Origin: Pleomorphomonas sp. PLEO
GTDB lineage: Bacteria; Pseudomonadota; Alphaproteobacteria; Rhizobiales; Pleomorphomonadaceae
Reading direction: 5' to 3'
DNA length: 64,000 bases
Assembly: GCF_041320595.1 (NCBI RefSeq)
Contig: NZ_CP166625.1
Coordinates: 3,656,001-3,720,000, forward strand
Positions 1 through 64,000 of the stretch are shown piece by piece; positions within the stretch are counted from its first letter, which is position 1; each line of letters begins with the position of its first letter. The translations under genes and the position numbers were made by a program. Under the pieces are notes generated by a model. That model saw only the letters and a list, made by a program, of their open reading frames with translations, was not told where the DNA came from and searched no databases.

Positions 1-1
1 C

Positions 2-1960
2 GGCGCGACGATGACGCGGATCGTGGCGGACGCCGCCACCTGCGACGCCTGCCTTGCCGAATTGTTCGACCCGGCAAGCCGCTATTTCGCCTACCCCTTC
101 GTCAATTGCACCCACTGCGGCCCGCGCTACACCATCACCCGCCGCCTGCCCTATGACCGCCGGCAAACGTCGATGGCCTCCTTCCCAATGTGTCCGGACT
201 GCGCGACGGCCTACACCGACATCCGGGATCGACGCTTTCATGCCGAACCAGTCGCCTGTCCCACCTGTGGACCGAAGCTGAGCCACTCCGTCACCGAGAT
301 CGCATCGGCGATCAAAGCCGGCGGCATCGTGGCGCTGAAAGGCATCGGTGGCTTCCATCTGGTCTGCGACGGTCGTAATGCCGAGGCGGTCGCGGCGCTC
401 CGGGCAAGAAAGGCGCGCGAGTTCAAGCCCTTCGCGGTGATGGTCGCCAATCGTTCTTCCATTGCCCCAGTGGCCGTAGCGTCACCAGAAGAGCAGGCCC
501 TCTGTTCGTCGGTTGCCCGGCCGATCGTGCTGATGCAGGCAAAGCCCGGCGTGCTGGCGCCCGCCGTCTCGCCCGGCCTTTCTCGCGTTGGCGTCATGCT
601 GGCCTACGCACCGGTGCACCATTTGCTGTTCGCAGCTCTCGCGGACCATGATTTTGCCGGCCACGATCCGTACGTCGCCAATAACTTCGTGCTGGTTGCC
701 ACTTCGGCCAACCCCGGTGGTGAGCCGTTGGTGGTGGACGACGCGGATGCGACGCGCCGCCTCGCCGGCATTGCCGACCTGATCGTCACCCACGACCGCG
801 CCATCGTCGTACGCGCGGATGACAGCGTCACACAGGTGATTGCCGGCGCGCCATCTTTCCTGCGCCGGGCGCGCGGCTACGTGCCCGAGCCGATCGCGCT
901 TGCCGAAGATGGGCCCATAACCCTCGCCCTTGGCGCGCATCTCAAATCCACGGTGACGCTGACGCGCGGCCGGGAGGCTTTCGTCTCCCAGCACGTGGGC
1001 GATCTCGACACCGCCGAGACACTGAAATTCTACCGCGAGACCATCCAGCACCTGATCGACATTGTCGGCGTGAAGCCCCAGCTGGTGGCCTCGGACCTTC
1101 ATCCCGACTATCGCTCCAGCCAGATAGCCGAGGAGTTCGGCCTGCCGATCGTGCGGGTTCAGCATCACGCCGCGCACGTGGCGGCAGTGGCGGCGGAAGT
1201 CGGGCACGCCGGACCGGTGTTGGGTCTAGCCCTCGACGGTCACGGTCTCGGCGATGACGGCGGCGCCTGGGGTGGCGAGCTGCTTTTTGTGAGCGGCGCG
1301 GCGCACCATCGCCTTGGCCATCTTGCACCGTTGCCGCTACCTGGTGGCGACCGTGCCGCCCGCGAGCCGTGGCGGATGGGCGCAGGTGCGCTCGCGGCTC
1401 TCGGACAGGCCGATCTCGCGTCAAGCTTCTTTGCCGACCGACCACTGGCTGGGCCGATCGCCGATCGTGTCGCCTCAGGTGCCGATCGGCTTGCTACCAC
1501 ATCGCTCGGAAGGCTGTTCGACGCAGCGGCGGCGCTTTTGGGCGTGCGTGCCGTGCAGGATTATGAGGGACAGGCGGCGATGGAACTGGAGGCGCTGGTC
1601 GACGAACCGGTCGCGCTCGCCGGTGGCTTTGAGATCGAAGGCGGCGTCCTTTCATTCGCTCCGCTTCTTAGCCACTTCACCGTCGCCCGCCCCGATGCCC
1701 GCACCGGCGCATCCCTCTTCCATGGTACTCTGATCGAAGGGTTCACCGCCCTCGCCCACCATGGTGCCATCATGACCGGCCTCAAGTCGATTGCACTCGG
1801 CGGAGGCTGCCTGATGAACCGCGTACTGGCCGAAGGTCTTTCGGCCGCTCTCGTCACGTCCAATCTCACTCCCCTCCTCGCCCGGCGCCTGCCGGCCAAC
1901 GACGGCGGCCTTTCCTTCGGACAAGCCGTTCTCGCGCGCCGAGCCTTCTCGGAGATCTGA
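2..1960 (+). CDS. hypF: Carbamoyltransferase HypF (5'-truncated by window edge)
   Basis: HypF carbamoylates HypE with carbamoyl phosphate and ATP; the group becomes the CN ligands of the NiFe centre. The visible protein begins just before the zinc-finger section (CDAC, CTHC, CPDC and CPTC pairs in the first ~85 residues). A YrdC-like domain follows, then a Kae1-like carbamoyltransferase domain (HPDYRSS near residue 365, then VQHHAAH, and a GGGCLMN stretch near the C-terminus). Full HypF is about 750 residues with an N-terminal acylphosphatase domain. That domain is absent and the frame is open to base 2, so the gene almost certainly starts upstream and the ATG at 11 is internal. hypC follows after 3 bases. 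Confidence 0.95.
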   Translation, partial: GATMTRIVADAATCDACLAELFDPASRYFAYPFVNCTHCGPRYTITRRLPYDRRQTSMASFPMCPDCATAYTDIRDRRFHAEPVACPTCGPKLSHSVTEIASAIKAGGIVALKGIGGFHLVCDGRNAEAVAALRARKAREFKPFAVMVANRSSIAPVAVASPEEQALCSSVARPIVLMQAKPGVLAPAVSPGLSRVGVMLAYAPVHHLLFAALADHDFAGHDPYVANNFVLVATSANPGGEPLVVDDADATRRLAGIADLIVTHDRAIVVRADDSVTQVIAGAPSFLRRARGYVPEPIALAEDGPITLALGAHLKSTVTLTRGREAFVSQHVGDLDTAETLKFYRETIQHLIDIVGVKPQLVASDLHPDYRSSQIAEEFGLPIVRVQHHAAHVAAVAAEVGHAGPVLGLALDGHGLGDDGGAWGGELLFVSGAAHHRLGHLAPLPLPGGDRAAREPWRMGAGALAALGQADLASSFFADRPLAGPIADRVASGADRLATTSLGRLFDAAAALLGVRAVQDYEGQAAMELEALVDEPVALAGGFEIEGGVLSFAPLLSHFTVARPDARTGASLFHGTLIEGFTALAHHGAIMTGLKSIALGGGCLMNRVLAEGLSAALVTSNLTPLLARRLPANDGGLSFGQAVLARRAFSEI

Positions 1961-1963
1961 CCC

Positions 1964-2206
1964 ATGTGCCTTGCCGTTCCCGCCCTCGTCACCGAGCTCC
2001 TGCCCGACAACATGGCCAAGATCAGCCTCGACGGTGTGTCGATGACCATTTCCGTGGCGCTGGTGAAAAACGTCGCTGTCGGCGACTATGTCATCGTTCA
2101 CGTCGGTTACGCGCTGTCCAAAGTCGATCCGGACGAGGCACGACGGACCCTCGACCTGCTCGATGAAGCGCGCGGCGTGCCGCTCGCCGCCGGAGGTGTC
2201 CGATGA
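1964..2206 (+). CDS. hypC: Hydrogenase assembly chaperone HypC
   Basis: An 80-residue protein starting MCLAVPA, the family signature. HypC uses its N-terminal Cys2 to bind HypD and carry the Fe(CN)2CO moiety to the hydrogenase large-subunit precursor. Length and the beta-barrel core (VSMTISVALVKNVAVGDYV) are typical of HypC/HupF. A GGAG lies 9 bases upstream of the ATG. The 3' end overlaps hypD by 4 bases, so the two are probably translationally coupled in a hypFCDE operon. The true client hydrogenase is not in this window. Confidence 0.96.
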   Translation: MCLAVPALVTELLPDNMAKISLDGVSMTISVALVKNVAVGDYVIVHVGYALSKVDPDEARRTLDLLDEARGVPLAAGGVR

Positions 2207-3357
2207 AATACGTCGACGAATATCGCGACGGCGACAGGGCGCGTGACATCGCGGCGGCTATTGCCGCCGAGGTGCGCCCGGACCGTTCCTATGCTTTGAT
2301 GGAGTTCTGCGGCGGCCATACCCACGCCATTTCGCGCTACGGTATCGAGGACCTGCTGCCGAAAAATGTGCGCATGATTCACGGGCCCGGCTGCCCGGTC
2401 TGCGTGCTCCCGATCGGCCGCATCGATGACGCAATACGCTTGGCGAAGCGGCCGGAAGTCACGCTCTGTACCTACGCTGACCTTATGCGCGTGCCGGCCT
2501 CAGGCGGCCTCAGCCTGATGAAGGCCAAGGCGGCTGGGTCCGATATCCGCATGGTCTATTCCTCGCTCGATGCCATACGCATCGCTGAGGCTAATCCCGA
2601 CCGGCAGGTGGTTTTCTTCGCCATCGGCTTCGAGACGACGACACCGCCGACCGCCGTGGCGCTGAAGACAGCCGAGGCCAAGGGCCTCATGAACTTCTCG
2701 ATCTTTTGCAACCATGTGCTGACGCCCGTCGCCATGCGGGCGATCCTCGACATGCCGCCGACGCCGGACGAGCCGCCGATTGCCATCGAGGGCTTCGTTG
2801 GCCCGTCGCACGTCTCCACCATCATCGGCATGGAACCCTATCAGGTGTTCGCGCGCGACTACCGCAAGCCGGTGGTGATCGCCGGCTTCGAGCCGCTTGA
2901 CGTGATGTACGCCATCCTGATGCTGGTGCGGCAGGTCAACGAGCAGCGGGCGGACGTCGAAAACCAATATATCCGAGCCGTCAGGACGGAGGGCAATCCC
3001 GTTGCCATCGAGCTTTGCGATGAGGTTTTCGAGCTGCGCGAAAGCTTCGAGTGGCGCGGTCTCGGTGCCGTGCCGAAGAGCGCGCTGAAGCTGCGCGACG
3101 CCTTCGCCTTCTATGACGCAGAGAAGCGCTTCACCATCGAGACGCAGCCGGCCGAGGACAATCCGGCCTGTGAATGCGGCGCCATCCTGCGCGGCCAGAA
3201 GAAGCCGGCCGACTGCCGCCTGTTCGGCACCGTCTGTACGCCGGAGACGCCGACGGGTGCTTGCATGGTGTCGTCGGAAGGCGCTTGCGCCGCCCACTGG
3301 ACCTACGGCCGCTTCCGTACCCGACAGAGCGATGCCGGCCTGCGGAGAACCGCATGA
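2203..3357 (+). CDS. hypD: Hydrogenase formation protein HypD
   Basis: A 384-residue Fe-S protein, the scaffold on which Fe(CN)2CO is assembled with HypC and HypE. The hallmark motifs are present: CGGHTHAISRYG near residue 36, GPGCPVCVLP near residue 64, and a cysteine-rich C-terminal section (CECGAI, CRLFGTVC, GACMVS, GACAAHW) that holds the [4Fe-4S] cluster and redox cysteines. Length matches the family. It starts inside hypC (ATGA overlap) and ends overlapping hypE in the same way. No truncation or missing cysteine is visible. Confidence 0.97.
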   Translation: MKYVDEYRDGDRARDIAAAIAAEVRPDRSYALMEFCGGHTHAISRYGIEDLLPKNVRMIHGPGCPVCVLPIGRIDDAIRLAKRPEVTLCTYADLMRVPASGGLSLMKAKAAGSDIRMVYSSLDAIRIAEANPDRQVVFFAIGFETTTPPTAVALKTAEAKGLMNFSIFCNHVLTPVAMRAILDMPPTPDEPPIAIEGFVGPSHVSTIIGMEPYQVFARDYRKPVVIAGFEPLDVMYAILMLVRQVNEQRADVENQYIRAVRTEGNPVAIELCDEVFELRESFEWRGLGAVPKSALKLRDAFAFYDAEKRFTIETQPAEDNPACECGAILRGQKKPADCRLFGTVCTPETPTGACMVSSEGACAAHWTYGRFRTRQSDAGLRRTA

Positions 3358-4400
3358 CAAAGACCTTCCGCCGCAAACTCGACTTGAAATCCGGTCGCGT
3401 CGACATGAGCCACGGCGCTGGTGGCCGTGCCATGGCCGAACTGATTTCCTCGATCTTCAAAGACGCCTTCGGTAACGAACTGCTCGAACAGGGTAATGAC
3501 CAGGCGAGCTTCCCGACGCCGGCTGGTGGGCGCATGGTGATGACCACCGACGGCTATGTCGTATCGCCGATCTTCTTTCCGGGCGGCGACATCGGTTCGC
3601 TGGCCGTGCATGGCACTGTCAATGATCTCGCCATGGCCGGGGCAAAGCCACTCTACCTGTCGGCGAGCTACATCATCGAGGAAGGCTTCCCGCTCGGCGA
3701 CCTGAAGCGCATTGCCGATTCGATGGGCGCGGCGGCCAGGGCCGCCGGCGTGATGATCATCACCGGCGATACCAAGGTGGTGGAGCGCGGCAAGGCGGAC
3801 GGCGTGTTCATCTCGACGGCCGGCGTCGGTGTGGTGCCGGATGGTCTCGCGCTATCCGGTGACCGGGCGCGGCCCGGCGATAAACTGATCGTTTCCGGCT
3901 CGATGGGCGACCACGGCGTCGCCATCATGTCGAGCCGCGAGAACCTTACGTTCGAGACGGAAATCCTGTCGGATAGCGCGGCGCTCAATGGCCTCGTCGA
4001 GACCATAGTGTCGGCCGCCGGGCCTCATCTGCGCTTGATGCGCGACCCGACGCGTGGCGGGCTCGCAGCCACGCTTAACGAACTTGCCCATCAATCGGAT
4101 GTCGGTTTCCGCATCGTCGAAGACCAAATTCCGATCAAGCGGCAGGTGGCCGCGGCGTGCGAACTCCTCGGCCTTGACCCACTTAACGTCGCCAATGAGG
4201 GCAAGCTCGTCGCCGTGGTCGCGGCTGAGGCAGCGGAAATGCTGGTGGCCGCCATGCGGACGCATCCGCTCGGGGTGGACGCGGCGATCATTGGCGAGGC
4301 AGTCGAGGATGACCAGCATTTCGTGCAGATGACCACAGGCTTCGGTGGTGGCCGCATCGTCGACTGGCTGGCCGGCGAGCAGTTGCCTCGTATCTGCTGA
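3354..4400 (+). CDS. hypE: Hydrogenase maturation protein HypE
   Basis: A 348-residue AIR-synthase (PurM) family enzyme that dehydrates its C-terminal thiocarboxamide to a thiocyanate for CN delivery. The start used here (MTKTFRR) overlaps the hypD stop as ATGA; a longer open frame from 3174 has no family similarity before this point. The N-terminal SHGAGGRAM motif and the C-terminus ending PRIC, whose last residue is the carbamoylated cysteine, are both present. This is the last gene of the hyp operon; about 380 non-coding bases separate it from the hyf-like genes. Confidence 0.97.
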   Translation: MTKTFRRKLDLKSGRVDMSHGAGGRAMAELISSIFKDAFGNELLEQGNDQASFPTPAGGRMVMTTDGYVVSPIFFPGGDIGSLAVHGTVNDLAMAGAKPLYLSASYIIEEGFPLGDLKRIADSMGAAARAAGVMIITGDTKVVERGKADGVFISTAGVGVVPDGLALSGDRARPGDKLIVSGSMGDHGVAIMSSRENLTFETEILSDSAALNGLVETIVSAAGPHLRLMRDPTRGGLAATLNELAHQSDVGFRIVEDQIPIKRQVAAACELLGLDPLNVANEGKLVAVVAAEAAEMLVAAMRTHPLGVDAAIIGEAVEDDQHFVQMTTGFGGGRIVDWLAGEQLPRIC

Positions 4401-4781
4401 CGCATCCGCGCAATTGCGGCATTCATCTCTCATAATTCAATCTGAATGCCGGACGGATGGACGCCGACTTGCGCTCAGGACGCCGCGACATCCATGCAAC
4501 AGCGGCACGTCATCGGCCCAACTGAATTGATTGAATACCAACAAACAATTTCGGCGGCATCGTTGAGCCGGTATGCTTTGATCAATCCTTGAGTCTTTCA
4601 CGACAGCCGCCTCATCCGACGCCGACACCGGTCGCGCCGGGATCGCGGCTCCCGCACCGTTCGGTGTGGTTCACCGGCGTCAATCGACGCCTCGACGAGC
4701 CGATGCGTGAGCGTCGTTGCACGTCGCTCTCACGGAGCCGCCGGAAGCGGCCCGAAACCCATTCGGGGAACGAAAGTGACA
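4401..4781 (+). other. Intergenic region between hypE and the hyf-like operon
   Basis: About 380 bases without a convincing gene. An imperfect dyad with arms GGCATTCA and TGAATGCC lies just after hypE (about 4417-4450) and could end the hyp transcript. Further on, GG and GC pairs 10 bases apart at 4504-4517 resemble the core of a sigma-54 promoter, but the rest of the consensus fits poorly. A TTTGATCAA sequence near 4577 resembles half of an FNR/FixK-type site without the normal spacer. The hyf-like promoter probably lies here but I cannot fix it. Confidence 0.4.
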
Positions 4782-6800
4782 ATGCCGATCGTAGCGGCCC
4801 TTCTGAGTGTCGCCGGCCTTGCCGGCGTCGCCGTGGTGGCGCCGATCCTCACCGCCCGTCGCGCTGCCTGGGCGACACCCGTCGTTTACGGCGCAAGCCT
4901 CGTCCTTGCCGCCATATTGCTGATGTGTGCGCTCCTTGCCCTTCTAGGTGGCAGCGCCTTTCAGGGCGGCGTGCATTTGCCGGTCGGCCTGCCGTGGATC
5001 GGCGCGTATTTCGTCCTAGATCCTCTCAGTGCCGCCTTCCTCATCATTGTCGACTTCGGCGCAATGGTGGCCTCGTTCTATGCCATTGGCTATGGTGCCC
5101 ACGAGGAGGAGCCGGGTCGCGTGTTGCCCTTCTATCCGGCCTTCCTAGCCGGCATGAATTTGGTGGTCCTGTCGGCCGATGCCTTCAGTTTCCTTGTCGC
5201 CTGGGAGTTCATGTCGCTTAGCTCATGGGCACTGGTGATGGCCCACCACCACGACGCGGAGAACCGCCGCGCCGGCTATGTCTACCTGTTGATGGCGTCC
5301 TTCGGCACTCTGATGTTGTTGCTCGCCTTCGGCCTGCTGGCCGGTCCGGATGGTGGTTATGCCTTCTCGGCCATTCGTACCGCCGAGCATGTGCCTTGGC
5401 TTACAGGCCTCGTGCTGGTGTTGATGTTGCTCGGCGCCGGTTCTAAAGCCGGCCTCGTGCCGCTGCACGTCTGGCTGCCGCTAGCTCACCCCGCGGCACC
5501 GAGCCATGTGTCGGCGCTGATGTCGGGCGTTATGACCAAGGTAGCCATCTACGGCTTCATTCGCGTCGTGTTCGACCTTGCCGGAGAGCCGGCGTGGTGG
5601 TGGGCGGTGCTGGTACTGATCCTGGGGGCGGGATCGGCGGTGCTCGGCGTGCTTCATGCCGTCCTGCAGCGCGATCTGAAACGGCTCCTTGCCTACTCGA
5701 CCGTCGAAAACATCGGCATCATCTTCATCGGCCTTGGTCTCGGTCTCGCCTTCAAGACCAACGACATGGTCGGCGCGGCGGCGCTGGCCGTTACCGCCTC
5801 GATCTTCCACGCATTCAACCACTCGCTGTTCAAAAGCCTGCTGTTCTTCGGCGCCGGTAACGTGCTGACTGGCTCCGGTGAACGGGACATTGAGAAGCTT
5901 GGCGGCCTCGTCCACCGCATGCCGGAGACGGCCTATCTGTTTCTCGGCGGCTGCCTCGCCATATCGGCATTGCCACCGCTCAACGGCTTCGTTTCGGAAT
6001 GGCTGATCCTTCAGGCAATTCTCCTCAGTCCCGACTTGCCGCAGTGGGCGTTGCGCTTCCTGGTACCGGCGTCGGGCGCCATGCTGGCTCTGGCCGCGGC
6101 GCTCGCCGCCGCCTGCTTCGTTCGTGCCTTCGGCATCACCTTCCTCAGCCGGCCACGCTCGCCCGCCGCCGAGACGGCGCACGAGGTCAGCCGCTGGCAG
6201 GTCCGTGCGATGTACGCTCTTCTCGCCGTCTGCCTCGTTGCCGGTGTCTTCCCCGGCCCGTTCCTCGATGCGCTGTCGCCGGTCTCACAGATGCTTGTCG
6301 CCGGCGCGATGCCGAAACAGCCGATCCTGCCGCACCTGTCGATCATACCGATCTCCGAGAGCCGCAGCTCCTATTCCGGCTTCCTGGTCTTCTTCTTCAT
6401 CATGATGGCCAGTTGGGCGGCGATCCGCGTCATTCACAACTTCGCCTCCCGTGCCGTGCGCCGCGCGCCGCCCTGGGACTGCGGCTTTCCCGATGCTTCC
6501 CCGGTTACGCAATACACTGCCGACAGTTTCGCTCAGCCGATCCGCCGGGTGTTCGGCCCGATCGCCTTCCGGGCCAAGGTCAGCCAGACCATGCCCGCCC
6601 CCGGCGACATGGCGCCGGCCAGTCTGACGTTGTCGCTGCGTGATCTGATATGGGAATTCATCTACGCGCCGATCGAGAGCGCCGTGCTCTACGCGGCCGA
6701 ACGGCTCAACATCCTGCAGTTCCTGACGATCCGCAGTTACCTTAGTCTCGTCTTCGCGGCGCTGGTTCTCCTTCTCGTTCTGGTGGCAACATGGGCCTGA
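4782..6800 (+). CDS. hyfB: HyfB-like antiporter-type membrane subunit
   Basis: A 672-residue polytopic membrane protein of the NuoL/M/N and Mrp-antiporter family, the same length as E. coli HyfB. It should form a proton-translocating part of the membrane arm. Conserved helices include LVAWEFMSLSSWALV, the lysine helix GAGSKAGLVPLHVWLPLAHPAAP and the LKRLLAYSTVENIG segment. The ATG at 4782 begins MPIVAALL. A GGGGA at 4765 spaces better to an in-frame GTG at 4776, so the true start may be two codons earlier. It overlaps hyfC by 10 bases. Confidence 0.93.
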   Translation: MPIVAALLSVAGLAGVAVVAPILTARRAAWATPVVYGASLVLAAILLMCALLALLGGSAFQGGVHLPVGLPWIGAYFVLDPLSAAFLIIVDFGAMVASFYAIGYGAHEEEPGRVLPFYPAFLAGMNLVVLSADAFSFLVAWEFMSLSSWALVMAHHHDAENRRAGYVYLLMASFGTLMLLLAFGLLAGPDGGYAFSAIRTAEHVPWLTGLVLVLMLLGAGSKAGLVPLHVWLPLAHPAAPSHVSALMSGVMTKVAIYGFIRVVFDLAGEPAWWWAVLVLILGAGSAVLGVLHAVLQRDLKRLLAYSTVENIGIIFIGLGLGLAFKTNDMVGAAALAVTASIFHAFNHSLFKSLLFFGAGNVLTGSGERDIEKLGGLVHRMPETAYLFLGGCLAISALPPLNGFVSEWLILQAILLSPDLPQWALRFLVPASGAMLALAAALAAACFVRAFGITFLSRPRSPAAETAHEVSRWQVRAMYALLAVCLVAGVFPGPFLDALSPVSQMLVAGAMPKQPILPHLSIIPISESRSSYSGFLVFFFIMMASWAAIRVIHNFASRAVRRAPPWDCGFPDASPVTQYTADSFAQPIRRVFGPIAFRAKVSQTMPAPGDMAPASLTLSLRDLIWEFIYAPIESAVLYAAERLNILQFLTIRSYLSLVFAALVLLLVLVATWA

Positions 6801-7744
6801 TCCTCGCCATCCTCGTCCAGGGCATCCAGATGGTGCTGGTGCTGGCACTCGCGCCAGGCCTCATCGGCTTCACACGCAAGGTGAAAGCGCGCCTCCTGCG
6901 GCGGCAGGGACCGTCTGTGTTGCAGCCTTATCGCGACCTTCTCCGCCTCGTGCGCAAGGAAGCCGTACTGGCCGACAACGCCTCCTGGCTGTTTCGCAAC
7001 GCGCCCTACCTGATTTTCGCCACCACCTGGGTCGCAGCGGCGCTGGTGCCGACGTTTGCCGCCGGCTTGCATTTCTCATGGGCCGCCGACCTGATCGCCA
7101 TCACCGCGCTGCTTGGCTCGGCGCGATTCTTCCTGGCACTTGCCGGCATGGACATCGGGACGGCCTTTGGGGGCATCGGATCGAGCCGAGAGATGCTGTT
7201 CGCGACACTGGCCGAACCGGCGATGATCATGATCGTGTTCACCGTGGCGCTGGTGGCCGGCTCGACGCAGCTCTCGACTGTGGCCGAGTTCATGGTCGAC
7301 CACAGCACACTGCGCGTCTCGCTCGGCCTAGCGCTGATCGGTCTCATCATCGTGGCGCTGACGGAGAATGCCCGTGTACCGGTCGATAATCCGGCGACGC
7401 ATCTTGAGCTGACCATGGTGCATGAGGCCATGGTGCTGGAGTATTCCGGCCGCCATCTCGCGGTGATCGAGCTCGCGGCGGCACTGAAGCTCCTGCTCTA
7501 CATCTCGCTGATCGCCTGCATCTTTGTGCCCTGGGGCATGGCTCGCCAGAACGACGGTGTCCTCGGCATGCTTGTCGGTGTCGTTACTTGGGTCGGCAAG
7601 CTTTCCATCGGCGGCTTCCTGATGGTGCTGTTCGAGACGGCGATTGCCAAGATGCGGGTGTTCCGCGTGCCGGAATTTGTCGGTGGCGCGCTGATGCTCG
7701 GCCTTCTCGGCACGCTGTTGCTATTCGTTTCGCGGAGCTTCTGA
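6791..7744 (+). CDS. hyfC: HyfC-like (NuoH/HycD family) membrane subunit
   Basis: A 317-residue membrane protein of the NuoH/HycD/HyfC family, which links the peripheral redox arm to the membrane arm. Family segments include RRQGPSVLQPYRDLLRLVRKE near residue 38, the acidic loop NARVPVDNPATHLELTMVHE and EYSGRHLAVIE. Length is close to E. coli HyfC (about 315). It starts 10 bases inside hyfB, and its TGA shares one base with the hyfE start, so the genes are tightly coupled. No residue loss was noticed. Confidence 0.93.
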   Translation: MGLILAILVQGIQMVLVLALAPGLIGFTRKVKARLLRRQGPSVLQPYRDLLRLVRKEAVLADNASWLFRNAPYLIFATTWVAAALVPTFAAGLHFSWAADLIAITALLGSARFFLALAGMDIGTAFGGIGSSREMLFATLAEPAMIMIVFTVALVAGSTQLSTVAEFMVDHSTLRVSLGLALIGLIIVALTENARVPVDNPATHLELTMVHEAMVLEYSGRHLAVIELAAALKLLLYISLIACIFVPWGMARQNDGVLGMLVGVVTWVGKLSIGGFLMVLFETAIAKMRVFRVPEFVGGALMLGLLGTLLLFVSRSF

Positions 7745-8406
7745 TGGAACGCTTTTCCCTCGACGCTGCGCATCTTCTGGCTGGCGGCATGGTGCTGGTG
7801 AGCTTCATGATGCTCTATCAGAACCGGCTACTCGGTCTTCTCAACGTCTTCGCGGCGCATGCGGTGGTGCTGTCGCTGTCAGTCGCCTGGCAAGCCTATG
7901 TCCAGTCGGCGCCGCACCTGTTCGTCACCGCTGCCATCGCATTGATTCTGAAAGCGATCATCATTCCGGTGGCGCTACACCACATGGTGCTGCGTCTCGG
8001 TGTCCATCGCGACATCGAAACGGTGGGCGGCATTGGCCCGACCATGCTGATGGGCATCGGCCTCGTGGCGCTGTCCATGGTCGTCATGCTGCCGGCCGCC
8101 GCCGAGGCCGACCCGATCGCCCGCGAGGATCTGGCGCTGGCTCTCTCGGTCATTTTGCTCGGTCTGTTGATCATGGTGACGCGTCAGAACGCCATCAGCC
8201 AGATCGTCGGCTTCATGAGCCTTGAAAACGGCCTCGTCCTAGCCGCCACCGGCGCCCGCGGCATGCCGCTGGTGGTCGAGATCTCCGTCGCCTTCTCGGT
8301 ACTGGTCGCATTCATCGTCATCGGGGTGTTCCTGTTTCGCATCCGCGAGCGCTTTGACACCATCGACACCCAGGCCCTCGACGATTTTCGGGAGGGCCGG
8401 GAATGA
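7744..8406 (+). CDS. hyfE: HyfE-like membrane subunit
   Basis: A 220-residue polytopic protein matching hydrogenase-4 component E (about 216 residues in E. coli). The family is distantly related to NuoK/MrpC at its C-terminal part; SQIVGFMSLENGLVLAATG is the recognisable NuoK-like stretch with its buried glutamate. The start MERFSLDA uses the TGATG junction with hyfC; the same frame is open from 7588 but that segment shows no family similarity. The 3' end overlaps hyfF by 4 bases. Confidence 0.92.
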   Translation: MERFSLDAAHLLAGGMVLVSFMMLYQNRLLGLLNVFAAHAVVLSLSVAWQAYVQSAPHLFVTAAIALILKAIIIPVALHHMVLRLGVHRDIETVGGIGPTMLMGIGLVALSMVVMLPAAAEADPIAREDLALALSVILLGLLIMVTRQNAISQIVGFMSLENGLVLAATGARGMPLVVEISVAFSVLVAFIVIGVFLFRIRERFDTIDTQALDDFREGRE

Positions 8407-9872
8407 TCGCGATTTTGAATATGCTACCCTTTGCTCCAATTGACGCCTTGCTTGTGGTTCCCGGCATCGCGGCGCTCCTTCTCGTCCTGATCCCGCAGTA
8501 CCGGCCCGGCGCCCTCATCAACATGCTGGCGTCCGGCATCACCTTCCTGTTCGCGCTGACACTGCTCGTTGCGCGACCAGACCCAACGGTGAGCTTCCTG
8601 TTCGTCGACGATCTCAATGTCGTCTTCGTGGTGCTTGGCACCTTCGTCGGCTTCACCACTTCGATCTTCTCGGCGAGCTACATCGGTCATGAAATCGAGA
8701 TCGGCCGATTGAAACCGGGCTACATCCGTTTCTACCACGGCATGTATCAAGCACTCTCCTTCTCGATGAACCTCGGATTGACGGCCAACAACATCGGCTT
8801 GATGTGGGTGGCAGTCGAACTCGCCACTCTGACCACCGTACTGATGGTCGGCCTTTACCGCACGCAGGCGGCGCTAGAGGCTGCCTGGAAATACTTCATT
8901 CTCGGTTCGGTCGGCATCGCCCTCGCCCTGTTCGGTACCATCCTGATCTACATGGCCGCCCGGCCGGTGATCGGCGAAGGCCACGACGCCATGGTCTGGA
9001 CGACACTGATCGCCAACGCCAGTGCCTTCAGCCCGGAGTTGCTCAACGTTGCCTTCGTATTCCTGATGCTTGGCTACGGCACCAAAGTCGGTCTCGCACC
9101 GCTGCACGCCTGGCTGCCGGACGCCCATGCCGAGGGTCCGACGCCAATCTCGGCCGTGCTGTCGGGCCTGCTGCTCAACGTGGCGCTCTATGCGCTCCTG
9201 CGCTTCAAGATGCTGCTCGCCGCCAACCCCTTCGCGGTGGCACCAGGACCGCTTCTGGTGACGCTTGGCCTGGTGTCGCTGATCTTCGCGGCATTCATGC
9301 TGTACCTCCGGCGGGACATCAAGCGACTGTTCGCCTACTCATCGATCGAGCATATGGGGCTCATCGCCTTCGCCTTCGGCATGGGTGGACCGCTTGCCAA
9401 CTTCGCCGGCCTTCTGCACATGACCATGCATTCGCTGACCAAATCGGCGATCTTCTTCGCCGTCGGTCAGGTGGCGCAGGTCAAGGGTACGCAAAAGATT
9501 GCTGATATTCGCGGCCTCACCGAGAGCCACCCGACGCTTGGCTGGAGCCTTGTGGTCGGCGTCGCGGCCATCGCCGGCTTGCCGCCCATGGGCATTTTCA
9601 CCAGTGAGTTCCTTCTGGTAAGTTCGACCTTCGCCCGCCAGCCACTGCTCGCCATACCCCTGGTCTTCGGCCTGCTCCTCGCCTTCGGCGCCCTTATCTG
9701 GCGGTTGACAGGCATTGCCTTCGGTACGCCGTCGCCAAGTGTCGTCGACGCCGGCCGACCTCCATCGATGTTACCGCTCATCATTCATCTCGTTCTGGTG
9801 CTGATCGCTGGCATCTACCTGCCCGGCCCGTTGGTTGCCTGGTTCCAGAACGTCGCGCGCATGCTGGGATGA
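8403..9872 (+). CDS. hyfF: HyfF-like antiporter-type membrane subunit
   Basis: A 489-residue second NuoL/M/N-family subunit, somewhat shorter than E. coli HyfF (526). It has about 14 predicted hydrophobic segments. The proton-path motifs are GYGTKVGLAPLHAWLPDAHAEGPTPISA near residue 220 and LRRDIKRLFAYSSIEHMG near residue 300. With HyfB it gives this complex two pump-like subunits. A HyfD homologue, present in E. coli hydrogenase-4, is missing. It starts by ATGA overlap with hyfE and ends 4 bases before hyfG. Confidence 0.93.
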   Translation: MIAILNMLPFAPIDALLVVPGIAALLLVLIPQYRPGALINMLASGITFLFALTLLVARPDPTVSFLFVDDLNVVFVVLGTFVGFTTSIFSASYIGHEIEIGRLKPGYIRFYHGMYQALSFSMNLGLTANNIGLMWVAVELATLTTVLMVGLYRTQAALEAAWKYFILGSVGIALALFGTILIYMAARPVIGEGHDAMVWTTLIANASAFSPELLNVAFVFLMLGYGTKVGLAPLHAWLPDAHAEGPTPISAVLSGLLLNVALYALLRFKMLLAANPFAVAPGPLLVTLGLVSLIFAAFMLYLRRDIKRLFAYSSIEHMGLIAFAFGMGGPLANFAGLLHMTMHSLTKSAIFFAVGQVAQVKGTQKIADIRGLTESHPTLGWSLVVGVAAIAGLPPMGIFTSEFLLVSSTFARQPLLAIPLVFGLLLAFGALIWRLTGIAFGTPSPSVVDAGRPPSMLPLIIHLVLVLIAGIYLPGPLVAWFQNVARMLG

Positions 9873-9876
9873 GACC

Positions 9877-11439
9877 ATGAGCACGCTCCGCACCGCCCTC
9901 CTCAACGCCGCGCTGACCATCGAAGAGCAGAAGCCCTGGCCGCGCGTCACCGTCGACGCCGACACATGGCGGCAGGCGACGCTGGCGATCGCCGCGGGGA
10001 ATGCCACGCTTTCGGGTCTATGGGCCGAACCTCGCGCCGTACACATGGCCGTACTCGACGACGACGACGGCGCACTCATGGTATTGACGCTGGCGACGCC
10101 CGACGGCCGTTTCCCGTCGGTCGGTCTTACGCATCCGCCGGCCCAGCGCCTCGAGCGGGCAATCGTCGACCTTTACGGCCTTCTACCCGAGGGAATGCCC
10201 GACGATCGGCGCTGGCTCGACCACGACCGCTGGGGTGTCCGCGCGCCGCTCGGCGACGGTGCCTTGATCCCGGCCGACGGCGCGCCCTACCCTTTCCTGA
10301 AGGCCGAAGGACCGCCGCTCCACCAGATCGCTGTCGGCCCGGTGCACGCAGGCATCATCGAGCCAGGCCACTTCCGCTTCTCGGCCAATGGCGAGATCGT
10401 CGTGCGGCTGGAAGAGCGGCTCGGCTACGTTCACAAGGGCATTGAGGGGTTACTCACCAACACGACGCTGGAGGCGGCGGCGAAGGTGGTCGCCCGTGTC
10501 TCCGGCGATAGCACAGTAGCCTATTCCTTTGCCTTCGCACGGGCGGCCGAGGCAGCTCTGGGCATCGGCGTGCCGCAACGGGCAATATGGCTGCGCGCGC
10601 TGATGGCCGAACTCGAACGGCTCGCCAACCACCTTGGCGACATCGGCGCCATCTGCAACGACGCCGCTTTCGCATTGATGCTGGCGCATTGCGGCATACT
10701 GCGCGAGGAAGTATTGCGCGCCGCCAAAGCGACGTTTGGCCATCGGTTGATGATGGATCGCATCATTCCAGGCGGCGTAACCTCCGACCTTGACGATGTT
10801 GCGCCGATCAAGGCCCTCACCACACGCATCCGCCAACGTTTCCCCCGCCTTGTCGAACTCTACGACAACACAGCTTCGCTGCAGAATCGCACGGTCTCAA
10901 CCGGTCGCCTTTCGCCCGAACTCGCGCGCCGGTTCGGAGCCGGCGGACCGGTCGGCCGTGCGTCCGGCCGCGCTTTCGATGCTCGAAAGGCGCCCGGCTA
11001 CCCGCCCTATGGCGACCTCGACTTCAAGGTCATCAGGCGGGAGGGCGGCGACGTTGATGCCCGCATCTGGGTGCGTATCGATGAAATCTCTGAAAGCCTG
11101 GAACTGATCGAGCAGATCATTGACCGATTACCGCCCGGGCCAATTGCCTATCCAACGGCGCCGGCGTTGCGCGAACGCAGAGTCCCGCAAGCCGGTGGTC
11201 TCGCGCACGAGCCGCGTGACGGCGCCATGGAAGGGCTTGCCATGGTCGAGAGCTTCCGCGGCGACGTGCTGGTCTGGCTCAGGACCGATGAGACCGGCCG
11301 CGTACTGCGCGGGACCGTGCGCGACCCCTCAGCCTTTCAGTGGCCTCTCCTGGAGGCGGTTATCGAGGGCAACATCGTTGCCGACTTCCCGCTCTGCAAC
11401 AAGTCTTTCAATTGCTCCTATTCCGGGCACGACCTTTGA
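9877..11439 (+). CDS. HyfG-like large subunit lacking Ni-Fe ligands (Ehr-type)
   Basis: A 520-residue fusion of a NuoC-like N-terminal part (about 1-140) and a NuoD/hydrogenase large-subunit domain. HFRFSANGEIVVRLEERLGY and HKGIEGLL are typical of HycE/HyfG. Where hydrogenases have the first ligand motif (ICGxC), this protein reads ARVSGDSTVAYS, with no cysteine. The C-terminal motif (DPCxxC in enzymes) is replaced by a tail ending FPLCNKSFNCSYSGHDL. There is no cleavable extension, so no endopeptidase processing is expected. I therefore call it an energy-converting-hydrogenase-related subunit; it cannot bind the usual NiFe site. The start MSTLRT lies 4 bases after hyfF. Confidence 0.9.
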   Translation: MSTLRTALLNAALTIEEQKPWPRVTVDADTWRQATLAIAAGNATLSGLWAEPRAVHMAVLDDDDGALMVLTLATPDGRFPSVGLTHPPAQRLERAIVDLYGLLPEGMPDDRRWLDHDRWGVRAPLGDGALIPADGAPYPFLKAEGPPLHQIAVGPVHAGIIEPGHFRFSANGEIVVRLEERLGYVHKGIEGLLTNTTLEAAAKVVARVSGDSTVAYSFAFARAAEAALGIGVPQRAIWLRALMAELERLANHLGDIGAICNDAAFALMLAHCGILREEVLRAAKATFGHRLMMDRIIPGGVTSDLDDVAPIKALTTRIRQRFPRLVELYDNTASLQNRTVSTGRLSPELARRFGAGGPVGRASGRAFDARKAPGYPPYGDLDFKVIRREGGDVDARIWVRIDEISESLELIEQIIDRLPPGPIAYPTAPALRERRVPQAGGLAHEPRDGAMEGLAMVESFRGDVLVWLRTDETGRVLRGTVRDPSAFQWPLLEAVIEGNIVADFPLCNKSFNCSYSGHDL

Positions 11440-11454
11440 GGCGGACGACCGACC

Positions 11455-11976
11455 ATGCGTAGAATGCTGCTCGAGGGTCTTTTTCGACGGCCGGTGACCG
11501 AGAGGGCGCCGACGGTTGCGGACGCCGAGATCGATGCGCTGGCCGCGCGACTCGGTGTTGCCGCCAAGGCGCGGCTTGGCCGCAGCCTCTCGATCCGCGA
11601 GGTCGACGCTGGCTCCTGCAACGGCTGCGAGCTGGAAATCCACGCTCTCAATAACAGTTACTATGATGTCGAGCGCTTCGGCCTGCGCTTCGTCGCCTCG
11701 CCGCGCCACGCCGACGTATTGATGGTGACCGGACCGGTCACGGCCAACATGCGCGAAGGTCTTGAACGCACCTATGCCGCAATGCCGGCACCCAAATGGG
11801 TGGTGGCGATCGGCGACTGCGCCGCCGGCTGCGGTGTGTTCAGCAAGAGCTACGCGGTGATCGGCGCCGTATCGGAGATTATTCCGGTTGATCTCACGAT
11901 CCCAGGCTGTCCACCCGAACCGATCGACATGCTGAAGGGGCTGGTGGGCCTCGTCGAGGCGAGCGCGCGCGGCTAA
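11455..11976 (+). CDS. hyfI: HyfI-like small subunit ([4Fe-4S] N2-type, NuoB family)
   Basis: A 173-residue NuoB/HycG-family protein. The four ligands of the proximal cluster are intact: Cys55 and Cys58 (CNGCE), Cys122 (GDC) and Cys152 (PGCPP); a further cysteine at 126 is nearby. It should pass electrons to, or receive them from, the site under the large subunit. The E. coli operon adds the polyferredoxin subunit HyfH and the chaperone HyfJ; neither is here. It ends convergently with, and overlaps by 4 bases, the squalene/phytoene-synthase-like gene. Confidence 0.94.
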   Translation: MRRMLLEGLFRRPVTERAPTVADAEIDALAARLGVAAKARLGRSLSIREVDAGSCNGCELEIHALNNSYYDVERFGLRFVASPRHADVLMVTGPVTANMREGLERTYAAMPAPKWVVAIGDCAAGCGVFSKSYAVIGAVSEIIPVDLTIPGCPPEPIDMLKGLVGLVEASARG

Positions 11977-12824
11977 AGCCGTCGCCCGAACCGCCACAGG
12001 AGCAATGGCTTCCGCCAAGCGCTGATTTCAGCCACGGGACCATAGGGCGCCGCCTTGGCAAGCGTTTTGAGATAAGGTGTGACAAAGGCGAGCGGCAGGA
12101 AGGCCGGCTTAGCGCGCGGATCCATTTCCGCCAGGGCAGCGAGCGCCTTATCGAGATGACCAGCGGCTTGGTCCCTCAGGGCGCTAAGAACGCCCGCCAA
12201 TTCCTCGGCTTTGCGGCCTTGGCGCACATCGTCCGGCTCGATCCCGGACGCTTTCAGGAGATCGGCCGGTATATAAACCTGATTGCGGCGCGCATGGATC
12301 GGCAGCGCCCGCATCAATCCGGTCAAGGCATAAGCGACACCAGCGTGACCGGCTGCGTCGGCCGCCTTCGGGTCGGCGCCATCGCAGAGCACCTGAGCAA
12401 TCTCAAGGAATAGAACCGACGCCGTCTCGCCGGCATAGCCTTCGAGATCGTTGAGCGTCGGCATGGCATCGTCGTAAAGATCGAAGCGGCGGGCTTCCAG
12501 AAGATTGACGAAACCCGACCGGCGTAGTGAGAAATGGCGGATGGTGTCGATCAATGCCGCAGCCACAGGGTGGGCGGCAACGTCGCCACGTGCCTCGCCC
12601 TCTATGGCATCGATCCACCATTGCAGGCGAATTTCGCCTGGCATCGCCTCATGGATGGTCTCGCGGATGCGCGCCGCCTCATAGGAGAAGGCATGGATTG
12701 CCAAGGCATGCCGGCGTTTCTGTTCGGGAAGCAGTTCGTCGGCCAGCCAACGATCACGGTCATGATCGCGAACGAGCCCCTCGCAATAGCGATAAGCGTC
12801 GTCAAGGCGAGAAGAGGACACCAT
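11973..12824 (-). CDS. Squalene/phytoene synthase family protein (NDUFAF6-like)
   Basis: A 283-residue all-helical protein of the squalene/phytoene synthase superfamily, starting MVSSSRLDDAYRYC. It lacks a clear pair of DxxxD prenyl-diphosphate motifs: the first region reads RLQWWIDAIEGE and the second DLEGYAGETASVL. That pattern fits the NDUFAF6 (complex I assembly factor) branch better than a carotenoid enzyme, although activity is not excluded. Its ATG overlaps the stop of the upstream Mth938-domain gene (TAATG). In-frame codons up to 12965 lie over that gene and were excluded. No other carotenoid or hopanoid gene lies nearby. Confidence 0.85.
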   Translation of the reverse strand: MVSSSRLDDAYRYCEGLVRDHDRDRWLADELLPEQKRRHALAIHAFSYEAARIRETIHEAMPGEIRLQWWIDAIEGEARGDVAAHPVAAALIDTIRHFSLRRSGFVNLLEARRFDLYDDAMPTLNDLEGYAGETASVLFLEIAQVLCDGADPKAADAAGHAGVAYALTGLMRALPIHARRNQVYIPADLLKASGIEPDDVRQGRKAEELAGVLSALRDQAAGHLDKALAALAEMDPRAKPAFLPLAFVTPYLKTLAKAAPYGPVAEISAWRKPLLLWRFGRRL

Positions 12825-13231
12825 TAGTCGACGGCCAACAGGGCCGCGGCGAATTTGCGCCGCTCGCCGAGCATGACATTGAACAGGCGGACTGCTGCCC
12901 CGGTCGACATTGCCTCGTGCTTGACGCCATGTTCGCGCAAAGCGTCGACGACGGCCCGCTTGCATGGAACGAGATCCTGACCGGTGCCGATCAACACCAT
13001 GTCGATGTCGCCAGCCTCTTCAAGAACTCGAGCAAGACTGTCGATGGTGATGTCGGCCGACGTGACGGCCGCCCAGCCGTGAACGCCGGACGGCAGGATC
13101 AGGATCGATCCACGATGCGACATGCCGCCAAAGCGAAACCCGCCGTTGCCATAGGCTTCCACCGGCGCCTGCTCGGGCAGGTGCTGCTCATGGCGTTGTA
13201 GCGGACGGCTTCGTGGCCCAAACAGCTTCAT
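12824..13231 (-). CDS. Mth938-like domain protein (DUF498, NDUFAF3-like)
   Basis: A 135-residue single-domain protein of the Mth938/DUF498 family, whose mitochondrial member NDUFAF3 helps assemble complex I. Typical stretches are GNGGFRFGG, HRGSILILPSGVHGW, VLIGTGQDLVP and GVKHEAMSTGAAVRLFNVML. The start MKLFGPR was chosen by family length; the frame is open 20 codons further but without similarity. It lies 31 bases after secF and is coupled to the synthase-like gene downstream. This gene order beside secDF is common in alphaproteobacteria. Confidence 0.88.
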   Translation of the reverse strand: MKLFGPRSRPLQRHEQHLPEQAPVEAYGNGGFRFGGMSHRGSILILPSGVHGWAAVTSADITIDSLARVLEEAGDIDMVLIGTGQDLVPCKRAVVDALREHGVKHEAMSTGAAVRLFNVMLGERRKFAAALLAVD

Positions 13232-13262
13232 CGGCGGCGCTCCAGAGGAGACACACCCGAAC

Positions 13263-14213
13263 TCACGCCGGCTCGACGGCCCCCTCATCATCCTCGACTT
13301 TTTTCGTCGATTTGTCGCCGGCCAATTGCGGGTCGAGGAAGATCAGGACGGGAGCCGCGATGAAGATCGAGGAATAGGTGCCAATCAGCACGCCAAACAG
13401 CATCGACGCGGTGAACGAACGGATCACTTCGCCACCGAATATCACCAAAGCAGCAAGCGCGATCAGCGTGGTGAGCGCGGTGTTGGTTGTCCGGGTCAGT
13501 GTCTGATTGATGGCGAGATCCAGGAGAACGACGAGATTGAGGCGCTTGTATTTGCGCCGCATCTCACGGATTCGGTCATAGACGACCACGGTATCGTTCA
13601 ATGAATAGCCAACGATCGTCAGGATGGCGGCGATCGAGGACAGATTGAACTCAACCTGGCTAATGGCAAAGAAGCCGATGGTCAGCACGACGTCATGCAA
13701 CGTGGCGATCACCGCGCCGAGCGAGTACTGCCACTCAAATCGGAACCAGACGTAGACCATGATCAAGGCCAGCGCCGAGATGATGCCGAGAATACCATTC
13801 TCAGCCAGCTCACCGGAGACGCGGGGCCCGACCATTTCTGTGCGGCGATAGTCGACGCCATCGCCGAGGGAAGCCTGCACTTTGCTGATAACGGCGGTCT
13901 GGGCCTCGTCTCCACCTTCCTGGCGGGCGATGCGGATCAGCACGTCGTCATCGGCGCCAAAAGATTGCACCTGTACCTCGCCGAGACCGAGGCCATTAAG
14001 CTGATTTCGGATGCCCTCAAGGTCGGCCGGACCGGACTTGGTCTGGACTTCCATGAGCGTGCCGCCCTGGAAATCGATGCCGGTGTTCATTCCATGGGTA
14101 TAGAGGACCACAAAGCAGAGCACCGACGCGATGCCGGAGAAGAGGAAGCTCCACTTCCTCCACTTCATGAAGGGGATCTTGGTGTCGTCAGGAAATAGGC
14201 GAAGCAGGCGCAT
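13263..14213 (-). CDS. secF: Protein translocase subunit SecF
   Basis: A 316-residue inner-membrane protein, partner of SecD, that uses the proton-motive force to pull exported proteins through SecYEG. An N-terminal helix is followed by the TGIDFQGGTLMEV motif and a periplasmic domain, then five helices including GYSLNDTVVVYDRIRE. Length is normal. It lies 21 bases downstream of secD on the same strand. The C-terminal tail is charged and acidic (KKVEDDEGAVE). Confidence 0.97.
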   Translation of the reverse strand: MRLLRLFPDDTKIPFMKWRKWSFLFSGIASVLCFVVLYTHGMNTGIDFQGGTLMEVQTKSGPADLEGIRNQLNGLGLGEVQVQSFGADDDVLIRIARQEGGDEAQTAVISKVQASLGDGVDYRRTEMVGPRVSGELAENGILGIISALALIMVYVWFRFEWQYSLGAVIATLHDVVLTIGFFAISQVEFNLSSIAAILTIVGYSLNDTVVVYDRIREMRRKYKRLNLVVLLDLAINQTLTRTTNTALTTLIALAALVIFGGEVIRSFTASMLFGVLIGTYSSIFIAAPVLIFLDPQLAGDKSTKKVEDDEGAVEPA

Positions 14214-14234
14214 GATGGAGCCTCAGGGTCCGGA

Positions 14235-15848
14235 TCAAAGCGGAACGACGGACGGCCGCCGGTAGCGGACCCAAGTCGCCACCACCAGTCGGGTAAAGGT
14301 GATGGCCGTGAACATAGTTGTGACGATGCCGATCACATGGGTCACCGCGAAGCCCTTCACCGGGCCGGAGCCCATCTGGAACAGCACGATGGCGGCGATC
14401 AAAGTGGTGATGTTGGCATCGAGAATGGTACCGAAAGCGCGACGGAAACCGGTATCGATAGCCGAGATCGGCGACCGGCCAAGCCGCTGCTCCTCACGGA
14501 TGCGTTCGTAGATCAACACGTTACTGTCGACCGCCATGCCCATGGTGAGCACGATGCCGGCGATGCCGGGCAGCGTCAACGTCGCCTGCAGGATGGTGAT
14601 GATGGCCATGATCAGGATCACGTTGACCAACAGGGCGACATTGGCGAACACGCCGAACAAACCGTAGGCCGCCAGCATGAAGATGACGACAGCGACGGTA
14701 CCGATCATCGCGGCACGTTCGCCGGCGGCGATCGAGTCGGCGCCAAGTCCGGGACCGACGGTGCGCTCCTCGGCGACCGACAGCTTGGCCGGCAGCGCGC
14801 CGGCTCGGAGCAGCACGGCGAGATCGTTGGCGGTCTCGACAGTGAAGTGGCCGGAGATCTGACCAGACCCCTGGGTGATCGGTTCGTTGATGCGCGGCGC
14901 TGAAATGATCTCGTCGTCGAGCACAATGGCAAACAGCCGGCCGACGTTATCGGTCGTCACCTGGGCAAACTTGCGGGCACCGGACGTCGACAGACGGAAG
15001 GACACCACCGGTTCGTTGGTCTGGCTCTGGAACGAGGTCTGGGCGTCGGTGAGATCTTCGCCACCCATCAGTGGTGTCTCGTCGACCACCATCGGAATGC
15101 CGCCCGCTTCCTTCTGTTTCAGGAGGATCTCACCAGGCGGCAGGTTGCCCTTGGCCGCCTCGTCGGGCGACACGTTGAGATCAACGAGATGAAAGGTCAT
15201 CTGCGCGGTACGGCCGATAATGTTTTTGAGACGAGCCGGATCCTTCTCGCCGGGCGCCTCTACCAGGATGCGGTCGGAGCCCTGGCGCTGGATCGACGGT
15301 TCGACGGCGCCCATCTGGTCAACACGGCGGCGAATGACTTCGATCGACTGCTGAACGACGGTGCCAAGCCGCTTGTCGAGACCCGCCGACGAGAACCCGA
15401 GCCGCATCAGCCCATCGGAGCCCTGATCGAGCTGGAACTCGCTCACAGCGGTCCCGCCAAGGGTAGCGGTCGAGAGTGGATTGAGCAGATTGTGAAGACG
15501 CTTGCCGGCTTCGTCGAACTTATCGGCGTCGCGTATCTTCAGCTGAACGACGTCGCCCTGGATACCAAGGCCGGTATAACCGAGGCGCGGTTCATCGCGC
15601 ATAGCCTGGCGGATATCGCCTTCGAGCGCCTTGAGCCGCTTCTGCTTGTAGTCGGTCACATCGACTTGGTAGAGCAGATACACACCGCCCTGAAGGTCGA
15701 GGCCAAGGACAATCTGCCGCCCCGGAAGCCAGGACGGCCAGTGGGACTTGATCTGGTCCGAGCTCAGATAGTTGGGAATCAGAACCACGAGTGCGACGAA
15801 AATCGTCAACAGGATCGCGGTCACTTTCCAGCGAGAAAAATAGAGCAT
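14235..15848 (-). CDS. secD: Protein translocase subunit SecD
   Basis: A 537-residue RND-superfamily protein with an N-terminal helix, a large periplasmic P1 region starting VLGLDLQGGVYLLYQVD, and six transmembrane helices. The conserved GMAVDSNVLIYERI motif of helix 4 carries the proton-path aspartate. It works with SecF and YajC, whose genes flank it. A strong stem-loop lies between yajC and secD and may tune readthrough. Length is typical for alphaproteobacteria. Confidence 0.97.
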   Translation of the reverse strand: MLYFSRWKVTAILLTIFVALVVLIPNYLSSDQIKSHWPSWLPGRQIVLGLDLQGGVYLLYQVDVTDYKQKRLKALEGDIRQAMRDEPRLGYTGLGIQGDVVQLKIRDADKFDEAGKRLHNLLNPLSTATLGGTAVSEFQLDQGSDGLMRLGFSSAGLDKRLGTVVQQSIEVIRRRVDQMGAVEPSIQRQGSDRILVEAPGEKDPARLKNIIGRTAQMTFHLVDLNVSPDEAAKGNLPPGEILLKQKEAGGIPMVVDETPLMGGEDLTDAQTSFQSQTNEPVVSFRLSTSGARKFAQVTTDNVGRLFAIVLDDEIISAPRINEPITQGSGQISGHFTVETANDLAVLLRAGALPAKLSVAEERTVGPGLGADSIAAGERAAMIGTVAVVIFMLAAYGLFGVFANVALLVNVILIMAIITILQATLTLPGIAGIVLTMGMAVDSNVLIYERIREEQRLGRSPISAIDTGFRRAFGTILDANITTLIAAIVLFQMGSGPVKGFAVTHVIGIVTTMFTAITFTRLVVATWVRYRRPSVVPL

Positions 15849-15872
15849 GTGCTGCCTCGGACCTCATTGGCC

Positions 15873-15901
15873 GAAAGCGGGCAGATCGGCTGCCCGCTTT
15901 C
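15873..15901 (-). terminator. 12-bp perfect stem-loop between yajC and secD
   Basis: A perfect inverted repeat with arms GAAAGCGGGCAG and CTGCCCGCTTTC separated by 5 bases, in the 74-base gap between yajC and secD. No U-run follows on either strand, so it is not a classic intrinsic terminator. It may be an attenuator, an RNA-stability element or a processing site that sets the yajC:secD ratio. Confidence 0.5.
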
Positions 15902-15922
15902 CATCTTGTACCAACCGTTCGG

Positions 15923-16267
15923 TCAGTTGCCTTCCTTGACGGGCTCGCCCTTGGTGCGGAGCTGCTGCACAAGGCCAGCGGCGACTCGCACCTGCACCTT
16001 AGTGGTACCATCACCCACGTCGAGCAACAGTTCACTCTCATCGACAACCTTGGCGATCTTGCCGATCAGGCCGCCCTGCATCACCACCACGTCACCGCGC
16101 CGAAGGTTCTTCAGCATATCCCGATGCTCCTTGGCCTTGCGCTGCTGCGGCCGAATGAGCAGGAAATACATGATCACGAAGATCAGAATGAAAGGCGCAA
16201 ACTGGATCAGAAAATTGGCGTCGCCGGCGGCACCGGCTGCCTGGGCGTAGGCTGGGGTCACAAACAT
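15923..16267 (-). CDS. yajC: Preprotein translocase accessory subunit YajC
   Basis: A 114-residue single-pass membrane protein accessory to SecDF. The transmembrane helix FILIFVIMYFLLIRP is followed by the family motif RPQQRKAKEHRDML and a small beta domain (GDVVVMQGGLIGKIAKV). The start MFVTPAYAQA was chosen because the helix then sits near the N-terminus as usual; upstream codons to 16327 lack similarity. First gene of the yajC-secD-secF-Mth938-synthase transcript. Confidence 0.95.
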   Translation of the reverse strand: MFVTPAYAQAAGAAGDANFLIQFAPFILIFVIMYFLLIRPQQRKAKEHRDMLKNLRRGDVVVMQGGLIGKIAKVVDESELLLDVGDGTTKVQVRVAAGLVQQLRTKGEPVKEGN

Positions 16268-16526
16268 CAGGTCAACTCCATCGGCACGCCGCCGCCCGTA
16301 AGCCGGACCGACGAGGCACAGGGGCATTGAAGAGAAGGCGACAAGACGCCCTCTCGAAAGTGGCCGGAATATACCTAGGCCGCAGGACTTTGCAAACCAA
16401 AGCTACGCGCGGCCGCTCTTCGGGCCGCCGTCTAGGTAGTCTCCGGCAGGAATCACCGCAAAGCGTACCGGAAATGGCCTTCCGAGGTTTGCATTGACAT
16501 ATAGGGCGACCTAGAAAAACCAAGGG

Positions 16527-16542
16527 AGTACCGCTCGGTACT
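16527..16542 (+). promoter_or_regulatory. Dyad in the leader of the DUF815 gene
   Basis: A perfect 6-bp inverted repeat (AGTACC GCTC GGTACT) lies 24 bases upstream of the ATPase start. About 30 bases further upstream is a TTGACA at 16494-16499 that could be a -35 box, but no good -10 follows it. The dyad could be an operator or a small leader hairpin. The evidence is limited to symmetry and position. Confidence 0.3.
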
Positions 16543-16565
16543 AGATCAACAGGGAGAGGACGGAT

Positions 16566-17444
16566 ATGAGCGCTTCCGCCATCGAGACACTGAACAGCCA
16601 TCTCGAACGTATCACCGACCTTCTCGAACGGTTGGCACCGTCGCGTCCCTCGGCGCCGGACTTTCGGGCGGCCGATGCTTTCGTCTTTGCCGCCGATCCG
16701 GCTTCACTGCAACCTGTTCAGCGGGTCAATCGCGTAGAGATCGGCCTTCTCAAGGGTATCGATCGCAATCGCGACATGATCGTCGCCAACACCGAGCGCT
16801 TCGCCCGTGGCTTGCCGGCCAACAATGTACTGCTGTGGGGTGCGCGCGGCATGGGCAAATCGTCGCTGGTGAAGGCCGCCCAGGCGGAAGTCAACCGGCG
16901 CCTTGCCGGCCATCCGGGCTTCACGCCCCTCAAACTGATCGAGATTCATCGGGAAGACATCGAGAGCCTGCCGGTTCTGATGAAAATGCTGCGCGACAGC
17001 GGCCATCGGTTTATCCTGTTCTGCGACGATCTCTCGTTCGACCACGGCGACGCTTCTTACAAATCGCTGAAAGCTGTGCTTGAGGGCGGCATCGAGGGGC
17101 GTCCGGACAATGTTGTGTTCTATGCAACATCCAACCGGCGCCATTTGTTGCCGCGCGATATGATGGAGAACGAGCGAGCGACGGCGATCAATCCTGGCGA
17201 GGCGGTCGAGGAGAAAGTATCGCTCTCCGACCGGTTTGGTCTTTGGGTCGGGTTCCATAATTGCTCGCAGGATGATTATCTCGACATGGTGCGAGGTTAT
17301 GTCGCGGCGCTGGAACTCGATATCGACCCAGAGGTTCTCAGGGCGGAAGCACTCGAATGGGAGCGGACGCGCGGCGCACGGTCAGGCCGTGTCGCCTGGC
17401 AATATGTTCAAGATCTGGCGGGCCGGTTAAGGCTCGAAACGTAA
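16566..17444 (+). CDS. DUF815 family AAA+ ATP-binding protein
   Basis: A 292-residue P-loop ATPase of the DUF815 family, whose cellular role is not established. Walker A is GARGMGKSS near residue 97. A Walker B-like stretch, FILFCDDLSF, lies near residue 155, and YATSNRRHLLPRDMM is a likely sensor 1 region. The gene is preceded by GGGAGAGGA at good spacing. It is divergent from yajC and followed after 31 bases by a lipoprotein gene, with which it may be co-transcribed. Confidence 0.88.
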   Translation: MSASAIETLNSHLERITDLLERLAPSRPSAPDFRAADAFVFAADPASLQPVQRVNRVEIGLLKGIDRNRDMIVANTERFARGLPANNVLLWGARGMGKSSLVKAAQAEVNRRLAGHPGFTPLKLIEIHREDIESLPVLMKMLRDSGHRFILFCDDLSFDHGDASYKSLKAVLEGGIEGRPDNVVFYATSNRRHLLPRDMMENERATAINPGEAVEEKVSLSDRFGLWVGFHNCSQDDYLDMVRGYVAALELDIDPEVLRAEALEWERTRGARSGRVAWQYVQDLAGRLRLET

Positions 17445-17475
17445 CGGGTAACCGTCAGAATCGGGGGAGAGAAAG

Positions 17476-17952
17476 ATGAAGCGTATCATGGCGATGGGCG
17501 CGCTCCTGCTCGCAGGGTGCGTGTCAACGCCGGTGCCGGTCATTCATAAAACCGGATCGAGCTTCGCAGAGCGACAAGCCGCGGCTGACCAATGCCGCAT
17601 CGAATCGCTGGAAAAGATTCCTCAAGCGCTAGTCACGGAATACCGCCCCCCGGAATACAGCCCCGGGTTCACTGAGTGCCGGGAAGATCCGGAGAGCGGT
17701 CGCCGCTATTGCCGCGAGAGAGGTGGGTTTTTCTACCCCGGCAGCAGCCGCACGAGCGATGTCAACGCGGAATTGCGCGAGCGCTACATTGGCAGTTGCT
17801 TGCGTCGTTCTGGATTCGAAGTGATTGCCAGGCCGATTTGTGGCAGCGACGCGGAAACGGCCTATCTGGTCAGTCGCGACAATCAGGCACCAGCCGCCTC
17901 GCTCGCCTGCGTGACCGACGACGAGCGGATTATCCCGCGCGGCTGGCGCTGA
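17476..17952 (+). CDS. Hypothetical lipoprotein
   Basis: A 158-residue protein with a short signal peptide and a lipobox (LLLAGC), so it should be a lipid-anchored envelope protein. Beyond the lipidated cysteine it has several more cysteines (for example ECRED, YCRERG, SCLRRSGFE, PICGS) that could form disulfides in the periplasm. I recognise no family and infer no function. A strong ribosome-binding site (GGGGGAGAG) precedes the ATG. It is convergent with the oxidoreductase downstream across a stem-loop. Confidence 0.8.
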   Translation: MKRIMAMGALLLAGCVSTPVPVIHKTGSSFAERQAAADQCRIESLEKIPQALVTEYRPPEYSPGFTECREDPESGRRYCRERGGFFYPGSSRTSDVNAELRERYIGSCLRRSGFEVIARPICGSDAETAYLVSRDNQAPAASLACVTDDERIIPRGWR

Positions 17953-17967
17953 TCCCTGTCGCCTCGC

Positions 17968-17999
17968 CCCGGCAAGGTCGAACGAGACGCCTTGCCGGG
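17968..17999. terminator. Stem-loop between convergent genes
   Basis: Arms CCCGGCAAGG and CCTTGCCGGG form a perfect 10-bp stem around a 12-base loop, between the stops of the lipoprotein (+) and the oxidoreductase (-). No long U-run follows on either strand. Position between convergent genes supports a bidirectional transcript end. Confidence 0.55.
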
Positions 18000-18041
18000 A
18001 AAAGCTACCGATTGCCGAATATAGCCGCCGCCGTCATGGAA

Positions 18042-19067
18042 TCATGAGGCAACGCGGACGACGAGCTTTCCGAAATTTCTGCCTTTCAACAGGCCGATAA
18101 AGGCAGTGGGCGCGTTTTCGAGCCCGTCGACGATATCCTCTTTGTACCGCAGCTTTCCCGAGGCAAGCCATTCGGCCGCTTCTCGGTAAAACGCGGGTCG
18201 CTGATCAGCGAATTCTCGCTGGATGAACCCTCGGATCGTCAGACTTTTCGTCAATATCTCACGCAAGAGGCCCGGCAGACGATCCGGCCCGGCAAGCGCC
18301 TCTCCTTCGTCGTTATAGTTCGCAATCAGACCGCAAACTGGAACGCGGGCAAACTCATTAAGCAGCGGGAAAACGGCATCCCATACGGCGCCGCCAACAT
18401 TTTCGAAATATACGTCGATCCCATCCGGACAGGCGGCTGCAAGCTGCTCGGCAAAATCCCCGGCACGATGATCCACAACGGCATCGAATCCGAGTTCTTT
18501 CCTTGCGAAAGCACACTTTTCCGGCCCACCGGCAATACCGACCGCACGCGCGCCCTTAATCCTGGCGATCTGGCCTACCGCAGAACCCACAGCACCACTA
18601 GCGGCGGCGACTACCACCGTCTCTCCCACCGCAGGCTTTCCAATCGTCAAAAGGCCGGAATAGGCCGTGAAACCCGGCATACCCAACACTCCGAGCGCCG
18701 TGCTGGGCGGCACAAGCGAGGTATCGAGCTTGCGCAGACCCGAACCGTCGGAAATCGCAAAGCTCTGCCAGCCGGAATAGGAGAGGACGATGTCTCCCTC
18801 TGCGAAACACGGATGACGCGAAACAACCACCCGCGCCACGGTTCCACCTTCCATGACCTCCCCAATTTCAACCGGCTTCGCATAGGATTTCGCCGCGCTC
18901 ATGCGCCCCCGCATATAGGGATCGAGCGAGAGATAGAGGATTTCCAGCAGAATTTGGCCATCACTAGGTTCTGCAACGGCGACCGTTTCCAAACGAAAAT
19001 CGGAAATTCTGGGTTCCCCTTTGGGGCGAGCGGCCAGCGCGATTCGGCGATTTTCCAAGAGAGGCAT
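18042..19067 (-). CDS. NADP-dependent oxidoreductase (zinc-less MDR, CurA/YncB-like)
   Basis: A 341-residue member of the zinc-independent medium-chain dehydrogenase/reductase family related to leukotriene B4 dehydrogenases and curcumin reductase. Markers are LYLSLDPYMRGRMS near residue 46, the GMPGFTAYSGLL segment, the nucleotide-binding loop AAASGAVGSAVGQIA near residue 155 and CGLIANYN. It probably reduces an activated C=C bond with NADPH; the substrate is unknown. It is monocistronic, flanked by stem-loops on both sides. Confidence 0.88.
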   Translation of the reverse strand: MPLLENRRIALAARPKGEPRISDFRLETVAVAEPSDGQILLEILYLSLDPYMRGRMSAAKSYAKPVEIGEVMEGGTVARVVVSRHPCFAEGDIVLSYSGWQSFAISDGSGLRKLDTSLVPPSTALGVLGMPGFTAYSGLLTIGKPAVGETVVVAAASGAVGSAVGQIARIKGARAVGIAGGPEKCAFARKELGFDAVVDHRAGDFAEQLAAACPDGIDVYFENVGGAVWDAVFPLLNEFARVPVCGLIANYNDEGEALAGPDRLPGLLREILTKSLTIRGFIQREFADQRPAFYREAAEWLASGKLRYKEDIVDGLENAPTAFIGLLKGRNFGKLVVRVAS

Positions 19068-19234
19068 ATCTCATTCCAAACAATTGAGTATCTGCCTCCA
19101 CGCTACAACAAGCCCGGAGGACGGGAAATCAATACCTGTGGGTGCGTTTCGCGTGCCGGACAAAACGATACCGTGGTCTGGCTGCGGGATCAGCGCAGCT
19201 ACCGACCTGAACAATGAAGCGGCATCCAGAATAT

Positions 19235-19262
19235 AAAAAGCCGGCGGCCGAAGCCGCCGGTT
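19235..19262 (-). terminator. Intrinsic terminator of the LysM/LytM lipoprotein gene
   Basis: On the minus strand an 8-bp GC stem (CCGGCGGC/GCCGCCGG) closes a TTCG tetraloop and is followed by CTTTTTATAT. It begins 31 bases after the stop of the gene at 19293. This is a textbook rho-independent terminator in that orientation. Confidence 0.85.
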
Positions 19263-19292
19263 GCAGAATTGTGCTGTCTCAAATGCCGTTAA

Positions 19293-20597
19293 TCAGCCGC
19301 TGAGGTAGGGCAGCGGATCGACCGGGCGATTGCCATTGCGAATCTCGAAGTGTAGCTGCGGCCGGCTGACGTTGCCGGTGGCGCCAACCTTGGCGATGGT
19401 CTGACCACGCAGGATACTGTCGCCACGCTGGACCAGCACCTCGCTGGCATGAGCATAGGCCGACACGAAGCCGTTCGGGTGCTTGACCAGCACCAGATTG
19501 CCGAAGCCCTTCAGCTCGTTACCGGCGTAGATCACCTGGCCGCCCTCGGCTGCCTTGATCGGAGTCCCCTCGGGCACTTCGATATTGATGCCGTCGTTGC
19601 GCTCACCACCCGGCTTGACGCCGAAGGCGGAAATCACGCGGCCGCGCACCGGCCAACGGAAGCTGCCATCGGCAGCGCTCTCAACACCCGCCGAAGCTGG
19701 CGAGGTATCCTTGACACTTGGCTGAGTCTGGTTCGGAGCAAGTGCAGCCACCTGCTGGCTCGCTTGCTGAGCCGGCTTGTTTCCAGCTGGCGGCAGCAAG
19801 CCCGGCTTGGCATCGGTAGCTGTCGTCGAGGTCGGTGTCGCCATGGCGACCGCGGTGGTCGCTGGCGGGACAGGCTTGGCGGGCGCTGCGGCAGCCACTT
19901 CGCTCGACACAGATTTCGGCACCGGTGGCTTGACGGGCGGCAATTGGCCAAGAACTTGCGGGCCAGGCGCGGTAGCTGAGGCGACCGTTGCGGCCGGCGG
20001 GGCGGCAACCGCTGTGTTCTGCTGTCCATAAGCCGGAATGACAATATTCTGTCCCGGAGCCAGCTGCGCGCCAGCAATAAGACCGTTAGTGGCGAGCAGC
20101 GACGATTCGGCCACTCCATAGCGGCGAGCGAGCACTTGCACGCTATCGCCAGGCTTTACGGTGATGGTCGTACCGTTCGAGGGTGTCCAAGGCTGAGTGG
20201 CGGCTGGGGCAGTGCCGGTCGGTGCCGGCAGGGCGGCGGTCTGAGTCGGCCTGACATAAGCGCCATTGTTGACAACGGCGCCGGGAGCCGGCGGCAGCGC
20301 GCTCGCAGACACGGCGCTCGACGAATAGGTGGGGGCCGGCGCGGCATAAGTCTGCTGCGGATAGGCCGGTTGCGCATAGGCGGGCTGCGCGGAGGTCGCC
20401 TGGGCGTTTATAGATCCGGTCGGCATCGGATCGGCGCGGCCAATGATCTGGCCCTGGTTGTCCGTCTCGGCAAACACATTTCCGAACCGGCTCACGTCGC
20501 CGCTACAGCCGGCCGAAAAGCCAGCCATGATGGCGACGGCGGCAACCTGGGCCAGGAAGCGGGAGGTCCGGCAGATCGCTAGGTTACTCATGATCAT
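19293..20597 (-). CDS. LysM/LytM-domain lipoprotein, NlpD/DipM-like, degenerate active site
   Basis: About 434 residues: a signal peptide ending in a lipobox (GFSAGC), a long Ala/Pro/Gln-rich linker with PAYAQ/YPQQ repeats, one LysM domain (ITVKPGDSVQVLARRYGV to IVIPAYG), another Pro/Ala linker and a C-terminal M23 LytM domain. In active M23 peptidases the first metal motif is HxxxD; here it reads NDGINIE, so two ligands are gone, and the last motif is QLHFE. This is the pattern of the amidase activators NlpD, EnvC and DipM. I infer a cell-division role in activating an amidase. It sits next to pcm-surE, as nlpD often does. The start was taken at MIMSNL. Confidence 0.88.
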   Translation of the reverse strand: MIMSNLAICRTSRFLAQVAAVAIMAGFSAGCSGDVSRFGNVFAETDNQGQIIGRADPMPTGSINAQATSAQPAYAQPAYPQQTYAAPAPTYSSSAVSASALPPAPGAVVNNGAYVRPTQTAALPAPTGTAPAATQPWTPSNGTTITVKPGDSVQVLARRYGVAESSLLATNGLIAGAQLAPGQNIVIPAYGQQNTAVAAPPAATVASATAPGPQVLGQLPPVKPPVPKSVSSEVAAAAPAKPVPPATTAVAMATPTSTTATDAKPGLLPPAGNKPAQQASQQVAALAPNQTQPSVKDTSPASAGVESAADGSFRWPVRGRVISAFGVKPGGERNDGINIEVPEGTPIKAAEGGQVIYAGNELKGFGNLVLVKHPNGFVSAYAHASEVLVQRGDSILRGQTIAKVGATGNVSRPQLHFEIRNGNRPVDPLPYLSG

Positions 20598-20760
20598 CAG
20601 GTCTCGCCTGCTCGACTTCAACTGCAATGATTAAGCCGCAGTAACGTTGACAAAGGTTTAAAGCGACAAGAAGGCTCGCCAGTTAACACCATGAAACCCA
20701 CGGGAAACGGCGGATTTCCTCAAGACTTTTGGTGAACACGTTCAGCCCGACGGTCGGGAC

Positions 20761-21420
20761 TCACAACCGTCGCGCTACGCCTTCCCGCAGCGGGAACTGC
20801 CGAATATTGCCGAGCTCGGCGCGATGGAACAGCCGACCGTCGCGTGAGATTCGCACCAGGGTTTGCGTATGGCCGGTTCCAACCGGGGCGACCAGTGTTC
20901 CCTTGTCGGCCAGTTGATCGAGCAATGCCGTCGGTACTTTTTCAACCGCACCATCGATCAGGATACGGTTGTAGGGCGCATAGCGGGTAAAGCCCTCGAG
21001 CCCATCGCCGAGCAGAGTGACGACGTTGGTGATCTTCAGTGCCGACAGGCGATCCTCGGCGATGTCGATCAGGCTGCGGAACCTATCCATCGTCACCACC
21101 TGGGTAGCGAGATGGGCGAGAATGGCCGCCTGAAAGCCCGACCCGCAACCAACCTCAAGCACCTTGTCCTGTGGCTCGATAGCGAGAGCGGACACCATCA
21201 ACGCTACCGTGGAGGGAGCGTTGATGGTCTGACCGCATTCGATAGGCAGGGATCGATCGAGATAGGCGCTCGCCTGATGGGCGGCGGCGACGAACATGCG
21301 GCGCGGCACGAGTTCGAGGGCGCGTAGCAGCCGGTTATCAGTGACACCCATGCCACGGAGCTTCATCGTCAGCTCCGCGATCGCCACTTTGTCCGGCTCG
21401 AAAGGCCTCATCGACACCAT
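20761..21420 (-). CDS. pcm: Protein-L-isoaspartate O-methyltransferase
   Basis: A 219-residue SAM-dependent methyltransferase that repairs isoaspartyl residues. The family motifs are present: SLPIECGQTINAPSTVALMV near residue 72, the SAM loop LEVGCGSGFQAAIL, and a C-terminal VAPVGTGHTQTLVRI. The start MVSMRP was preferred over an upstream ORF extension because the family begins near here. It lies between surE and the NlpD-like gene, a conserved stationary-phase cluster. Confidence 0.93.
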   Translation of the reverse strand: MVSMRPFEPDKVAIAELTMKLRGMGVTDNRLLRALELVPRRMFVAAAHQASAYLDRSLPIECGQTINAPSTVALMVSALAIEPQDKVLEVGCGSGFQAAILAHLATQVVTMDRFRSLIDIAEDRLSALKITNVVTLLGDGLEGFTRYAPYNRILIDGAVEKVPTALLDQLADKGTLVAPVGTGHTQTLVRISRDGRLFHRAELGNIRQFPLREGVARRL

Positions 21421-21514
21421 TCTCTCGCGCAATGCCACAAAACATGAGTTGTGACGCTGCATTTATGACCGAGGTGTCAAAAGTAAGACCAACAGCCTTG
21501 AAAAAGCGTTTCGG

Positions 21515-22270
21515 TCAGAACAGCGCCTGCAGTTTTTCCATAGCCGCGCTGTCGGTGAGGTCGAGGCGAAGCGGAGTGACCGAAACTTTTTTGCGCGATA
21601 TGGCAAAAGCATCCGTCCCTTGCGCGCACAACATCTCACCGCGTTTGAAGGTCAGCCAGTAATAGGGCTTATGCCGGGCATCGATGCGCTTTTCGACGTC
21701 GATGCCGTGGTCATAGGCAAAGTTACCCTGCCGCGTCACCTCGATGCCGGCCACTTCGGATGGCTGACAGTTGGGGAAGTTGACATTGATGAACGTGCCA
21801 TGGGCAATCCCCTGCCCGGTCAACTTGCGGAGGATATCCGGCCCAAGCGCCTCGGCGGTCTCAAAGGGAATGCGACCGACAAAGTCCTCGTAAGCCTGAC
21901 TCAGCGCGACGGCGGGGATGCCGAGCAGCGTCGCCTCGATGGCGCAGGCGACAGTCCCAGAATAGGTGACGTCGTCGGCCATGTTTGTGCCAGCGTTGAC
22001 GCCGGAGAGCACGAGGTCCGGCCGGCCGGGCAGGATATGGCGAACGCCCATGATCACGCAGTCGGTCGGTGTACCGCGCACGGCAAACCGGCGCTCGTCG
22101 ATCTTCCTTGCCCTCAGCGGGTCGTGCAACGTGAGGGAATGGGCAAAGCCCGATTGGTCCGTTTCGGGCGCCACCACCCAAACGTCATCACTGATCGACC
22201 GAGCAATGTTCTCAAGTGCGACAAGACCCGGCGCGTAGATGCCGTCATCATTGGAAATCAGGATGCGCAT
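21515..22270 (-). CDS. surE: 5'/3'-nucleotidase SurE
   Basis: A 251-residue metal-dependent nucleotidase. The N-terminal [15 protein letters not shown] contains the DD metal site, and [10 protein letters not shown] plus [19 protein letters not shown] are family signatures. It dephosphorylates nucleoside monophosphates and short polyphosphate. Length is normal. It lies 21 bases after serS and is probably in the same transcript as serS and pcm. Confidence 0.96.
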
Positions 22271-22291
22271 GGCCGGGTCTTCGCTTTCTGT

Positions 22292-23587
22292 TTAGGCTTT
22301 CTCTAGACGTGCAATTCCGCCCATCAGGGGCAGCAGAACATCAGGTACCGTTATGGAGCCGTCTTCGTTTTGCCAAGTCTCCATGACGGCAATGAGAGCG
22401 CGGCCGACAGCGACACCTGACCCGTTGAGCGTGTGGATGAAGCGCGTGCCCTTCGGCTCGCCCGCGGGACGATAGCGCGTATTCATACGGCGCCCTTGGA
22501 AATCGCCACAAACCGAGCAGGACGAAATCTCGCGGAACTTCTTCTGGCCAGGCAACCACACTTCAATGTCGTAAGTCTTGCGGCTGCCAAACCCCATGTC
22601 GCCGGTGCAGAGCGTCACGACGCGATAGGCCAGCCCGAGGCGCTTCAGCACTTCCTCGGCACAGGCGAGCATGCGCTCGTGCTCGTCGAGCGACTTCTCC
22701 GGCGCGGTAATCGAGACAAGCTCCACCTTGTTGAACTGATGCTGACGCAGCATTCCGCGTACATCACGACCGGCCGAACCGGCTTCCGATCGGAAACACG
22801 GGGTCAGTGCAGTAAAACGCAGTGGCAGGTCTTTCTCCTCGAGGATTTCCTCACGGACGAGATTGGTGAGCGGCACCTCGGCCGTCGGAATCAGCCAGCG
22901 GCCATCCGTGGTCCGGAACAGGTCTTCGGCAAACTTCGGTAGCTGACCGGTGCCGTACATCACTTCGTCACGCACCATCAGCGGCGGAATCACCTCAGTG
23001 TAGCCGTGCTCCATGGTGTGAAGGTTGATCATGAACTGCCCGAGCGCACGCTCAAGGCGGGCAAGATGCCCCTTCACCACCGTGAAGCGGGCGCCGGCCA
23101 GCTTGGCAGCACGCTCAAAGTCCATCATGCCGAGCGCTTCGCCCAGTTCGAAATGCTCCTTCGCCCAGTTGAACTGGCGTGGCTCTCCGAACCGATGGTG
23201 CTCGATGTTGGCACTCTCATCCGGCCCTTCGGGTACCTCATCGAGTGGCGGATTGGGGATCACCGACAGCGCCGCTTCGAGAGCGGCATCCAGCTCTCGC
23301 TCCTTCGCCTCACCATCCTGAATGAATGACTTGATGCGTGCGACCTCTTCCATCAGCTCGGCGGCGCGGGCCTCGTCCTTGCTGGCCTTTGCCTTGCCGA
23401 TCTCCTTGGAGGCGATGTTGCGGCGCTCCTGGGCCTCTTGCAGCGACTTGATATTGGCCCGGCGCGCGTCGTCGAGCCGAATCGCCTCCGACGCGGTGGC
23501 TTCGGCGAAGTCCGCCGACTGGCCGCGCCGAACAAGAGCGTGCTTCAGGGCTTCCGGATTGTCGCGAATCCACTTGATGTCGAGCAT
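22292..23587 (-). CDS. serS: Seryl-tRNA synthetase
   Basis: A 431-residue class II synthetase that charges tRNA-Ser and supplies substrate for selenocysteine. An N-terminal antiparallel coiled coil (about residues 30-110) is visible. Motif 2 is [21 protein letters not shown] and motif 3 lies in the [20 protein letters not shown] stretch. Length matches the family. It is followed closely by surE and preceded by tatC on the same strand. Confidence 0.98.
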
Positions 23588-23626
23588 TGGCTTTCCCCGC
23601 GCGGCACGTCCGCCGGAGCCCTCGCA

Positions 23627-24427
23627 TCAGCCTTCGGTGGTGGAGACGTCCCGGGACTCGTCGCGCTTCTTGATGTACCTGACGGCAATAATGGACACTT
23701 CGTAGAGAACCATCGTCGGAACCGCAAGCAAGATTTGGCTCATCGGGTCAGGAGGCGTGAGTACGGCGGCAACGACGAAGGAAAGAAGGATGGCGTAGCG
23801 ACGCCAGGACTTCAGCCCCGCCTCGGTAACAACACCGACGCGGGCGAGCAATGTGAGCACCACCGGTAGCTGGAACACAATGCCGAAAGCGAAGATCAGC
23901 GTCATGATCAGGCTGAGGTATTCCGACACTTTGGGCAACAGCTCGATTGCCGCCTTCCCATTACCGCCCGCCTGCTGCATCGACAGGAAGAACAGCATGA
24001 TGGCGGGCATCACGAAGAAGAACACCATCAGAGCGCCGAGCAAGAACAGGATCGGCGTGGCAACCAAGAATGGCAGGAAAGCACGCCGTTCATGCTTATA
24101 GAGACCCGGCGCCACGAACATGTAGATCTGATTGGCGATCACCGGGAAGGCGACAAAAAAAGCGCCGAACATGGCCAGCTTCAACTGGGTGAAGAAATAT
24201 TCCTGCGGCGCAGTATAGATCAGCCGCACATTTTGCGTTGCGCCCGCCGCCCGCTCATAGGGGATGACCAGAATATTGAAAATATTGTGGGCGAAGAAAA
24301 AACAGATCAGGAAGCAAACAAGAATCGCCGCCAACGATTTTAGGAGGCGCGACCGCAGCTCGGCGAGATGCGCGATGAGCGGCGCCTTCGACGCCTCGAT
24401 GTCGTCGTCTTCTTCCTTGGTAGTCAT
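23627..24427 (-). CDS. tatC: Sec-independent translocase subunit TatC
   Basis: A 266-residue six-helix membrane protein that recognises twin-arginine signal peptides. The cytoplasmic N-terminus carries PLIAHLAELRSRL, the family signature near residue 16, with the signal-peptide-binding glutamate further on. Its start overlaps tatB by 4 bases. The order tatA-tatB-tatC with scpAB upstream is typical of Hyphomicrobiales. Confidence 0.97.
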   Translation of the reverse strand: MTTKEEDDDIEASKAPLIAHLAELRSRLLKSLAAILVCFLICFFFAHNIFNILVIPYERAAGATQNVRLIYTAPQEYFFTQLKLAMFGAFFVAFPVIANQIYMFVAPGLYKHERRAFLPFLVATPILFLLGALMVFFFVMPAIMLFFLSMQQAGGNGKAAIELLPKVSEYLSLIMTLIFAFGIVFQLPVVLTLLARVGVVTEAGLKSWRRYAILLSFVVAAVLTPPDPMSQILLAVPTMVLYEVSIIAVRYIKKRDESRDVSTTEG

Positions 24428-24933
24428 GCGGCGCCCTCGCCCTTGCCAGCCGAAGCGGAAGCCTCAAAAGTCGGTTTACCACCCGGCTGTTCCGGTGTGA
24501 TCGGCGGTGAAGCCTCAGCCGGATGACCAGCGTCGGTCGGTGCCGGCCCATCGACGGGCACCACCGGCGCCGCCGGCGGCGATGCATCGGTCGGCGCCGG
24601 AGTGGCAACAGATTCGATCGCTTTCGGAGGAATCGACGTCGTCACCGTTTTCTTCAGGTCGTCACCAAAGGTGCGCAACGGATCTAGAGTCTTCTTGAGA
24701 TCAGTCAGCGGATTGGCGTTCTGGACGCTGTTCTTGATATCGGTAAGATCAGCCTCGCGCTCCGCCTCACGCAGTGCCTGATTAAACTGCGCCTGCATAT
24801 CGCCAGCCATGCGACGCGCTTTACCGACCAACTGGCCGACGGTCCTGAGAAGACGCGGCAGATCCTTGGTGGGAAAGACAATGAGCGCCACAATGGCGAT
24901 CACCAGGATTTCCGTCCAACCGACTTCAAACAT
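24424..24933 (-). CDS. tatB: Sec-independent translocase subunit TatB
   Basis: A 169-residue protein with one N-terminal helix (TEILVIAIVALIVFP), an amphipathic helix and a long Pro/Ala-rich cytoplasmic tail. MFEVGWTEILVI with a glutamate in the membrane segment is characteristic of TatB. It forms the signal-binding complex with TatC. It overlaps tatC by 4 bases. The tail is low complexity, as is usual. Confidence 0.95.
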   Translation of the reverse strand: MFEVGWTEILVIAIVALIVFPTKDLPRLLRTVGQLVGKARRMAGDMQAQFNQALREAEREADLTDIKNSVQNANPLTDLKKTLDPLRTFGDDLKKTVTTSIPPKAIESVATPAPTDASPPAAPVVPVDGPAPTDAGHPAEASPPITPEQPGGKPTFEASASAGKGEGAA

Positions 24934-25011
24934 CGCTCACTCGCCTACCATCGACGCGCGCCGCACCATCAGGCGCGACGCCTTATGGATGAACGCAAGA
25001 TAGAGGATCGA

Positions 25012-25209
25012 TCAGACCCGGGGCGGTTCGTCGGTCTTGTTCTCGACGGGCTTCGACGGCGTTTCGTCGTCGTCGTTCATGCCCTTCTTGAAGTTCTTGA
25101 TGCCCTTGGCAAAGTCGCCCATCAGCTCAGGGATCTTGCCCCGACCACCAAACAGAATGAGGACAACAACCAAGACGATCAGCCAGTGCCAGATGCTCAA
25201 CGAACCCAT
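25012..25209 (-). CDS. tatA: Sec-independent translocase subunit TatA
   Basis: A 65-residue pore-forming subunit: a short N-terminal helix ([16 protein letters not shown]), an [13 protein letters not shown] hinge and an amphipathic helix [11 protein letters not shown]. The start MGSLSIWHW is the family start; in-frame codons to 25281 give an unrelated extension. It lies 78 bases upstream of tatB on the same strand. Confidence 0.96.
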
Positions 25210-25348
25210 TTTTGTCTCCAGAGGGCATAGCCCGCCCAAAAGTGGCGGCACTCTTGCACAACGCACGCCCTGTCGCAACAAACCGCGACAAGGCTATGCA
25301 GGAATTCCGGCTTTCTGAAGGTACTGGCCGGCTAACCTCTATAAAGCC

Positions 25349-26071
25349 TCATTCCTCGGGCGGCAGCGGTTGGTAGTCCTGGAAATCGAGTTCGGTCAAA
25401 GGGTCCTCGTCGGGCATCAGCGTGTCAGACGCGTTGGGAATCGGTATCCGGAAGCCCGGCGGCACCGCGCCTTCGAGGAAGCCCGCGGCCTTGAGGTCAT
25501 CAACACCCGGCAGATCGGTCACCGCGTCCAGGCCAAAATGAACCAAAAAGGCCTCGGTGGTGCCGTAGGTCAGCGGCCGCCCTGGCGTGCGACGGCGGCC
25601 ACGCATCCTGATCCAGCCCGTTTCCATGAGCACATCAAGCGTACCCTTGTTGGTGGAAACACCGCGAATCTCTTCAATCTCGGCGCGGGTGACCGGCTGA
25701 TGATAGGCAATGATCGCCAGGGTCTCCAGCGCGGCGCGCGACAGCTTTTTCGGCTCGACCTGCTCCCGAGTCAAAAGGTGTGCGAGATCGGGCGCCGTGC
25801 GAAACATCCATTTGCCGGCCACCTCAACGAGGTTGACACCGCGTGAGGCGTAAATGGTGCGCAGGTCAGTCAATACCTGGGGAATATTTGTTCCCGGCGC
25901 CAGGCGCTCGGCGAGCTCATCGGAACCGACCGGTTGGGCGGACGCGAACAAGATCGCCTCGGCGCCGCGGATCGCCGTCATCCAGGATTCATATTCCGCC
26001 GGATCGCGATCGCCGGCGAATAGCCGAAGCTGGCCGTGAGGCGCTTCGTCGGTGAGGCCCGAACGATTCAT
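25349..26071 (-). CDS. scpB: Segregation and condensation protein ScpB
   Basis: A 240-residue winged-helix kleisin-interacting protein of the SMC-ScpAB condensin. Family segments are EAILFASAQPVGSDELAERL, ALETLAIIAYHQPVTRAEIEEIRGV and LYGT-like LTYGTTEAFL. A C-terminal acidic, Pro-rich tail (about residues 200-240) is common in alphaproteobacteria. Its start overlaps scpA by 4 bases. Confidence 0.96.
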   Translation of the reverse strand: MNRSGLTDEAPHGQLRLFAGDRDPAEYESWMTAIRGAEAILFASAQPVGSDELAERLAPGTNIPQVLTDLRTIYASRGVNLVEVAGKWMFRTAPDLAHLLTREQVEPKKLSRAALETLAIIAYHQPVTRAEIEEIRGVSTNKGTLDVLMETGWIRMRGRRRTPGRPLTYGTTEAFLVHFGLDAVTDLPGVDDLKAAGFLEGAVPPGFRIPIPNASDTLMPDEDPLTELDFQDYQPLPPEE

Positions 26072-26883
26072 AGATCGCCCTCCTCAGGCGCTTCGGATCT
26101 GCCCTGCCCTTTGCGCACGTAGAGCGGCGCGAATGGCCCCGATTGCATCAATTCCATCCGCCCTTCGCGCACCAACTCCAGCGAAGCTGAAAAAGCCGAG
26201 GCGCGGACGGTGGCCCGCGATTCCGGGCCGGTCATGTAGCGGATAAGATAGTCTTCGATCGGCGCCCAGTCGGTAATCGCGCCAATCAACCGCTCCAGAA
26301 GATCGCGTGCGTCGGCGAGTGCCCAGACCTGTCGTTTGCGGACCGTGTGGACGCGTACCATATCGCGCTGGCGCTGCCGGCCGTAAGCATCAAGCAGATC
26401 GAACAGGCTCGCCTCCCAGAGCGAACGCCGAATAAGCCCCATCTCCTCGGGCGCACCGCGCGGCAGAACGTCGCGGCCAAGCCGAGACCGATCGATGAGC
26501 CTCTCGGCCAAGATACGAATCCCCTCGAGGCGTTTCAGTCGCATGGCCAACATGCCGGCGAGTTCTTCCGCCGAGGGCTCGTCGCCGGGCGTTTCATCAG
26601 GCGGCAACATCAGGCGCGACTTGAGATAGGCGAGCCAGGCGGCCATGACCAAATAGTCGGCAGCCAGTTCCAGCCGGCGCTCGCCCAACCGTTCGATGAA
26701 GGCAAGATACTGATTGGCCAGCGCCAGGATGGAGATGCGAGCCAGATCGACCTTCTGGTTCCGGGCGAGCGTCAGCAACAGGTCGAGAGGCCCTTCGAAG
26801 CCATCGAGATCGACCACGAACGCCTCTTCAGCTGTCGGGTCGACGTCGAGCCGCGTCTCGCTCCACTCGTCGGTTGTCGCCAT
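26068..26883 (-). CDS. scpA: Segregation and condensation protein ScpA
   Basis: A 271-residue kleisin that bridges the SMC heads. The N-terminal FEGPLDLLLTLARNQKVDLARISI is the family signature, and YLVMAAWLAYLKSRLMLP follows. The C-terminal winged helix contains ATVRASAFSASLELVREGRMEL. It lies 31 bases downstream of nagZ and is coupled to scpB. No defect was seen. Confidence 0.96.
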   Translation of the reverse strand: MATTDEWSETRLDVDPTAEEAFVVDLDGFEGPLDLLLTLARNQKVDLARISILALANQYLAFIERLGERRLELAADYLVMAAWLAYLKSRLMLPPDETPGDEPSAEELAGMLAMRLKRLEGIRILAERLIDRSRLGRDVLPRGAPEEMGLIRRSLWEASLFDLLDAYGRQRQRDMVRVHTVRKRQVWALADARDLLERLIGAITDWAPIEDYLIRYMTGPESRATVRASAFSASLELVREGRMELMQSGPFAPLYVRKGQGRSEAPEEGDL

Positions 26884-26914
26884 CAGAAGGTCATCTCACC
26901 CGCGTTGCGCCAGC

Positions 26915-27931
26915 TTACACGCCAGCGGAATCATAGGCGGCCAGCGCGGCATCGAGCCAAGCGAGCACGCCGCCCGCATCATCATGCGGCGATCCCGCGC
27001 GTCCCTTCAATGCCCTTTCGGCTCGCGCCGCCGCTTTTCCCGCGAGGACAGGCGTCTCGGCGGCCACGGCGACCATTTCACTCATATCGCCCGAACAATG
27101 GAGAGCAATATCGCAGCCGGCGGCGAGCGTTGCTCTCGCCCGCTCGGCCAGCGTGCCTTTCAGAGCGTTCATGGAGAGATCGTCCGAAAAAAGAAGGCCA
27201 TCGAATCCGATGCGATCGCGGATGATCCGTTCGATGACTGCGGACGACTGCGTCGCCGGCCTCTCCGCGTCGATAGCGGTATAGACGAGGTGGGCGGTCA
27301 TCGCCGCCGGTAGATCCGCCAACGCCACAAACGGCGCAAAATCGGTGGCGACAAGGCTATCAAGATCGGCATCGACCACCGGCAATTCATGATGGCTGTC
27401 GACCCGAGCGCGACCGTGACCAGGTACATGCTTAATCACAGGCAACACGCCGGCAGCAATCAGTCCGTTGGCGAAGGCGCGACCGGCGGCGGCCACCAAA
27501 TCCGGTTGTTCGCCATAGCTGCGATCGCCTATGGCCGGCGTCATGTCGGGGGTCGCTATGTCGAGACAAGGAGCACAGTCGACGTCGATGCCGACAGCCG
27601 CGAGATCATCTCCGATCAGGTGCGCGACATCTTCGATCAGCTTGGCGTCACCGGCGAGTTTTGCCGCGCCAGCCAGCCGCCGTCCCGAGGGATATTTGCG
27701 CCAGTGCGGCGTCGTCAGGCGCTGGACGCGCCCGCCCTCCTGATCGATCAACACGGGAGCCTGCCAACCGACGGCATCGCGGAAGTCGCCGGTCAGTCGC
27801 CTCATCTGCTCGGGGTTTTCGACGTTGCGACGAAAGAGGATAAGTCCCCAGGGCGCCGATTCAGCCAAAAACGCGCGCTCCTCGACGGAAAGCTCTGTTC
27901 CCTTGAGACCGGTTACGAAAGCAAGAGACAT
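26915..27931 (-). CDS. nagZ: Beta-N-acetylhexosaminidase NagZ
   Basis: A 338-residue cytoplasmic GH3 enzyme that removes GlcNAc from anhydromuropeptides in cell-wall recycling. Signatures are LIDQEGGRVQRL, KHVPGHGRARVDSHHELP (the catalytic His loop) and FSDDLSMNAL with the nucleophile aspartate. The start MSLAFVTGL has AAGGA at good spacing; 22 in-frame codons upstream were excluded. It lies between the SPOR gene and scpA. Confidence 0.95.
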   Translation of the reverse strand: MSLAFVTGLKGTELSVEERAFLAESAPWGLILFRRNVENPEQMRRLTGDFRDAVGWQAPVLIDQEGGRVQRLTTPHWRKYPSGRRLAGAAKLAGDAKLIEDVAHLIGDDLAAVGIDVDCAPCLDIATPDMTPAIGDRSYGEQPDLVAAAGRAFANGLIAAGVLPVIKHVPGHGRARVDSHHELPVVDADLDSLVATDFAPFVALADLPAAMTAHLVYTAIDAERPATQSSAVIERIIRDRIGFDGLLFSDDLSMNALKGTLAERARATLAAGCDIALHCSGDMSEMVAVAAETPVLAGKAAARAERALKGRAGSPHDDAGGVLAWLDAALAAYDSAGV

Positions 27932-28007
27932 CGTCAATCCTTCCCAAGGAAAGGCCGCGCCCGATGCCGTCCGGCACCTCGACGCGGCCCAAACCATCGG
28001 TTTTCAA

Positions 28008-29546
28008 TCAGCGAGCGATCAGGCAGTCGCCGCCGGCCGAGCGAAGCTGTTCGCAGAGTGCCACGGCAGCTTCCTTGGTAGGGGCGCCAACGCGGGCCCG
28101 GTAGTAGACGCCCTTGCTGCCAAGGTCGGCCTGCTGGATGTCGGCGACCGCCGAGCCAAGAATGGATGGGAATTTCCGTTGCAACGCGACGAAAGCAGAG
28201 CGCGCCGCGTCCTCGCTACGCTGAGATGACAGCTGCACATACGCCCCGACACCGCCACTTGAGGCAGCCGCCGGCGCAGGTTGCGTGACGGCAGGCAAGC
28301 TTGCGACTTGCGCCGGCGCGGCTGGCTGTGCCTTACCGGCCGTGGCCGTCAGATCAAGCGGACCGGATGACGGCGTGGCAGCAGGAGCGGCCGGCTTGTC
28401 AGGCGGCAGCGGTGCCGACGCCTGGGTTGGTACGGAAGCCGTCGTTTCGACGGAGGTGTCCGGTGTGGCGCTGGCCACGGCGGCAAGATTGATCGGCATC
28501 GACTGGCCGGAAGCATCGGTCAGATTGCTCGCCGGCAAACCTTGAGGCGCCGCCGGTGTGTTGTCGGACGCCACGGTCTGATTGGTCGAGGCAAGCGGCG
28601 GCAGGCCAGTACCGCCCTCTGTGTCATCACCTGCGGCGGTATCGCCGGCGGTTTCACTGCGGGCGATGATCTGACCGGCACCATCGCTCGGCGACGGCGC
28701 GGTCGTGGTCGTCGTGTTCGCGGCCGAATCGGCAGGTGTCTCGATCAAAGAACCGTCAGGCCTAACCAGCACGGTACGTACGCGACGCGGGCCCGTTTCG
28801 TTGGGATCGAACCCGGTAGGAAGCTCTGCCTCCACCTCTTGGCCGTCCGGAAGCGTGATTCGCGAGACGTGCGGCGTGACGGCCGGCAGCTCCGGTACAT
28901 CACCACTGCGGGCAACCAAACGCTCCTCGCTCTTGGGCGGAGCACCACCGACCGTGTCGTAGACAGATGCGCCTTCCGAGGACGCAATAACTTCCTGAGC
29001 GTTGGGATCCGGCTTGACCTTGTAAGGACCGTCGGGTGCCTTCACAACCACGGCCTCGCGGAACCCCGTCGAACCGCCAAAGAACGCCCAACCGGCAAAG
29101 CCGGTGGCCATAACGAGGACCGCCGCGGCGACAGCCGTCATGAGGCGACGACGACCGTGTGTGTTGGCGGGCTCAACCTCCGCGTCACCAACATGTGGGG
29201 GAAGGACACCGAATTCGTCAACGACCGGATCGACGCCATCGCGTTCGAACTCAGCCATGAACTCATCGAGAGCCTGATCGTCCCATGGATCATAAGCCTG
29301 GTTGGCTTTGCGCGCACTGGCCGGCTTGTAGACTTGGCCGGTGCGTACATCGACCGGATTCATCGAAGCTATGTCCTGCTCCAGTTCGGCAGCGAGAGCG
29401 TCGACGAACTGGTCCATATCGGCGTCGCTGGCTTCACGACCGCTGAGGAGATCTTCATAGAAGCGTTCATCCTCGCTGAGCCGCCCATCGCTGCCGGATA
29501 CGGCGGGCCGCGTGGAGGACTGTTCGGCTGCGCTGCTCCTAACCAT
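28008..29546 (-). CDS. SPOR-domain membrane protein
   Basis: A 512-residue bitopic protein with an acidic cytoplasmic N-terminus (1-135), one transmembrane helix (LMTAVAAAVLVMATGFAGWAFF), a long Ala/Pro/Thr-rich periplasmic linker, and a C-terminal SPOR domain (GAYVQLSSQRSEDAARSAF to CLIAR). SPOR domains bind denuded glycans at the septum, so the protein probably acts in division. Its place between argS and nagZ is conserved in the order. Confidence 0.9.
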   Translation of the reverse strand: MVRSSAAEQSSTRPAVSGSDGRLSEDERFYEDLLSGREASDADMDQFVDALAAELEQDIASMNPVDVRTGQVYKPASARKANQAYDPWDDQALDEFMAEFERDGVDPVVDEFGVLPPHVGDAEVEPANTHGRRRLMTAVAAAVLVMATGFAGWAFFGGSTGFREAVVVKAPDGPYKVKPDPNAQEVIASSEGASVYDTVGGAPPKSEERLVARSGDVPELPAVTPHVSRITLPDGQEVEAELPTGFDPNETGPRRVRTVLVRPDGSLIETPADSAANTTTTTAPSPSDGAGQIIARSETAGDTAAGDDTEGGTGLPPLASTNQTVASDNTPAAPQGLPASNLTDASGQSMPINLAAVASATPDTSVETTASVPTQASAPLPPDKPAAPAATPSSGPLDLTATAGKAQPAAPAQVASLPAVTQPAPAAASSGGVGAYVQLSSQRSEDAARSAFVALQRKFPSILGSAVADIQQADLGSKGVYYRARVGAPTKEAAVALCEQLRSAGGDCLIAR

Positions 29547-29606
29547 CGGCGTCGCTCTTCCCGTTTCACTTCGCCACCGCCAGGATCAGACGATCCGCCT
29601 AGGCGA

Positions 29607-31358
29607 TTATCTCATCTCTTCGGGCGCATTGACGCCAAGAACCTCAAGGCCCGACGCGATAACGTTCCTGACCGCCTTGACCAGAGCCAAGCGCGCATGG
29701 GTCAACAGTGGTTCATCAGGGTTAACAAAACGCAAACTTACATTTTCCTTGCCAGCGTTCCAATGTCCATGGAAGTCGCTAGCCAGTTCATACAGATAAA
29801 ATGCGACCCGGTGTGGCTCATGAGAACCGGCAGCGGCGTCAACAACGCGTGGAAATTCCGCCAATTTCCGTATCAGCGCCAGTTCAGACGGATCGGCAAG
29901 CAGTTCCAATGGCGCAGCCGATTCGTCGGCCGCAGCCGCTTCGGGCGCCGTTTCGCGGGCTTGGCGCAGGATGGAATAGCAGCGAGCGTGGGCGTACTGG
30001 ACGTAGAAGACAGGGTTGTCCTTGCTCTGTTCCTTGACTTTAACGAAGTCAAAATCGAGCGGCGCGTCGTTCTTGCGCATGAGCATCATGAAGCGCACCG
30101 CATCGCGGCCGACCTCTTCGACAACTTCGGCCAGCGTCACGAAGTCGCCGGAACGTTTGCTCATCTTCACGGGCTCGCCGCCCCGATAGAGCTTCACCAG
30201 TTGGCAAAGGCGAACGATGACCTCAACCGTGCCACCGGAAATGGCGCTGCCGACGGCCTCGAGCCGCTTGACGTAACCGCCGTGATCGGCGCCGAGAATA
30301 AAGATCATCTGCTTGAAGCCGCGCTGATACTTCGAGCGCATATAGGCGACGTCGGCGGCGAAATAGGTGTAGCTCCCGTCTGACTTGACCAAGGCACGGT
30401 CGACATCGTCGCCGGCATTGGAGGAGCGGAACAGCACCTGCTCGCGATCCTCCCAGTCGTCGGGCAACTGGCCCTTGGGCGGCGGCAGGCGGCCGTCATA
30501 GACGAGGTCGCGCTGGCGAAACTCCTCGATCATCTCAGCGATCTCGGAAGGCTCGTTGCCGCGCGGGTCGTGCAGCGTCTTCTCGGAAAAAAACAGGTCA
30601 TGCCGCACACCGAGCATCGCTAGATCGGCCCGGATCATGTCCATCATCATGTCGACGGCGAGCTTCTTGATAACCGGAAGCCACTCGGACTCAGGCATAG
30701 TCAGCAGCCGATCACCCCATGTGGCCTTGAGCGCTTCGCCAACCGGCTTCAGATAGTCGCCAGGATAGAGGCCTTCGGGAATTTCGATCGTCTCACCGAG
30801 AGCCTCGCGGTAGCGCAGAAAGACAGAGCGGGCCAGCACGTCGATCTGACCACCGGCGTCATTGATGTAATATTCCTTGGTGACATCGAAGCCGGCCTTG
30901 GCCAGCAACTGGGCCAACGCATCGCCCACGACGGCGCCCCGGCAATGGCCAACATGCATCGGGCCTGTTGGGTTGGCAGACACATATTCGACGTTGACCT
31001 TGAGGCTCTTGCCGAGGCTGGTCGCGCCGACGTCGAGGCCCTCGGCCAGCGACACTTTCAGGAAATTGGTCCAGAAGGCCGGGGAAATGCGGAGGTTGAT
31101 GAACCCAGGGCCAGCCACTTCGACCGCCTCGACATCCGGATCGCTCCGGAGCATCGCGGCGATATCCTCGGCGAGGTCGCGCGGCTTCTTGCCCAGCGGC
31201 TTTGCCAAGAGCATGGCGGCGTTGGTGGCAACATCGCCATGGCTCGCATCGCGCGGCGGCTCGACGGCGATGCGGGAGAGCACATCAGCGGGAACGTCAA
31301 GCAGCAAAGAAGCGATGGCCGAGCGAATGCGCTCGCCGAACACCTGGAAGATATTCAT
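29607..31358 (-). CDS. argS: Arginyl-tRNA synthetase
   Basis: A 583-residue class I synthetase. The HIGH-type motif appears as MHVGHCRG near residue 137 and the second motif as [12 protein letters not shown] near residue 400. The N-terminal Add1 domain and the C-terminal DALR anticodon domain are present. Length is normal for the bacterial enzyme. It lies downstream of dgt and upstream of the SPOR gene. Confidence 0.98.
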
Positions 31359-31402
31359 CGGGTACCTCGTGGGAGCCGGATTCCGGCCATTCGGCGAGGG
31401 GC

Positions 31403-32617
31403 CTAGCGCAATTCCGGCGTATCGTCAAACCAGCGACGGTGTTCCTGGATGGCGAAACGGTCGGTCATGCCGGCAATATAGTCGCCCACGCGCCGGGCGA
31501 GAGCTGTCTCATCGCTGGCATCTAGGTCGCGCCGCCATTCCTCCGGCATGAAGTCCGGATGGGTGACGTATTTGTCAAACAGGTCCTTGACCACACGGTC
31601 GGCATCGCGGCGCACCCGCATCACCTCGGGGTGCCGGTACATGCGAGGGAAGAGAAACCCTTTGATGGCCGCATCGACGGCGGCCATCTTCTCGGAAAAG
31701 GTGACGATGGTGTGGCCGGCCTGCCGGATGTCGTCGGACGACAGTGGATTGATCGCGGCGAGCCGGGCGAGCGCGGCTGCGATCACGTCCTCGACCATGG
31801 CGGTGATCAGCCGACGGGTGATTTCATGGATGGTGCGGTGTCGGTCGAGGCCTGGGTATTTAGCCTCGATCGCCTCGAGGAAGCCGCCGATAAGCGGCAA
31901 CGGCCTGAGATCATTGAGAGAAAACAACCCGGCGCGCAAACCATCGTCAATGTCGTGTGCGTCATAAGCGATATCGTCGGCGATCGCAGCACACTGCGCC
32001 TCGGCGCTGGCATATGTGCCGAGCTTGAGGGACTGTAGGTCTGGGTAAGCAAGCAGTGCCACCGGCAGTCCTCGCTCGGCGTGCCGGCCGATCGCCTTGC
32101 CGTCCGCGTCGGTCAGCGGACCGTTATGCTTGACGAGGCCCTCCAGCGTTTCCCAAGACAGGTTGAGCCCATCAAACTCGGCGTAGGAGTGTTCCAGCTC
32201 GGTAACCGCCCGGAAGGACTGAGCATTGTGATCGAATCCGCCAAAGCCGGTAAGGCAGGCATCGAGCGCATCTTCGCCGGTGTGGCCGAACGGCGTATGA
32301 CCGAGGTCATGGGCGAGCGCCAATGCCTCGGCGAGATCCTCGTTGAGCCTCAGCGCGCGGGCGAGCGCGCGGGCGATTTGCGCCACTTCCAGCGTATGGG
32401 TGAGGCGGGTCCGGTAATGGTCGCCTTCATGAAAGACGAAAACCTGCGTCTTGTGCTTCAGGCGGCGGAAGGTGGTGGAGTGGATGATGCGATCGCGATC
32501 GCGTTGGAACGGCGTGCGTGTCGGGCTCGCTGACTCGGAATAACGCCGGCCGAGACTCTCCTCGGGATGGACGGCGAAAAGTGCCAGCGGCTCAGTACCA
32601 AACCCAAGACCTGCCAC
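31403..32617 (-). CDS. dgt: dGTPase-like HD-domain triphosphohydrolase
   Basis: A 404-residue deoxyguanosinetriphosphate triphosphohydrolase-like protein. HD-domain metal motifs are visible: [15 protein letters not shown] near residue 70, [11 protein letters not shown] near residue 102 and [11 protein letters not shown] further on. It hydrolyses dNTPs to nucleosides and triphosphate. The start is a GTG with GGGAGG 6 bases upstream. It is divergent from erpA across 140 bases, the usual arrangement in rhizobia. Confidence 0.95.
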
Positions 32618-32757
32618 GATGACCTCCCGACCCCTTGTTCAGCCTCGGCAAACGCGCATGACGGGCTCTCGCAGCCGTCATTTGACTTTGCCATCCGCTG
32701 CCTTACGTATGTCAGCAGGGATCACACATTCAAGTCATTCGAGCCCTAGGAACCATC

Positions 32758-33096
32758 ATGGAAGCTCTCGCCGCCAACATCACCATGACCGCCGGTGCCG
32801 CGCGTCGGATTTTCAAGGTATTGGAGAAGCAGCCGAGCAAGACGGCGTTGCGGATCTCGGTCGAGGGTGGTGGCTGCTCCGGATTTTCCTATCACTTCGA
32901 CCTCGTCGAGGGGCAAAATGCCGATGATCTCGCCGTCACGCGCGATGGCGCGACGGTGCTGATCGATGCGGTTTCGCTGCCTTTCATGGACGGCTCCGAG
33001 ATCGACTTCGTCGACGACCTGATGGGCCAGTCCTTCAAGATCAACAATCCGAACGCCACATCCAGCTGCGGCTGCGGCACATCATTTTCCGTCTGA
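32758..33096 (+). CDS. erpA: A-type iron-sulfur carrier protein ErpA/IscA
   Basis: A 112-residue A-type Fe-S carrier. The three ligand cysteines are present: VEGGGCSGF near residue 40 and SSCGCGTSF at the C-terminus. It delivers [4Fe-4S] clusters to apo-proteins. The context (divergent from dgt, convergent with the quinone oxidoreductase 8 bases away) is typical. I cannot distinguish ErpA from IscA by sequence alone; gene order favours the insertion-type ErpA. Confidence 0.93.
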   Translation: MEALAANITMTAGAARRIFKVLEKQPSKTALRISVEGGGCSGFSYHFDLVEGQNADDLAVTRDGATVLIDAVSLPFMDGSEIDFVDDLMGQSFKINNPNATSSCGCGTSFSV

Positions 33097-33104
33097 TGCC
33101 GAAT

Positions 33105-34082
33105 TCAGACGGTCAGTAGCGTCGAGCCGACTGTCTCCCGAGCCTCCATGGCCTTGTGGCAGGCGACGGCGTTCGTCAGCGCGAACTTCTGTCCGACATT
33201 GATCGTCACCACCTCATTGCGTATCTGCTCGAACAGGTCCTCGGCGCAAGCATCGAGGTCAGCGCGCGTCGCGGTGTAGTGGCCGAGCGTCGGGCGGGTC
33301 GCATAAAGCGATCCTTTCTGCGACAGTATACCGAGACTGAATTCCGATACCGGCCCCGAGGAGTTGCCGAAGGAGACGAACAGGCCGCGCGGCTTCAAAC
33401 AGTCGAGCGAGGCCGGGAACGTGTCCTTGCCAACCGAATCATAGACGACGTCGCACTTGGCGCCGCGGGTTATCTCACCCACGCGGGCGACGAAGTCTTC
33501 CGCGCGATAGTTGATCACATGGGTGTAGCCGCAGGCCCTCGCGATCTCCGCCTTCTCTTCCGAACCGACCGTGGCGATGGACGTCGCACCGATCGACTTT
33601 AGCCATTGGCCGGCGATCTGACCGACACCACCGGCGCCAGCATGAAACAGCACGGTATGGTCACGCGTCACCTGAAAGGTCTGGCGCAGCAGATATTGCA
33701 CCGTCATGCCCTTGAGGAGGCTCGCCGCGACGGTAAAGCCATCGATGTCGTCGGGAACGCGGACGAGCCGCTGCGCCGAGATGAGGCGCGCTTCGACGTA
33801 GGCGCCAACCGATCCGGCATAGGCAACACGATCGCCCGGATGAAACTGAACAACACCCTCACCCACCTTTTCCACGATGCCGACAGCCTCGGCGCCCGGG
33901 ATGAACGGCAAGCCGGCCGGCGCGGGGTAGATCCCATTGCGATAGTAGGTGTCGATGAAGTTCACGCCAATCGCCGTGTGCCTGAGGCGCACCTCACCCG
34001 GACCGGGCATACCGACTTCGACTTCCTCGACGGACATCACTTCGGGTCCGCCCGTTTGACGGACGACAATCGCCTTCACCAT
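33105..34082 (-). CDS. Quinone oxidoreductase (zeta-crystallin type)
   Basis: A 325-residue NADPH:quinone oxidoreductase-like MDR protein. GVNFIDTYYRNGIYP near residue 40, the Rossmann loop HAGAGGVGQIAGQ and DVVYDSVGKDTF are family stretches. It probably makes one-electron semiquinones from NADPH. The ATG at 34082 was chosen since GGGAG lies 8 bases upstream; a GTG three codons earlier overlaps that site. It is 26 bases downstream of an MFS gene. Confidence 0.92.
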   Translation of the reverse strand: MVKAIVVRQTGGPEVMSVEEVEVGMPGPGEVRLRHTAIGVNFIDTYYRNGIYPAPAGLPFIPGAEAVGIVEKVGEGVVQFHPGDRVAYAGSVGAYVEARLISAQRLVRVPDDIDGFTVAASLLKGMTVQYLLRQTFQVTRDHTVLFHAGAGGVGQIAGQWLKSIGATSIATVGSEEKAEIARACGYTHVINYRAEDFVARVGEITRGAKCDVVYDSVGKDTFPASLDCLKPRGLFVSFGNSSGPVSEFSLGILSQKGSLYATRPTLGHYTATRADLDACAEDLFEQIRNEVVTINVGQKFALTNAVACHKAMEARETVGSTLLTV

Positions 34083-34108
34083 GGCCTTCACTCCCGGAAA
34101 TCGGCGGG

Positions 34109-35329
34109 TTACGTGGTTGAAATCTTCGTATCACCAACGGCGGCAGGCCCGCCAACTATCTTTTGTTGGCTGCCGAGATCGGCCGGCGGCGGATCGGCTT
34201 CACGGGCAAAGACGCCCGACATCGCCACGAAGGGCAACATCATGAGGAATGCCGCCGTCAGGCCGAAATGCTGCGCTACAAAGCCGACGCCGGGAGGGGC
34301 CAACAGGAAGATCGAGGTGATGATCATCGACATGGCAGCCACGTTGCGCGCCGCGTCGCCCGGCTTGTCACCGGCCGCCGCCACGCCGATCGGCATGACC
34401 AGCGACACGCCAACACCCATCAGTGCCAATGACAAACCGGAGATGGCGATGTGTGGCGAGAAGATGAAACCGACCAGCCCTATGGCCGTCATGGTAGCGC
34501 AGACGCGGACGATGCTTGACGCACGATAGCGCGCCCGGAACCAGTCGCCCAACACCCGGCCGACAAACATTGTAAGCGGGAAGGTGCCGTAGGCGGCCGA
34601 CGTCCAAAACGGACTTGGCTGGAGCCGTTCGCGCAGGAACAGCGTACCCCAATCATAAACCGCGCCCTCTGCCAGCGTCACGCCGGTTGCCATGATGCAG
34701 AGACCTACCAAACTGAGGCTTGGTATGGTGAATAGCGGCGGCTTGGCTCCCCCGACCGGACGAAGGATCCGTTCATACATCGGTTGAGGCAGCAGTCGCG
34801 CGATCCCGCCACAAGCGACGATGCCGAGAGCCCCCACCGTGGCGAGGTGCCAGACCAAGGGCACGCCAAACTGGCCGAACAGGCCTGCTGAAAGCGCCCC
34901 GCAGACAAAGCCAAGGCTCCAATAGCCGTGGCACTGGGCCATGTATTTACCGCCGGAGGTCGTCTCGAGGCGTTGGACGCCGGCATTGCCACCGATCTCG
35001 AACAATGTATTGCCAACGCCGGCGAAGAACAGCACGGCGGCGAGGATCGTCCAGTGACCTGCGAGACCGATGCCGAGTACCATCATCGCGGCGAGCACAA
35101 GCCCCCACACGCCGACGCGGGCAGCGGCGAAGCGATCCATCAGCGGCCCGGCGATGGGCGCCGTGACCAGTGCCCCCACGGGCCCTAGAAACAACGCCAG
35201 CCCCATTGTCGCCTTGTCGACGCCAAGATGGGCAAGCAGGTCCGGCATGCGCGTCAGCCAGTTGGCTGTGAGAAAGGACGAGCCGAAATAAAGGGTGCCG
35301 ATACGCAGGGCGGTAAACACGGGCCTCAC
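34109..35329 (-). CDS. MFS transporter
   Basis: A 406-residue major facilitator with about 12 hydrophobic helices. An N-terminal FGSSFLTANWLTRMPDLLAHLG and the GPLMDRFAAARVG loop (motif A-like) are visible. The substrate is unknown; this subfamily is annotated simply as MFS in related genomes. It may share a transcript with the quinone oxidoreductase. Confidence 0.88.
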   Translation of the reverse strand: MRPVFTALRIGTLYFGSSFLTANWLTRMPDLLAHLGVDKATMGLALFLGPVGALVTAPIAGPLMDRFAAARVGVWGLVLAAMMVLGIGLAGHWTILAAVLFFAGVGNTLFEIGGNAGVQRLETTSGGKYMAQCHGYWSLGFVCGALSAGLFGQFGVPLVWHLATVGALGIVACGGIARLLPQPMYERILRPVGGAKPPLFTIPSLSLVGLCIMATGVTLAEGAVYDWGTLFLRERLQPSPFWTSAAYGTFPLTMFVGRVLGDWFRARYRASSIVRVCATMTAIGLVGFIFSPHIAISGLSLALMGVGVSLVMPIGVAAAGDKPGDAARNVAAMSMIITSIFLLAPPGVGFVAQHFGLTAAFLMMLPFVAMSGVFAREADPPPADLGSQQKIVGGPAAVGDTKISTT

Positions 35330-35635
35330 CGATCAATAGGAAAAGAGGCGGATTCGCTTGCGGAAACCGCCCAATAATCCTGAAATTCATAAAACGATTC
35401 AAACGTTCAACGCAATGCCCGGCATAAGACCCGGGTCGGCTTCGCAGATGTTCGAAGCGGAGCCGTGCTATCTCGGACACACAGAAAAGCGGGCGCGGCT
35501 TTGTCTGGAGAGAGAAAAACGCCCTGCCCTCGGTTGCCATGTCGGTTCGGGTCGAGTATGTGAAAGCCCGTTCGCGCCGTCCCCGTTGCGGGTTATACTC
35601 GGCGAAAGTGGTAGTTGCCGCTGCGATCAAGGTGG
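35330..35635 (+). promoter_or_regulatory. Region upstream of tRNA-Lys with a candidate -10 box
   Basis: About 300 bases between the MFS start and the tRNA. A TATACT hexamer at 35594-35599 lies 36 bases before the mature tRNA and could be its -10 box; the matching -35 is poor. Nothing else was recognised, and small ORFs here show no family features. Confidence 0.35.
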
Positions 35636-35711
35636 GAGCGCGTAGCTCAGTCGGTAGAGCACGTGACTTTTAATCATGGGGTCATGGGTTCGAATCCCAT
35701 CGCGCTCACCA
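35636..35711 (+). tRNA. tRNA-Lys (UUU)
   Basis: A 76-base cloverleaf with the 7-bp acceptor GAGCGCG/CGCGCTC, a TAGCTCAGTCGGTAGAGC D-arm, and an anticodon stem CGTGA/TCATG closing the loop CTTTTAA (anticodon TTT). The T-arm is ATGGG TTCGAAT CCCAT, and the CCA is encoded. It is the boundary between the housekeeping block and the accessory block, and a degenerate copy of its 3' half lies at 60796-60830. Confidence 0.97.
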
Positions 35712-35854
35712 ATCTTTTCAATGGGTTAGAAGCAGACAGAATAGAACCAGACCAGAACATGCGACTGTTTGCGAGGCTTTGCGACTAGTCGCACAACTCG
35801 CACGTGCGACCAGTCGTTCTATTTGCGTACTCATGGTCGTTTTGCCCCTCGATG

Positions 35855-36217
35855 TCAGGGGCTCTTCTTTTCTGGCTCACTCTTTGAAGGCTCGAGTTCT
35901 TTTGGCAAAGGCTTCGAAGAGCGGCGTCGATGGACTTCGGCGGCAAAAGCGCGACGGTCTTCGTTCTGAGAGGCATCGCCAGCAACAGCAAATGGAAGGC
36001 CGAACGGACCAAGAAACAGGCCTAAAGCCAGGCCGGTGACTGCTCGTTCCGCCGTCTTGTCATCGTAGGTCAACGCCTTCTCTCGGATCGAAAGGCACTC
36101 CGGGCTATCGAACTTCAGGTCCTTTTCCGCAGCGAATTTTTCAGCATAGATTTGTGGTTTCGGCGCGCACGCGAAAAGAGCGACGCACGCGGCGACGACA
36201 AGCAAAGACAAACGCAT
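35855..36217 (-). CDS. Hypothetical lipoprotein with a hydrophobic core
   Basis: A 120-residue protein starting MRLSLLVVAA, with a lipobox (ALFAC). A central hydrophobic Gly/Phe-rich stretch (GLALGLFLGPFGLPFAVAG) follows, and the tail is charged and Lys/Pro/Ser-rich. I recognise no named family. A start further upstream is possible (36232), but the chosen one gives a normal signal peptide. It is isolated between the tRNA and the glycosyltransferase. Confidence 0.7.
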   Translation of the reverse strand: MRLSLLVVAACVALFACAPKPQIYAEKFAAEKDLKFDSPECLSIREKALTYDDKTAERAVTGLALGLFLGPFGLPFAVAGDASQNEDRRAFAAEVHRRRSSKPLPKELEPSKSEPEKKSP

Positions 36218-36545
36218 TACAGCCCCCAACATTGAGGGCCTTTGCGTTGCGAGCCGTCGCCGCCCTATCAACCCTGGGTGGTTTTCGCATCCATCCAGGC
36301 GATCAGCTTTTCAATGGCATGCTCGGCCATTCCCGGGGGGAAGCCGAGATCGGCGCACGAGCGAGACTCTTCGGCTCTGGTAGCCCCGGAGCGGTTCAAA
36401 CCGACTGCGCTTCACGTCCTGGCCCTCTCGATGGGCCAGAACGAACTTCAAACCAGTTTCGGGCGCGAGGGGCAACGTCGAAGCGGAATGGACGGACAAA
36501 GCTCAATCGGCGCGCTCGAGGCTGGCATATGGCAGCAAAATATTC
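36218..36545. other. Intergenic region without a recognised gene
   Basis: About 330 bases between the lipoprotein and the glycosyltransferase stop. A 20-codon minus-strand frame (36268-36330) follows 26 in-frame codons with no start. It may be the end of an eroded gene but is too short to name. No clear terminator is visible. Confidence 0.3.
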
Positions 36546-38867
36546 TCACTGGATGGCCGTTGTAGTAGTGGGCGGCCGCTCAGACTGCAGAAGTTTCACA
36601 ACGGGGAGAACTTCCGCCTGGACGTTGCGCACCCGAACCAGCTTGCGGATTTCCGAGAGACCGAGCAGGTAGGAGACAACCGACTCCGCCCCACAGTTCT
36701 CATTCGCGCGGTCGTAATGCAGCCCATCGCGGCACCGCCCCGTCTTGGTATCAACGAGCGGGACGGAAAGGTCATTGATACCCATAAACCAGGCAAAGGC
36801 GCGTTCGGCCTCGATCTTCCATTTCAGGTTTCTGGTTGCAGTCCATGCGGCGACGCAGGCTGAAATCGTCGCCGCCGCTTCGAGGGGCTGCTGATCAAAG
36901 GGCTGAGGTTTCTCGTGCAATGTGCCGAAGGAGTTCGAGCCGACAGGACGAAACACACCCGATGGTGCCGTCTGTATCGCGATCAGCCAATCGAGAGTCC
37001 TGAGGCCAGCCCGAACCACGGAGCCCTGCCTGGTAGCCAGACCGGTTGAAATCAGGGCTTGCGGGAGTCGTGCATTGTCATACGAGAGTCCCGCCTCGAA
37101 CCATATCCAGTTCGGCGCCTCCGCCGCCACGATCGACGCCATCAGACGACGGGAAAGAAGCGTCTGGAGCCGGCTCGCCATGCCATCGTCAGGATGAGAG
37201 GCGCGGAACGGCACGAGGCCGAGCAGAGTGGCGGCCAAAGCGCGAGGTGAGTGGAAGTCCTCAACCACCGGCAGGGCTTTAGTGAAGAGAGCCGATGCCC
37301 ACTGCCGTCGCGACAGATCGGTCGCATGGCGGGCACATTCGCCAAGAGCCCACAGCGTACGCCCATGGCTATCTTCGGACCCTACGTCCTCCAGCCAGCG
37401 ACGATCAAAGCTCATGAAATTACGAAAGCGGCCAGTATCGGGATTGAAGGCATGCTGGACGAACGCGGCGAAGCTCCCCACCAGATGATCAGGCAAGTCG
37501 GATTCGCCAGCATGCTCCAGCGTCGTTGCCAGCAACAAACCACGGGCGTTGTCGTCGACGCAATAGCCGTGGGTCCGGTCCGGAGTGGCATACACAGCGT
37601 GCTGGAAGAGGCCGGTGTCGTCGCACATCGACAACAGATGATCCGTACTGAGTTCAGGTGTCCGGTCTGCCGTTCGGGCCATGGCCGCAAGGCTGTCCGT
37701 CGCGGCCAGCTTTTGCGGATGCCGAGCAATTACGCTTTCAAACGCCTTGATATAACGCTCGGCCGTGTGTTTCCAAGTCATGGACCGGCTGCGCTGATAG
37801 GCGCCGAGTGCCAGCTCCCGCCGCTTTGCGTCATCGCAGAGAAGACCGGCAACGGCCTGTCCGATCGCTGCGCTATCACCAAAAGGTACCAGAATGCCTC
37901 CGCCGTCGGCGAGGAGCTCAGCGGCATGCCAATAAGGCGTCGAGACGACCGCCCGACCCAGCCCGAAACTGTAGGCAAGCGTTCCAGAGGTCATCTGCGC
38001 TTCCTTGAGATAGGGCGTGACGTAGACGTCGCACATCGAAATGTGACGAAGCAGCGTAGCTTGGTCGACAAACTGGTTGAGGAATACCACGTGATCCTTG
38101 ATGCCAAGCGCCTCGACCCGTGCCACCAGACTCTCGCGGTAGGCTTCGCCTTCATCTCGGATCAAATTGGGATGGGTGGCACCGAGCACCACATAAACGG
38201 CTGACGGACATGCCGACAGGATGGCGGGCATGGCATCGATCATCACCTCGATGCCCTTGTTGGGCGACAGCAGTCCGAAGGTGAGAATGATCTTGTGGTT
38301 CTCATAGCCCTCGGCCTGCTTGGTGAGGTCCGAGGTCTCAAAGGGAACGTCCGGTACGCCGTGCGGAATGACTTCGATCTTGTCCGCCGGAATGCCGTAA
38401 ATGTCCTTGAGCATCTGACGGCCCTTTTCAGCCATCACGACCACTCGTGCCGAAACCCGGACGATGCGCTCGATCACCCGGCGCTGGGCAGCCGTGGGCT
38501 CGGCTAGCACGGTGTGCAAGGTGGTCACCACCGGGACAGCCAAGCGAGATAGCAAGGGAAGGATGTTGCTGCCGGCCTCCCCGCCAAAAATGCCGAATTC
38601 GTGCTGGAGGGAGACCACGTCGACCTGGTTGCTGTTCAGGAGCTCGGCGGCGGCCAGATAGTCCTCCGGCCGATCCTCGCCGATCTCAATCCGGACGGTG
38701 TCAGGATAGGCGTAGATTTGGCCCACATCATTCATCGCCACGATTGATGTTTCAAGTCGAGGACGATGCGCGGCGACTGCCCTTTGAAGTTCCGTTGTGA
38801 AGGTGGCGATACCGCACCGCCGAGGAAGGGAGTTGCCGATGAAGGCAATTCGGTTGACCCTGGGCAT
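36546..38867 (-). CDS. GT4 glycosyltransferase fused to an alpha/alpha-toroid domain
   Basis: A 773-residue two-domain protein. Residues 1-390 are a GT-B fold of family 4: SLPRRCGIATFTTEL (acceptor-side loop), VVSLQHEFGIFGGEAG, FGLLSPNKGIEVMIDA, and the EAQMTSGTLAYSFGLG stretch where GT4 enzymes bind the nucleotide sugar. Residues 400-760 resemble a six-hairpin glycosidase-like toroid (GYCVDDNARGLLLATTL, EDSHGRTLWALGECARH, IWFEAGLSYDNARLPQALI, CGAESVVSYLLGL). The product is unknown; an exported or storage glycan is plausible. The ATG has GGAG 11 bases upstream. No other glycan genes are adjacent. Confidence 0.85.
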   Translation of the reverse strand: MPRVNRIAFIGNSLPRRCGIATFTTELQRAVAAHRPRLETSIVAMNDVGQIYAYPDTVRIEIGEDRPEDYLAAAELLNSNQVDVVSLQHEFGIFGGEAGSNILPLLSRLAVPVVTTLHTVLAEPTAAQRRVIERIVRVSARVVVMAEKGRQMLKDIYGIPADKIEVIPHGVPDVPFETSDLTKQAEGYENHKIILTFGLLSPNKGIEVMIDAMPAILSACPSAVYVVLGATHPNLIRDEGEAYRESLVARVEALGIKDHVVFLNQFVDQATLLRHISMCDVYVTPYLKEAQMTSGTLAYSFGLGRAVVSTPYWHAAELLADGGGILVPFGDSAAIGQAVAGLLCDDAKRRELALGAYQRSRSMTWKHTAERYIKAFESVIARHPQKLAATDSLAAMARTADRTPELSTDHLLSMCDDTGLFQHAVYATPDRTHGYCVDDNARGLLLATTLEHAGESDLPDHLVGSFAAFVQHAFNPDTGRFRNFMSFDRRWLEDVGSEDSHGRTLWALGECARHATDLSRRQWASALFTKALPVVEDFHSPRALAATLLGLVPFRASHPDDGMASRLQTLLSRRLMASIVAAEAPNWIWFEAGLSYDNARLPQALISTGLATRQGSVVRAGLRTLDWLIAIQTAPSGVFRPVGSNSFGTLHEKPQPFDQQPLEAAATISACVAAWTATRNLKWKIEAERAFAWFMGINDLSVPLVDTKTGRCRDGLHYDRANENCGAESVVSYLLGLSEIRKLVRVRNVQAEVLPVVKLLQSERPPTTTTAIQ

Positions 38868-38969
38868 GGCGATCGTTTCTCCGCGGATGGGGCTTTAGGT
38901 GGTGGCTGCTGCGACGGCCGGAAATCGAAAGGACATTGGCTACCGTCGCCATCCGATGAGATTACCTGC

Positions 38970-39233
38970 TCATCGCAGCGCGGCGTCGGTGGCGATCATG
39001 GCATCGAGTTCACCCTGAGTTATCTTGACGACCGACGTTGCCGAGTCCGAAACCGAGAGAGCAGGCAAGTGCAACTGGATGCCGGTGCGCCGTGTTGCCG
39101 TGAATGATAGCCCCTCAAGTTTTTCCATGTCGAACACGAGCCGATAGGTTCCTGCTGCCTGGGGCGCGTCGAAATCTCGCAGCACGATCGGGTGGTGGAA
39201 CGTGACCGTGGACTCGATCCTGCTCTCGGTCAT
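38970..39233 (-). CDS. Conserved hypothetical protein
   Basis: An 87-residue protein beginning MTESRIESTVTFHHP. It resembles small hypothetical proteins I recall from rhizobia with the pattern TFxHPxxL...PAGTYxVxxxxExxEGLSF...LHLP. The pattern AGTYRLVFDMEKLEGLSF is present here. Function is unknown. GAGGGA precedes the ATG, and the gene follows the small basic protein gene by 10 bases, so the two form an operon. Confidence 0.75.
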   Translation of the reverse strand: MTESRIESTVTFHHPIVLRDFDAPQAAGTYRLVFDMEKLEGLSFTATRRTGIQLHLPALSVSDSATSVVKITQGELDAMIATDAALR

Positions 39234-39243
39234 GATGCGTCCC

Positions 39244-39387
39244 TCAGGATTTCGCTTTGGGCATGCGACCGTTTGGCGTTGCGCTGGCCATCAGGGATGA
39301 CACGCTGGCGGCGACTGCCGGCGGCTTCTTCTTGTCACCCTTCTGCTTGCGAGCTTCCTTGTTGCCATGCTTTTGCTCTTTGGACAT
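39244..39387 (-). CDS. Small basic protein (47 aa)
   Basis: A Lys-rich 47-residue protein (MSKEQKHGNKEARKQKGDKK..., then a Pro/Ala-rich tail), probably intrinsically disordered and possibly nucleic-acid-binding. Similar small GN-KEA-K proteins occur in many proteobacteria without a known role. AAGGA lies 8 bases upstream of the chosen ATG; the longer frame to 39531 lacks support. It is co-directional with the next gene. Confidence 0.65.
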   Translation of the reverse strand: MSKEQKHGNKEARKQKGDKKKPPAVAASVSSLMASATPNGRMPKAKS

Positions 39388-39631
39388 GATCGGCATCCTT
39401 CTGCATTGATGGGCGACGGGGATCGAAGTCGAATGTTTAGATTTCTGCCGTGCCTCGCGCATGTGACCTTGATTGCTCGCAACGAGACGAGCGTCACCTT
39501 GCGGCCGGCATGGCCGACCAGGTCGAAGCACAGCTGATCAGGCCCCGGGTACACGGACGATTGGCAGCGCAGCGGCAGGATAGAATCCCAACCCGAGGCT
39601 ATCTTTCGCCGAGGACCCGGTGCCGCGCCGC

Positions 39632-40183
39632 TCAGGCGTGAACAGCCACTGGCACGTTCTTGGCTGCCGGCGCGAGATGAACGTCAACGCGGGACGCCGA
39701 CGCGCCGGACAGAATCTCTTTGGCCTTGGCCACCTCATCGGCACTGCCATGCGCCATGACGACGAAGCTGTCGGCGCGAATGGCGGACTCATATTCAAGG
39801 ACGCTGTCCTTAGGGATGCCAAGACTGTAGAAGCCGGCACCAAGCGCGCTGAGCCCGCCGACCACGACGGCGGTCTCCAGAGCCGACACCAGCGTGGCGG
39901 CGAAGTATCCGAGCACAACAACGCTGCCGATGAACGGCACGGTGACAAACATGCCGCTCAAGAACAAACCCCACAGTCCTCCCCAGAATGCGCCGCGAGC
40001 TCCCCAGAAGCGGACGCGGTCTCCAGTGCTGTAGAATCCGACGACCTTCTCTTCTGTGTGATACCCTTTTCCGACGATGGACAGGTTCTTCATGTCGAAG
40101 CCACCGGCGGTGAGCTTCTTCACAGCCCCTTCGGCGGTCTCATGGCTATCGAAGATGGCGACCACGGAATTGTTGGCGTGCAT
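39632..40183 (-). CDS. General-stress-type membrane protein (YflT-like N-terminus)
   Basis: A 183-residue protein. An N-terminal SVVAIFDSHETAEGAVKKLTAGGFDMKNLSIVG domain resembles the general-stress (YflT/17M-like) fold. Two hydrophobic segments follow (GAFWGGLWGLFLSGMFV and VLGYFAATLVSALETAVVVGG), and the C-terminal part again resembles a regulatory fold (ADSFVVMAHGSADEVAKAKEIL). AGGAG lies 6 bases upstream of the ATG. Function is unknown; the neighbours are all stress-associated. Confidence 0.8.
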   Translation of the reverse strand: MHANNSVVAIFDSHETAEGAVKKLTAGGFDMKNLSIVGKGYHTEEKVVGFYSTGDRVRFWGARGAFWGGLWGLFLSGMFVTVPFIGSVVVLGYFAATLVSALETAVVVGGLSALGAGFYSLGIPKDSVLEYESAIRADSFVVMAHGSADEVAKAKEILSGASASRVDVHLAPAAKNVPVAVHA

Positions 40184-40330
40184 AATAGTCTCCTTGGGAT
40201 GACACAGCAGCTGATCGCCCGCTGTAGCCTGAAGGGCGCAATTGGCAGGAGGAAGTCCGCCGCTTCGGCGCGCCATCCGAGAAAGGAGTGTGGCCACGCT
40301 TCGCTGTCGTCAGACAGCGTCGGAATGTAC

Positions 40331-40621
40331 TCACTCGTAGGTCTTCGCGCCGCCCCTCTCGACCGCCGCGAGGCGGTGTAAGCGACGACGCATGTCATAG
40401 ATCTGATCCAGCAGCGACAGGACGAGCGGCAGCACGTCGTCATCGATCGCCATGTCCTCCCGCAATGTGCGGATCAGCCGCACGCGCGCAACATCGATCT
40501 CTTGAAAGGTCCATTGATCAGCCGTGCGATCCGCCCGTACCCATTCGTCGGAAATCCACTGATCGAGGTCCTGCCGGCTTAGGCCGGGCTCACGGGCAAT
40601 GAGAACGTCGATGTCGATCAT
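40331..40621 (-). CDS. cbpM: Chaperone modulator CbpM
   Basis: A 96-residue protein of the CbpM/MerR-like family that binds and inhibits the CbpA J-domain. It contains LSRQDLDQWISDEWVRAD, a typical helix-turn-helix start, and ends with a helix rich in Arg. It begins with an ATGA overlap at the end of the DnaJ-like gene. The cbpA-cbpM pair is a well-known operon of stationary-phase co-chaperones. Confidence 0.88.
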   Translation of the reverse strand: MIDIDVLIAREPGLSRQDLDQWISDEWVRADRTADQWTFQEIDVARVRLIRTLREDMAIDDDVLPLVLSLLDQIYDMRRRLHRLAAVERGGAKTYE

Positions 40622-41559
40622 GATGTAGTCTCCATCGCTCGCCTCGGGTTGTTTGCGTGCTCCGGTGTCCAAGTAGTCAGGAAGGCCTCGAGAGCGGGGT
40701 CGGCCGCACCGATCATCACCCGCAGGGTGACTTGCAGGTCGCCGGCGGCCTCCTTGCCATGCGCAGGCACTCCACGTCCGCGCAGACGCAGTTTTGTTCC
40801 AGTGTCCGAGTGCGGCGGGATGCGCATGCGGACTAGGCCGCCAGGCGTCGGCACTTCGATCGCGCCACCCAGAACGGCCTCCCCCAGCGTCATCGGTACG
40901 TCAATCCGGATGTCGCGGCCGTCACGGTGGAACCAACGATGTAATGCGACGTGAATCTCGATCAAGGCGTTGCCATTGACCCCGCCATGGCTACTGACGG
41001 TGCCCTGTCCCTTTAGCCGCAACACCTGACCATCCTCGGTGCCGGCCGGGATGGTGACATCCAGCGATCGACCGTCCGGCAATGTCAGGCGACGCGTCGC
41101 GCCGTTCACGGCTTCGAGGAAGTTGACGTCGAGCGAATAGAGTTCGTCCTGTCCGGAAGCTTGGCTACTGCCGGTCTTACGGTGAACACTGTCGAATATC
41201 GAGCCGAAGAGGTCGGAAAATTCGTTCGCGGCGCCATAGCGATGGCCGGCATCACCCTCAGCGAAGTCGCGATAGGTCGGCTGCGGCGGGCGCTCCTGTC
41301 CGGCGGCATCGATCTCGCCGCGATCGAAGCGGGCGCGCCGTTCGGGATCGGACAACAGTTCGTTGGCCAGCGAAACCTTCTTGAACAAAGCCTCGGCCTT
41401 GGGTTTGCCGGGGTTGAGGTCGGGATGGTATCGCTTTGCCAGCTTGCGGTAAGCATGACGTATTTCGCCCTGGCTGGCGGCCTGTGTGAGGCCGAGAGTG
41501 GCATAGGGATCGTCCAAATACGCGTCTCCTTTACCGAGATCCGGATCGATCGCGGCCAA
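40618..41559 (-). CDS. cbpA: DnaJ-class co-chaperone CbpA
   Basis: A 313-residue J-protein. The J-domain (about residues 17-85) has the HPD motif (RYHPDLNPGK). There is no zinc finger, and two C-terminal beta domains follow (DELYSLDVNFLEAVNGATRRL; IPPHSDTGTKLRLRGRG). This is the CbpA type, acting with DnaK. It is followed by cbpM by overlap. The start has GGAGACG just upstream. Confidence 0.93.
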   Translation of the reverse strand: MAAIDPDLGKGDAYLDDPYATLGLTQAASQGEIRHAYRKLAKRYHPDLNPGKPKAEALFKKVSLANELLSDPERRARFDRGEIDAAGQERPPQPTYRDFAEGDAGHRYGAANEFSDLFGSIFDSVHRKTGSSQASGQDELYSLDVNFLEAVNGATRRLTLPDGRSLDVTIPAGTEDGQVLRLKGQGTVSSHGGVNGNALIEIHVALHRWFHRDGRDIRIDVPMTLGEAVLGGAIEVPTPGGLVRMRIPPHSDTGTKLRLRGRGVPAHGKEAAGDLQVTLRVMIGAADPALEAFLTTWTPEHANNPRRAMETTS

Positions 41560-41603
41560 CGCCCGATACCGCCCCCGTCGATAGCGCCGGGGGCGGCTTT
41601 GGG

Positions 41604-42251
41604 TCAGGCGACCATGATATCGTTGACGACGTCGCTAGCGCCCGGCGCCGACCAGGCAGCGTCGGCCGCGACGTTGCGTTCGTGCCAAGAATGCACCGTG
41701 CCGGTGAGATGGACCTTGCCGCCGACGGCGGAGACACCCACTGTCTTGGGGTCGAAGAACCACGACCGATCAAGAGCGTGCTGGATGTTGTCGCTGATGT
41801 CGGCGACGTCCACCTTCGGGGTGATGGCGATGTGGTTGGTGAGTCCGATGACGCCCGATAGGCCCCGCACGTCCCGCTCGGCCGCTTCACGCTGATAGTT
41901 CCAGGCGACGTTGCCGCTCAGCGTGATCCAACCCTTCTCGACTTTGACCATAATAGCGTCCTTAGGAATGGACGCATCCCAGGCGAGATGATTGACTGCC
42001 ACCTTGGCGATCTCGTCGTCTTCGCGCTTAAGGCTGTTGAGCAGCCGCACTTCGAGTTCTTCGACGACGGCCCGGACACCCTTGACGCGGCGGGTCGCCT
42101 TTTCGGCGGCGAATTTCTCGACGTAGGTGCCGACGTGACCAGCAAGCGTTACGACGCCATCATTGGCTGATACGCCAATATGGGCGGCGGTGATGCTAGG
42201 TTCCCAGTTCAACTCGTCGAGAACGGCCTTCTGCAGTTGCACGTCGGACAT
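41604..42251 (-). CDS. Triple BON-domain protein
   Basis: A 215-residue protein made of three BON domains of about 65-70 residues. Each contains a Gly-Val-V-L-x-G core (DGVVTLAGHV near residue 36, KGWITLSGNV near residue 110, GGKVHLTGTV near residue 181). The N-terminus (MSDVQLQKAVLDELNWEP) is a common start for cytoplasmic BON proteins and there is no signal peptide. Such proteins (OsmY-like) are induced by osmotic or envelope stress. Co-directional with cbpA, 44 bases downstream of cbpA's start. Confidence 0.88.
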   Translation of the reverse strand: MSDVQLQKAVLDELNWEPSITAAHIGVSANDGVVTLAGHVGTYVEKFAAEKATRRVKGVRAVVEELEVRLLNSLKREDDEIAKVAVNHLAWDASIPKDAIMVKVEKGWITLSGNVAWNYQREAAERDVRGLSGVIGLTNHIAITPKVDVADISDNIQHALDRSWFFDPKTVGVSAVGGKVHLTGTVHSWHERNVAADAAWSAPGASDVVNDIMVA

Positions 42252-42651
42252 GATGCTCTCCGATTCCTGTGCCGTTTCGGCGCTGGCTTCAAGGTCAGCG
42301 CTCAGTGACGGCGAATACGGCAACTACGGGATCTGTGAGGTCTGGGGATCCCGTTGTTCCGCGTCCTAAACGTTAGGTCACCTCGGCGGGAGCAGGCAGG
42401 ATCGGAAACCACTCAATCATCTACCTCTTGTAGCTTTTCCGGCTAAACTAGCGGAATCCCAACCAGTCGCCTGGCGCTAGGTATATTCCGACCCTGATGG
42501 TGCGTGTAATAGCCATTTATAATTTTTGGATGGGCGATTTCTGCTCGTGATCATGCGTGGAAATTTGGTGTGGTGGCGCAAAATACGACCGGATGCCAGA
42601 ATAACTCCATGCTTTCTACCAATGAACTATCATCAAGAGGAATATTCAACG
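42252..42651. other. Divergent intergenic region
   Basis: About 400 bases between the BON gene (minus) and the small membrane protein (plus). It should hold both promoters. I found no EcfG-type (GGAAC...CGTT) or sigma-70 pair I trust. GTTGTTCC at 42353 contains a GGAAC on the minus strand but lacks the downstream half at the right spacing. Confidence 0.3.
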
Positions 42652-42837
42652 TTGCCACGCACTTTCGTCTACGTCGCTCTGGCGGTATTCGCAGCTGTTG
42701 TCGCAGCCTTCGGGTACCGACTCTATCAAGACGAGCAGCATAAGCAGGAACGTGCCGAAATCCGCTTCGGCGATCATCGCATTTCGCTTGAAAGTGCTGA
42801 CGGGGAAGCGTCGACGGCAGACCGCCTTGGGGGCTGA
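42652..42837 (+). CDS. Small single-pass membrane protein (about 61 aa)
   Basis: One transmembrane helix (TFVYVALAVFAAVVAAFGY) followed by a charged tail (DEQHKQERAEIRFGDHRISLES). Resembles small membrane proteins common in rhizobia with an IxxGxHxIxxE tail, of unknown role. Start is uncertain: AGAGGA at 42636 supports a TTG at 42652; an in-frame ATG at 42622 has no ribosome-binding site. Confidence 0.55.
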   Translation: MPRTFVYVALAVFAAVVAAFGYRLYQDEQHKQERAEIRFGDHRISLESADGEASTADRLGG

Positions 42838-43268
42838 TATCCCTGACCGGACCGCGCCAGAGTTGGAACCAAGCTGCGCCCAAGGTCGACCTCGGCAGTG
42901 GTGAGCCCCCCGGCGTGACTGGCCAGTCCTTGCCGTAAAGACCGCCGCTGGGCACCTGTGGCCGTGGGCATCGCGCGTAGTTATGGGTAAATTCCGACTC
43001 TTTTGATCGTCGCCCGCTGGCGCCATGAATATGGACGAAGAAACCGCGGTCGGTGGCACTGCCATTGCGGTGGTGCCAGGAGGCGAGTGCCACTTCCCGG
43101 CCTGACACGGGAAATGCCTCCTCACCAGCTTTCGATTACGTTCAGTGGCTCTCCGTGGCCAGCTCAAGCCGATCTGGCATGACGATCCGGGCGCCTCCAC
43201 CGACACCCTTCGGTCGTTGCTTTGGTGGCGGCCCTGAACTGCCGTTCTTCCTCTAGGAAAGCCTCTCG
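42838..43268. other. Intergenic region without a recognised gene
   Basis: About 430 bases before the PRC-barrel gene. Long minus-strand frames exist (to 43108 and 43206) but their Arg/Pro/Ser-rich composition looks like antisense of GC-rich DNA and I recognise no family. An eroded gene cannot be excluded. Confidence 0.3.
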
Positions 43269-43994
43269 ATGCTCAACGCCATCTCAATGCTGCGTGGATA
43301 TGCCATCGAAGCCACCGACGGTCCGCTTGGAACGGTCAAGGACTTCCTGTTCGATGATCGGAGCTGGAAGTTGCGCTGGCTCGTCGTCGAGACCGGCTCC
43401 TGGCTGACAGAGCGCAAGGTTCTGTTGCATCCATCGGCCGTGACGCGAATAGATCAAAAATTACGCTTGCTCTCTGTGAACCTGACGAGGTCACAGATCG
43501 AGAAAAGCCCCGGCATCGATTGGGATTTGCCAGTATCACAACAGATGGAACGCCGTCTTTACACCTACTACAATTGGGATCCGACGTGGGGTGGCGGATC
43601 CTACTTCGATACGGGAGTCATTGTGCCGCCGACGGCACTGCCGCCTGATGAGCCCATCGGCGATCAGCATTTGCGAAGCACCTTGGCGGTCACGGGCTAC
43701 GGCATCCACGCCAAGGACGGCAACATCGGCCATGTCGAAAACTTTCTCTTCGACGATGTCGACTGGAGTCTGCGCTACCTCATTGTCGACACCAGAGGCT
43801 GGTGGCCCGGCAAGCGCGTGCTGCTGTCCCCTTACGCGATCACCGACATCGATTGGTTCGGCAACCAGATCAAGGTCGACGTGACGCGCGAAATGATCCG
43901 GAGCAGCCCTGATTGGAATCCGACCGCGTTCACCGATCGGTCTTTCGAGACGAGGCTTCACTACCACTATGGCTGGCGTGGTTACGGATGGTGA
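43269..43994 (+). CDS. Tandem PRC-barrel domain protein
   Basis: A 241-residue protein with two PRC-barrel domains: residues 5-75 (GYAIEATDGPLGTVKDFLFDDRSWKLRWLVV) and 147-215 (GYGIHAKDGNIGHVENFLFDDVDWSLRYLIV). The repeat is evident by eye. The N-terminus has no signal peptide. The C-terminal tail is aromatic (HYHYGWRGYGW). AGGAAAG precedes the ATG. Tandem PRC proteins of this type are frequent beside CsbD and BON genes; the role is unknown, probably stress-linked. Confidence 0.88.
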   Translation: MLNAISMLRGYAIEATDGPLGTVKDFLFDDRSWKLRWLVVETGSWLTERKVLLHPSAVTRIDQKLRLLSVNLTRSQIEKSPGIDWDLPVSQQMERRLYTYYNWDPTWGGGSYFDTGVIVPPTALPPDEPIGDQHLRSTLAVTGYGIHAKDGNIGHVENFLFDDVDWSLRYLIVDTRGWWPGKRVLLSPYAITDIDWFGNQIKVDVTREMIRSSPDWNPTAFTDRSFETRLHYHYGWRGYGW

Positions 43995-44277
43995 TGGCTC
44001 CCCTTGGTGGATATGGCGGCGGCTCTATCCATCCGATCGGCTAACGATCGAACTGTCCGACTTGCCACCACGGACGCAGTCTTGGCGGCTCTGGCATCGT
44101 GGCTGATCGCCGGGAGTCCATGGCTGGTGGACCTGCCTGTTGAGCGTCACCCTGGCCGGGGCTTGGGAAAGCTTAATTGGGAATATCTTTACGTGCTGAA
44201 ACTTGCACCACTCTTGGCCGGCATCGTCCACATTTCGAAACAGCAATCGCAGTCGATCCGGCCTTAGCGGTAACGCC

Positions 44278-44306
44278 TCTGGAATCCGATCGTCTCGGAT
44301 TCCAGA
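44278..44306. terminator. 12-bp perfect stem-loop downstream of DUF3309
   Basis: Perfect arms TCTGGAATCCGA and TCGGATTCCAGA around a 5-base loop, 11 bases after the DUF3309 stop on the minus strand. No U-run on either side. It may protect the 3' end of the small mRNA or end transcripts from both directions. The rest of 43995-44277 holds no gene I recognise. Confidence 0.55.
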
Positions 44307-44316
44307 TGAACAAGCG

Positions 44317-44475
44317 TCAGATGCGGCCCAGCAATACCAACACGATGACGATGATCAGGATCACGCCCAATCCACCGCTGGGGTAATAACCCCACGTGGC
44401 GCTGTGTGGCCAGCGCGGTAAGGCTCCGATCACGAAGAGGACCAAGACGATCAGCAGGATTGTTCCGAGATTCAT
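44317..44475 (-). CDS. DUF3309 family small membrane protein (52 aa)
   Basis: A 52-residue protein read directly from the minus strand. It begins MNLGTILLIVLVLFVIGALP, continues RWPHSATWGYYPSGGLG and ends in a second helix of Ile/Val/Leu plus GRI. This is the DUF3309 pattern: two short helices with a WGYYPSGG turn. An AGGAGG lies 6-7 bases upstream of the ATG. Role unknown; the family is common in soil alpha- and betaproteobacteria, often beside stress genes. Confidence 0.88.
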   Translation of the reverse strand: MNLGTILLIVLVLFVIGALPRWPHSATWGYYPSGGLGVILIIVIVLVLLGRI

Positions 44476-44537
44476 GGAGTGCCTCCTAATGAGCAAAAGC
44501 GGATAGCAGCGGAATCGCCAGCCCCACCGGCGATTAC

Positions 44538-44930
44538 TTATTTGGCGTAAGTGAACTCAGGGAGAGCCTTCAGCGAATCCTTCGAGGCGCCGGTCAGCGT
44601 CATCTGGCCGTTCTGCACCACGAGGAGATTGGCAGGCACAACGACGTATCTCGTGCCCACTCCGAGGAAGCCACCGACCGAAAGCACCGCATAGGGAACC
44701 GTATCGTCCTTGGTGACGATCAGATCGTCAACGGTGCCGATCTTTTCCTTGGCTTCGTTGACGACGATGGCGCCAACCACTTTGGAGGTGCGATAGCCCG
44801 TGGCGAGCGATGCAGGATCGATCTTGGTCATCGACAGAGTCTGCGGAGCGCCCTGCGCCAGCGCCGGAAGCGGCAGCGCCAGGGCTGCCAAGGCGGTGAG
44901 ATACGCGGCGGTCAGCAATAAACGTGACAT
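44538..44930 (-). CDS. Exported PRC-barrel domain protein
   Basis: A 130-residue protein with a cleavable signal peptide (MSRLLLTAAYLTALAALALP...ALAQ). One PRC-barrel domain follows (GYRTSKVVGAIVVNEAKEKIGTVDDLIVTKDD...AVLSVGGFLGVG). Mature location should be the periplasm. AAGGAG lies 6 bases upstream of the ATG. The family is frequent in Hyphomicrobiales; function unknown. Confidence 0.9.
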   Translation of the reverse strand: MSRLLLTAAYLTALAALALPLPALAQGAPQTLSMTKIDPASLATGYRTSKVVGAIVVNEAKEKIGTVDDLIVTKDDTVPYAVLSVGGFLGVGTRYVVVPANLLVVQNGQMTLTGASKDSLKALPEFTYAK

Positions 44931-45004
44931 GTGATGCTCCTTCAGGTGGGATTTTGCCTAGACGCGCGTCAATGAGATCCTCGGCGGGGAGTACGAGCCG
45001 TCCG

Positions 45005-45195
45005 TCAGGTTTTGGCGTTGTTCGCCGGAGCAATTTTGACCTTCGCCAAACCACGGACGGCATTTGGGATATCGCCTTTGGATTTCTCAGCGACGCCGTT
45101 GACACACAGCCTGGGGTTGCCTGCGCTCCTGCGGTTGGCTCCCTGAGGACGCCACCGTTATGTTGGGTTGAGCCGGCGATGCGGTCTTTATTCAT
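45005..45195 (-). pseudogene. CsbD-family gene with a -1 frameshift
   Basis: The minus strand has a good ribosome-binding site (GAGGGAAGCC) and starts MNKDRIAGS, the classic CsbD N-terminus. After about 28 codons the CsbD pattern moves to another frame, which reads RLCVNGVAEKSKGDIPNAVRG before a TGA at 45005. The two parts together give about 64 residues, the family's length, if one base is added in the CCCC run near codon 28. CsbD proteins are stress-induced and of unknown mechanism. It is either a recent pseudogene or a sequencing error. Confidence 0.75.
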
Positions 45196-45701
45196 GGCTT
45201 CCCTCTCTGGAGTGAGGTCGGCAAACGGGCATTGCATGCCGTAAGTGAAATAGAAATTTGCCTAGTTGATTGTTCTCACACTATGAGCCGAAGACACGTG
45301 TCACGGAACCGTCGGAAATTACTCAATAAATAGATTGGATTCGGCAACTTGTGCCAAAATCTGCCAATTGAAATGTCTTGGAGAAATTGGCCGGCAGGAG
45401 CGATATTCAGAATTAGGGGTATTTTCCGAACCTAACGGTCTGGTGACAGAAACGGATATTGTTTAACGGGTGTCACGCTCACCTAGTCATAAATTGCGAT
45501 TTCTAGAGTATTGGCAGGCCCATATTGAAATGCCTGGTTGATAGGCCAAATGCTCCAGATCCTTATTCTGCGAGATCGGATCAGGCGTGTCGGCCGGTTA
45601 TCGGCGTCGGCGGGAAGAATGATCGTCTCGTAGCCCCCAAGTCACAGACGATGAACCGCTGCGCAATGGGATATGCCCCTCGACAAGAAGAGGAAAATAA
45701 T
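45196..45701. other. AT-richer intergenic region
   Basis: About 500 bases of lower GC than the flanks, between csbD (minus) and a small plus-strand gene. No ORF is convincing. A GGAAC at 45305 lacks an EcfG-type second half. It probably contains divergent promoters, but I cannot place them. Confidence 0.3.
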
Positions 45702-45872
45702 ATGAGCGTCCATAGCCTGACGACCGGCATTGCGGCAGTTCCAATAGCTAAAGCCGGAGCCGGTGGCGAGAATGTCGATGCGCTGGTCGCTGACGTTATT
45801 CGCCCTCTCTTTATCAGACGCTATCGTTACCTGAAGAGAGGCCCGCTTCGCAGCATCTTCCGATATTTCTGA
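45702..45872 (+). CDS. Small basic-tailed protein (56 aa)
   Basis: A 56-residue ORF beginning MSVHSLTTGIAAVPIAKAG and ending in a very basic aromatic tail (RRYRYLKRGPLRSIFRYF). An AAGAGGA site precedes the ATG at acceptable spacing. The in-frame extension to 45525 begins with a TTG and looks non-coding. I recognise no family. It ends 10 bases before the convergent ABC permease gene. Confidence 0.5.
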   Translation: MSVHSLTTGIAAVPIAKAGAGGENVDALVADVIRPLFIRRYRYLKRGPLRSIFRYF

Positions 45873-45881
45873 TAGCGTCGC

Positions 45882-47009
45882 TCATTCGGTCTGCGACAGC
45901 ATCAAGCGGAAGCGGTGCGTAGCATAGGCGAGGAAAAGCGCGCCAAGGCCGCTCATGATCAGCAGCGGCTTCCAAACGAGGTCGATCGTGGCGCCACGGT
46001 AAAGCAGTCCTTGTGAGAACTGTACATAATAGACCGACGGCGAGGCGTGCATCGCCCACTGCAGCACCGTCGGCATGCTCTCAAGCGGGGTCATGTTGCC
46101 TGAGAGCAGCAGCATGGTGGTGAACACCGGGATGGCCATCAGCGCGAATTGCGGCATCGATCGGGCGAGTGTCGCCACGAGGATGCCGAGAGACGTCGTC
46201 GAAAACAGAAAGATGGTAGTGCCGAATAAGAACAAGGCGCGCGACCCGGCCACTGGCACGTCGAGATACCAGCGCACGACCAGTTCCATCGACAGCACGG
46301 CGGCGACAAGCAGCACAACGCCATTGGCCAACACCTTGGCGAGCGCGATTTCGATGGCCCGAACAGGCATCACCAGCAGATGCTCGATGGTGCCGTGCTC
46401 GCGCTCACGGATAACAGCGGCACCGACCAGCAAGATCGACAAGATGGTGATCGAATTGATCAGCTGCATGATCGAGGAAAACCAGCGCCCTTCGATGTTG
46501 GGGTTGAAATAGACCCGTGGCGCGGTGACGATCGGCAATTGAGCCTCGATGCCCTTGCTGTGGAGGAAGTTTGTTGCCTCGGTCAGCAGGATCGACTGGA
46601 TGTAGGCATAGCCATTGCCAGCTTGGACCATGGCGGTGGCGTCGATGGTGAGACCGATGGCTGGTTGCCGACCGCGCAACACGTCCGCCTCGAAGGACGG
46701 CGGAAACTCCAGCACGAATCCATAGTGGCCTGCCTCCATGGCACCATCGGCCTCGTTATGAGTAATGAGTTCAGGCGTCTTGAAATAAGGGGCAACGAAG
46801 GCGTCGGTCATGCGAGCGGTCAGCTGCGAGCGGTCCTCGTCGACAATGGCGATGGTGGCGTTGACGACTTCGAGTTTGACGGCATTCGCCACCATCACCA
46901 CGGCCGCCGAAAAGGCGTAGATGATGAGAAACAGCATGACCGGATCACGCCGCAGGCTCCACAGCTCCTTGATGGCCAGATAGAAGACGTTGATTAGGAA
47001 GCGGCGCAT
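45882..47009 (-). CDS. ABC-2 type permease (YhhJ-like)
   Basis: A 375-residue ABC-2 membrane subunit: one N-terminal helix, a large periplasmic domain (about 40-180), and five C-terminal helices with the MREREHGTIEHLLVMP-type motif (IREREHGTIEHLLVMPV near residue 208). It matches the YhhJ family. With the RbbA-like and HlyD-like genes just upstream it forms a three-gene exporter operon equivalent to E. coli yhiI-rbbA-yhhJ. Substrate unknown. It starts 1 base after the rbbA-like stop. Confidence 0.9.
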   Translation of the reverse strand: MRRFLINVFYLAIKELWSLRRDPVMLFLIIYAFSAAVVMVANAVKLEVVNATIAIVDEDRSQLTARMTDAFVAPYFKTPELITHNEADGAMEAGHYGFVLEFPPSFEADVLRGRQPAIGLTIDATAMVQAGNGYAYIQSILLTEATNFLHSKGIEAQLPIVTAPRVYFNPNIEGRWFSSIMQLINSITILSILLVGAAVIREREHGTIEHLLVMPVRAIEIALAKVLANGVVLLVAAVLSMELVVRWYLDVPVAGSRALFLFGTTIFLFSTTSLGILVATLARSMPQFALMAIPVFTTMLLLSGNMTPLESMPTVLQWAMHASPSVYYVQFSQGLLYRGATIDLVWKPLLIMSGLGALFLAYATHRFRLMLSQTE

Positions 47010-47010
47010 G

Positions 47011-49808
47011 TCAGGCCTCCTGCTTGTCGAGAAGAAGACACGCGGCGCCGATGAACACCACCGCGAAGCCGGCGAGCGCCAGATCCGAACCGAGGAGATC
47101 GAGTGCGCTCACACCCTTGGCAAAGCTGCCGATGGCAATGGTCTGGAACCAGGAAGCGGGGAACAACAGGCCGACCCAGCGGGCGATACCTTCTATCGAC
47201 GACATCGGGTTGATGAAGCCGGAGAAGTTGACGGCCGGCACGACGCATAGAATCGCCGCCGCCATGATGGCGGCAACCTGAGTTTTGACCAGTGTGGAAA
47301 TCAGAAGGCCGAAGCCTGTGGCGGCCAGCACGTAGAGCAGAGCTCCGGCACTCAGCGCGAGGAACGATCCGGTGAAAGGCACGCCGAAGAACAGGCGAGC
47401 GAAGGCGAACAGCGTCAGGTAGCTGACCATTCCAACCGCCACATAGGGCAGTTGCTTGCCGATCATGAAATCGACCACCGAGGCTGGAGAGGCGGAGAAG
47501 TTGGTGATCGAGCCGATCTCGCGTTCCCGCGCCACGCCGACGGCGGTCAGCGCCGAGGGAATCAGAATAAGCAGCAGCATGATGACGCCCGGAGTGATGG
47601 CGTCGACCGAGACGAAGGCCTGATTGTAAGCGTAGCGTGGCCTGAGATCGAAGGGCAGCGCCATCGATGCGCCCGGGCCGTATCGGTCGTGGGTCAGCTG
47701 CGACACATAGGTCAAGACAACGCCCTGTACGTAAGCCTTGACCGTCTCAGCGCGGAAAGTATTGGCACCGTCGATCAGGATTGCCACTTCCGGGCGGATG
47801 CCCTTCAGAAGATCGGCGCCATAGCCGGGTGGGATGGAGACGACGAGGCGCAATTCGCCCGATTGCAGACGCTGGTCGACCTCCCGTTCATCCCTGATCG
47901 GCGTCTGAGCTTTGAAATAGCTGGAGCCCGAAAAGGCATCGATCAACTGCCCGCTCTCGATCGACCGGTCTCGATCGAACACGGCGTAGGGTAGGTTTTG
48001 CACGTCGAAGGAAATGCCGTAGCCAAACAGCACCAAGAGCAGCAGCGATCCGAACACGGCAAACGACATGCGGATGGGATCGCGGAGGATCTCCAGTCCC
48101 TCGCGATGGGCAAAGGCCCAAATCATCGACGCGGATGCGAACTGGTTCCGCCGTTGACGGTGCGGAGACGAAGCAGGAGCGGACGGCGGCTTGGCGATGT
48201 CCAGCTGCGATGAAGTGGCCGCTGCCTGTTTGCCTTGGCTTGCCGCCTCGGCGCCTTCAAGCTTGTTGATGAACACGGCTTCGAGGTTTTCCGCGCCGGC
48301 TTGCCGGACGAGTTCGGCCGGCGTGCCGACCGCCAGCACACGGCCCTGGTGCATCAAGGAGATGCGGTCGCAGCGTTCGGCCTCGTTCATGAAATGGGTG
48401 GAGACAAAGATCGTGACGCCGTCGTTACGCGACAGGCTGGCGAGGTGGCTCCAGAAATCGTCGCGCGCTTGAGGGTCGACGCCGGAAGTCGGCTCGTCGA
48501 GGATCAGCACCTCCGGGCGATGCAGACAGGCGGCGGCCAGCTGCAGACGCTGGCGAATGCCAAGCGGCAGCGACGCCGGCAGGCTGTCGGCGTGAGCGAC
48601 CAGATCGAAGCGTTTCAGCGACTCGTCAACGCGGGTTGTGACGTCGGCCGCGCTGAGGCGGTAGAGGCGAGCATGCAGCGTCAGGTTGGCCCTGACCGTT
48701 AGCTCGTCGTAGAGTGAAAAGCTTTGCGACACATAGCCGACACGCAGGCGGATGCTGATGTCGGCGGCATCGACCGGACTGCCGAGCAGCTCGGCGGTGC
48801 CTTCGGTGGCCGGCAACAGGCCGGTCAGCATCTTCATGGTGGTGGTCTTGCCGCAGCCGTTGGAGCCGAGAAAGCCGAAAATCTCGCCTTTTTCGATCTG
48901 GAAGGATACGTGGTCGACGGCGGTGAAATCGCCGAAACGACGCGTCAGCCCCGTGGCCGAAATCGCCCAGTTGCCAGGTTCCGGCTTGCGCTCCGGCATG
49001 ACGAAGGCGGGCGCCAGCGTTTCGCCGTCACGACAGCCAAGCCGACGGTAGGCATCTTCCAGCGTTGCCTCGCCGGTCTTGGCCAGGATGTCGGCGAGCG
49101 TGCCGTCGGCGATCACGCGGCCATCGTTAAGTGCGATCACCCGGTCAAAACGAGCCGCTTCGTCCATATAGGCGGTGGCGATGATCACCGTCATGCCGGC
49201 GCGCTGGTTACGGATGGAATCGATCAAGTCCCAGAATTGACGCCGCGACAGCGGATCGACGCCGGTTGTCGGTTCGTCAAGCACTAGGAGATCGGGATCG
49301 TGAACCAGCGCGCAGCATAGCGACAGCTTCTGCTTCATCCCGCCCGACAGCTGGCCGGCCCGGCGTTGGCGGAACGGATCGAGGCCGGTCGCAGTGAGCA
49401 AGCGGTCTATACGGACGGCACGCTCTGTGGCTGCCAGTCCGAACAGGCGAGCGTGGAAGTCGATATTCTCGGCCACCGTCAGCGTCGGATAGAGATTGCG
49501 GCCGAGCCCCTGCGGCATGTAGGCAAGGCGCGGGGCGACATCGTCACGCTGACGTCGCTCGCGCATCGATCCGCCCAAAACGCTAATCTCTCCCGTCTGC
49601 AGGCGCCGCACACCGGTGATGAGACCGAGCAGCGTCGATTTGCCGACGCCGTCCGGACCGATGATCGCCGTCGACGAGCCGGAGGCAAAGCTCAGCGAAA
49701 GTTCAGTGAGTGCGGCGGCTTTGCCATACCGATGGTTGACGCTGGATGCGATGACAGGAGCACCCGCCTCCCCCCCGCTTCCGGTCGATTGTCGGCGGGC
49801 GTTGTCAT
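47011..49808 (-). CDS. RbbA-like ABC protein (ATP-ATP-permease) with apparent frameshift in a G7 tract
   Basis: A fused protein of about 930 residues: two ABC ATPase domains (LSGGMKQKLSLC and LPLGIRQRLQLAAACL signatures; second Walker A GSNGCGKTTT) and an ABC-2 permease with IGSITNFSASP. The first Walker A (GPDGVGKSTLL) is in the main frame, but that frame has no start codon before it. An ATG at 49808 overlapping the hlyD stop (ATGA) is in another frame. The two meet at a run of seven G (minus strand, 49770-49776); eight G would join them. The gene may be phase-variable, broken or mis-sequenced. E. coli RbbA is a ribosome-associated ATPase of similar architecture. Confidence 0.85.
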
Positions 49809-50800
49809 TTGGCGGCGGCTCGCGGCAGATGAATAGCCAGATTTTCCGGCCAGGTCGCCGCCTGATCGGTCAGTAGGTAGACATTGCCAGTCAAGCCGGA
49901 CTTGACATAGTCGCGATAGGTTTCAAGGAGAGACGGGTCGATCTTGACCTTGATCCGGTACATCAGCTTGTCCCGCTCATCGGCGGTCTCAACGCTTTTC
50001 GGCGTAAACTGCGCCTCGGCCGATACGAAAGAGACCGTGGCCGGGATCACCCACTCCGACGCTGCATCGAGCACCAGGCGGGCCGGAGCGTTGAGGTTGA
50101 CGCGGCCGACCAGCCGGGTCGGCAGGAAGACGGTCATGGTGACGTCGGTGAGATCGAGCATGGTGGCGACCTTGCCACCGCTGGCGATCACTTCACCTCG
50201 ATTGACCAGCTTGTATTCGATGCGGCCGGCGGTCGGCGCACGCAGAGTCATATCGTCGATGTTGACCTGAATCATATCGACCTGGGCCGAAGCGGCATCA
50301 CGGGCGGCCATGGCATCATCGACGGCGGCATTGGCGGCGGCGACGGTGGCAACCGCCACATCGCGTTGTGCTTTGCGTTGGTCGACTAGGGACTGCGGAC
50401 TGACTGCTTTTTCCAAAAGTTCCGACGAGCGCCGCAACTCGGCATCGGCGAGGCCGAGATTGGCCGCGGCCGACGCCACATCCGTCTTTGCCTTGGCAAT
50501 GCCGGCGGTGGCGCGGGCAACGGCGGCACGCGCCGCGGCACGCTGGGCCAGGAGATCGGTCGTGTCGAGGATTGCGACGACATCGTCGGCGGCAACAAGA
50601 TCCCCCTCTTTCACCCCGATCTCGGCGACCCGCCCGGCCAGCTTGGTCGAAATATCGATGCGTTCGACCTCGATACGACCGTTGGCCACTGTGACGCCGG
50701 CCGGCAATCTCTGACTGCCATAGATTGACCAAGCATACCAGCCAGCGGCGGCGGCGATGACCAGTGTCGTTATCGCGATGAACGGAACGAGCTTGCGCAT
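49805..50800 (-). CDS. HlyD-family membrane fusion protein (YhiI-like)
   Basis: A 331-residue periplasmic adaptor anchored by one N-terminal helix (VPFIAITTLVIAAAAGWYAWS). A biotinyl-lipoyl-like domain (VEVERIDISTKLAGRVAEIGVKEGDLV-type, near residue 45), a helical hairpin of Ala-rich repeats (about 85-180) and the second half-lipoyl (LRAPTAGRIEYKLVNRGEVI) are visible. It links the ABC pump downstream to an outer-membrane channel. No TolC-like gene is adjacent. Its stop overlaps the start of the rbbA-like gene. Confidence 0.92.
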   Translation of the reverse strand: MRKLVPFIAITTLVIAAAAGWYAWSIYGSQRLPAGVTVANGRIEVERIDISTKLAGRVAEIGVKEGDLVAADDVVAILDTTDLLAQRAAARAAVARATAGIAKAKTDVASAAANLGLADAELRRSSELLEKAVSPQSLVDQRKAQRDVAVATVAAANAAVDDAMAARDAASAQVDMIQVNIDDMTLRAPTAGRIEYKLVNRGEVIASGGKVATMLDLTDVTMTVFLPTRLVGRVNLNAPARLVLDAASEWVIPATVSFVSAEAQFTPKSVETADERDKLMYRIKVKIDPSLLETYRDYVKSGLTGNVYLLTDQAATWPENLAIHLPRAAAK

Positions 50801-51227
50801 GGTGACCTCTCTCCGGCGCAGGCCGGATCGGATGAGCCGCTTTGTTAGCCGCCGAAGGCCATCCGAGGTGGAAACGTCGCCAGCCAGGTCGGCGACGGCA
50901 ATGCACCCCGGCGCCCAACCGTCTCACCAGCGGGTGGGAGAAGTCGATCGGTCGGCCTCTATATAGGTGTGGAGCTGGCTAAATACACCGGTCAATTGTG
51001 CGATGGCGCGCCATCTCGGTTGTCACGGCACCATCGATCGCGGACATGGCGCCCCAGAAGACCCTCAAAAAAACGATCCTACGAAATGGATTTCCAAGTC
51101 TTTTTTCGCCAGCGAACGTCAACTGAGTAATTTCCGATCCTGCCGTTCCAGACGTCGCGGCTTATAATTCAGGATCAATACTTTCCCCGCCGGCGATCAT
51201 CGTTATCGACCATTCGGAGTATGTCAA
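50801..51227 (+). promoter_or_regulatory. Divergent region between hlyD and dps; candidate dps -10
   Basis: About 430 bases with no gene. A perfect TATAAT at 51163-51168 lies 60 bases before the dps start and could be its -10 box; the -35 at the expected place (near CTGCCG) is weak. The hlyD promoter must also lie here. No clear Fur or OxyR site was recognised. Confidence 0.4.
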
Positions 51228-51728
51228 TTGCACACCACGAGAAACACTTTGTCCGAAAACGTACGGACATTATCCGTCGAACTTCTCAATAAGCATCTGT
51301 CGGCCTCCATCGATCTGGCGGCTCAAGTCAAGCAGGCACACTGGAACGTGCGGGGAACGAACTTCATTGCGCTTCACGAGTTGTTCGACACGGTTGCCAC
51401 TGCCGTCGGCACCTACTCCGACCAGATCGCCGAGCGTACCGGCGGGCTGGGTGGAACCGCTGAAGGCACCGTGCAGACCGCAACCGCGCGCTCCTTTTTA
51501 GTCCCCTATGACCTCGGAATCGCCGATGGCGCGCAGCATGTCTTCGCGGTTGCCGGCTCGCTGGCGGCTTTCGGCGAGTCATCGCGCGCCGCCATCGGCA
51601 TCGCCACGACGCAGGGCGACCTCGAAACTGCCGATCTGTTCACAGAGGTCGCCCGTGGCATCGCTCGGCAACTGTGGCTGGTTGAATCACATGCGGAGCC
51701 GAAGACGAGCGTAGGCCTCAACCACTGA
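51228..51728 (+). CDS. dps: Dps-family ferritin-like DNA-protection protein
   Basis: A 166-residue Dps-type protein. The inter-subunit ferroxidase residues are in KQAHWNVRGTNFIALHELFD and TYSDQIAERTGGLGG (His, then Asp/Glu pairs). It forms dodecamers that store iron and protect DNA. The start is a TTG at 51228 with GGAG 8 bases upstream; an ATG at 51221 is out of frame. A stress-defence role fits the neighbours. Confidence 0.93.
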   Translation: MHTTRNTLSENVRTLSVELLNKHLSASIDLAAQVKQAHWNVRGTNFIALHELFDTVATAVGTYSDQIAERTGGLGGTAEGTVQTATARSFLVPYDLGIADGAQHVFAVAGSLAAFGESSRAAIGIATTQGDLETADLFTEVARGIARQLWLVESHAEPKTSVGLNH

Positions 51729-51775
51729 ATTGGACCGTTCGGCCAGCGAACAGCTTTCACAGAAGGACATCCGTC

Positions 51776-52060
51776 ATGATGATCCGGCTTGGTTTATTGG
51801 TGAGTACGCTGGCCTTCGGCCTGACGGCACTGCCGTCCGATTGCTACGGTTTTGATCCTGCCGGCCAAAAAACGTCTGCTGATTGCGCAGTACAGCGAAC
51901 TGCGCCCTGCACCGTCGCGTTGGCAGTCCTGCCCAGGGACGTGGCTGTACGGCCAGCCGCTGCGGCGGCGCCTTTGCCGCTTCCCCGCCCGCCTAACCTC
52001 GGGCGGCCGACATGCGAACTGCCCGATCGCGTCTCTGTGACTCCGGAAGTCTGCCGCTAA
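51776..52060 (+). CDS. Hypothetical exported protein
   Basis: A 94-residue protein with a signal peptide (MMIRLGLLVSTLAFGLTALPSDCYG) and a short Pro/Ala-rich mature part with four further cysteines (DCAVQRTAPC, PTCELP, EVCR). AAGGA precedes the ATG by 8 bases. No family recognised. It lies between dps and the glycine-zipper lipoprotein on the same strand. Confidence 0.6.
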   Translation: MMIRLGLLVSTLAFGLTALPSDCYGFDPAGQKTSADCAVQRTAPCTVALAVLPRDVAVRPAAAAAPLPLPRPPNLGRPTCELPDRVSVTPEVCR

Positions 52061-52104
52061 CAGAATCGGCGACGCCCTTCTCACCTCTCAAGGGAATAAT
52101 CGAC

Positions 52105-52377
52105 ATGAAATCTCTTATCATCATTAGCATACTCGGCCTCACGCTCGCGGGCTGCGTCGGCGCGCGCAACGACCGCGTGATGCAAGGTGCCGGCATCGGC
52201 GCCGTCGGCGGTGCCGTCGTCGGCGGTGTTGCGTCGCGGAGTGTTGGCGGCGCCGTGATCGGTGGTGTTGCTGGCGCGGCCGTCGGCGCGGTGGTGGCCG
52301 ATGCCACTGGGCGGCACAAGGCCGATCAGCGCTGCTATCGCGACAGCTACAATCGCAAGGTCTGCCGCAATCGCTGA
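52105..52377 (+). CDS. Glycine-zipper lipoprotein
   Basis: A 90-residue lipoprotein (MKSLIIISILGLTLAGC lipobox). A Gly-zipper region of GxxxG repeats follows (GAGIGAVGGAVVGGVASRSVGGAVIGG, then VGAV), with a basic Cys-containing tail (RCYRDSYNRKVCRNR). It resembles the SlyB/YMGG family of outer-membrane lipoproteins. The in-frame extension to 52012 was rejected because the lipobox signal begins at MKSL. Possibly co-transcribed with the preceding and next genes. Confidence 0.85.
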   Translation: MKSLIIISILGLTLAGCVGARNDRVMQGAGIGAVGGAVVGGVASRSVGGAVIGGVAGAAVGAVVADATGRHKADQRCYRDSYNRKVCRNR

Positions 52378-52405
52378 GCGTCGAATGTCAACGAGGAGGC
52401 GATCC

Positions 52406-52684
52406 ATGGCCATCGATTTTCTGAACGACTCCCGCAGCTATGATCCCCATCGTCGAAGCATCAGCTTCTGGGGACACGATGCGGCCTTCGAAATCACCTT
52501 CCGTCTCGACCAGGCCGTTCTGGAACCATTTGTCCACGGCCACCAGGACGGCCACGGGCAGCTAGACGAGGCATCCGCATTAACGGCCTTCGACGAGAAC
52601 ATAAACAGGATCAGAGCGTTCGCTCGAAATCTCTACACCCGTGACAAGAAGAATTATTTCGAGATTTCGGGAGTTCACATTTAA
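52406..52684 (+). CDS. DUF1488 family protein
   Basis: A 92-residue protein. MAIDFLNDSRSYDPHRRSISFWGHD...FEITFRL matches the DUF1488 pattern (an N-terminal FxNxxRxYDxxxxxVxFxGHD). The rest is charged. GAGGAGG precedes the ATG at good spacing; codons to 52262 are excluded. Unknown function; often located beside small stress proteins in rhizobia. Confidence 0.85.
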   Translation: MAIDFLNDSRSYDPHRRSISFWGHDAAFEITFRLDQAVLEPFVHGHQDGHGQLDEASALTAFDENINRIRAFARNLYTRDKKNYFEISGVHI

Positions 52685-52693
52685 CTAAGCGAT

Positions 52694-52729
52694 CGGCAGG
52701 CAAGGGGCTACTCTGCCCCGAGGCCTGTC
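52694..52729 (+). terminator. Imperfect stem-loop after the DUF1488 gene
   Basis: GGCAGGC..GGGGC pairs with GCCCC..GGCCTGTC around a TACTCT loop, 10 bases after the DUF1488 stop and 30 before the Mg2+ ATPase start. No U-run. It could end the small-gene operon or be a leader element of the ATPase gene. Confidence 0.35.
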
Positions 52730-52759
52730 GGTCAATCGCCGTTTCAGGAGGATAGGCTC

Positions 52760-55357
52760 ATGGCAAGAGCGCCTCGGCATCCGATCCGGACCGAGCGACG
52801 TCATTCGTCGCCGGTTGTCGCAGCCAACCTCCGGCCAACGGACATTTGGACCGAACCGGTCGAGCGGCTCCTCTCCCGCCTGTCGGCAACGCCCTCCGGT
52901 TTGACCGGGAGCGCGGCCGAGACGCGTCTTGCCGAGTTTGGTCCCAACGATGCGGCGGCGGTCAAACAGGTGCCGCTCTGGCTGCAGTTTCTCGGGCGCT
53001 TCCGTAATCCTCTGGTGATCATCCTCTTGGTGGCAAGTGGCCTGTCGGCAGCGAGCGGCGATATTGCCAGCTTCCTGATTGTTGTTGCCATCGTCACAGT
53101 TTCCATAACACTCGACTTCATCCAGGAAAGTCGGGCGCAGAGCGCGGTCGACGCTCTTCGGCAATCGGTGGCAGTGACGGCTAAGGTGCTGCGCGACGGA
53201 CAGCCGCGCGATCTGCCGGTGGATCAGGTGGTGCCCGGCGATATCGTCGAGCTGATCGCCGGTGACCTCGTGCCTGCCGACGGGCGACTCATCGCCAGTC
53301 GGGATCTTTTCGTCAACGAGGCGCTGCTGACCGGTGAGGCCTACCCAGCCGAAAAGAGCGTCGGCGACTTCTCGACGGCCGCCACCAGTCCGACCGGAGC
53401 CACCAACGCGGTGTTCGCCGGTACATCGGTGATTTCGGGCACGGCTAGCGTTCTCATCTGCCAAACCGGTAGCCACACGACGCTCGGCGGATTGGCGAGC
53501 AGTCTGGCAGAAAAGCCACCGGTTACCGCCTTCACCGTTGGCATCCATCGCTTCGGCATGCTGATCATGCGCCTCACTGTGCTGATGGTGCTGTTCGTAC
53601 TGGTGATCAATATCTCCTTCCACCGACCGGTGCTGGAGTCCCTCATGTTCGCACTGGCGCTGGCCGTCGGCCTAACGCCCGAACTCTTGCCGATGGTCGT
53701 TACGGTGACACTGGCACGTTCGGCCCTCGAATTGTCCAAGGGCAAGGTGATCGTCAAACGGCTCACGGCGATCCACGATCTCGGTGCCATGACCATGCTA
53801 TGCACCGACAAGACCGGTACATTGACCGAAGCAGCCATCACCTTACTCAAGACCGTCGATGGACACGGCAACCCATCAGCTCACGCCCACGCCTACGCCT
53901 ATGTCAATTCGCTGTTCGAGAGCGGCATGAAGAGCGCTCTCGACGACGCCATCCTGGTGTCCAGCCCCATCGACGCGACAGAGTGGACCAAGATCGACGA
54001 AGTGCCTTTTGATTTTGAGCGACGGCGGATTTCGATCCTGGCCGAGCACGCTGGCGGTCGGCGACTGATCGTCAAGGGGGCACCGGAAGATCTGCTGCGG
54101 CTGTCCAGCCGATATGAGGATGCCGATGGGGTCGAACATGAACTCGACACTGCAACGCGGCACACCTTCGCCACAACGCTCGATGCCCTGGGTGCCGAGG
54201 GTTTCCGGGCCTTGGCCGTCGCCAGTCGGGCGGAGGATGCCAGCATCAGCTCCGCGGCGATCAGCGATGAAAGCGATCTGGTATTTTCCGGCTTTGCCGT
54301 CTTCCTCGATCCACCGAAGGCCAGTGCCGGCGCCACCATCGCCGCGCTGGCGACGGCAGGCATCGGTGTCAAGGTGCTCACCGGCGACAACGAACAGGTC
54401 AGCAGGCACGTCTTCCGCGAAATCGGCGTCGAGGTCACGGGCGCTCTCAGTGGCGACGAACTCACTCATCTCTCCGACGAGGCACTGATTGGCCAGCTCG
54501 CACGCGTCAATCTATTCTGCCGCGTCAATCCGCAACAGAAGCATCGGATCATACTGGCATTGAAGCGGATGGGAAATGTCGTGGGCTTCATGGGCGACGG
54601 TATCAACGATGCCCCTGCCCTGCACGCCGCCGATGTCGGCATTTCCGTCGACGGCGCCGCCGATGTCGCGCGCGAGGCGGCCGATCTCATCCTGCTAGAA
54701 CACGATCTTTCCGTGGTGCAGGCTGCCGTACTGAGCGGGCGTGCCGCAGTGCAGAATGTCTCCAAATACATCCTGATGGGATCCAGCTCCAATTTCGGCA
54801 ACATGTTCTCGATGGCCGGCGCGGCACTGTTCCTGCCGTTTTTGCCGATGGCCCCGATCCAGATTCTGCTCAACAACCTTCTCTACGACATCTCGGAGAT
54901 CGCCATTCCCTTCGACCGCGTCGACCCGGAGGATGTCGCGGAGCCGATCGCCTGGGACATCAAGGAGATCCAGCGCTTCATGCTGTTCTTCGGCCCGCTG
55001 AGCTCAGCCTTCGATTTTCTGACCTTCTACGTGCTGCTGCACGTGTTCGGAGCCGGCCAAGCTCTGTTCCAGACTGGCTGGTTCATCGAGTCCCTGACCA
55101 CGCAGGTGCTGGTGGTGTTCGCGATCCGCACGCGGCGGCGGTTTTTCCGTAGCCGGCCGCGCGCTTCATTGATGGCGACAGCGGCCGCCGCGGTGGTCGT
55201 GGCGGTCGGGCTCGCCATTACGCCGGCAGGACAATGGTTCGGCTTCACATCGCCGCCGCCTTTGTTCTTCGCCTATCTGGTCGGCGCAACGGCGGCCTAT
55301 CTCGCCTTGGTCGAAGTCTCCAAGCGATTGTTCTACCGCCACCTTGCGCTCGCCTGA
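52760..55357 (+). CDS. mgtA: P-type Mg2+-transporting ATPase (MgtA-like)
   Basis: An 865-residue P3B ATPase importing Mg2+. The actuator loop LLTGEAYPAEK, the helix-4 motif GLTPELLPMVVTVTLA (diagnostic for MgtA/B), the phosphorylation site CTDKTGTLT (Asp350), the nucleotide-binding KGAPEDLL and the hinge GDGINDAPAL are all present. The N-terminus is a cytoplasmic domain (LSATPSGLTGSAAETRLAEFGPND). CAGGAGG precedes the ATG. No MgtC gene is adjacent. It is convergent with the hybrid kinase. Confidence 0.95.
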   Translation: MARAPRHPIRTERRHSSPVVAANLRPTDIWTEPVERLLSRLSATPSGLTGSAAETRLAEFGPNDAAAVKQVPLWLQFLGRFRNPLVIILLVASGLSAASGDIASFLIVVAIVTVSITLDFIQESRAQSAVDALRQSVAVTAKVLRDGQPRDLPVDQVVPGDIVELIAGDLVPADGRLIASRDLFVNEALLTGEAYPAEKSVGDFSTAATSPTGATNAVFAGTSVISGTASVLICQTGSHTTLGGLASSLAEKPPVTAFTVGIHRFGMLIMRLTVLMVLFVLVINISFHRPVLESLMFALALAVGLTPELLPMVVTVTLARSALELSKGKVIVKRLTAIHDLGAMTMLCTDKTGTLTEAAITLLKTVDGHGNPSAHAHAYAYVNSLFESGMKSALDDAILVSSPIDATEWTKIDEVPFDFERRRISILAEHAGGRRLIVKGAPEDLLRLSSRYEDADGVEHELDTATRHTFATTLDALGAEGFRALAVASRAEDASISSAAISDESDLVFSGFAVFLDPPKASAGATIAALATAGIGVKVLTGDNEQVSRHVFREIGVEVTGALSGDELTHLSDEALIGQLARVNLFCRVNPQQKHRIILALKRMGNVVGFMGDGINDAPALHAADVGISVDGAADVAREAADLILLEHDLSVVQAAVLSGRAAVQNVSKYILMGSSSNFGNMFSMAGAALFLPFLPMAPIQILLNNLLYDISEIAIPFDRVDPEDVAEPIAWDIKEIQRFMLFFGPLSSAFDFLTFYVLLHVFGAGQALFQTGWFIESLTTQVLVVFAIRTRRRFFRSRPRASLMATAAAAVVVAVGLAITPAGQWFGFTSPPPLFFAYLVGATAAYLALVEVSKRLFYRHLALA

Positions 55358-55393
55358 CGCAGACAGACAGCGATCGGATCCGAATGTGGTGGC

Positions 55394-58300
55394 TCAGTGC
55401 GGCAAGTTCGGAACCGCTGCCGCCGCCACGGCAAGACGCGCTAGCTCCGGCAGCGAGCGGGCACCGGTCTTCTTCATGATAGCGGCACGGTGGTTCTCCA
55501 CGGTGCGCTGGCTGATACCGAGGTCGGCGGCGATATTTTTGCTGGGATGCCCCGCCAGCACCAAGTCCATGATTTGGTGTTGGCGACTGGTCAGCCCAGC
55601 CACATGCTCGAGAGCGGCATGCTGACGCGCCGTGCGTCGCTCGGTATCCTTGGCTTCCCCGAGCGCACGGCCGACCACCGCTAACAACATGTCCCGGCCG
55701 ATCGGCTTTTCAATGAAATCCAGGGCACCGGCCTTCATGGCATCGACCGCTGTTTGAACGTCACTGCCGCCTGTGATCATGATCGACGCTGGCGCATCCC
55801 CCTGTGTGTTCAGTTGGCGCAACAATTCCAGACCGCTCATGCCGGGCAGATAGGCATCGACGAGCAGACAATCCTGCCCCACAGCCCGGAAGTTGGCCAG
55901 AAACGTTTCGCTATCGGCGTAGGTCTCAACCCTGTGACCGGCCTCCCGGAGCACGTCTCGGATCAGGTCGCGCACACGATCGTCGTCGTCGACGACAAAC
56001 ACGATGGGGGGACCGCCAGCACTCGACTTTTGCAGCTTCGGCGACGGTAGGTCTTCAAACTGCGTCGCCTCCCTAGGGGGAAGGTGTTCGGCGATAACAC
56101 CCAGCAGGGTGGCGAGGCTGACTGGTTTGCTCAGTTGGACGCAGGAGCGATCGGCAATGTCGGCCAGCGCGCGCGTCGATATGTCACCGGTCAGTACGAT
56201 GGCGGGAATGCGGGCGTGAATCTGGTTGCGAATATCAAAGATCACTTCGACACCGGTACGCCCGTTCGGCAGATTGTAGTCGGTCACCACAAGCTCAGGG
56301 CGAACAGAGCCAATCCGAATAAGATCGCTGGCGGCGGCACCGTTGGCTGCAACCAATACCCGATAGCCCACCAAGCGGAGCGATTGAGCCAGAAGATCGC
56401 TGACATCGGGGTCGTCCTCGACCAGCAGGATCGAAGCGGGACGAACGAGACGGGGCGCGAGCGATTTAGGGCCAGTCACCAAAGCGGGCTCGGCCGATTT
56501 GGCATGAACGGGAACATCTATCGAAAACGATGATCCGACGTCCAGCCTGGAGCGAACGCGGACCGGATGCCTCAACAAGGCCCCGACCCGCTGCACGATC
56601 GACAGTCCCAGTCCCAGACCAAGGCCATGCTGTCGAGCAACATTGTCGACTTGATGATATTCTTCGAAGATCGTTTCCAGCTCGTTTGGAGGAATACCGA
56701 TCCCGGTATCGCAGACCTCGATGGTGAGACGGTCACCCCGGCGGCGGCATCCCAGCAGAACAGCACCTTTCCTGGTGTATTTCAGAGCATTCATCAGGAG
56801 ATTGCGAACCATCTGCTCCAGAAGGCGTGGGTCGCTGTCCACCCAAAGCGTCGAGGGGACATAGCGGAAGGCCAGTCCTTTGGCCTTGGCTTGGATCGTC
56901 AGTTCTGAGAATAGCCTGTCGAGAAGCTCGGCTAGCGGGAAGGCCTTCCTTTCAACCCGAACCGTTCCGGCTTCGATCTGATTGATGTCGAGCAGCGTGT
57001 TGAGCATATCCGACATAGAGTTCAAGGCGTCGTCAAACCGAGCCATTAACGTCTCGCCCTGTTCACCCGACACTTTCGTTACAAGCAGCCCGTGGACAAG
57101 CGACAGGGTTTGCAACGGTTGGCGCAGGTCGTGGCTGGCGGCGGCGAGAAAGCGCGACTTGGCAATGTTGGCGCGCTCGGCCAGAGCCTTGGCGGCACGA
57201 AGCTCGTCGGCGGCGTGTCGGGGGGCGGTGACGTCGGCGAATGTGATCACAACCCCTTCGACACCGTTGGTCTGGGTGCGGTATGGCAGGATGCGGCGCA
57301 GAAACCACAGCCCGCTCTCCACCTCAATTTCCCGTTCGATCGGGGCGAGCGTTTCCAGCACGCGCGCCGCATCGGCCGACAGCGTACCGTCGATGGCAAG
57401 TGAGCGCAGGTCGGCCAGCGGCCGCCCCACATCGCTTGCGATGATGGAGAACAGCGACCGCGTCGCGGGTGTGAAGAAGCGGATATCTAGTTTGGTATCG
57501 AGGAAAATCGTCGCAGCGTCCGTACTGTAGAGCACGTTCTGCAGATCGTCGGAGGTGGTACGCTGGCGTTCCAGTGTTTCCTGGAGCTGACCGTTGAGAG
57601 CAATCAGTTCCTCGTTGAGCGACTGCAACTCTTCCTGGGATGTCAGAAGTTCTTCGTTGGTTGACTGGTATTCCTCGTTGACCGACATAGCCTCCTCGTT
57701 GATAGCCTTCTGTTCCTCTGCTGATCGCTCGATGTTGCGGAGAGCTTCGCTGAGTTCAGTCCGCGCGGTGACGAGCTCCCGCTCCAGTTCATTAACGCGC
57801 GACTGATCGTCCGGTGACGCCGCGCCAGGAGGGGCGGTGGAAATCGCTTCGTCAGGACCTTCGACAAAGGAGATCAGCACCAACTCCTCGCCATCGCCGG
57901 GTAGTGCGCGAACGTCGATGTCGAAGCGCCTGCCACCGTACGCGGCTTCGAGCCGCCCGCCCGCTAACCGCGCCGGAGTCCGGCTTTCGCCGAAGATCAG
58001 TAGCGCCGACCGCACTTTCATCCGCACTTGGTCGGACAACATGGCCAGAAGATCGGCGTTGGGGTAGCCAGGTGCGATGCGCAGATACCGATCGATCGGA
58101 CCGAGGGTGTAGAGCACTTCCTGTCGGGAGTTGATCAACGCAGCGGCCGGTGCGAAGGCATCGATCACCAGCCTTTCGCACAATGCCGACAGAGAGGTCG
58201 GCGGCCGAGCGGCGCGCTCGGATGCGGGACGCAGCGGCATACGCAACGCTTCGCCATCACCGATTGGCAGGCCGCTACGCGGCTTGCCTCGTCCCGTGAA

Positions 58301-59766
58301 TTTGAACAGGTGCGCAGGCTTTGAGATGACCGAGAACTGATCATCGTTGCCGCCAACCGATTCAGCGCTGCCGAGCAGCAGCAGGCCGCCCGGCCTCAGG
58401 GCGAAGCGGAACACGGCGAGCACTTTTTCCTGCGCGTCGACTCCGAGATAGATCAGAAGGTTGCGGCAGGAGACGAAATCGATGCGGGAGAATGGCGGAT
58501 CTGTAAGAATATCGTGGACGGAAAAGACAATCGCGTCGCGAAGCTCCGCTGTGACACGATAGCCGTTATCCTCGCTGGTGAAGAAGCGGTCCAACCGGGA
58601 TTGCGAGATGGCATCGGCGATGTCGGCCGGATAGTGGCCATTGCGGGCAACGGAGACCGCCTTCTGATCGATGTCGGTGGCAAACACCTGCAGTTTCGCT
58701 GGACTTTTGGCAGCGCTCAGAGCTTCGAGCAGGAGTATGATCAGCGAATAAACTTCCTCACCGGTGCTGCATCCTGCCACCCAGATGCGGATCGGCTGGC
58801 CGGTAGGATGCGTCGCGATTAAGGTCGGCAGCACGTTGGTGGCGAGGTGATCGAACACCTCGGGATCGCGGAAAAACCCGGTGACATGGATCAGTAGCTC
58901 ATCGATCAGAGAGTTGAGTTCGTCAGTGTCGCTGTTCAGGCGGTCGATATAATTTTCGAGCGACGGCGTGTCGAGGCCAGCCATTCCGATGCGGCGGTCG
59001 AGCCGGCGTGCAAGGGTGCCTGGTTTGTAGGCCGAGAAATCGCGACTGGTCTTCGCTTGAATGATAGCGAGCACCGACCGCAAACCATCCTCGGTAACGC
59101 TGCTGATCGGGCGTTCCACCGAGCCTACGGCACCGCCGGCAGATCGCACACGTTCGGTGATGGCCTCGGCTATTTGCTCCACGGGGAGCACAAGATCGAC
59201 ATGGCCGGTGGCGATGGCGTTTTTGGGCATGCCATCGAATTTCGCCTCGGCTGGATCCTGTGCAAGCGTCCACCCCCCTGCGCCTTGATGGCTTCAAGAC
59301 CAGCGCTGCCATCTGTACCGGTGCCGGATAGCACAACGGCGACTGCGCGCGGCCCGTATTCCTCGGCAAGCGAGTGAAGAAAAACGTCGAAAGCCAGCCG
59401 CGTTCCCTGCGAAGCCTGCGGCTTGGTCAAATGGAAAGCGACATGGCGAACCGTAAGATATGAGCCGGGCGGAATAACATAGAGGTGGCCGATCTCGATC
59501 AGCATCCCCTCGGCAGCTTCCACCACCTGCATGGTCGTGTGGGTGGCCAACAGATTTGCCATTAGCGAATCGTGATGTGGCTCCAGGTGCTGGACCACGA
59601 CCAGCGCACAGGCCAAGGCATCCGGCATGGCATCGAGCAGCTTCCGGCAGGCATCGAGACCACCGGCTGACGAGCCGACGCCGATGATCGGCCATGGAAT
59701 CGACGTACCGTCTGACTGATCCGAGAAGCCAGACGCGACATCTCTCGTTGGCGAGCTGCCCATCAT
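55394..59766 (-). CDS. Giant CheB-CheR-PAS-histidine kinase-REC-REC-LuxR protein (apparent frameshift in a G6 tract)
   Basis: The main frame (1278 residues from 59230) has a CheR methyltransferase (about 48-315), a coiled coil (475-560), PAS (560-680), HisKA with SHDLRQPLQTL near 700, HATPase with NALKYTRKG near 812, REC1 (VVTDYNLPNG near 985), REC2 (VDDDDR near 1075, LLVDAYLPG near 1122) and a FixJ/LuxR helix-turn-helix (LTSRQHQIMDLVLAG, 1213-1253). A CheB methylesterase domain (GVGSSAGG, VQHLEPHHDS, LSGTGTDGSAGL) lies upstream in another frame beginning 59766 with AGGAG. The frames meet at six G (minus strand, 59273-59278); seven would make one protein of about 1457 residues with the WTLAQDPAEAKFDGMP junction typical of CheB. 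No chemoreceptor is nearby, so this is probably a signalling kinase with its own DNA-binding output. Confidence 0.85.
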
Positions 59767-60018
59767 CTCGTCGCTCCTCGTCTTCCCTGACAACGCCGTC
59801 GCGCGACATGCTTAACGGACGGAATCCGAAGGCTGCCATGAATTATTGATATCTTATCATACTGAAACGACGCGTCCTGAGTATTTGTGAGTAAAATCCG
59901 TCCGTTTATCTTTTTGGTCGCCGAAATAAACTGCTTGAGCGTTGTAGGTATTCGAGGCCTGGTTTCGACGAAAACGAAGACCGGCATCGGGATGTATTGT
60001 TGGCAGACGGAGACAGCG

Positions 60019-60204
60019 ATGGATAGGGCGACGGCCATGTTGTTTTTCAAAGAAAAAATGGATTGGCAAGGCGGCCTTATCCAGCGTCTGCGCATGGCGC
60101 GACGAGCCATTACGACGAATGAGCGGACCGAATCCCGAGCGTCCCTTGAAGAGATCGCAACCTGGGTAAACGAAGGCGGAGCCGGTGGTGAGGTGCGCCG
60201 ATGA
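60019..60204 (+). CDS. Small hypothetical protein coupled to a response regulator
   Basis: A 61-residue ORF starting MDRATAMLFFKEKMDWQGG, with a charged C-terminus (TTNERTESRASLEEIATWVNEGG). GGAG lies 6 bases upstream. It overlaps the receiver-domain gene by 4 bases (ATGA), which supports real translation. No family recognised. It is divergent from the giant kinase; the 250 bases between hold both promoters. Confidence 0.6.
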   Translation: MDRATAMLFFKEKMDWQGGLIQRLRMARRAITTNERTESRASLEEIATWVNEGGAGGEVRR

Positions 60205-60560
60205 CCGCGCCGCGAATTTTGATCGTTGAAGACGACTCGTTCGTCGCCCTATTACTCGATTACACGCTGGTGAAGTTGGGATACTCCATCTGCGGCACCG
60301 AATATACCGAGGACGGCGCCGTTGCGACGGCGTTCAAATGCTGTCCCGACGCCATGGTCGTTGATGTCGGTCTGGCGCAGGGCAACGGCGTTCGGGCGAT
60401 CAATCGCATCTTGCAGCAAAGGTATGTGCCGCATGTGTTCATCAGCGGCGACAGGCTCGACTATGTCGGTCTCCATCCCCATGCAGTCCGTCTCCACAAG
60501 CCCTTCCGGGATGTCGATTTGGCAGCCTCGCTATCGCAGGTGTTCTCTTGCGGAAGGTGA
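60201..60560 (+). CDS. Single-domain response regulator
   Basis: A 119-residue receiver domain with no output domain. The acidic pair is in ILIVEDDSF, the phospho-acceptor is Asp in AMVVDVGLAQGNG near residue 53, the Thr/Ser position is VFISGD, and the conserved lysine is RLHKPF near residue 100. It is probably phosphorylated by the divergently encoded hybrid kinase and may act as a phosphate sink or protein partner. Confidence 0.85.
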   Translation: MTAPRILIVEDDSFVALLLDYTLVKLGYSICGTEYTEDGAVATAFKCCPDAMVVDVGLAQGNGVRAINRILQQRYVPHVFISGDRLDYVGLHPHAVRLHKPFRDVDLAASLSQVFSCGR

Positions 60561-60795
60561 TAGAATTCGCGCCAAGAACGTGTGGTCACGAGCAATTGAC
60601 GCGTTATCAGTCGTGGGCAAACAATTTGCTTGGCGCGGATGATATTGCTGACATCGATCCTGTGCATCTCGTCGCGACCGACCAACGGGTTGGATGTACG
60701 CGCCGGAAGATGAATGGCCCCGCGTTCGAGCGGTCAGCGAACCATCAATGGACCATGATCCCTGATCTGTTCCATACGAGATGACGGCTGATGAA

Positions 60796-60830
60796 ACTTT
60801 CAATCATGAGGTCACGGATTCGAATCCCAG
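60796..60830 (+). repeat. Degenerate copy of the tRNA-Lys 3' half (candidate att remnant)
   Basis: Thirty-five bases that match the tRNA-Lys gene from its anticodon loop to the end of the T-arm (35666-35700) at 30 of 35 positions. The 5' half and the acceptor are not preserved, and the anticodon and T stems no longer pair properly. Islands that integrate into the 3' half of tRNA genes leave such copies, but a diverged remnant of another tRNA is also possible. Confidence 0.5.
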
Positions 60831-60988
60831 CCTCATTCCCCGGCCTTACTAAATCCAACGATATCAGCCATATAGCTTTATTGGCCAACATCAGGTCTGG
60901 CTTTGGATGCGCGTTGAATCGTGCCGAGCGTCTTGGCTGGTATGAGAGTACCCGGCCTGTTCCGCAGACGTGGCTTCGCTCGTCCAAC

Positions 60989-61014
60989 AAAAAAGGAGGG
61001 GTGGTCCCCTCCTT
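60989..61014 (-). terminator. Intrinsic terminator of the 50-codon gene
   Basis: On the minus strand a perfect 9-bp stem AAGGAGGGG/CCCCTCCTT with an ACCA loop runs straight into TTTTTTG. The TAA stop of the small ORF overlaps the base of the stem. A strong rho-independent terminator in this orientation only. Confidence 0.88.
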
Positions 61015-61165
61015 AGAAGTCGTAAGTGTGACGAACAGTAATCCGCCGGCGCTCTTTGCGGAGGAGAAAGCAGCTCGAAGCGCATCCCTCGCTCCAGGAA
61101 CGCGGCACCGGGTGACGGCACCGGATGAACGGACACTTGACGGCGTCCTGTGACATATCGCTCAT
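61013..61165 (-). CDS. Orphan small protein (50 aa, Cys-containing)
   Basis: Reads MSDMSQDAVKCPFIRCRHPV, then a section with four cysteines in total (KCPFIRC, EGCASSC), and a basic tail (RKERRRITVRHTYDF). AAGAAGG lies at good spacing before the ATG, a near-consensus promoter lies 40-70 bases upstream, and the stop codon abuts an intrinsic terminator. Each signal fits the others, which is why I call it a gene. I recognise no family. The CX4C and CX3C pattern could bind a metal or form disulfides. It could also be a leader peptide or small RNA. Confidence 0.6.
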   Translation of the reverse strand: MSDMSQDAVKCPFIRCRHPVPRSWSEGCASSCFLLRKERRRITVRHTYDF

Positions 61166-61205
61166 GATCCCTTCTTGCCTCGATCGTTGATTTATCTTGT
61201 GCAGG

Positions 61206-61235
61206 ATTATAGCATGCGACTTTAGTATTAGTCAC
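61206..61235 (-). promoter_or_regulatory. Sigma-70-type promoter for the 50-codon gene
   Basis: On the minus strand GTGACT (61235-61230) and TATAAT (61211-61206) are separated by 18 bases. The predicted transcript start is near 61199, giving a leader of about 34 bases before the ATG at 61165. The -10 matches consensus exactly, which is rare in this GC-rich window. Confidence 0.6.
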
Positions 61236-61247
61236 CCTTGGGGTGAT
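61231..61247. promoter_or_regulatory. Dyad overlapping the -35 box (candidate operator)
   Basis: GTCACCC TTG GGGTGAT, an inverted repeat with 6 of 7 positions complementary, covers the -35 region of the small-gene promoter. The position suits a repressor or activator site. The regulator is unknown. It may equally serve the divergent MFS transporter gene whose start is 120 bases away. Confidence 0.4.
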
Positions 61248-61369
61248 CACGAAGTCGCGTTGAGGGCGTGAGGGCCACGGAAGTTGTCGGTTCGGTAAAG
61301 GTTTGGTTTTCCAGCCTGCGACTTTGGTCTATGGAAGGGTATATCAACCCTCTATTTTGAGGTGCCGTC

Positions 61370-62674
61370 ATGCCGGTTGCTATCGATTCCGCCCTCGATC
61401 AGGCCGGCACCGGCGCGTTTCAGCGGCGACTTCTCGGCATCTTCGGCCTCGTCTGGGCCGCCGATGCCATGCAGGTTCTAGCCGTCGGCTTTACCGCCCC
61501 ATCGATAGCGGCAAGCTTTGGTTTGACGGTGCCTGAAGCACTGCAAACCGGCACTTTATTCTTCCTCGGCATGATGATCGGCGCGGCATTGTTCGGCCGA
61601 ATTGCCGACCGTATCGGCCGCCGGCGGGTGTTGCTGGTTACGGTGGCTTGCGACGGCCTCTTCGGGCTAGCTTCGGTGTTCGCGCCGAACTTTGCGTTGC
61701 TGCTCGCCGCCCGATTTTTCACTGGCGTCGCCGTGGGCGGCACGCTGCCCGTCGATTACGCCATGATGGCCGAATTCCTACCCTCGGACCGGCGTGGACG
61801 CTGGTTGGTCATGCTGGAGGCCTTCTGGGCAATCGGCACGGTGGTGGTGGCGCTCGCTGCCTGGGCCGCGGCCTCAGTCGGCTTGACGGACGCCTGGCGC
61901 GCCATCCTTTTCGTGACCGCCGTTCCGGCACTGATAGGCTTCTGGCTGCGTCTGATGGTACCGGAGTCGCCGCTCTATCTCCTTAGCAAGGGACGGAGCG
62001 ACGAAGCGCGTGCCGTCATCGACCGCGTTCTGAAGGCCAATGGCAAGGCGCCGCTTTCCGAACCGCTCGCTGCCGGTGAAGCACCTCGGACTGTCCATCT
62101 ATTATCCCCGCCGTTGAAAAGGCGGACGCTATTGATGCTCGCAGTCTGGTTTCTGGTGTCGCTCAGCTATTACGGGATCTTCACCTGGATGCCTGCGCGG
62201 CTCGCAGGCGAGGGATTCGGATTCGTGCGCGGCTATGGCTTCCTCGTCATCGTCGCGTTGGCCCAGTTGCCGGGCTATGCACTAGCCGCCTGGGGCGTCG
62301 AACGGATCGGGCGTCGGCCGACGCTGATCGGTTTTCTATTGTTGTCGGCGGCCGGCTGCGTGCTGTTCGTCGTCGCCGGCAACGCGAGCCTTGTGGCGAC
62401 GGCTATTCTTCTGATGAGCTTTGCGCTGCTTGGTACCTGGGGTGCACTTTACGCCTATACGCCGGAGCTCTATCCGACAGCGGCACGGGCGAGCGGCATG
62501 GGCGCCGCGGGAGCCATGGCTCGGCTCGGCGGGCTGCTGGCACCGTCCCTATTGTCACTCCTGATTGCCCGGAGTTTCGGCGCGGCGGTGGCGCTGTTTG
62601 CCGTATTGTTGATCCTCGCCGCTGTGGCTGCTTCACAGATCGACACGGAAACCCGCCATCAGGCGCTCGACTAG
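61370..62674 (+). CDS. MFS transporter (sugar/aromatic-acid porter-like)
   Basis: A 434-residue major facilitator of the PF00083 type. It has the loop GRIADRIGRRRVLLV (motif A), the RFFTGVAVGGTLPVDYAMMAEFLPSDRRGRW segment and PELYPTAARASGMG near the C-terminus, which marks this branch. Substrate unknown (organic acids, niacin-like or aromatic compounds are all possible). It is divergent from the small gene unit. Confidence 0.9.
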   Translation: MPVAIDSALDQAGTGAFQRRLLGIFGLVWAADAMQVLAVGFTAPSIAASFGLTVPEALQTGTLFFLGMMIGAALFGRIADRIGRRRVLLVTVACDGLFGLASVFAPNFALLLAARFFTGVAVGGTLPVDYAMMAEFLPSDRRGRWLVMLEAFWAIGTVVVALAAWAAASVGLTDAWRAILFVTAVPALIGFWLRLMVPESPLYLLSKGRSDEARAVIDRVLKANGKAPLSEPLAAGEAPRTVHLLSPPLKRRTLLMLAVWFLVSLSYYGIFTWMPARLAGEGFGFVRGYGFLVIVALAQLPGYALAAWGVERIGRRPTLIGFLLLSAAGCVLFVVAGNASLVATAILLMSFALLGTWGALYAYTPELYPTAARASGMGAAGAMARLGGLLAPSLLSLLIARSFGAAVALFAVLLILAAVAASQIDTETRHQALD

Positions 62675-63036
62675 AAGTCGACCTCCGCATAGCCAGCTTT
62701 CCTCAAATGAACCCACGCCGATCCTCCCGGGCGGTTCGGGTTTTGCGGAGCTATATCGTCAGCTATGTCGCAAAACTCTCAAATTCAATCAATTTCGATC
62801 ATCTAATAGGGGTTCGTGCGAGGTTGTGAGCGACCTTGCGAGTCAATAGTTTTCAAGATGGTTCAGCTCTCGGCGGCTTTCTTGGCGGGGACCGGGGTTG
62901 GCGATATCCAGCCGCCCCTTTCCACGGGCGATCGGCGCGCGGACGCCGCGCATCGGATCCGCTCCTGGCAAGTTGCCCGGCCGCGAGCGCCGCAGCCATC
63001 GACGCGCCGGACAACCGGCCTCAGGAGGAACGCAGC
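62675..63036 (+). other. Intergenic region upstream of fucO
   Basis: About 360 bases. The stretch near 62770-62815 (caatcaatttcgatcatcta) is AT-rich and may hold the fucO promoter. No ORF is convincing. Confidence 0.3.
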
Positions 63037-64000
63037 ATGTCCCATCGCATGATTCTCAACGAGACGTCCTATTTCGGCGCCGGCGCCCGTGCCGAGCTGG
63101 TCGGTGAGGCGCAGCGCCGCGGCTACAAGAAGGCGCTGGTGGTTACCGACGCGGTGCTGGTCAAGGCCGGCACGGTTGCCAAGGTGACGAGCCTGATGGA
63201 CGCGGCCGGTCTGGCTTACGAGCTGTTCGACAAGGTCATGCCCAATCCGACTATCGGTGTCGTCAAGCAGGGCGTCGCCGCCTTCGCAGCCGCCAAGGCC
63301 GATTACCTCGTCGCCATCGGCGGCGGTTCGCCGCAGGATACCGCCAAGGCGATCGGCATCATCACCAACAATCCGGAATTCGCCGACGTGCGCAGCCTCG
63401 AAGGCTTCGCCCCCACCAAGAAGCCGTCGGTGCCGATTATCGCGCTGGCGACGACCGCCGGCACCGCCGCCGAGGTGACCATCAACTACGTCATTACCGA
63501 CGAGGAAAAGCGCCGCAAGTTCGTTTGCATCGACCCGCATGACATTCCGCTGGTCGCCATTATCGACAGCGAGCTGATGGCCACCATGCCCAAGCCGCTC
63601 AAGGCCGCCACCGGCATGGACGCGTTGACCCACGCCATCGAGGGCTACATCACCAAGGGGGCCTGGGAGCTGACTGACGCGCTGCATATCAAGGCGATCG
63701 AGATCATCGGCCGGTCGCTGCGCGCTTCGTGCGCTGGCGATCCCAAGGGCGTGGAGGAGATGGCTCTCGGTCAGTATGTCGCCGGCATGGGCTTTTCCAA
63801 CGTCGGCCTTGGTCTGGTGCACGGCATGGCCCATCCGCTCGGCGCCTTCTACAACACGCCGCACGGTGTCGCCAACGCAGTGCTGCTGCCGACGCTGATG
63901 GCCTACAATGCCGACTTCACTGGTGAGAAATATCGCGCCATCGCCGCCGCGCTTGGCGTCAAGGGTACCGAGGCCATGTCGATTGCCGAAGCCCGCAAGG
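63037..64000 (+). CDS. fucO: Lactaldehyde reductase (Fe-dependent alcohol dehydrogenase), 3'-truncated by window edge
   Basis: The frame is open to the window end (321 residues visible of about 382). It reads MSHRMILNETSYFG and follows the E. coli FucO sequence closely, including GGGSPQDTAKAIGII, the AGTAAEVTINYVITDEEKRRKF stretch, and the iron ligands in MDALTHAIEGY and HGMAHPLGAFYNTPHG. It reduces L-lactaldehyde to 1,2-propanediol with NADH during anaerobic fucose or rhamnose use. AGGAGGAA precedes the ATG. Confidence 0.93.
   Translation, partial: MSHRMILNETSYFGAGARAELVGEAQRRGYKKALVVTDAVLVKAGTVAKVTSLMDAAGLAYELFDKVMPNPTIGVVKQGVAAFAAAKADYLVAIGGGSPQDTAKAIGIITNNPEFADVRSLEGFAPTKKPSVPIIALATTAGTAAEVTINYVITDEEKRRKFVCIDPHDIPLVAIIDSELMATMPKPLKAATGMDALTHAIEGYITKGAWELTDALHIKAIEIIGRSLRASCAGDPKGVEEMALGQYVAGMGFSNVGLGLVHGMAHPLGAFYNTPHGVANAVLLPTLMAYNADFTGEKYRAIAAALGVKGTEAMSIAEARK

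Follow-up and report, generated by a model that had tools for sequence, protein, structure and literature searches.

A hydrogenase-4-like Hyq operon without Ni-Fe ligands follows the hyp genes in Pleomorphomonas sp. PLEO

The closest described counterpart of the operon analysed in this work is Hyq of Azorhizobium caulinodans, encoded by the hyqRBCEFGI operon and, among the literature titles listed, treated only in three papers (PMC2650096, PMC2930871, PMC3357923). The text of these papers available to us reports that expression of hyq depends on NifA, and that the loss of hyq makes diazotrophic growth about one fifth slower and hardly changes growth on ammonium. The deletion allele used there takes out the regulator as well. 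In nodules, the hupSL hyq double mutant is reported to evolve 27 µmol H2 per g per h, and the wild type and both single mutants 0.30–0.36 µmol H2 per g per h (PMC2930871). The same paper states that H2 recycling occurs in strains without the whole hup/hyp operon, as well as in Rhodocista centenaria, which is without hup/hyp, and it describes hyq as unlinked to hup/hyp and as generally absent from non-diazotrophs. A nifK hupSL strain gives off much H2, which its authors credit to Hyq (PMC3357923). By the authors' own word, in the same available text, no cell-free assay exists, and earlier conflicting work is cited by them. That Hyq has lost both CxxC motifs was published in 2012 (PMC3357923); the ligand loss that we describe below is accordingly not a new observation.

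Energy-converting-hydrogenase-related (Ehr) complexes have been described as group 4-like, with their Ni-Fe ligands lost and with antiporter-like subunits (PMC6349859, PMC10284858), and the HydDB classification places Ehr among the relatives that do not metabolise H2 (PMC5037454). In Pyrococcus furiosus, MBS/Mbx is related to group 4 but has no Ni-Fe site, and a reaction at its proximal [4Fe-4S] cluster has been proposed; MBS keeps two of the four ligand cysteines, lacks E21 and has a three-cysteine proximal cluster (PMC7684303).

The window, a stretch of 64,000 nucleotides, comes from the genome of Pleomorphomonas sp. PLEO, which consists of one contig of 5.48 Mb. On the + strand, it begins inside hypF (1..1960; TIGR00143 of NCBIfam, 628 bits on the ORF 11–1960), whose start lies upstream of the window and whose frame runs on into the flanking sequence (L009); there, upstream of hypF and on the same strand, are genes for hydrogenase small and large subunits. 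An ORF of 80 aa follows (1964..2206, +), probably a hypC to judge from its length and its place between hypF and hypD. The product of hypD (2203..3357, +; TIGR00075, 478 bits) is the sole HypD match in the genome, and hypE (3174..4400, +; TIGR02124, 453 bits) lies in an ORF that exceeds the matched part (residues 75–408). Directly after hypE come six closely packed genes, also on the + strand. The first, hyqB (4782..6800), encodes a HyfB/NuoL-like antiporter subunit (NF005086, hydrogenase 4 subunit B, 845 bits; 62% identity to A. caulinodans HyqB), with an in-frame GTG at 4707, upstream of the start at 4782. It is followed by the HyfC/NuoH-like hyqC (6791..7744; PF00146; 77% to its A. caulinodans counterpart), whose stop is overlapped by the ATG at 7744 of hyqE (7744..8406), a HyfE-like, NuoK-related gene (71%; NF008556 at 81 bits, which is under its cut-off). 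Next comes hyqF (8403..9872), coding for a HyfF/NuoM-like antiporter subunit (NF005043, hydrogenase 4 subunit F, 832 bits; 69%). An open frame of 520 aa, from ATG to TGA, is hyqG (9877..11439), whose product, a large subunit without Ni-Fe ligands, joins a NuoC-like to a NuoD/HycE-like domain (PF00329 and PF00346; 58%). The last gene, hyqI (11455..11976), codes for a small subunit (PF01058) with the cysteines for one [4Fe-4S] cluster (C55, C58, C122 and C152). A squalene/phytoene synthase gene lies after hyqI on the opposite strand, at 11973, and between hypE and this gene we found nothing besides the six hyq genes: no HyfA, HyfD, HyfH, NuoI or NADH module.

The six subunits and their order hyqBCEFGI are shared with A. 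caulinodans Hyq, with identities of 58–77%. The A. caulinodans genome was found by a published primer (in one of the 391 genomes of the family), and of five published primer sequences tried on the stretch retrieved, four match (Prox, C, Dist and, in its core, B) and primer A does not. The CxxC motifs are missing in both systems; unlike the window, A. caulinodans has hyqR and is reported to carry hyq away from hup/hyp. The closest HyqG relatives found are those of four Pleomorphomonas genomes (88–91% identity) and of one metagenome-assembled proteobacterium (92%). Hydrogenase-4 and formate hydrogenlyase of E. coli resemble the operon in their NCBIfam models (two of its membrane subunits match those of hydrogenase 4 best), in the HycE fold and in the small-subunit CxxC, whereas their Ni-Fe ligands, HyfA, HyfD and HyfH genes and C-terminal extension have no counterpart in it. 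Complex I has a homologous membrane arm and a NuoC–NuoD fusion fold, and likewise no Ni-Fe ligands, but it differs from Hyq in the tandem cysteines of NuoB, in the NADH/NuoI module of its operon and in the residues H38 and Y87, none of which Hyq has.

HyqG was aligned with HycE, HyfG and NuoCD of E. coli and with a CooH-type group 4 hydrogenase and NuoD from the same Pleomorphomonas genome, and the alignment was extended to 105 HyqG rows (the window, 80 relative loci, 23 loci from a class sample and A. caulinodans). At the columns where HycE, HyfG and CooH have four cysteines, HyqG has S209, S212, S514 and G517 (SSSG). The original prediction held that both ligand motifs had been lost. For the first motif this is what S209 and S212 show; for the second the loss stands and the register does not, as FPLCNKSFNC had been taken for the replacement and the ungapped alignment gives S514 and G517 of SFNCSYSG. 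The combination SSSG occurs in 100 of the 105 rows, and SASG, CSSG, SSAG, SSTG and STSG once each; four cysteines at these columns were found in none of the 105 rows, and one cysteine in a single row. In an AlphaFold model of HyqG alone (mean pLDDT 79), values under 50 are found at 139–144, 146–186, 430–447 and 498–520, which covers the second ligand motif. The absence of a C-terminal extension, to which the prediction had also pointed, is real, but it is not diagnostic, since the CooH-type large subunit of the same genome (1015663–1016712, - strand) has four cysteines and no extension either.

Could HyqG still be a genuine [NiFe]-hydrogenase that uses other ligands, such as serine or a shifted cysteine? 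C507 and C513 occupy non-ligand columns, and C513 stands one residue ahead of the ligand column of S514; C260 is present in 103 and C513 in 101 of the 105 rows, and both are found in 17/17 rows of a distant second Hyq lineage, which gives 333–367 bits to the window HyqG (rows L135, L136, L138–L142, L144–L146, L148, L150–L153, L155 and L156). The near invariance and the position of these cysteines would suit such a protein. It is nonetheless extremely improbable, given that most hyq+ genomes lack HypD (see below) and that C507, invariant according to the 2012 paper, is L or I in 6 of the 105 rows and N or V in all 17 rows of the second lineage. We also rejected a strict three-cysteine metal site made up of C258, C491 and C497 of A. 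caulinodans, which are called completely conserved in the available text of PMC3357923: these are conserved in 103, 99 and 101 of the 105 rows, respectively, and the 491 column is the one that is replaced throughout the second lineage. The first and third cysteines may still play a role.

Loss of the ligands has not been followed by decay. S209, G210, D211, N512, S514 and G517 are each present in at least 98% of the 105 rows, and E162, which aligns with E21 of MbhL, is found in all of them and in all 17 rows of the second lineage. That lineage is also invariant (17/17) at S209, G210, D211, N508, K509, N512, C513, S514 and G517, and at the second ligand column (S212) it reads S in 12 rows, A in 2, C in 2 and M in 1. 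Against five close relatives, dN/dS of HyqG is 0.052–0.073, at dS 0.6–1.2. Because dN/dS is low, the new motifs are conserved and the pump residues are kept, the site of HyqG is rebuilt and not decaying. The pump residues in question are lysines, glutamates and histidines of the antiporter subunits HyqB (71 rows) and HyqF (79 rows), which are conserved with HyfB/HyfF and partly with the Nuo subunits, and acidic residues of HyqC (74 rows), conserved with HyfC and again partly with the Nuo subunits. As had been predicted, the small subunit retains its cluster cysteines, with C55, C58, C122 and C152 each present in 88 of 89 HyqI rows, and its CNGC motif is of the hydrogenase type, the tandem CC of NuoB being absent. 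In comparison with MBS, a sulfane sulfur reductase, Hyq keeps E162 and every cysteine of the cluster, and its operon is without an input gene like MbsN. Two further observations concern these subunits. The one departing row among the 89, a HyqI-like match in L046, reads S, S, E and N at the cluster columns, perhaps through a sequencing mistake, a false match or a genuine substitution, and HyqC has H204 in 74/74 rows, where HyfC, HycD and NuoH have a glutamate.

In a tree of 57 rows, built with the ligand columns left out and rooted on NuoD by assumption, NuoD stands apart from all group 4-like rows (100/100), the 38 Hyq rows form one clade (100/100) and nine group 4a HycE/HyfG rows form another (100/99). 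The sister relation of Hyq to HycE/HyfG is weakly supported (93/48), and the program flags long branches meeting there. In this tree Hyq falls with the hydrogenases and apart from NuoD, though not inside the clade of the HycE/HyfG rows sampled. The best solved fold for HyqG is HycE of formate hydrogenlyase (7z0s_E, TM 0.79), and HycE is also the best match by sequence. From the tree and the fold match, the descent of Hyq from a group 4 hydrogenase, outside the sampled group 4a clade, is most likely. The ligand loss and the antiporter-like subunits match the published descriptions of Ehr complexes (PMC6349859, PMC10284858), as far as these are available to us, so that the Ehr reading of the original prediction is supported by sequence features and may be refined to the named Hyq complex; this likeness is one of features and not of the tree, whose rows are without Geobacter or Nitrospira Ehr references.

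Which genomes carry hyq? We sampled 289 alphaproteobacterial genomes evenly, asking for a completeness of at least 90%; 24 were hyq+ (HyqG with at least 397 bits, the next match having 142), and these were compared with 31 hyq- genomes picked from the same families. HypD is absent in 17 of the 24 hyq+ genomes and present in that of the window; its occurrence in 7/24 hyq+ versus 0/31 hyq- genomes gives a Fisher p of 0.0017 with kinship ignored, and in families with both kinds only, a count that drops 10 of the 24 hyq+ genomes (five families without a negative partner), 5/14 versus 0/31 gives p 0.0016, again with kinship ignored. For nifH over the cut-off the figures are 4/24 versus 0/31 (Fisher p 0.031, kinship ignored) and, in the families with both kinds, 2/14 versus 0/31 (p 0.09, kinship ignored), so that the excess of nifH in hyq+ genomes is no longer clear in these families. 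Among the 80 hyq loci, 29 belong to genomes that we took as isolates, and HypD is absent in 12 of these, Rhizobium johnstonii 3841 being one, and NifD in 9. In R. johnstonii 3841, Sphingopyxis and Afipia, the sole PF00374 match is HyqG itself. To our knowledge, Hyp proteins including HypD are needed for every known [NiFe] site, and hence Hyq in the HypD-less genomes is no [NiFe]-hydrogenase of a known kind. The CxxC pair, dependence on Hyp maturation (judged by HypD), a place in the 4a clade and multi-cluster subunits are all traits of group 4a [NiFe]-hydrogenases that Hyq does not have, and the complex encoded in the window is no [NiFe]-hydrogenase. NCBIfam labels the membrane subunits of Hyq as hydrogenase 4, yet most of its sampled alphaproteobacterial carriers are without HypD.

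A role tied to nitrogenase was rejected as the general function of Hyq, as nifH is found in only 4 of the 24 hyq+ genomes and nifD is absent in 9 of the 29 isolates. The statement that hyq is absent from non-diazotrophs (PMC2930871, in its available text) disagrees with the present genome samples. The excess of HypD in hyq+ genomes hints at some tie to H2. What is new here is the absence of HypD and of nifH in most of the sampled hyq+ genomes, together with the hyp-adjoining operon in a genus where the usual regulator was not found. The genome that carries the window also has two [FeFe]-hydrogenase catalytic domains (5051335–5052204 and 1035977–1036831), beside HupL-like and CooH-type large subunits, and three nifH matches over the NCBIfam cut-off (4724974, 5309698 and 4147101), which may include alternative nitrogenases.

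We propose, with a probability of about 0.5, that Hyq is a Hyq-type Ehr complex acting as an energy-converting carrier:quinone oxidoreductase that works from one [4Fe-4S] cluster. A hydrogenase-4-like ancestor would have kept its membrane and electron-transfer core and swapped its Ni-Fe site for a new constrained pocket, with S209-G-D211, N261-D262, D294, E493 and N508-K509-S-x-N512-C513-S514-Y-x-G517 as the putative pocket motifs and with the proton-path residue E162 kept. Hyq would be a redox-driven, probably reversible proton pump, in which the single HyqI cluster could carry electrons between two partners, one a diffusible low-potential species and the other an oxidant, most likely a membrane quinone bound in a HyqG/HyqC chamber, and HyqC, HyqE, HyqF and HyqB would couple electron transfer to proton movement. 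At the level of sequence, the kept cluster, the conserved motifs and the kept pump charges argue for redox-driven ion translocation; that the motifs line one pocket, and likewise the direction, the donor, the quinone acceptor and the pumping, we infer. As the window operon lacks a HyfA-, HyfH- or NuoI-type input subunit, electrons must reach the complex either through a partner whose gene lies elsewhere or from a substrate bound in the pocket. In complex I of T. thermophilus, H38 and Y87 hold the quinone head group; they correspond to I161 and G210 of HyqG in the ungapped part of an alignment with 2fug_4, and so lend no support to a quinone substrate. The absence of an electron-feeding partner among the genes found and the commoner occurrence of HypD in hyq+ genomes count against our proposal, and its main obstacle is the nodule H2 genetics of A. 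caulinodans together with the H2 recycling that is stated to persist after loss of hup/hyp. The want of an electron-input gene in the window operon and the conserved charged residues of the antiporter subunits would also suit an ion translocator or sensor in which the cluster merely gates, with no net redox catalysis; such a device is unlikely, in that the strict conservation of the cluster ligands and of the new motifs argues for chemistry.

A more electron-centred alternative is that Hyq supplies low-potential electrons, the proton motive force lifting quinol electrons to ferredoxin or flavodoxin, so that the H2 phenotypes would be indirect. We consider this doubtful, and as tentative the further step that in A. 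caulinodans the recipient is nitrogenase. Nitrogenase that is starved of electrons yields relatively more H2, which would account for H2 phenotypes of this sort, and the pump residues that such an electron lift would use are kept. The NifA-dependent expression of hyq and the slower diazotrophic growth of hyq mutants, reported for A. caulinodans, point the same way. However, nodules of the hupSL mutant, which has hyq, are reported to release almost no H2, though nitrogenase must make some, and 20 of the 24 hyq+ genomes are without nifH.

The original prediction regarded the catalytic function as unknown. What Hyq does is indeed disputed, but a published claim of bidirectional H2 activity exists, and it takes the form of an H2:quinone oxidoreductase, or 'endo-hydrogenase', which, having no Ni-Fe site, would need to handle H2 either at the [4Fe-4S] cluster or in the new pocket. 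The phenotypes of the A. caulinodans deletions, in culture as well as in nodules, speak for it, as does what is stated about hup/hyp-deleted strains and Rhodocista centenaria. So do the genome contents of A. caulinodans: we found five PF00374 matches, namely four at 661.7–673.4 kb, taken for the hup operon, and HyqG; a PF02906 search gave no [FeFe]-hydrogenase, and the sole HypD lies at 676.7–677.7 kb, adjoining the hup matches, so that the reported deletion of hup/hyp probably removed HypD too. An operon without an input subunit fits a gaseous substrate, E162 is kept in all rows, and in Pleomorphomonas the operon stands after hyp genes. Even so, we hold this explanation to be improbable: the authors themselves report no cell-free assay and cite conflicting earlier work, and nitrogenase H2 cannot be the general substrate when so few hyq+ genomes have nifH. 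Moreover, we know of no H2 uptake by a plain [4Fe-4S] protein. If the statement on H2 recycling after hup/hyp loss holds, it would lead, with a single HypD beside hup, to a hydrogenase without a known site, in which H2 would pass in or out at a [4Fe-4S] cluster facing a polar pocket (E162, D211, N512 and C513), with proton pumping; we rate this specific mechanism as very unlikely. Should Hyq be a hydrogenase, it would represent a new way of handling H2; should it be none, as the carrier:quinone oxidoreductase that we favour would imply, the published part of legume-nodule H2 recycling needs another explanation. In either case, a relative of complex I that 24 of the 289 sampled genomes carry is without a proven substrate, and the genome content of its carriers clashes with the published physiology.

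The hyq operon lies 0.3–0.45 kb behind hypE (between match ends) in 7 of 81 loci, which are the window, four other Pleomorphomonas loci, Oryzibacter and one metagenome-assembled bin (L012). No match to hyqR was found in the window or in L009, nor was the gene found in the hyp-adjoining loci. Over the 80 loci, 50 carry hyqR no more than 2 kb ahead of hyqB and none was found in 20; in the other 10, the DNA is too short or hyqB is missing. Across the 81 loci (ORFs of at least 80 aa), only a regulator-like family recurs close by besides hyqBCEFGI. With antisense shadow ORFs set aside, no family beyond hyq and the regulator-like gene that could point to a partner occurs in more than 21 of the 81 loci, and the one family that reaches 21 is found on either strand. 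Simple patterns for a NifA box and a sigma-54 site matched neither the window nor A. caulinodans, where PMC2650096 reports both; there (L126), the sites missed by our patterns are placed about 420 bases upstream of hyqR. In L160, which has an operon of the second-lineage type, hyqB is closely preceded by an HTH-cupin gene, and L158 and L164 look similar by eye. A pyridine nucleotide-disulphide oxidoreductase gene begins 5 bases after hyqI in L160 (11051–12457), with an apparent Rnf-like cluster further downstream, and the gene after hyqI in L159 differs from it. Finally, L164 carries a tandem pair of HyqB-like ORFs (1407–5521), one of which perhaps encodes an extra antiporter subunit.
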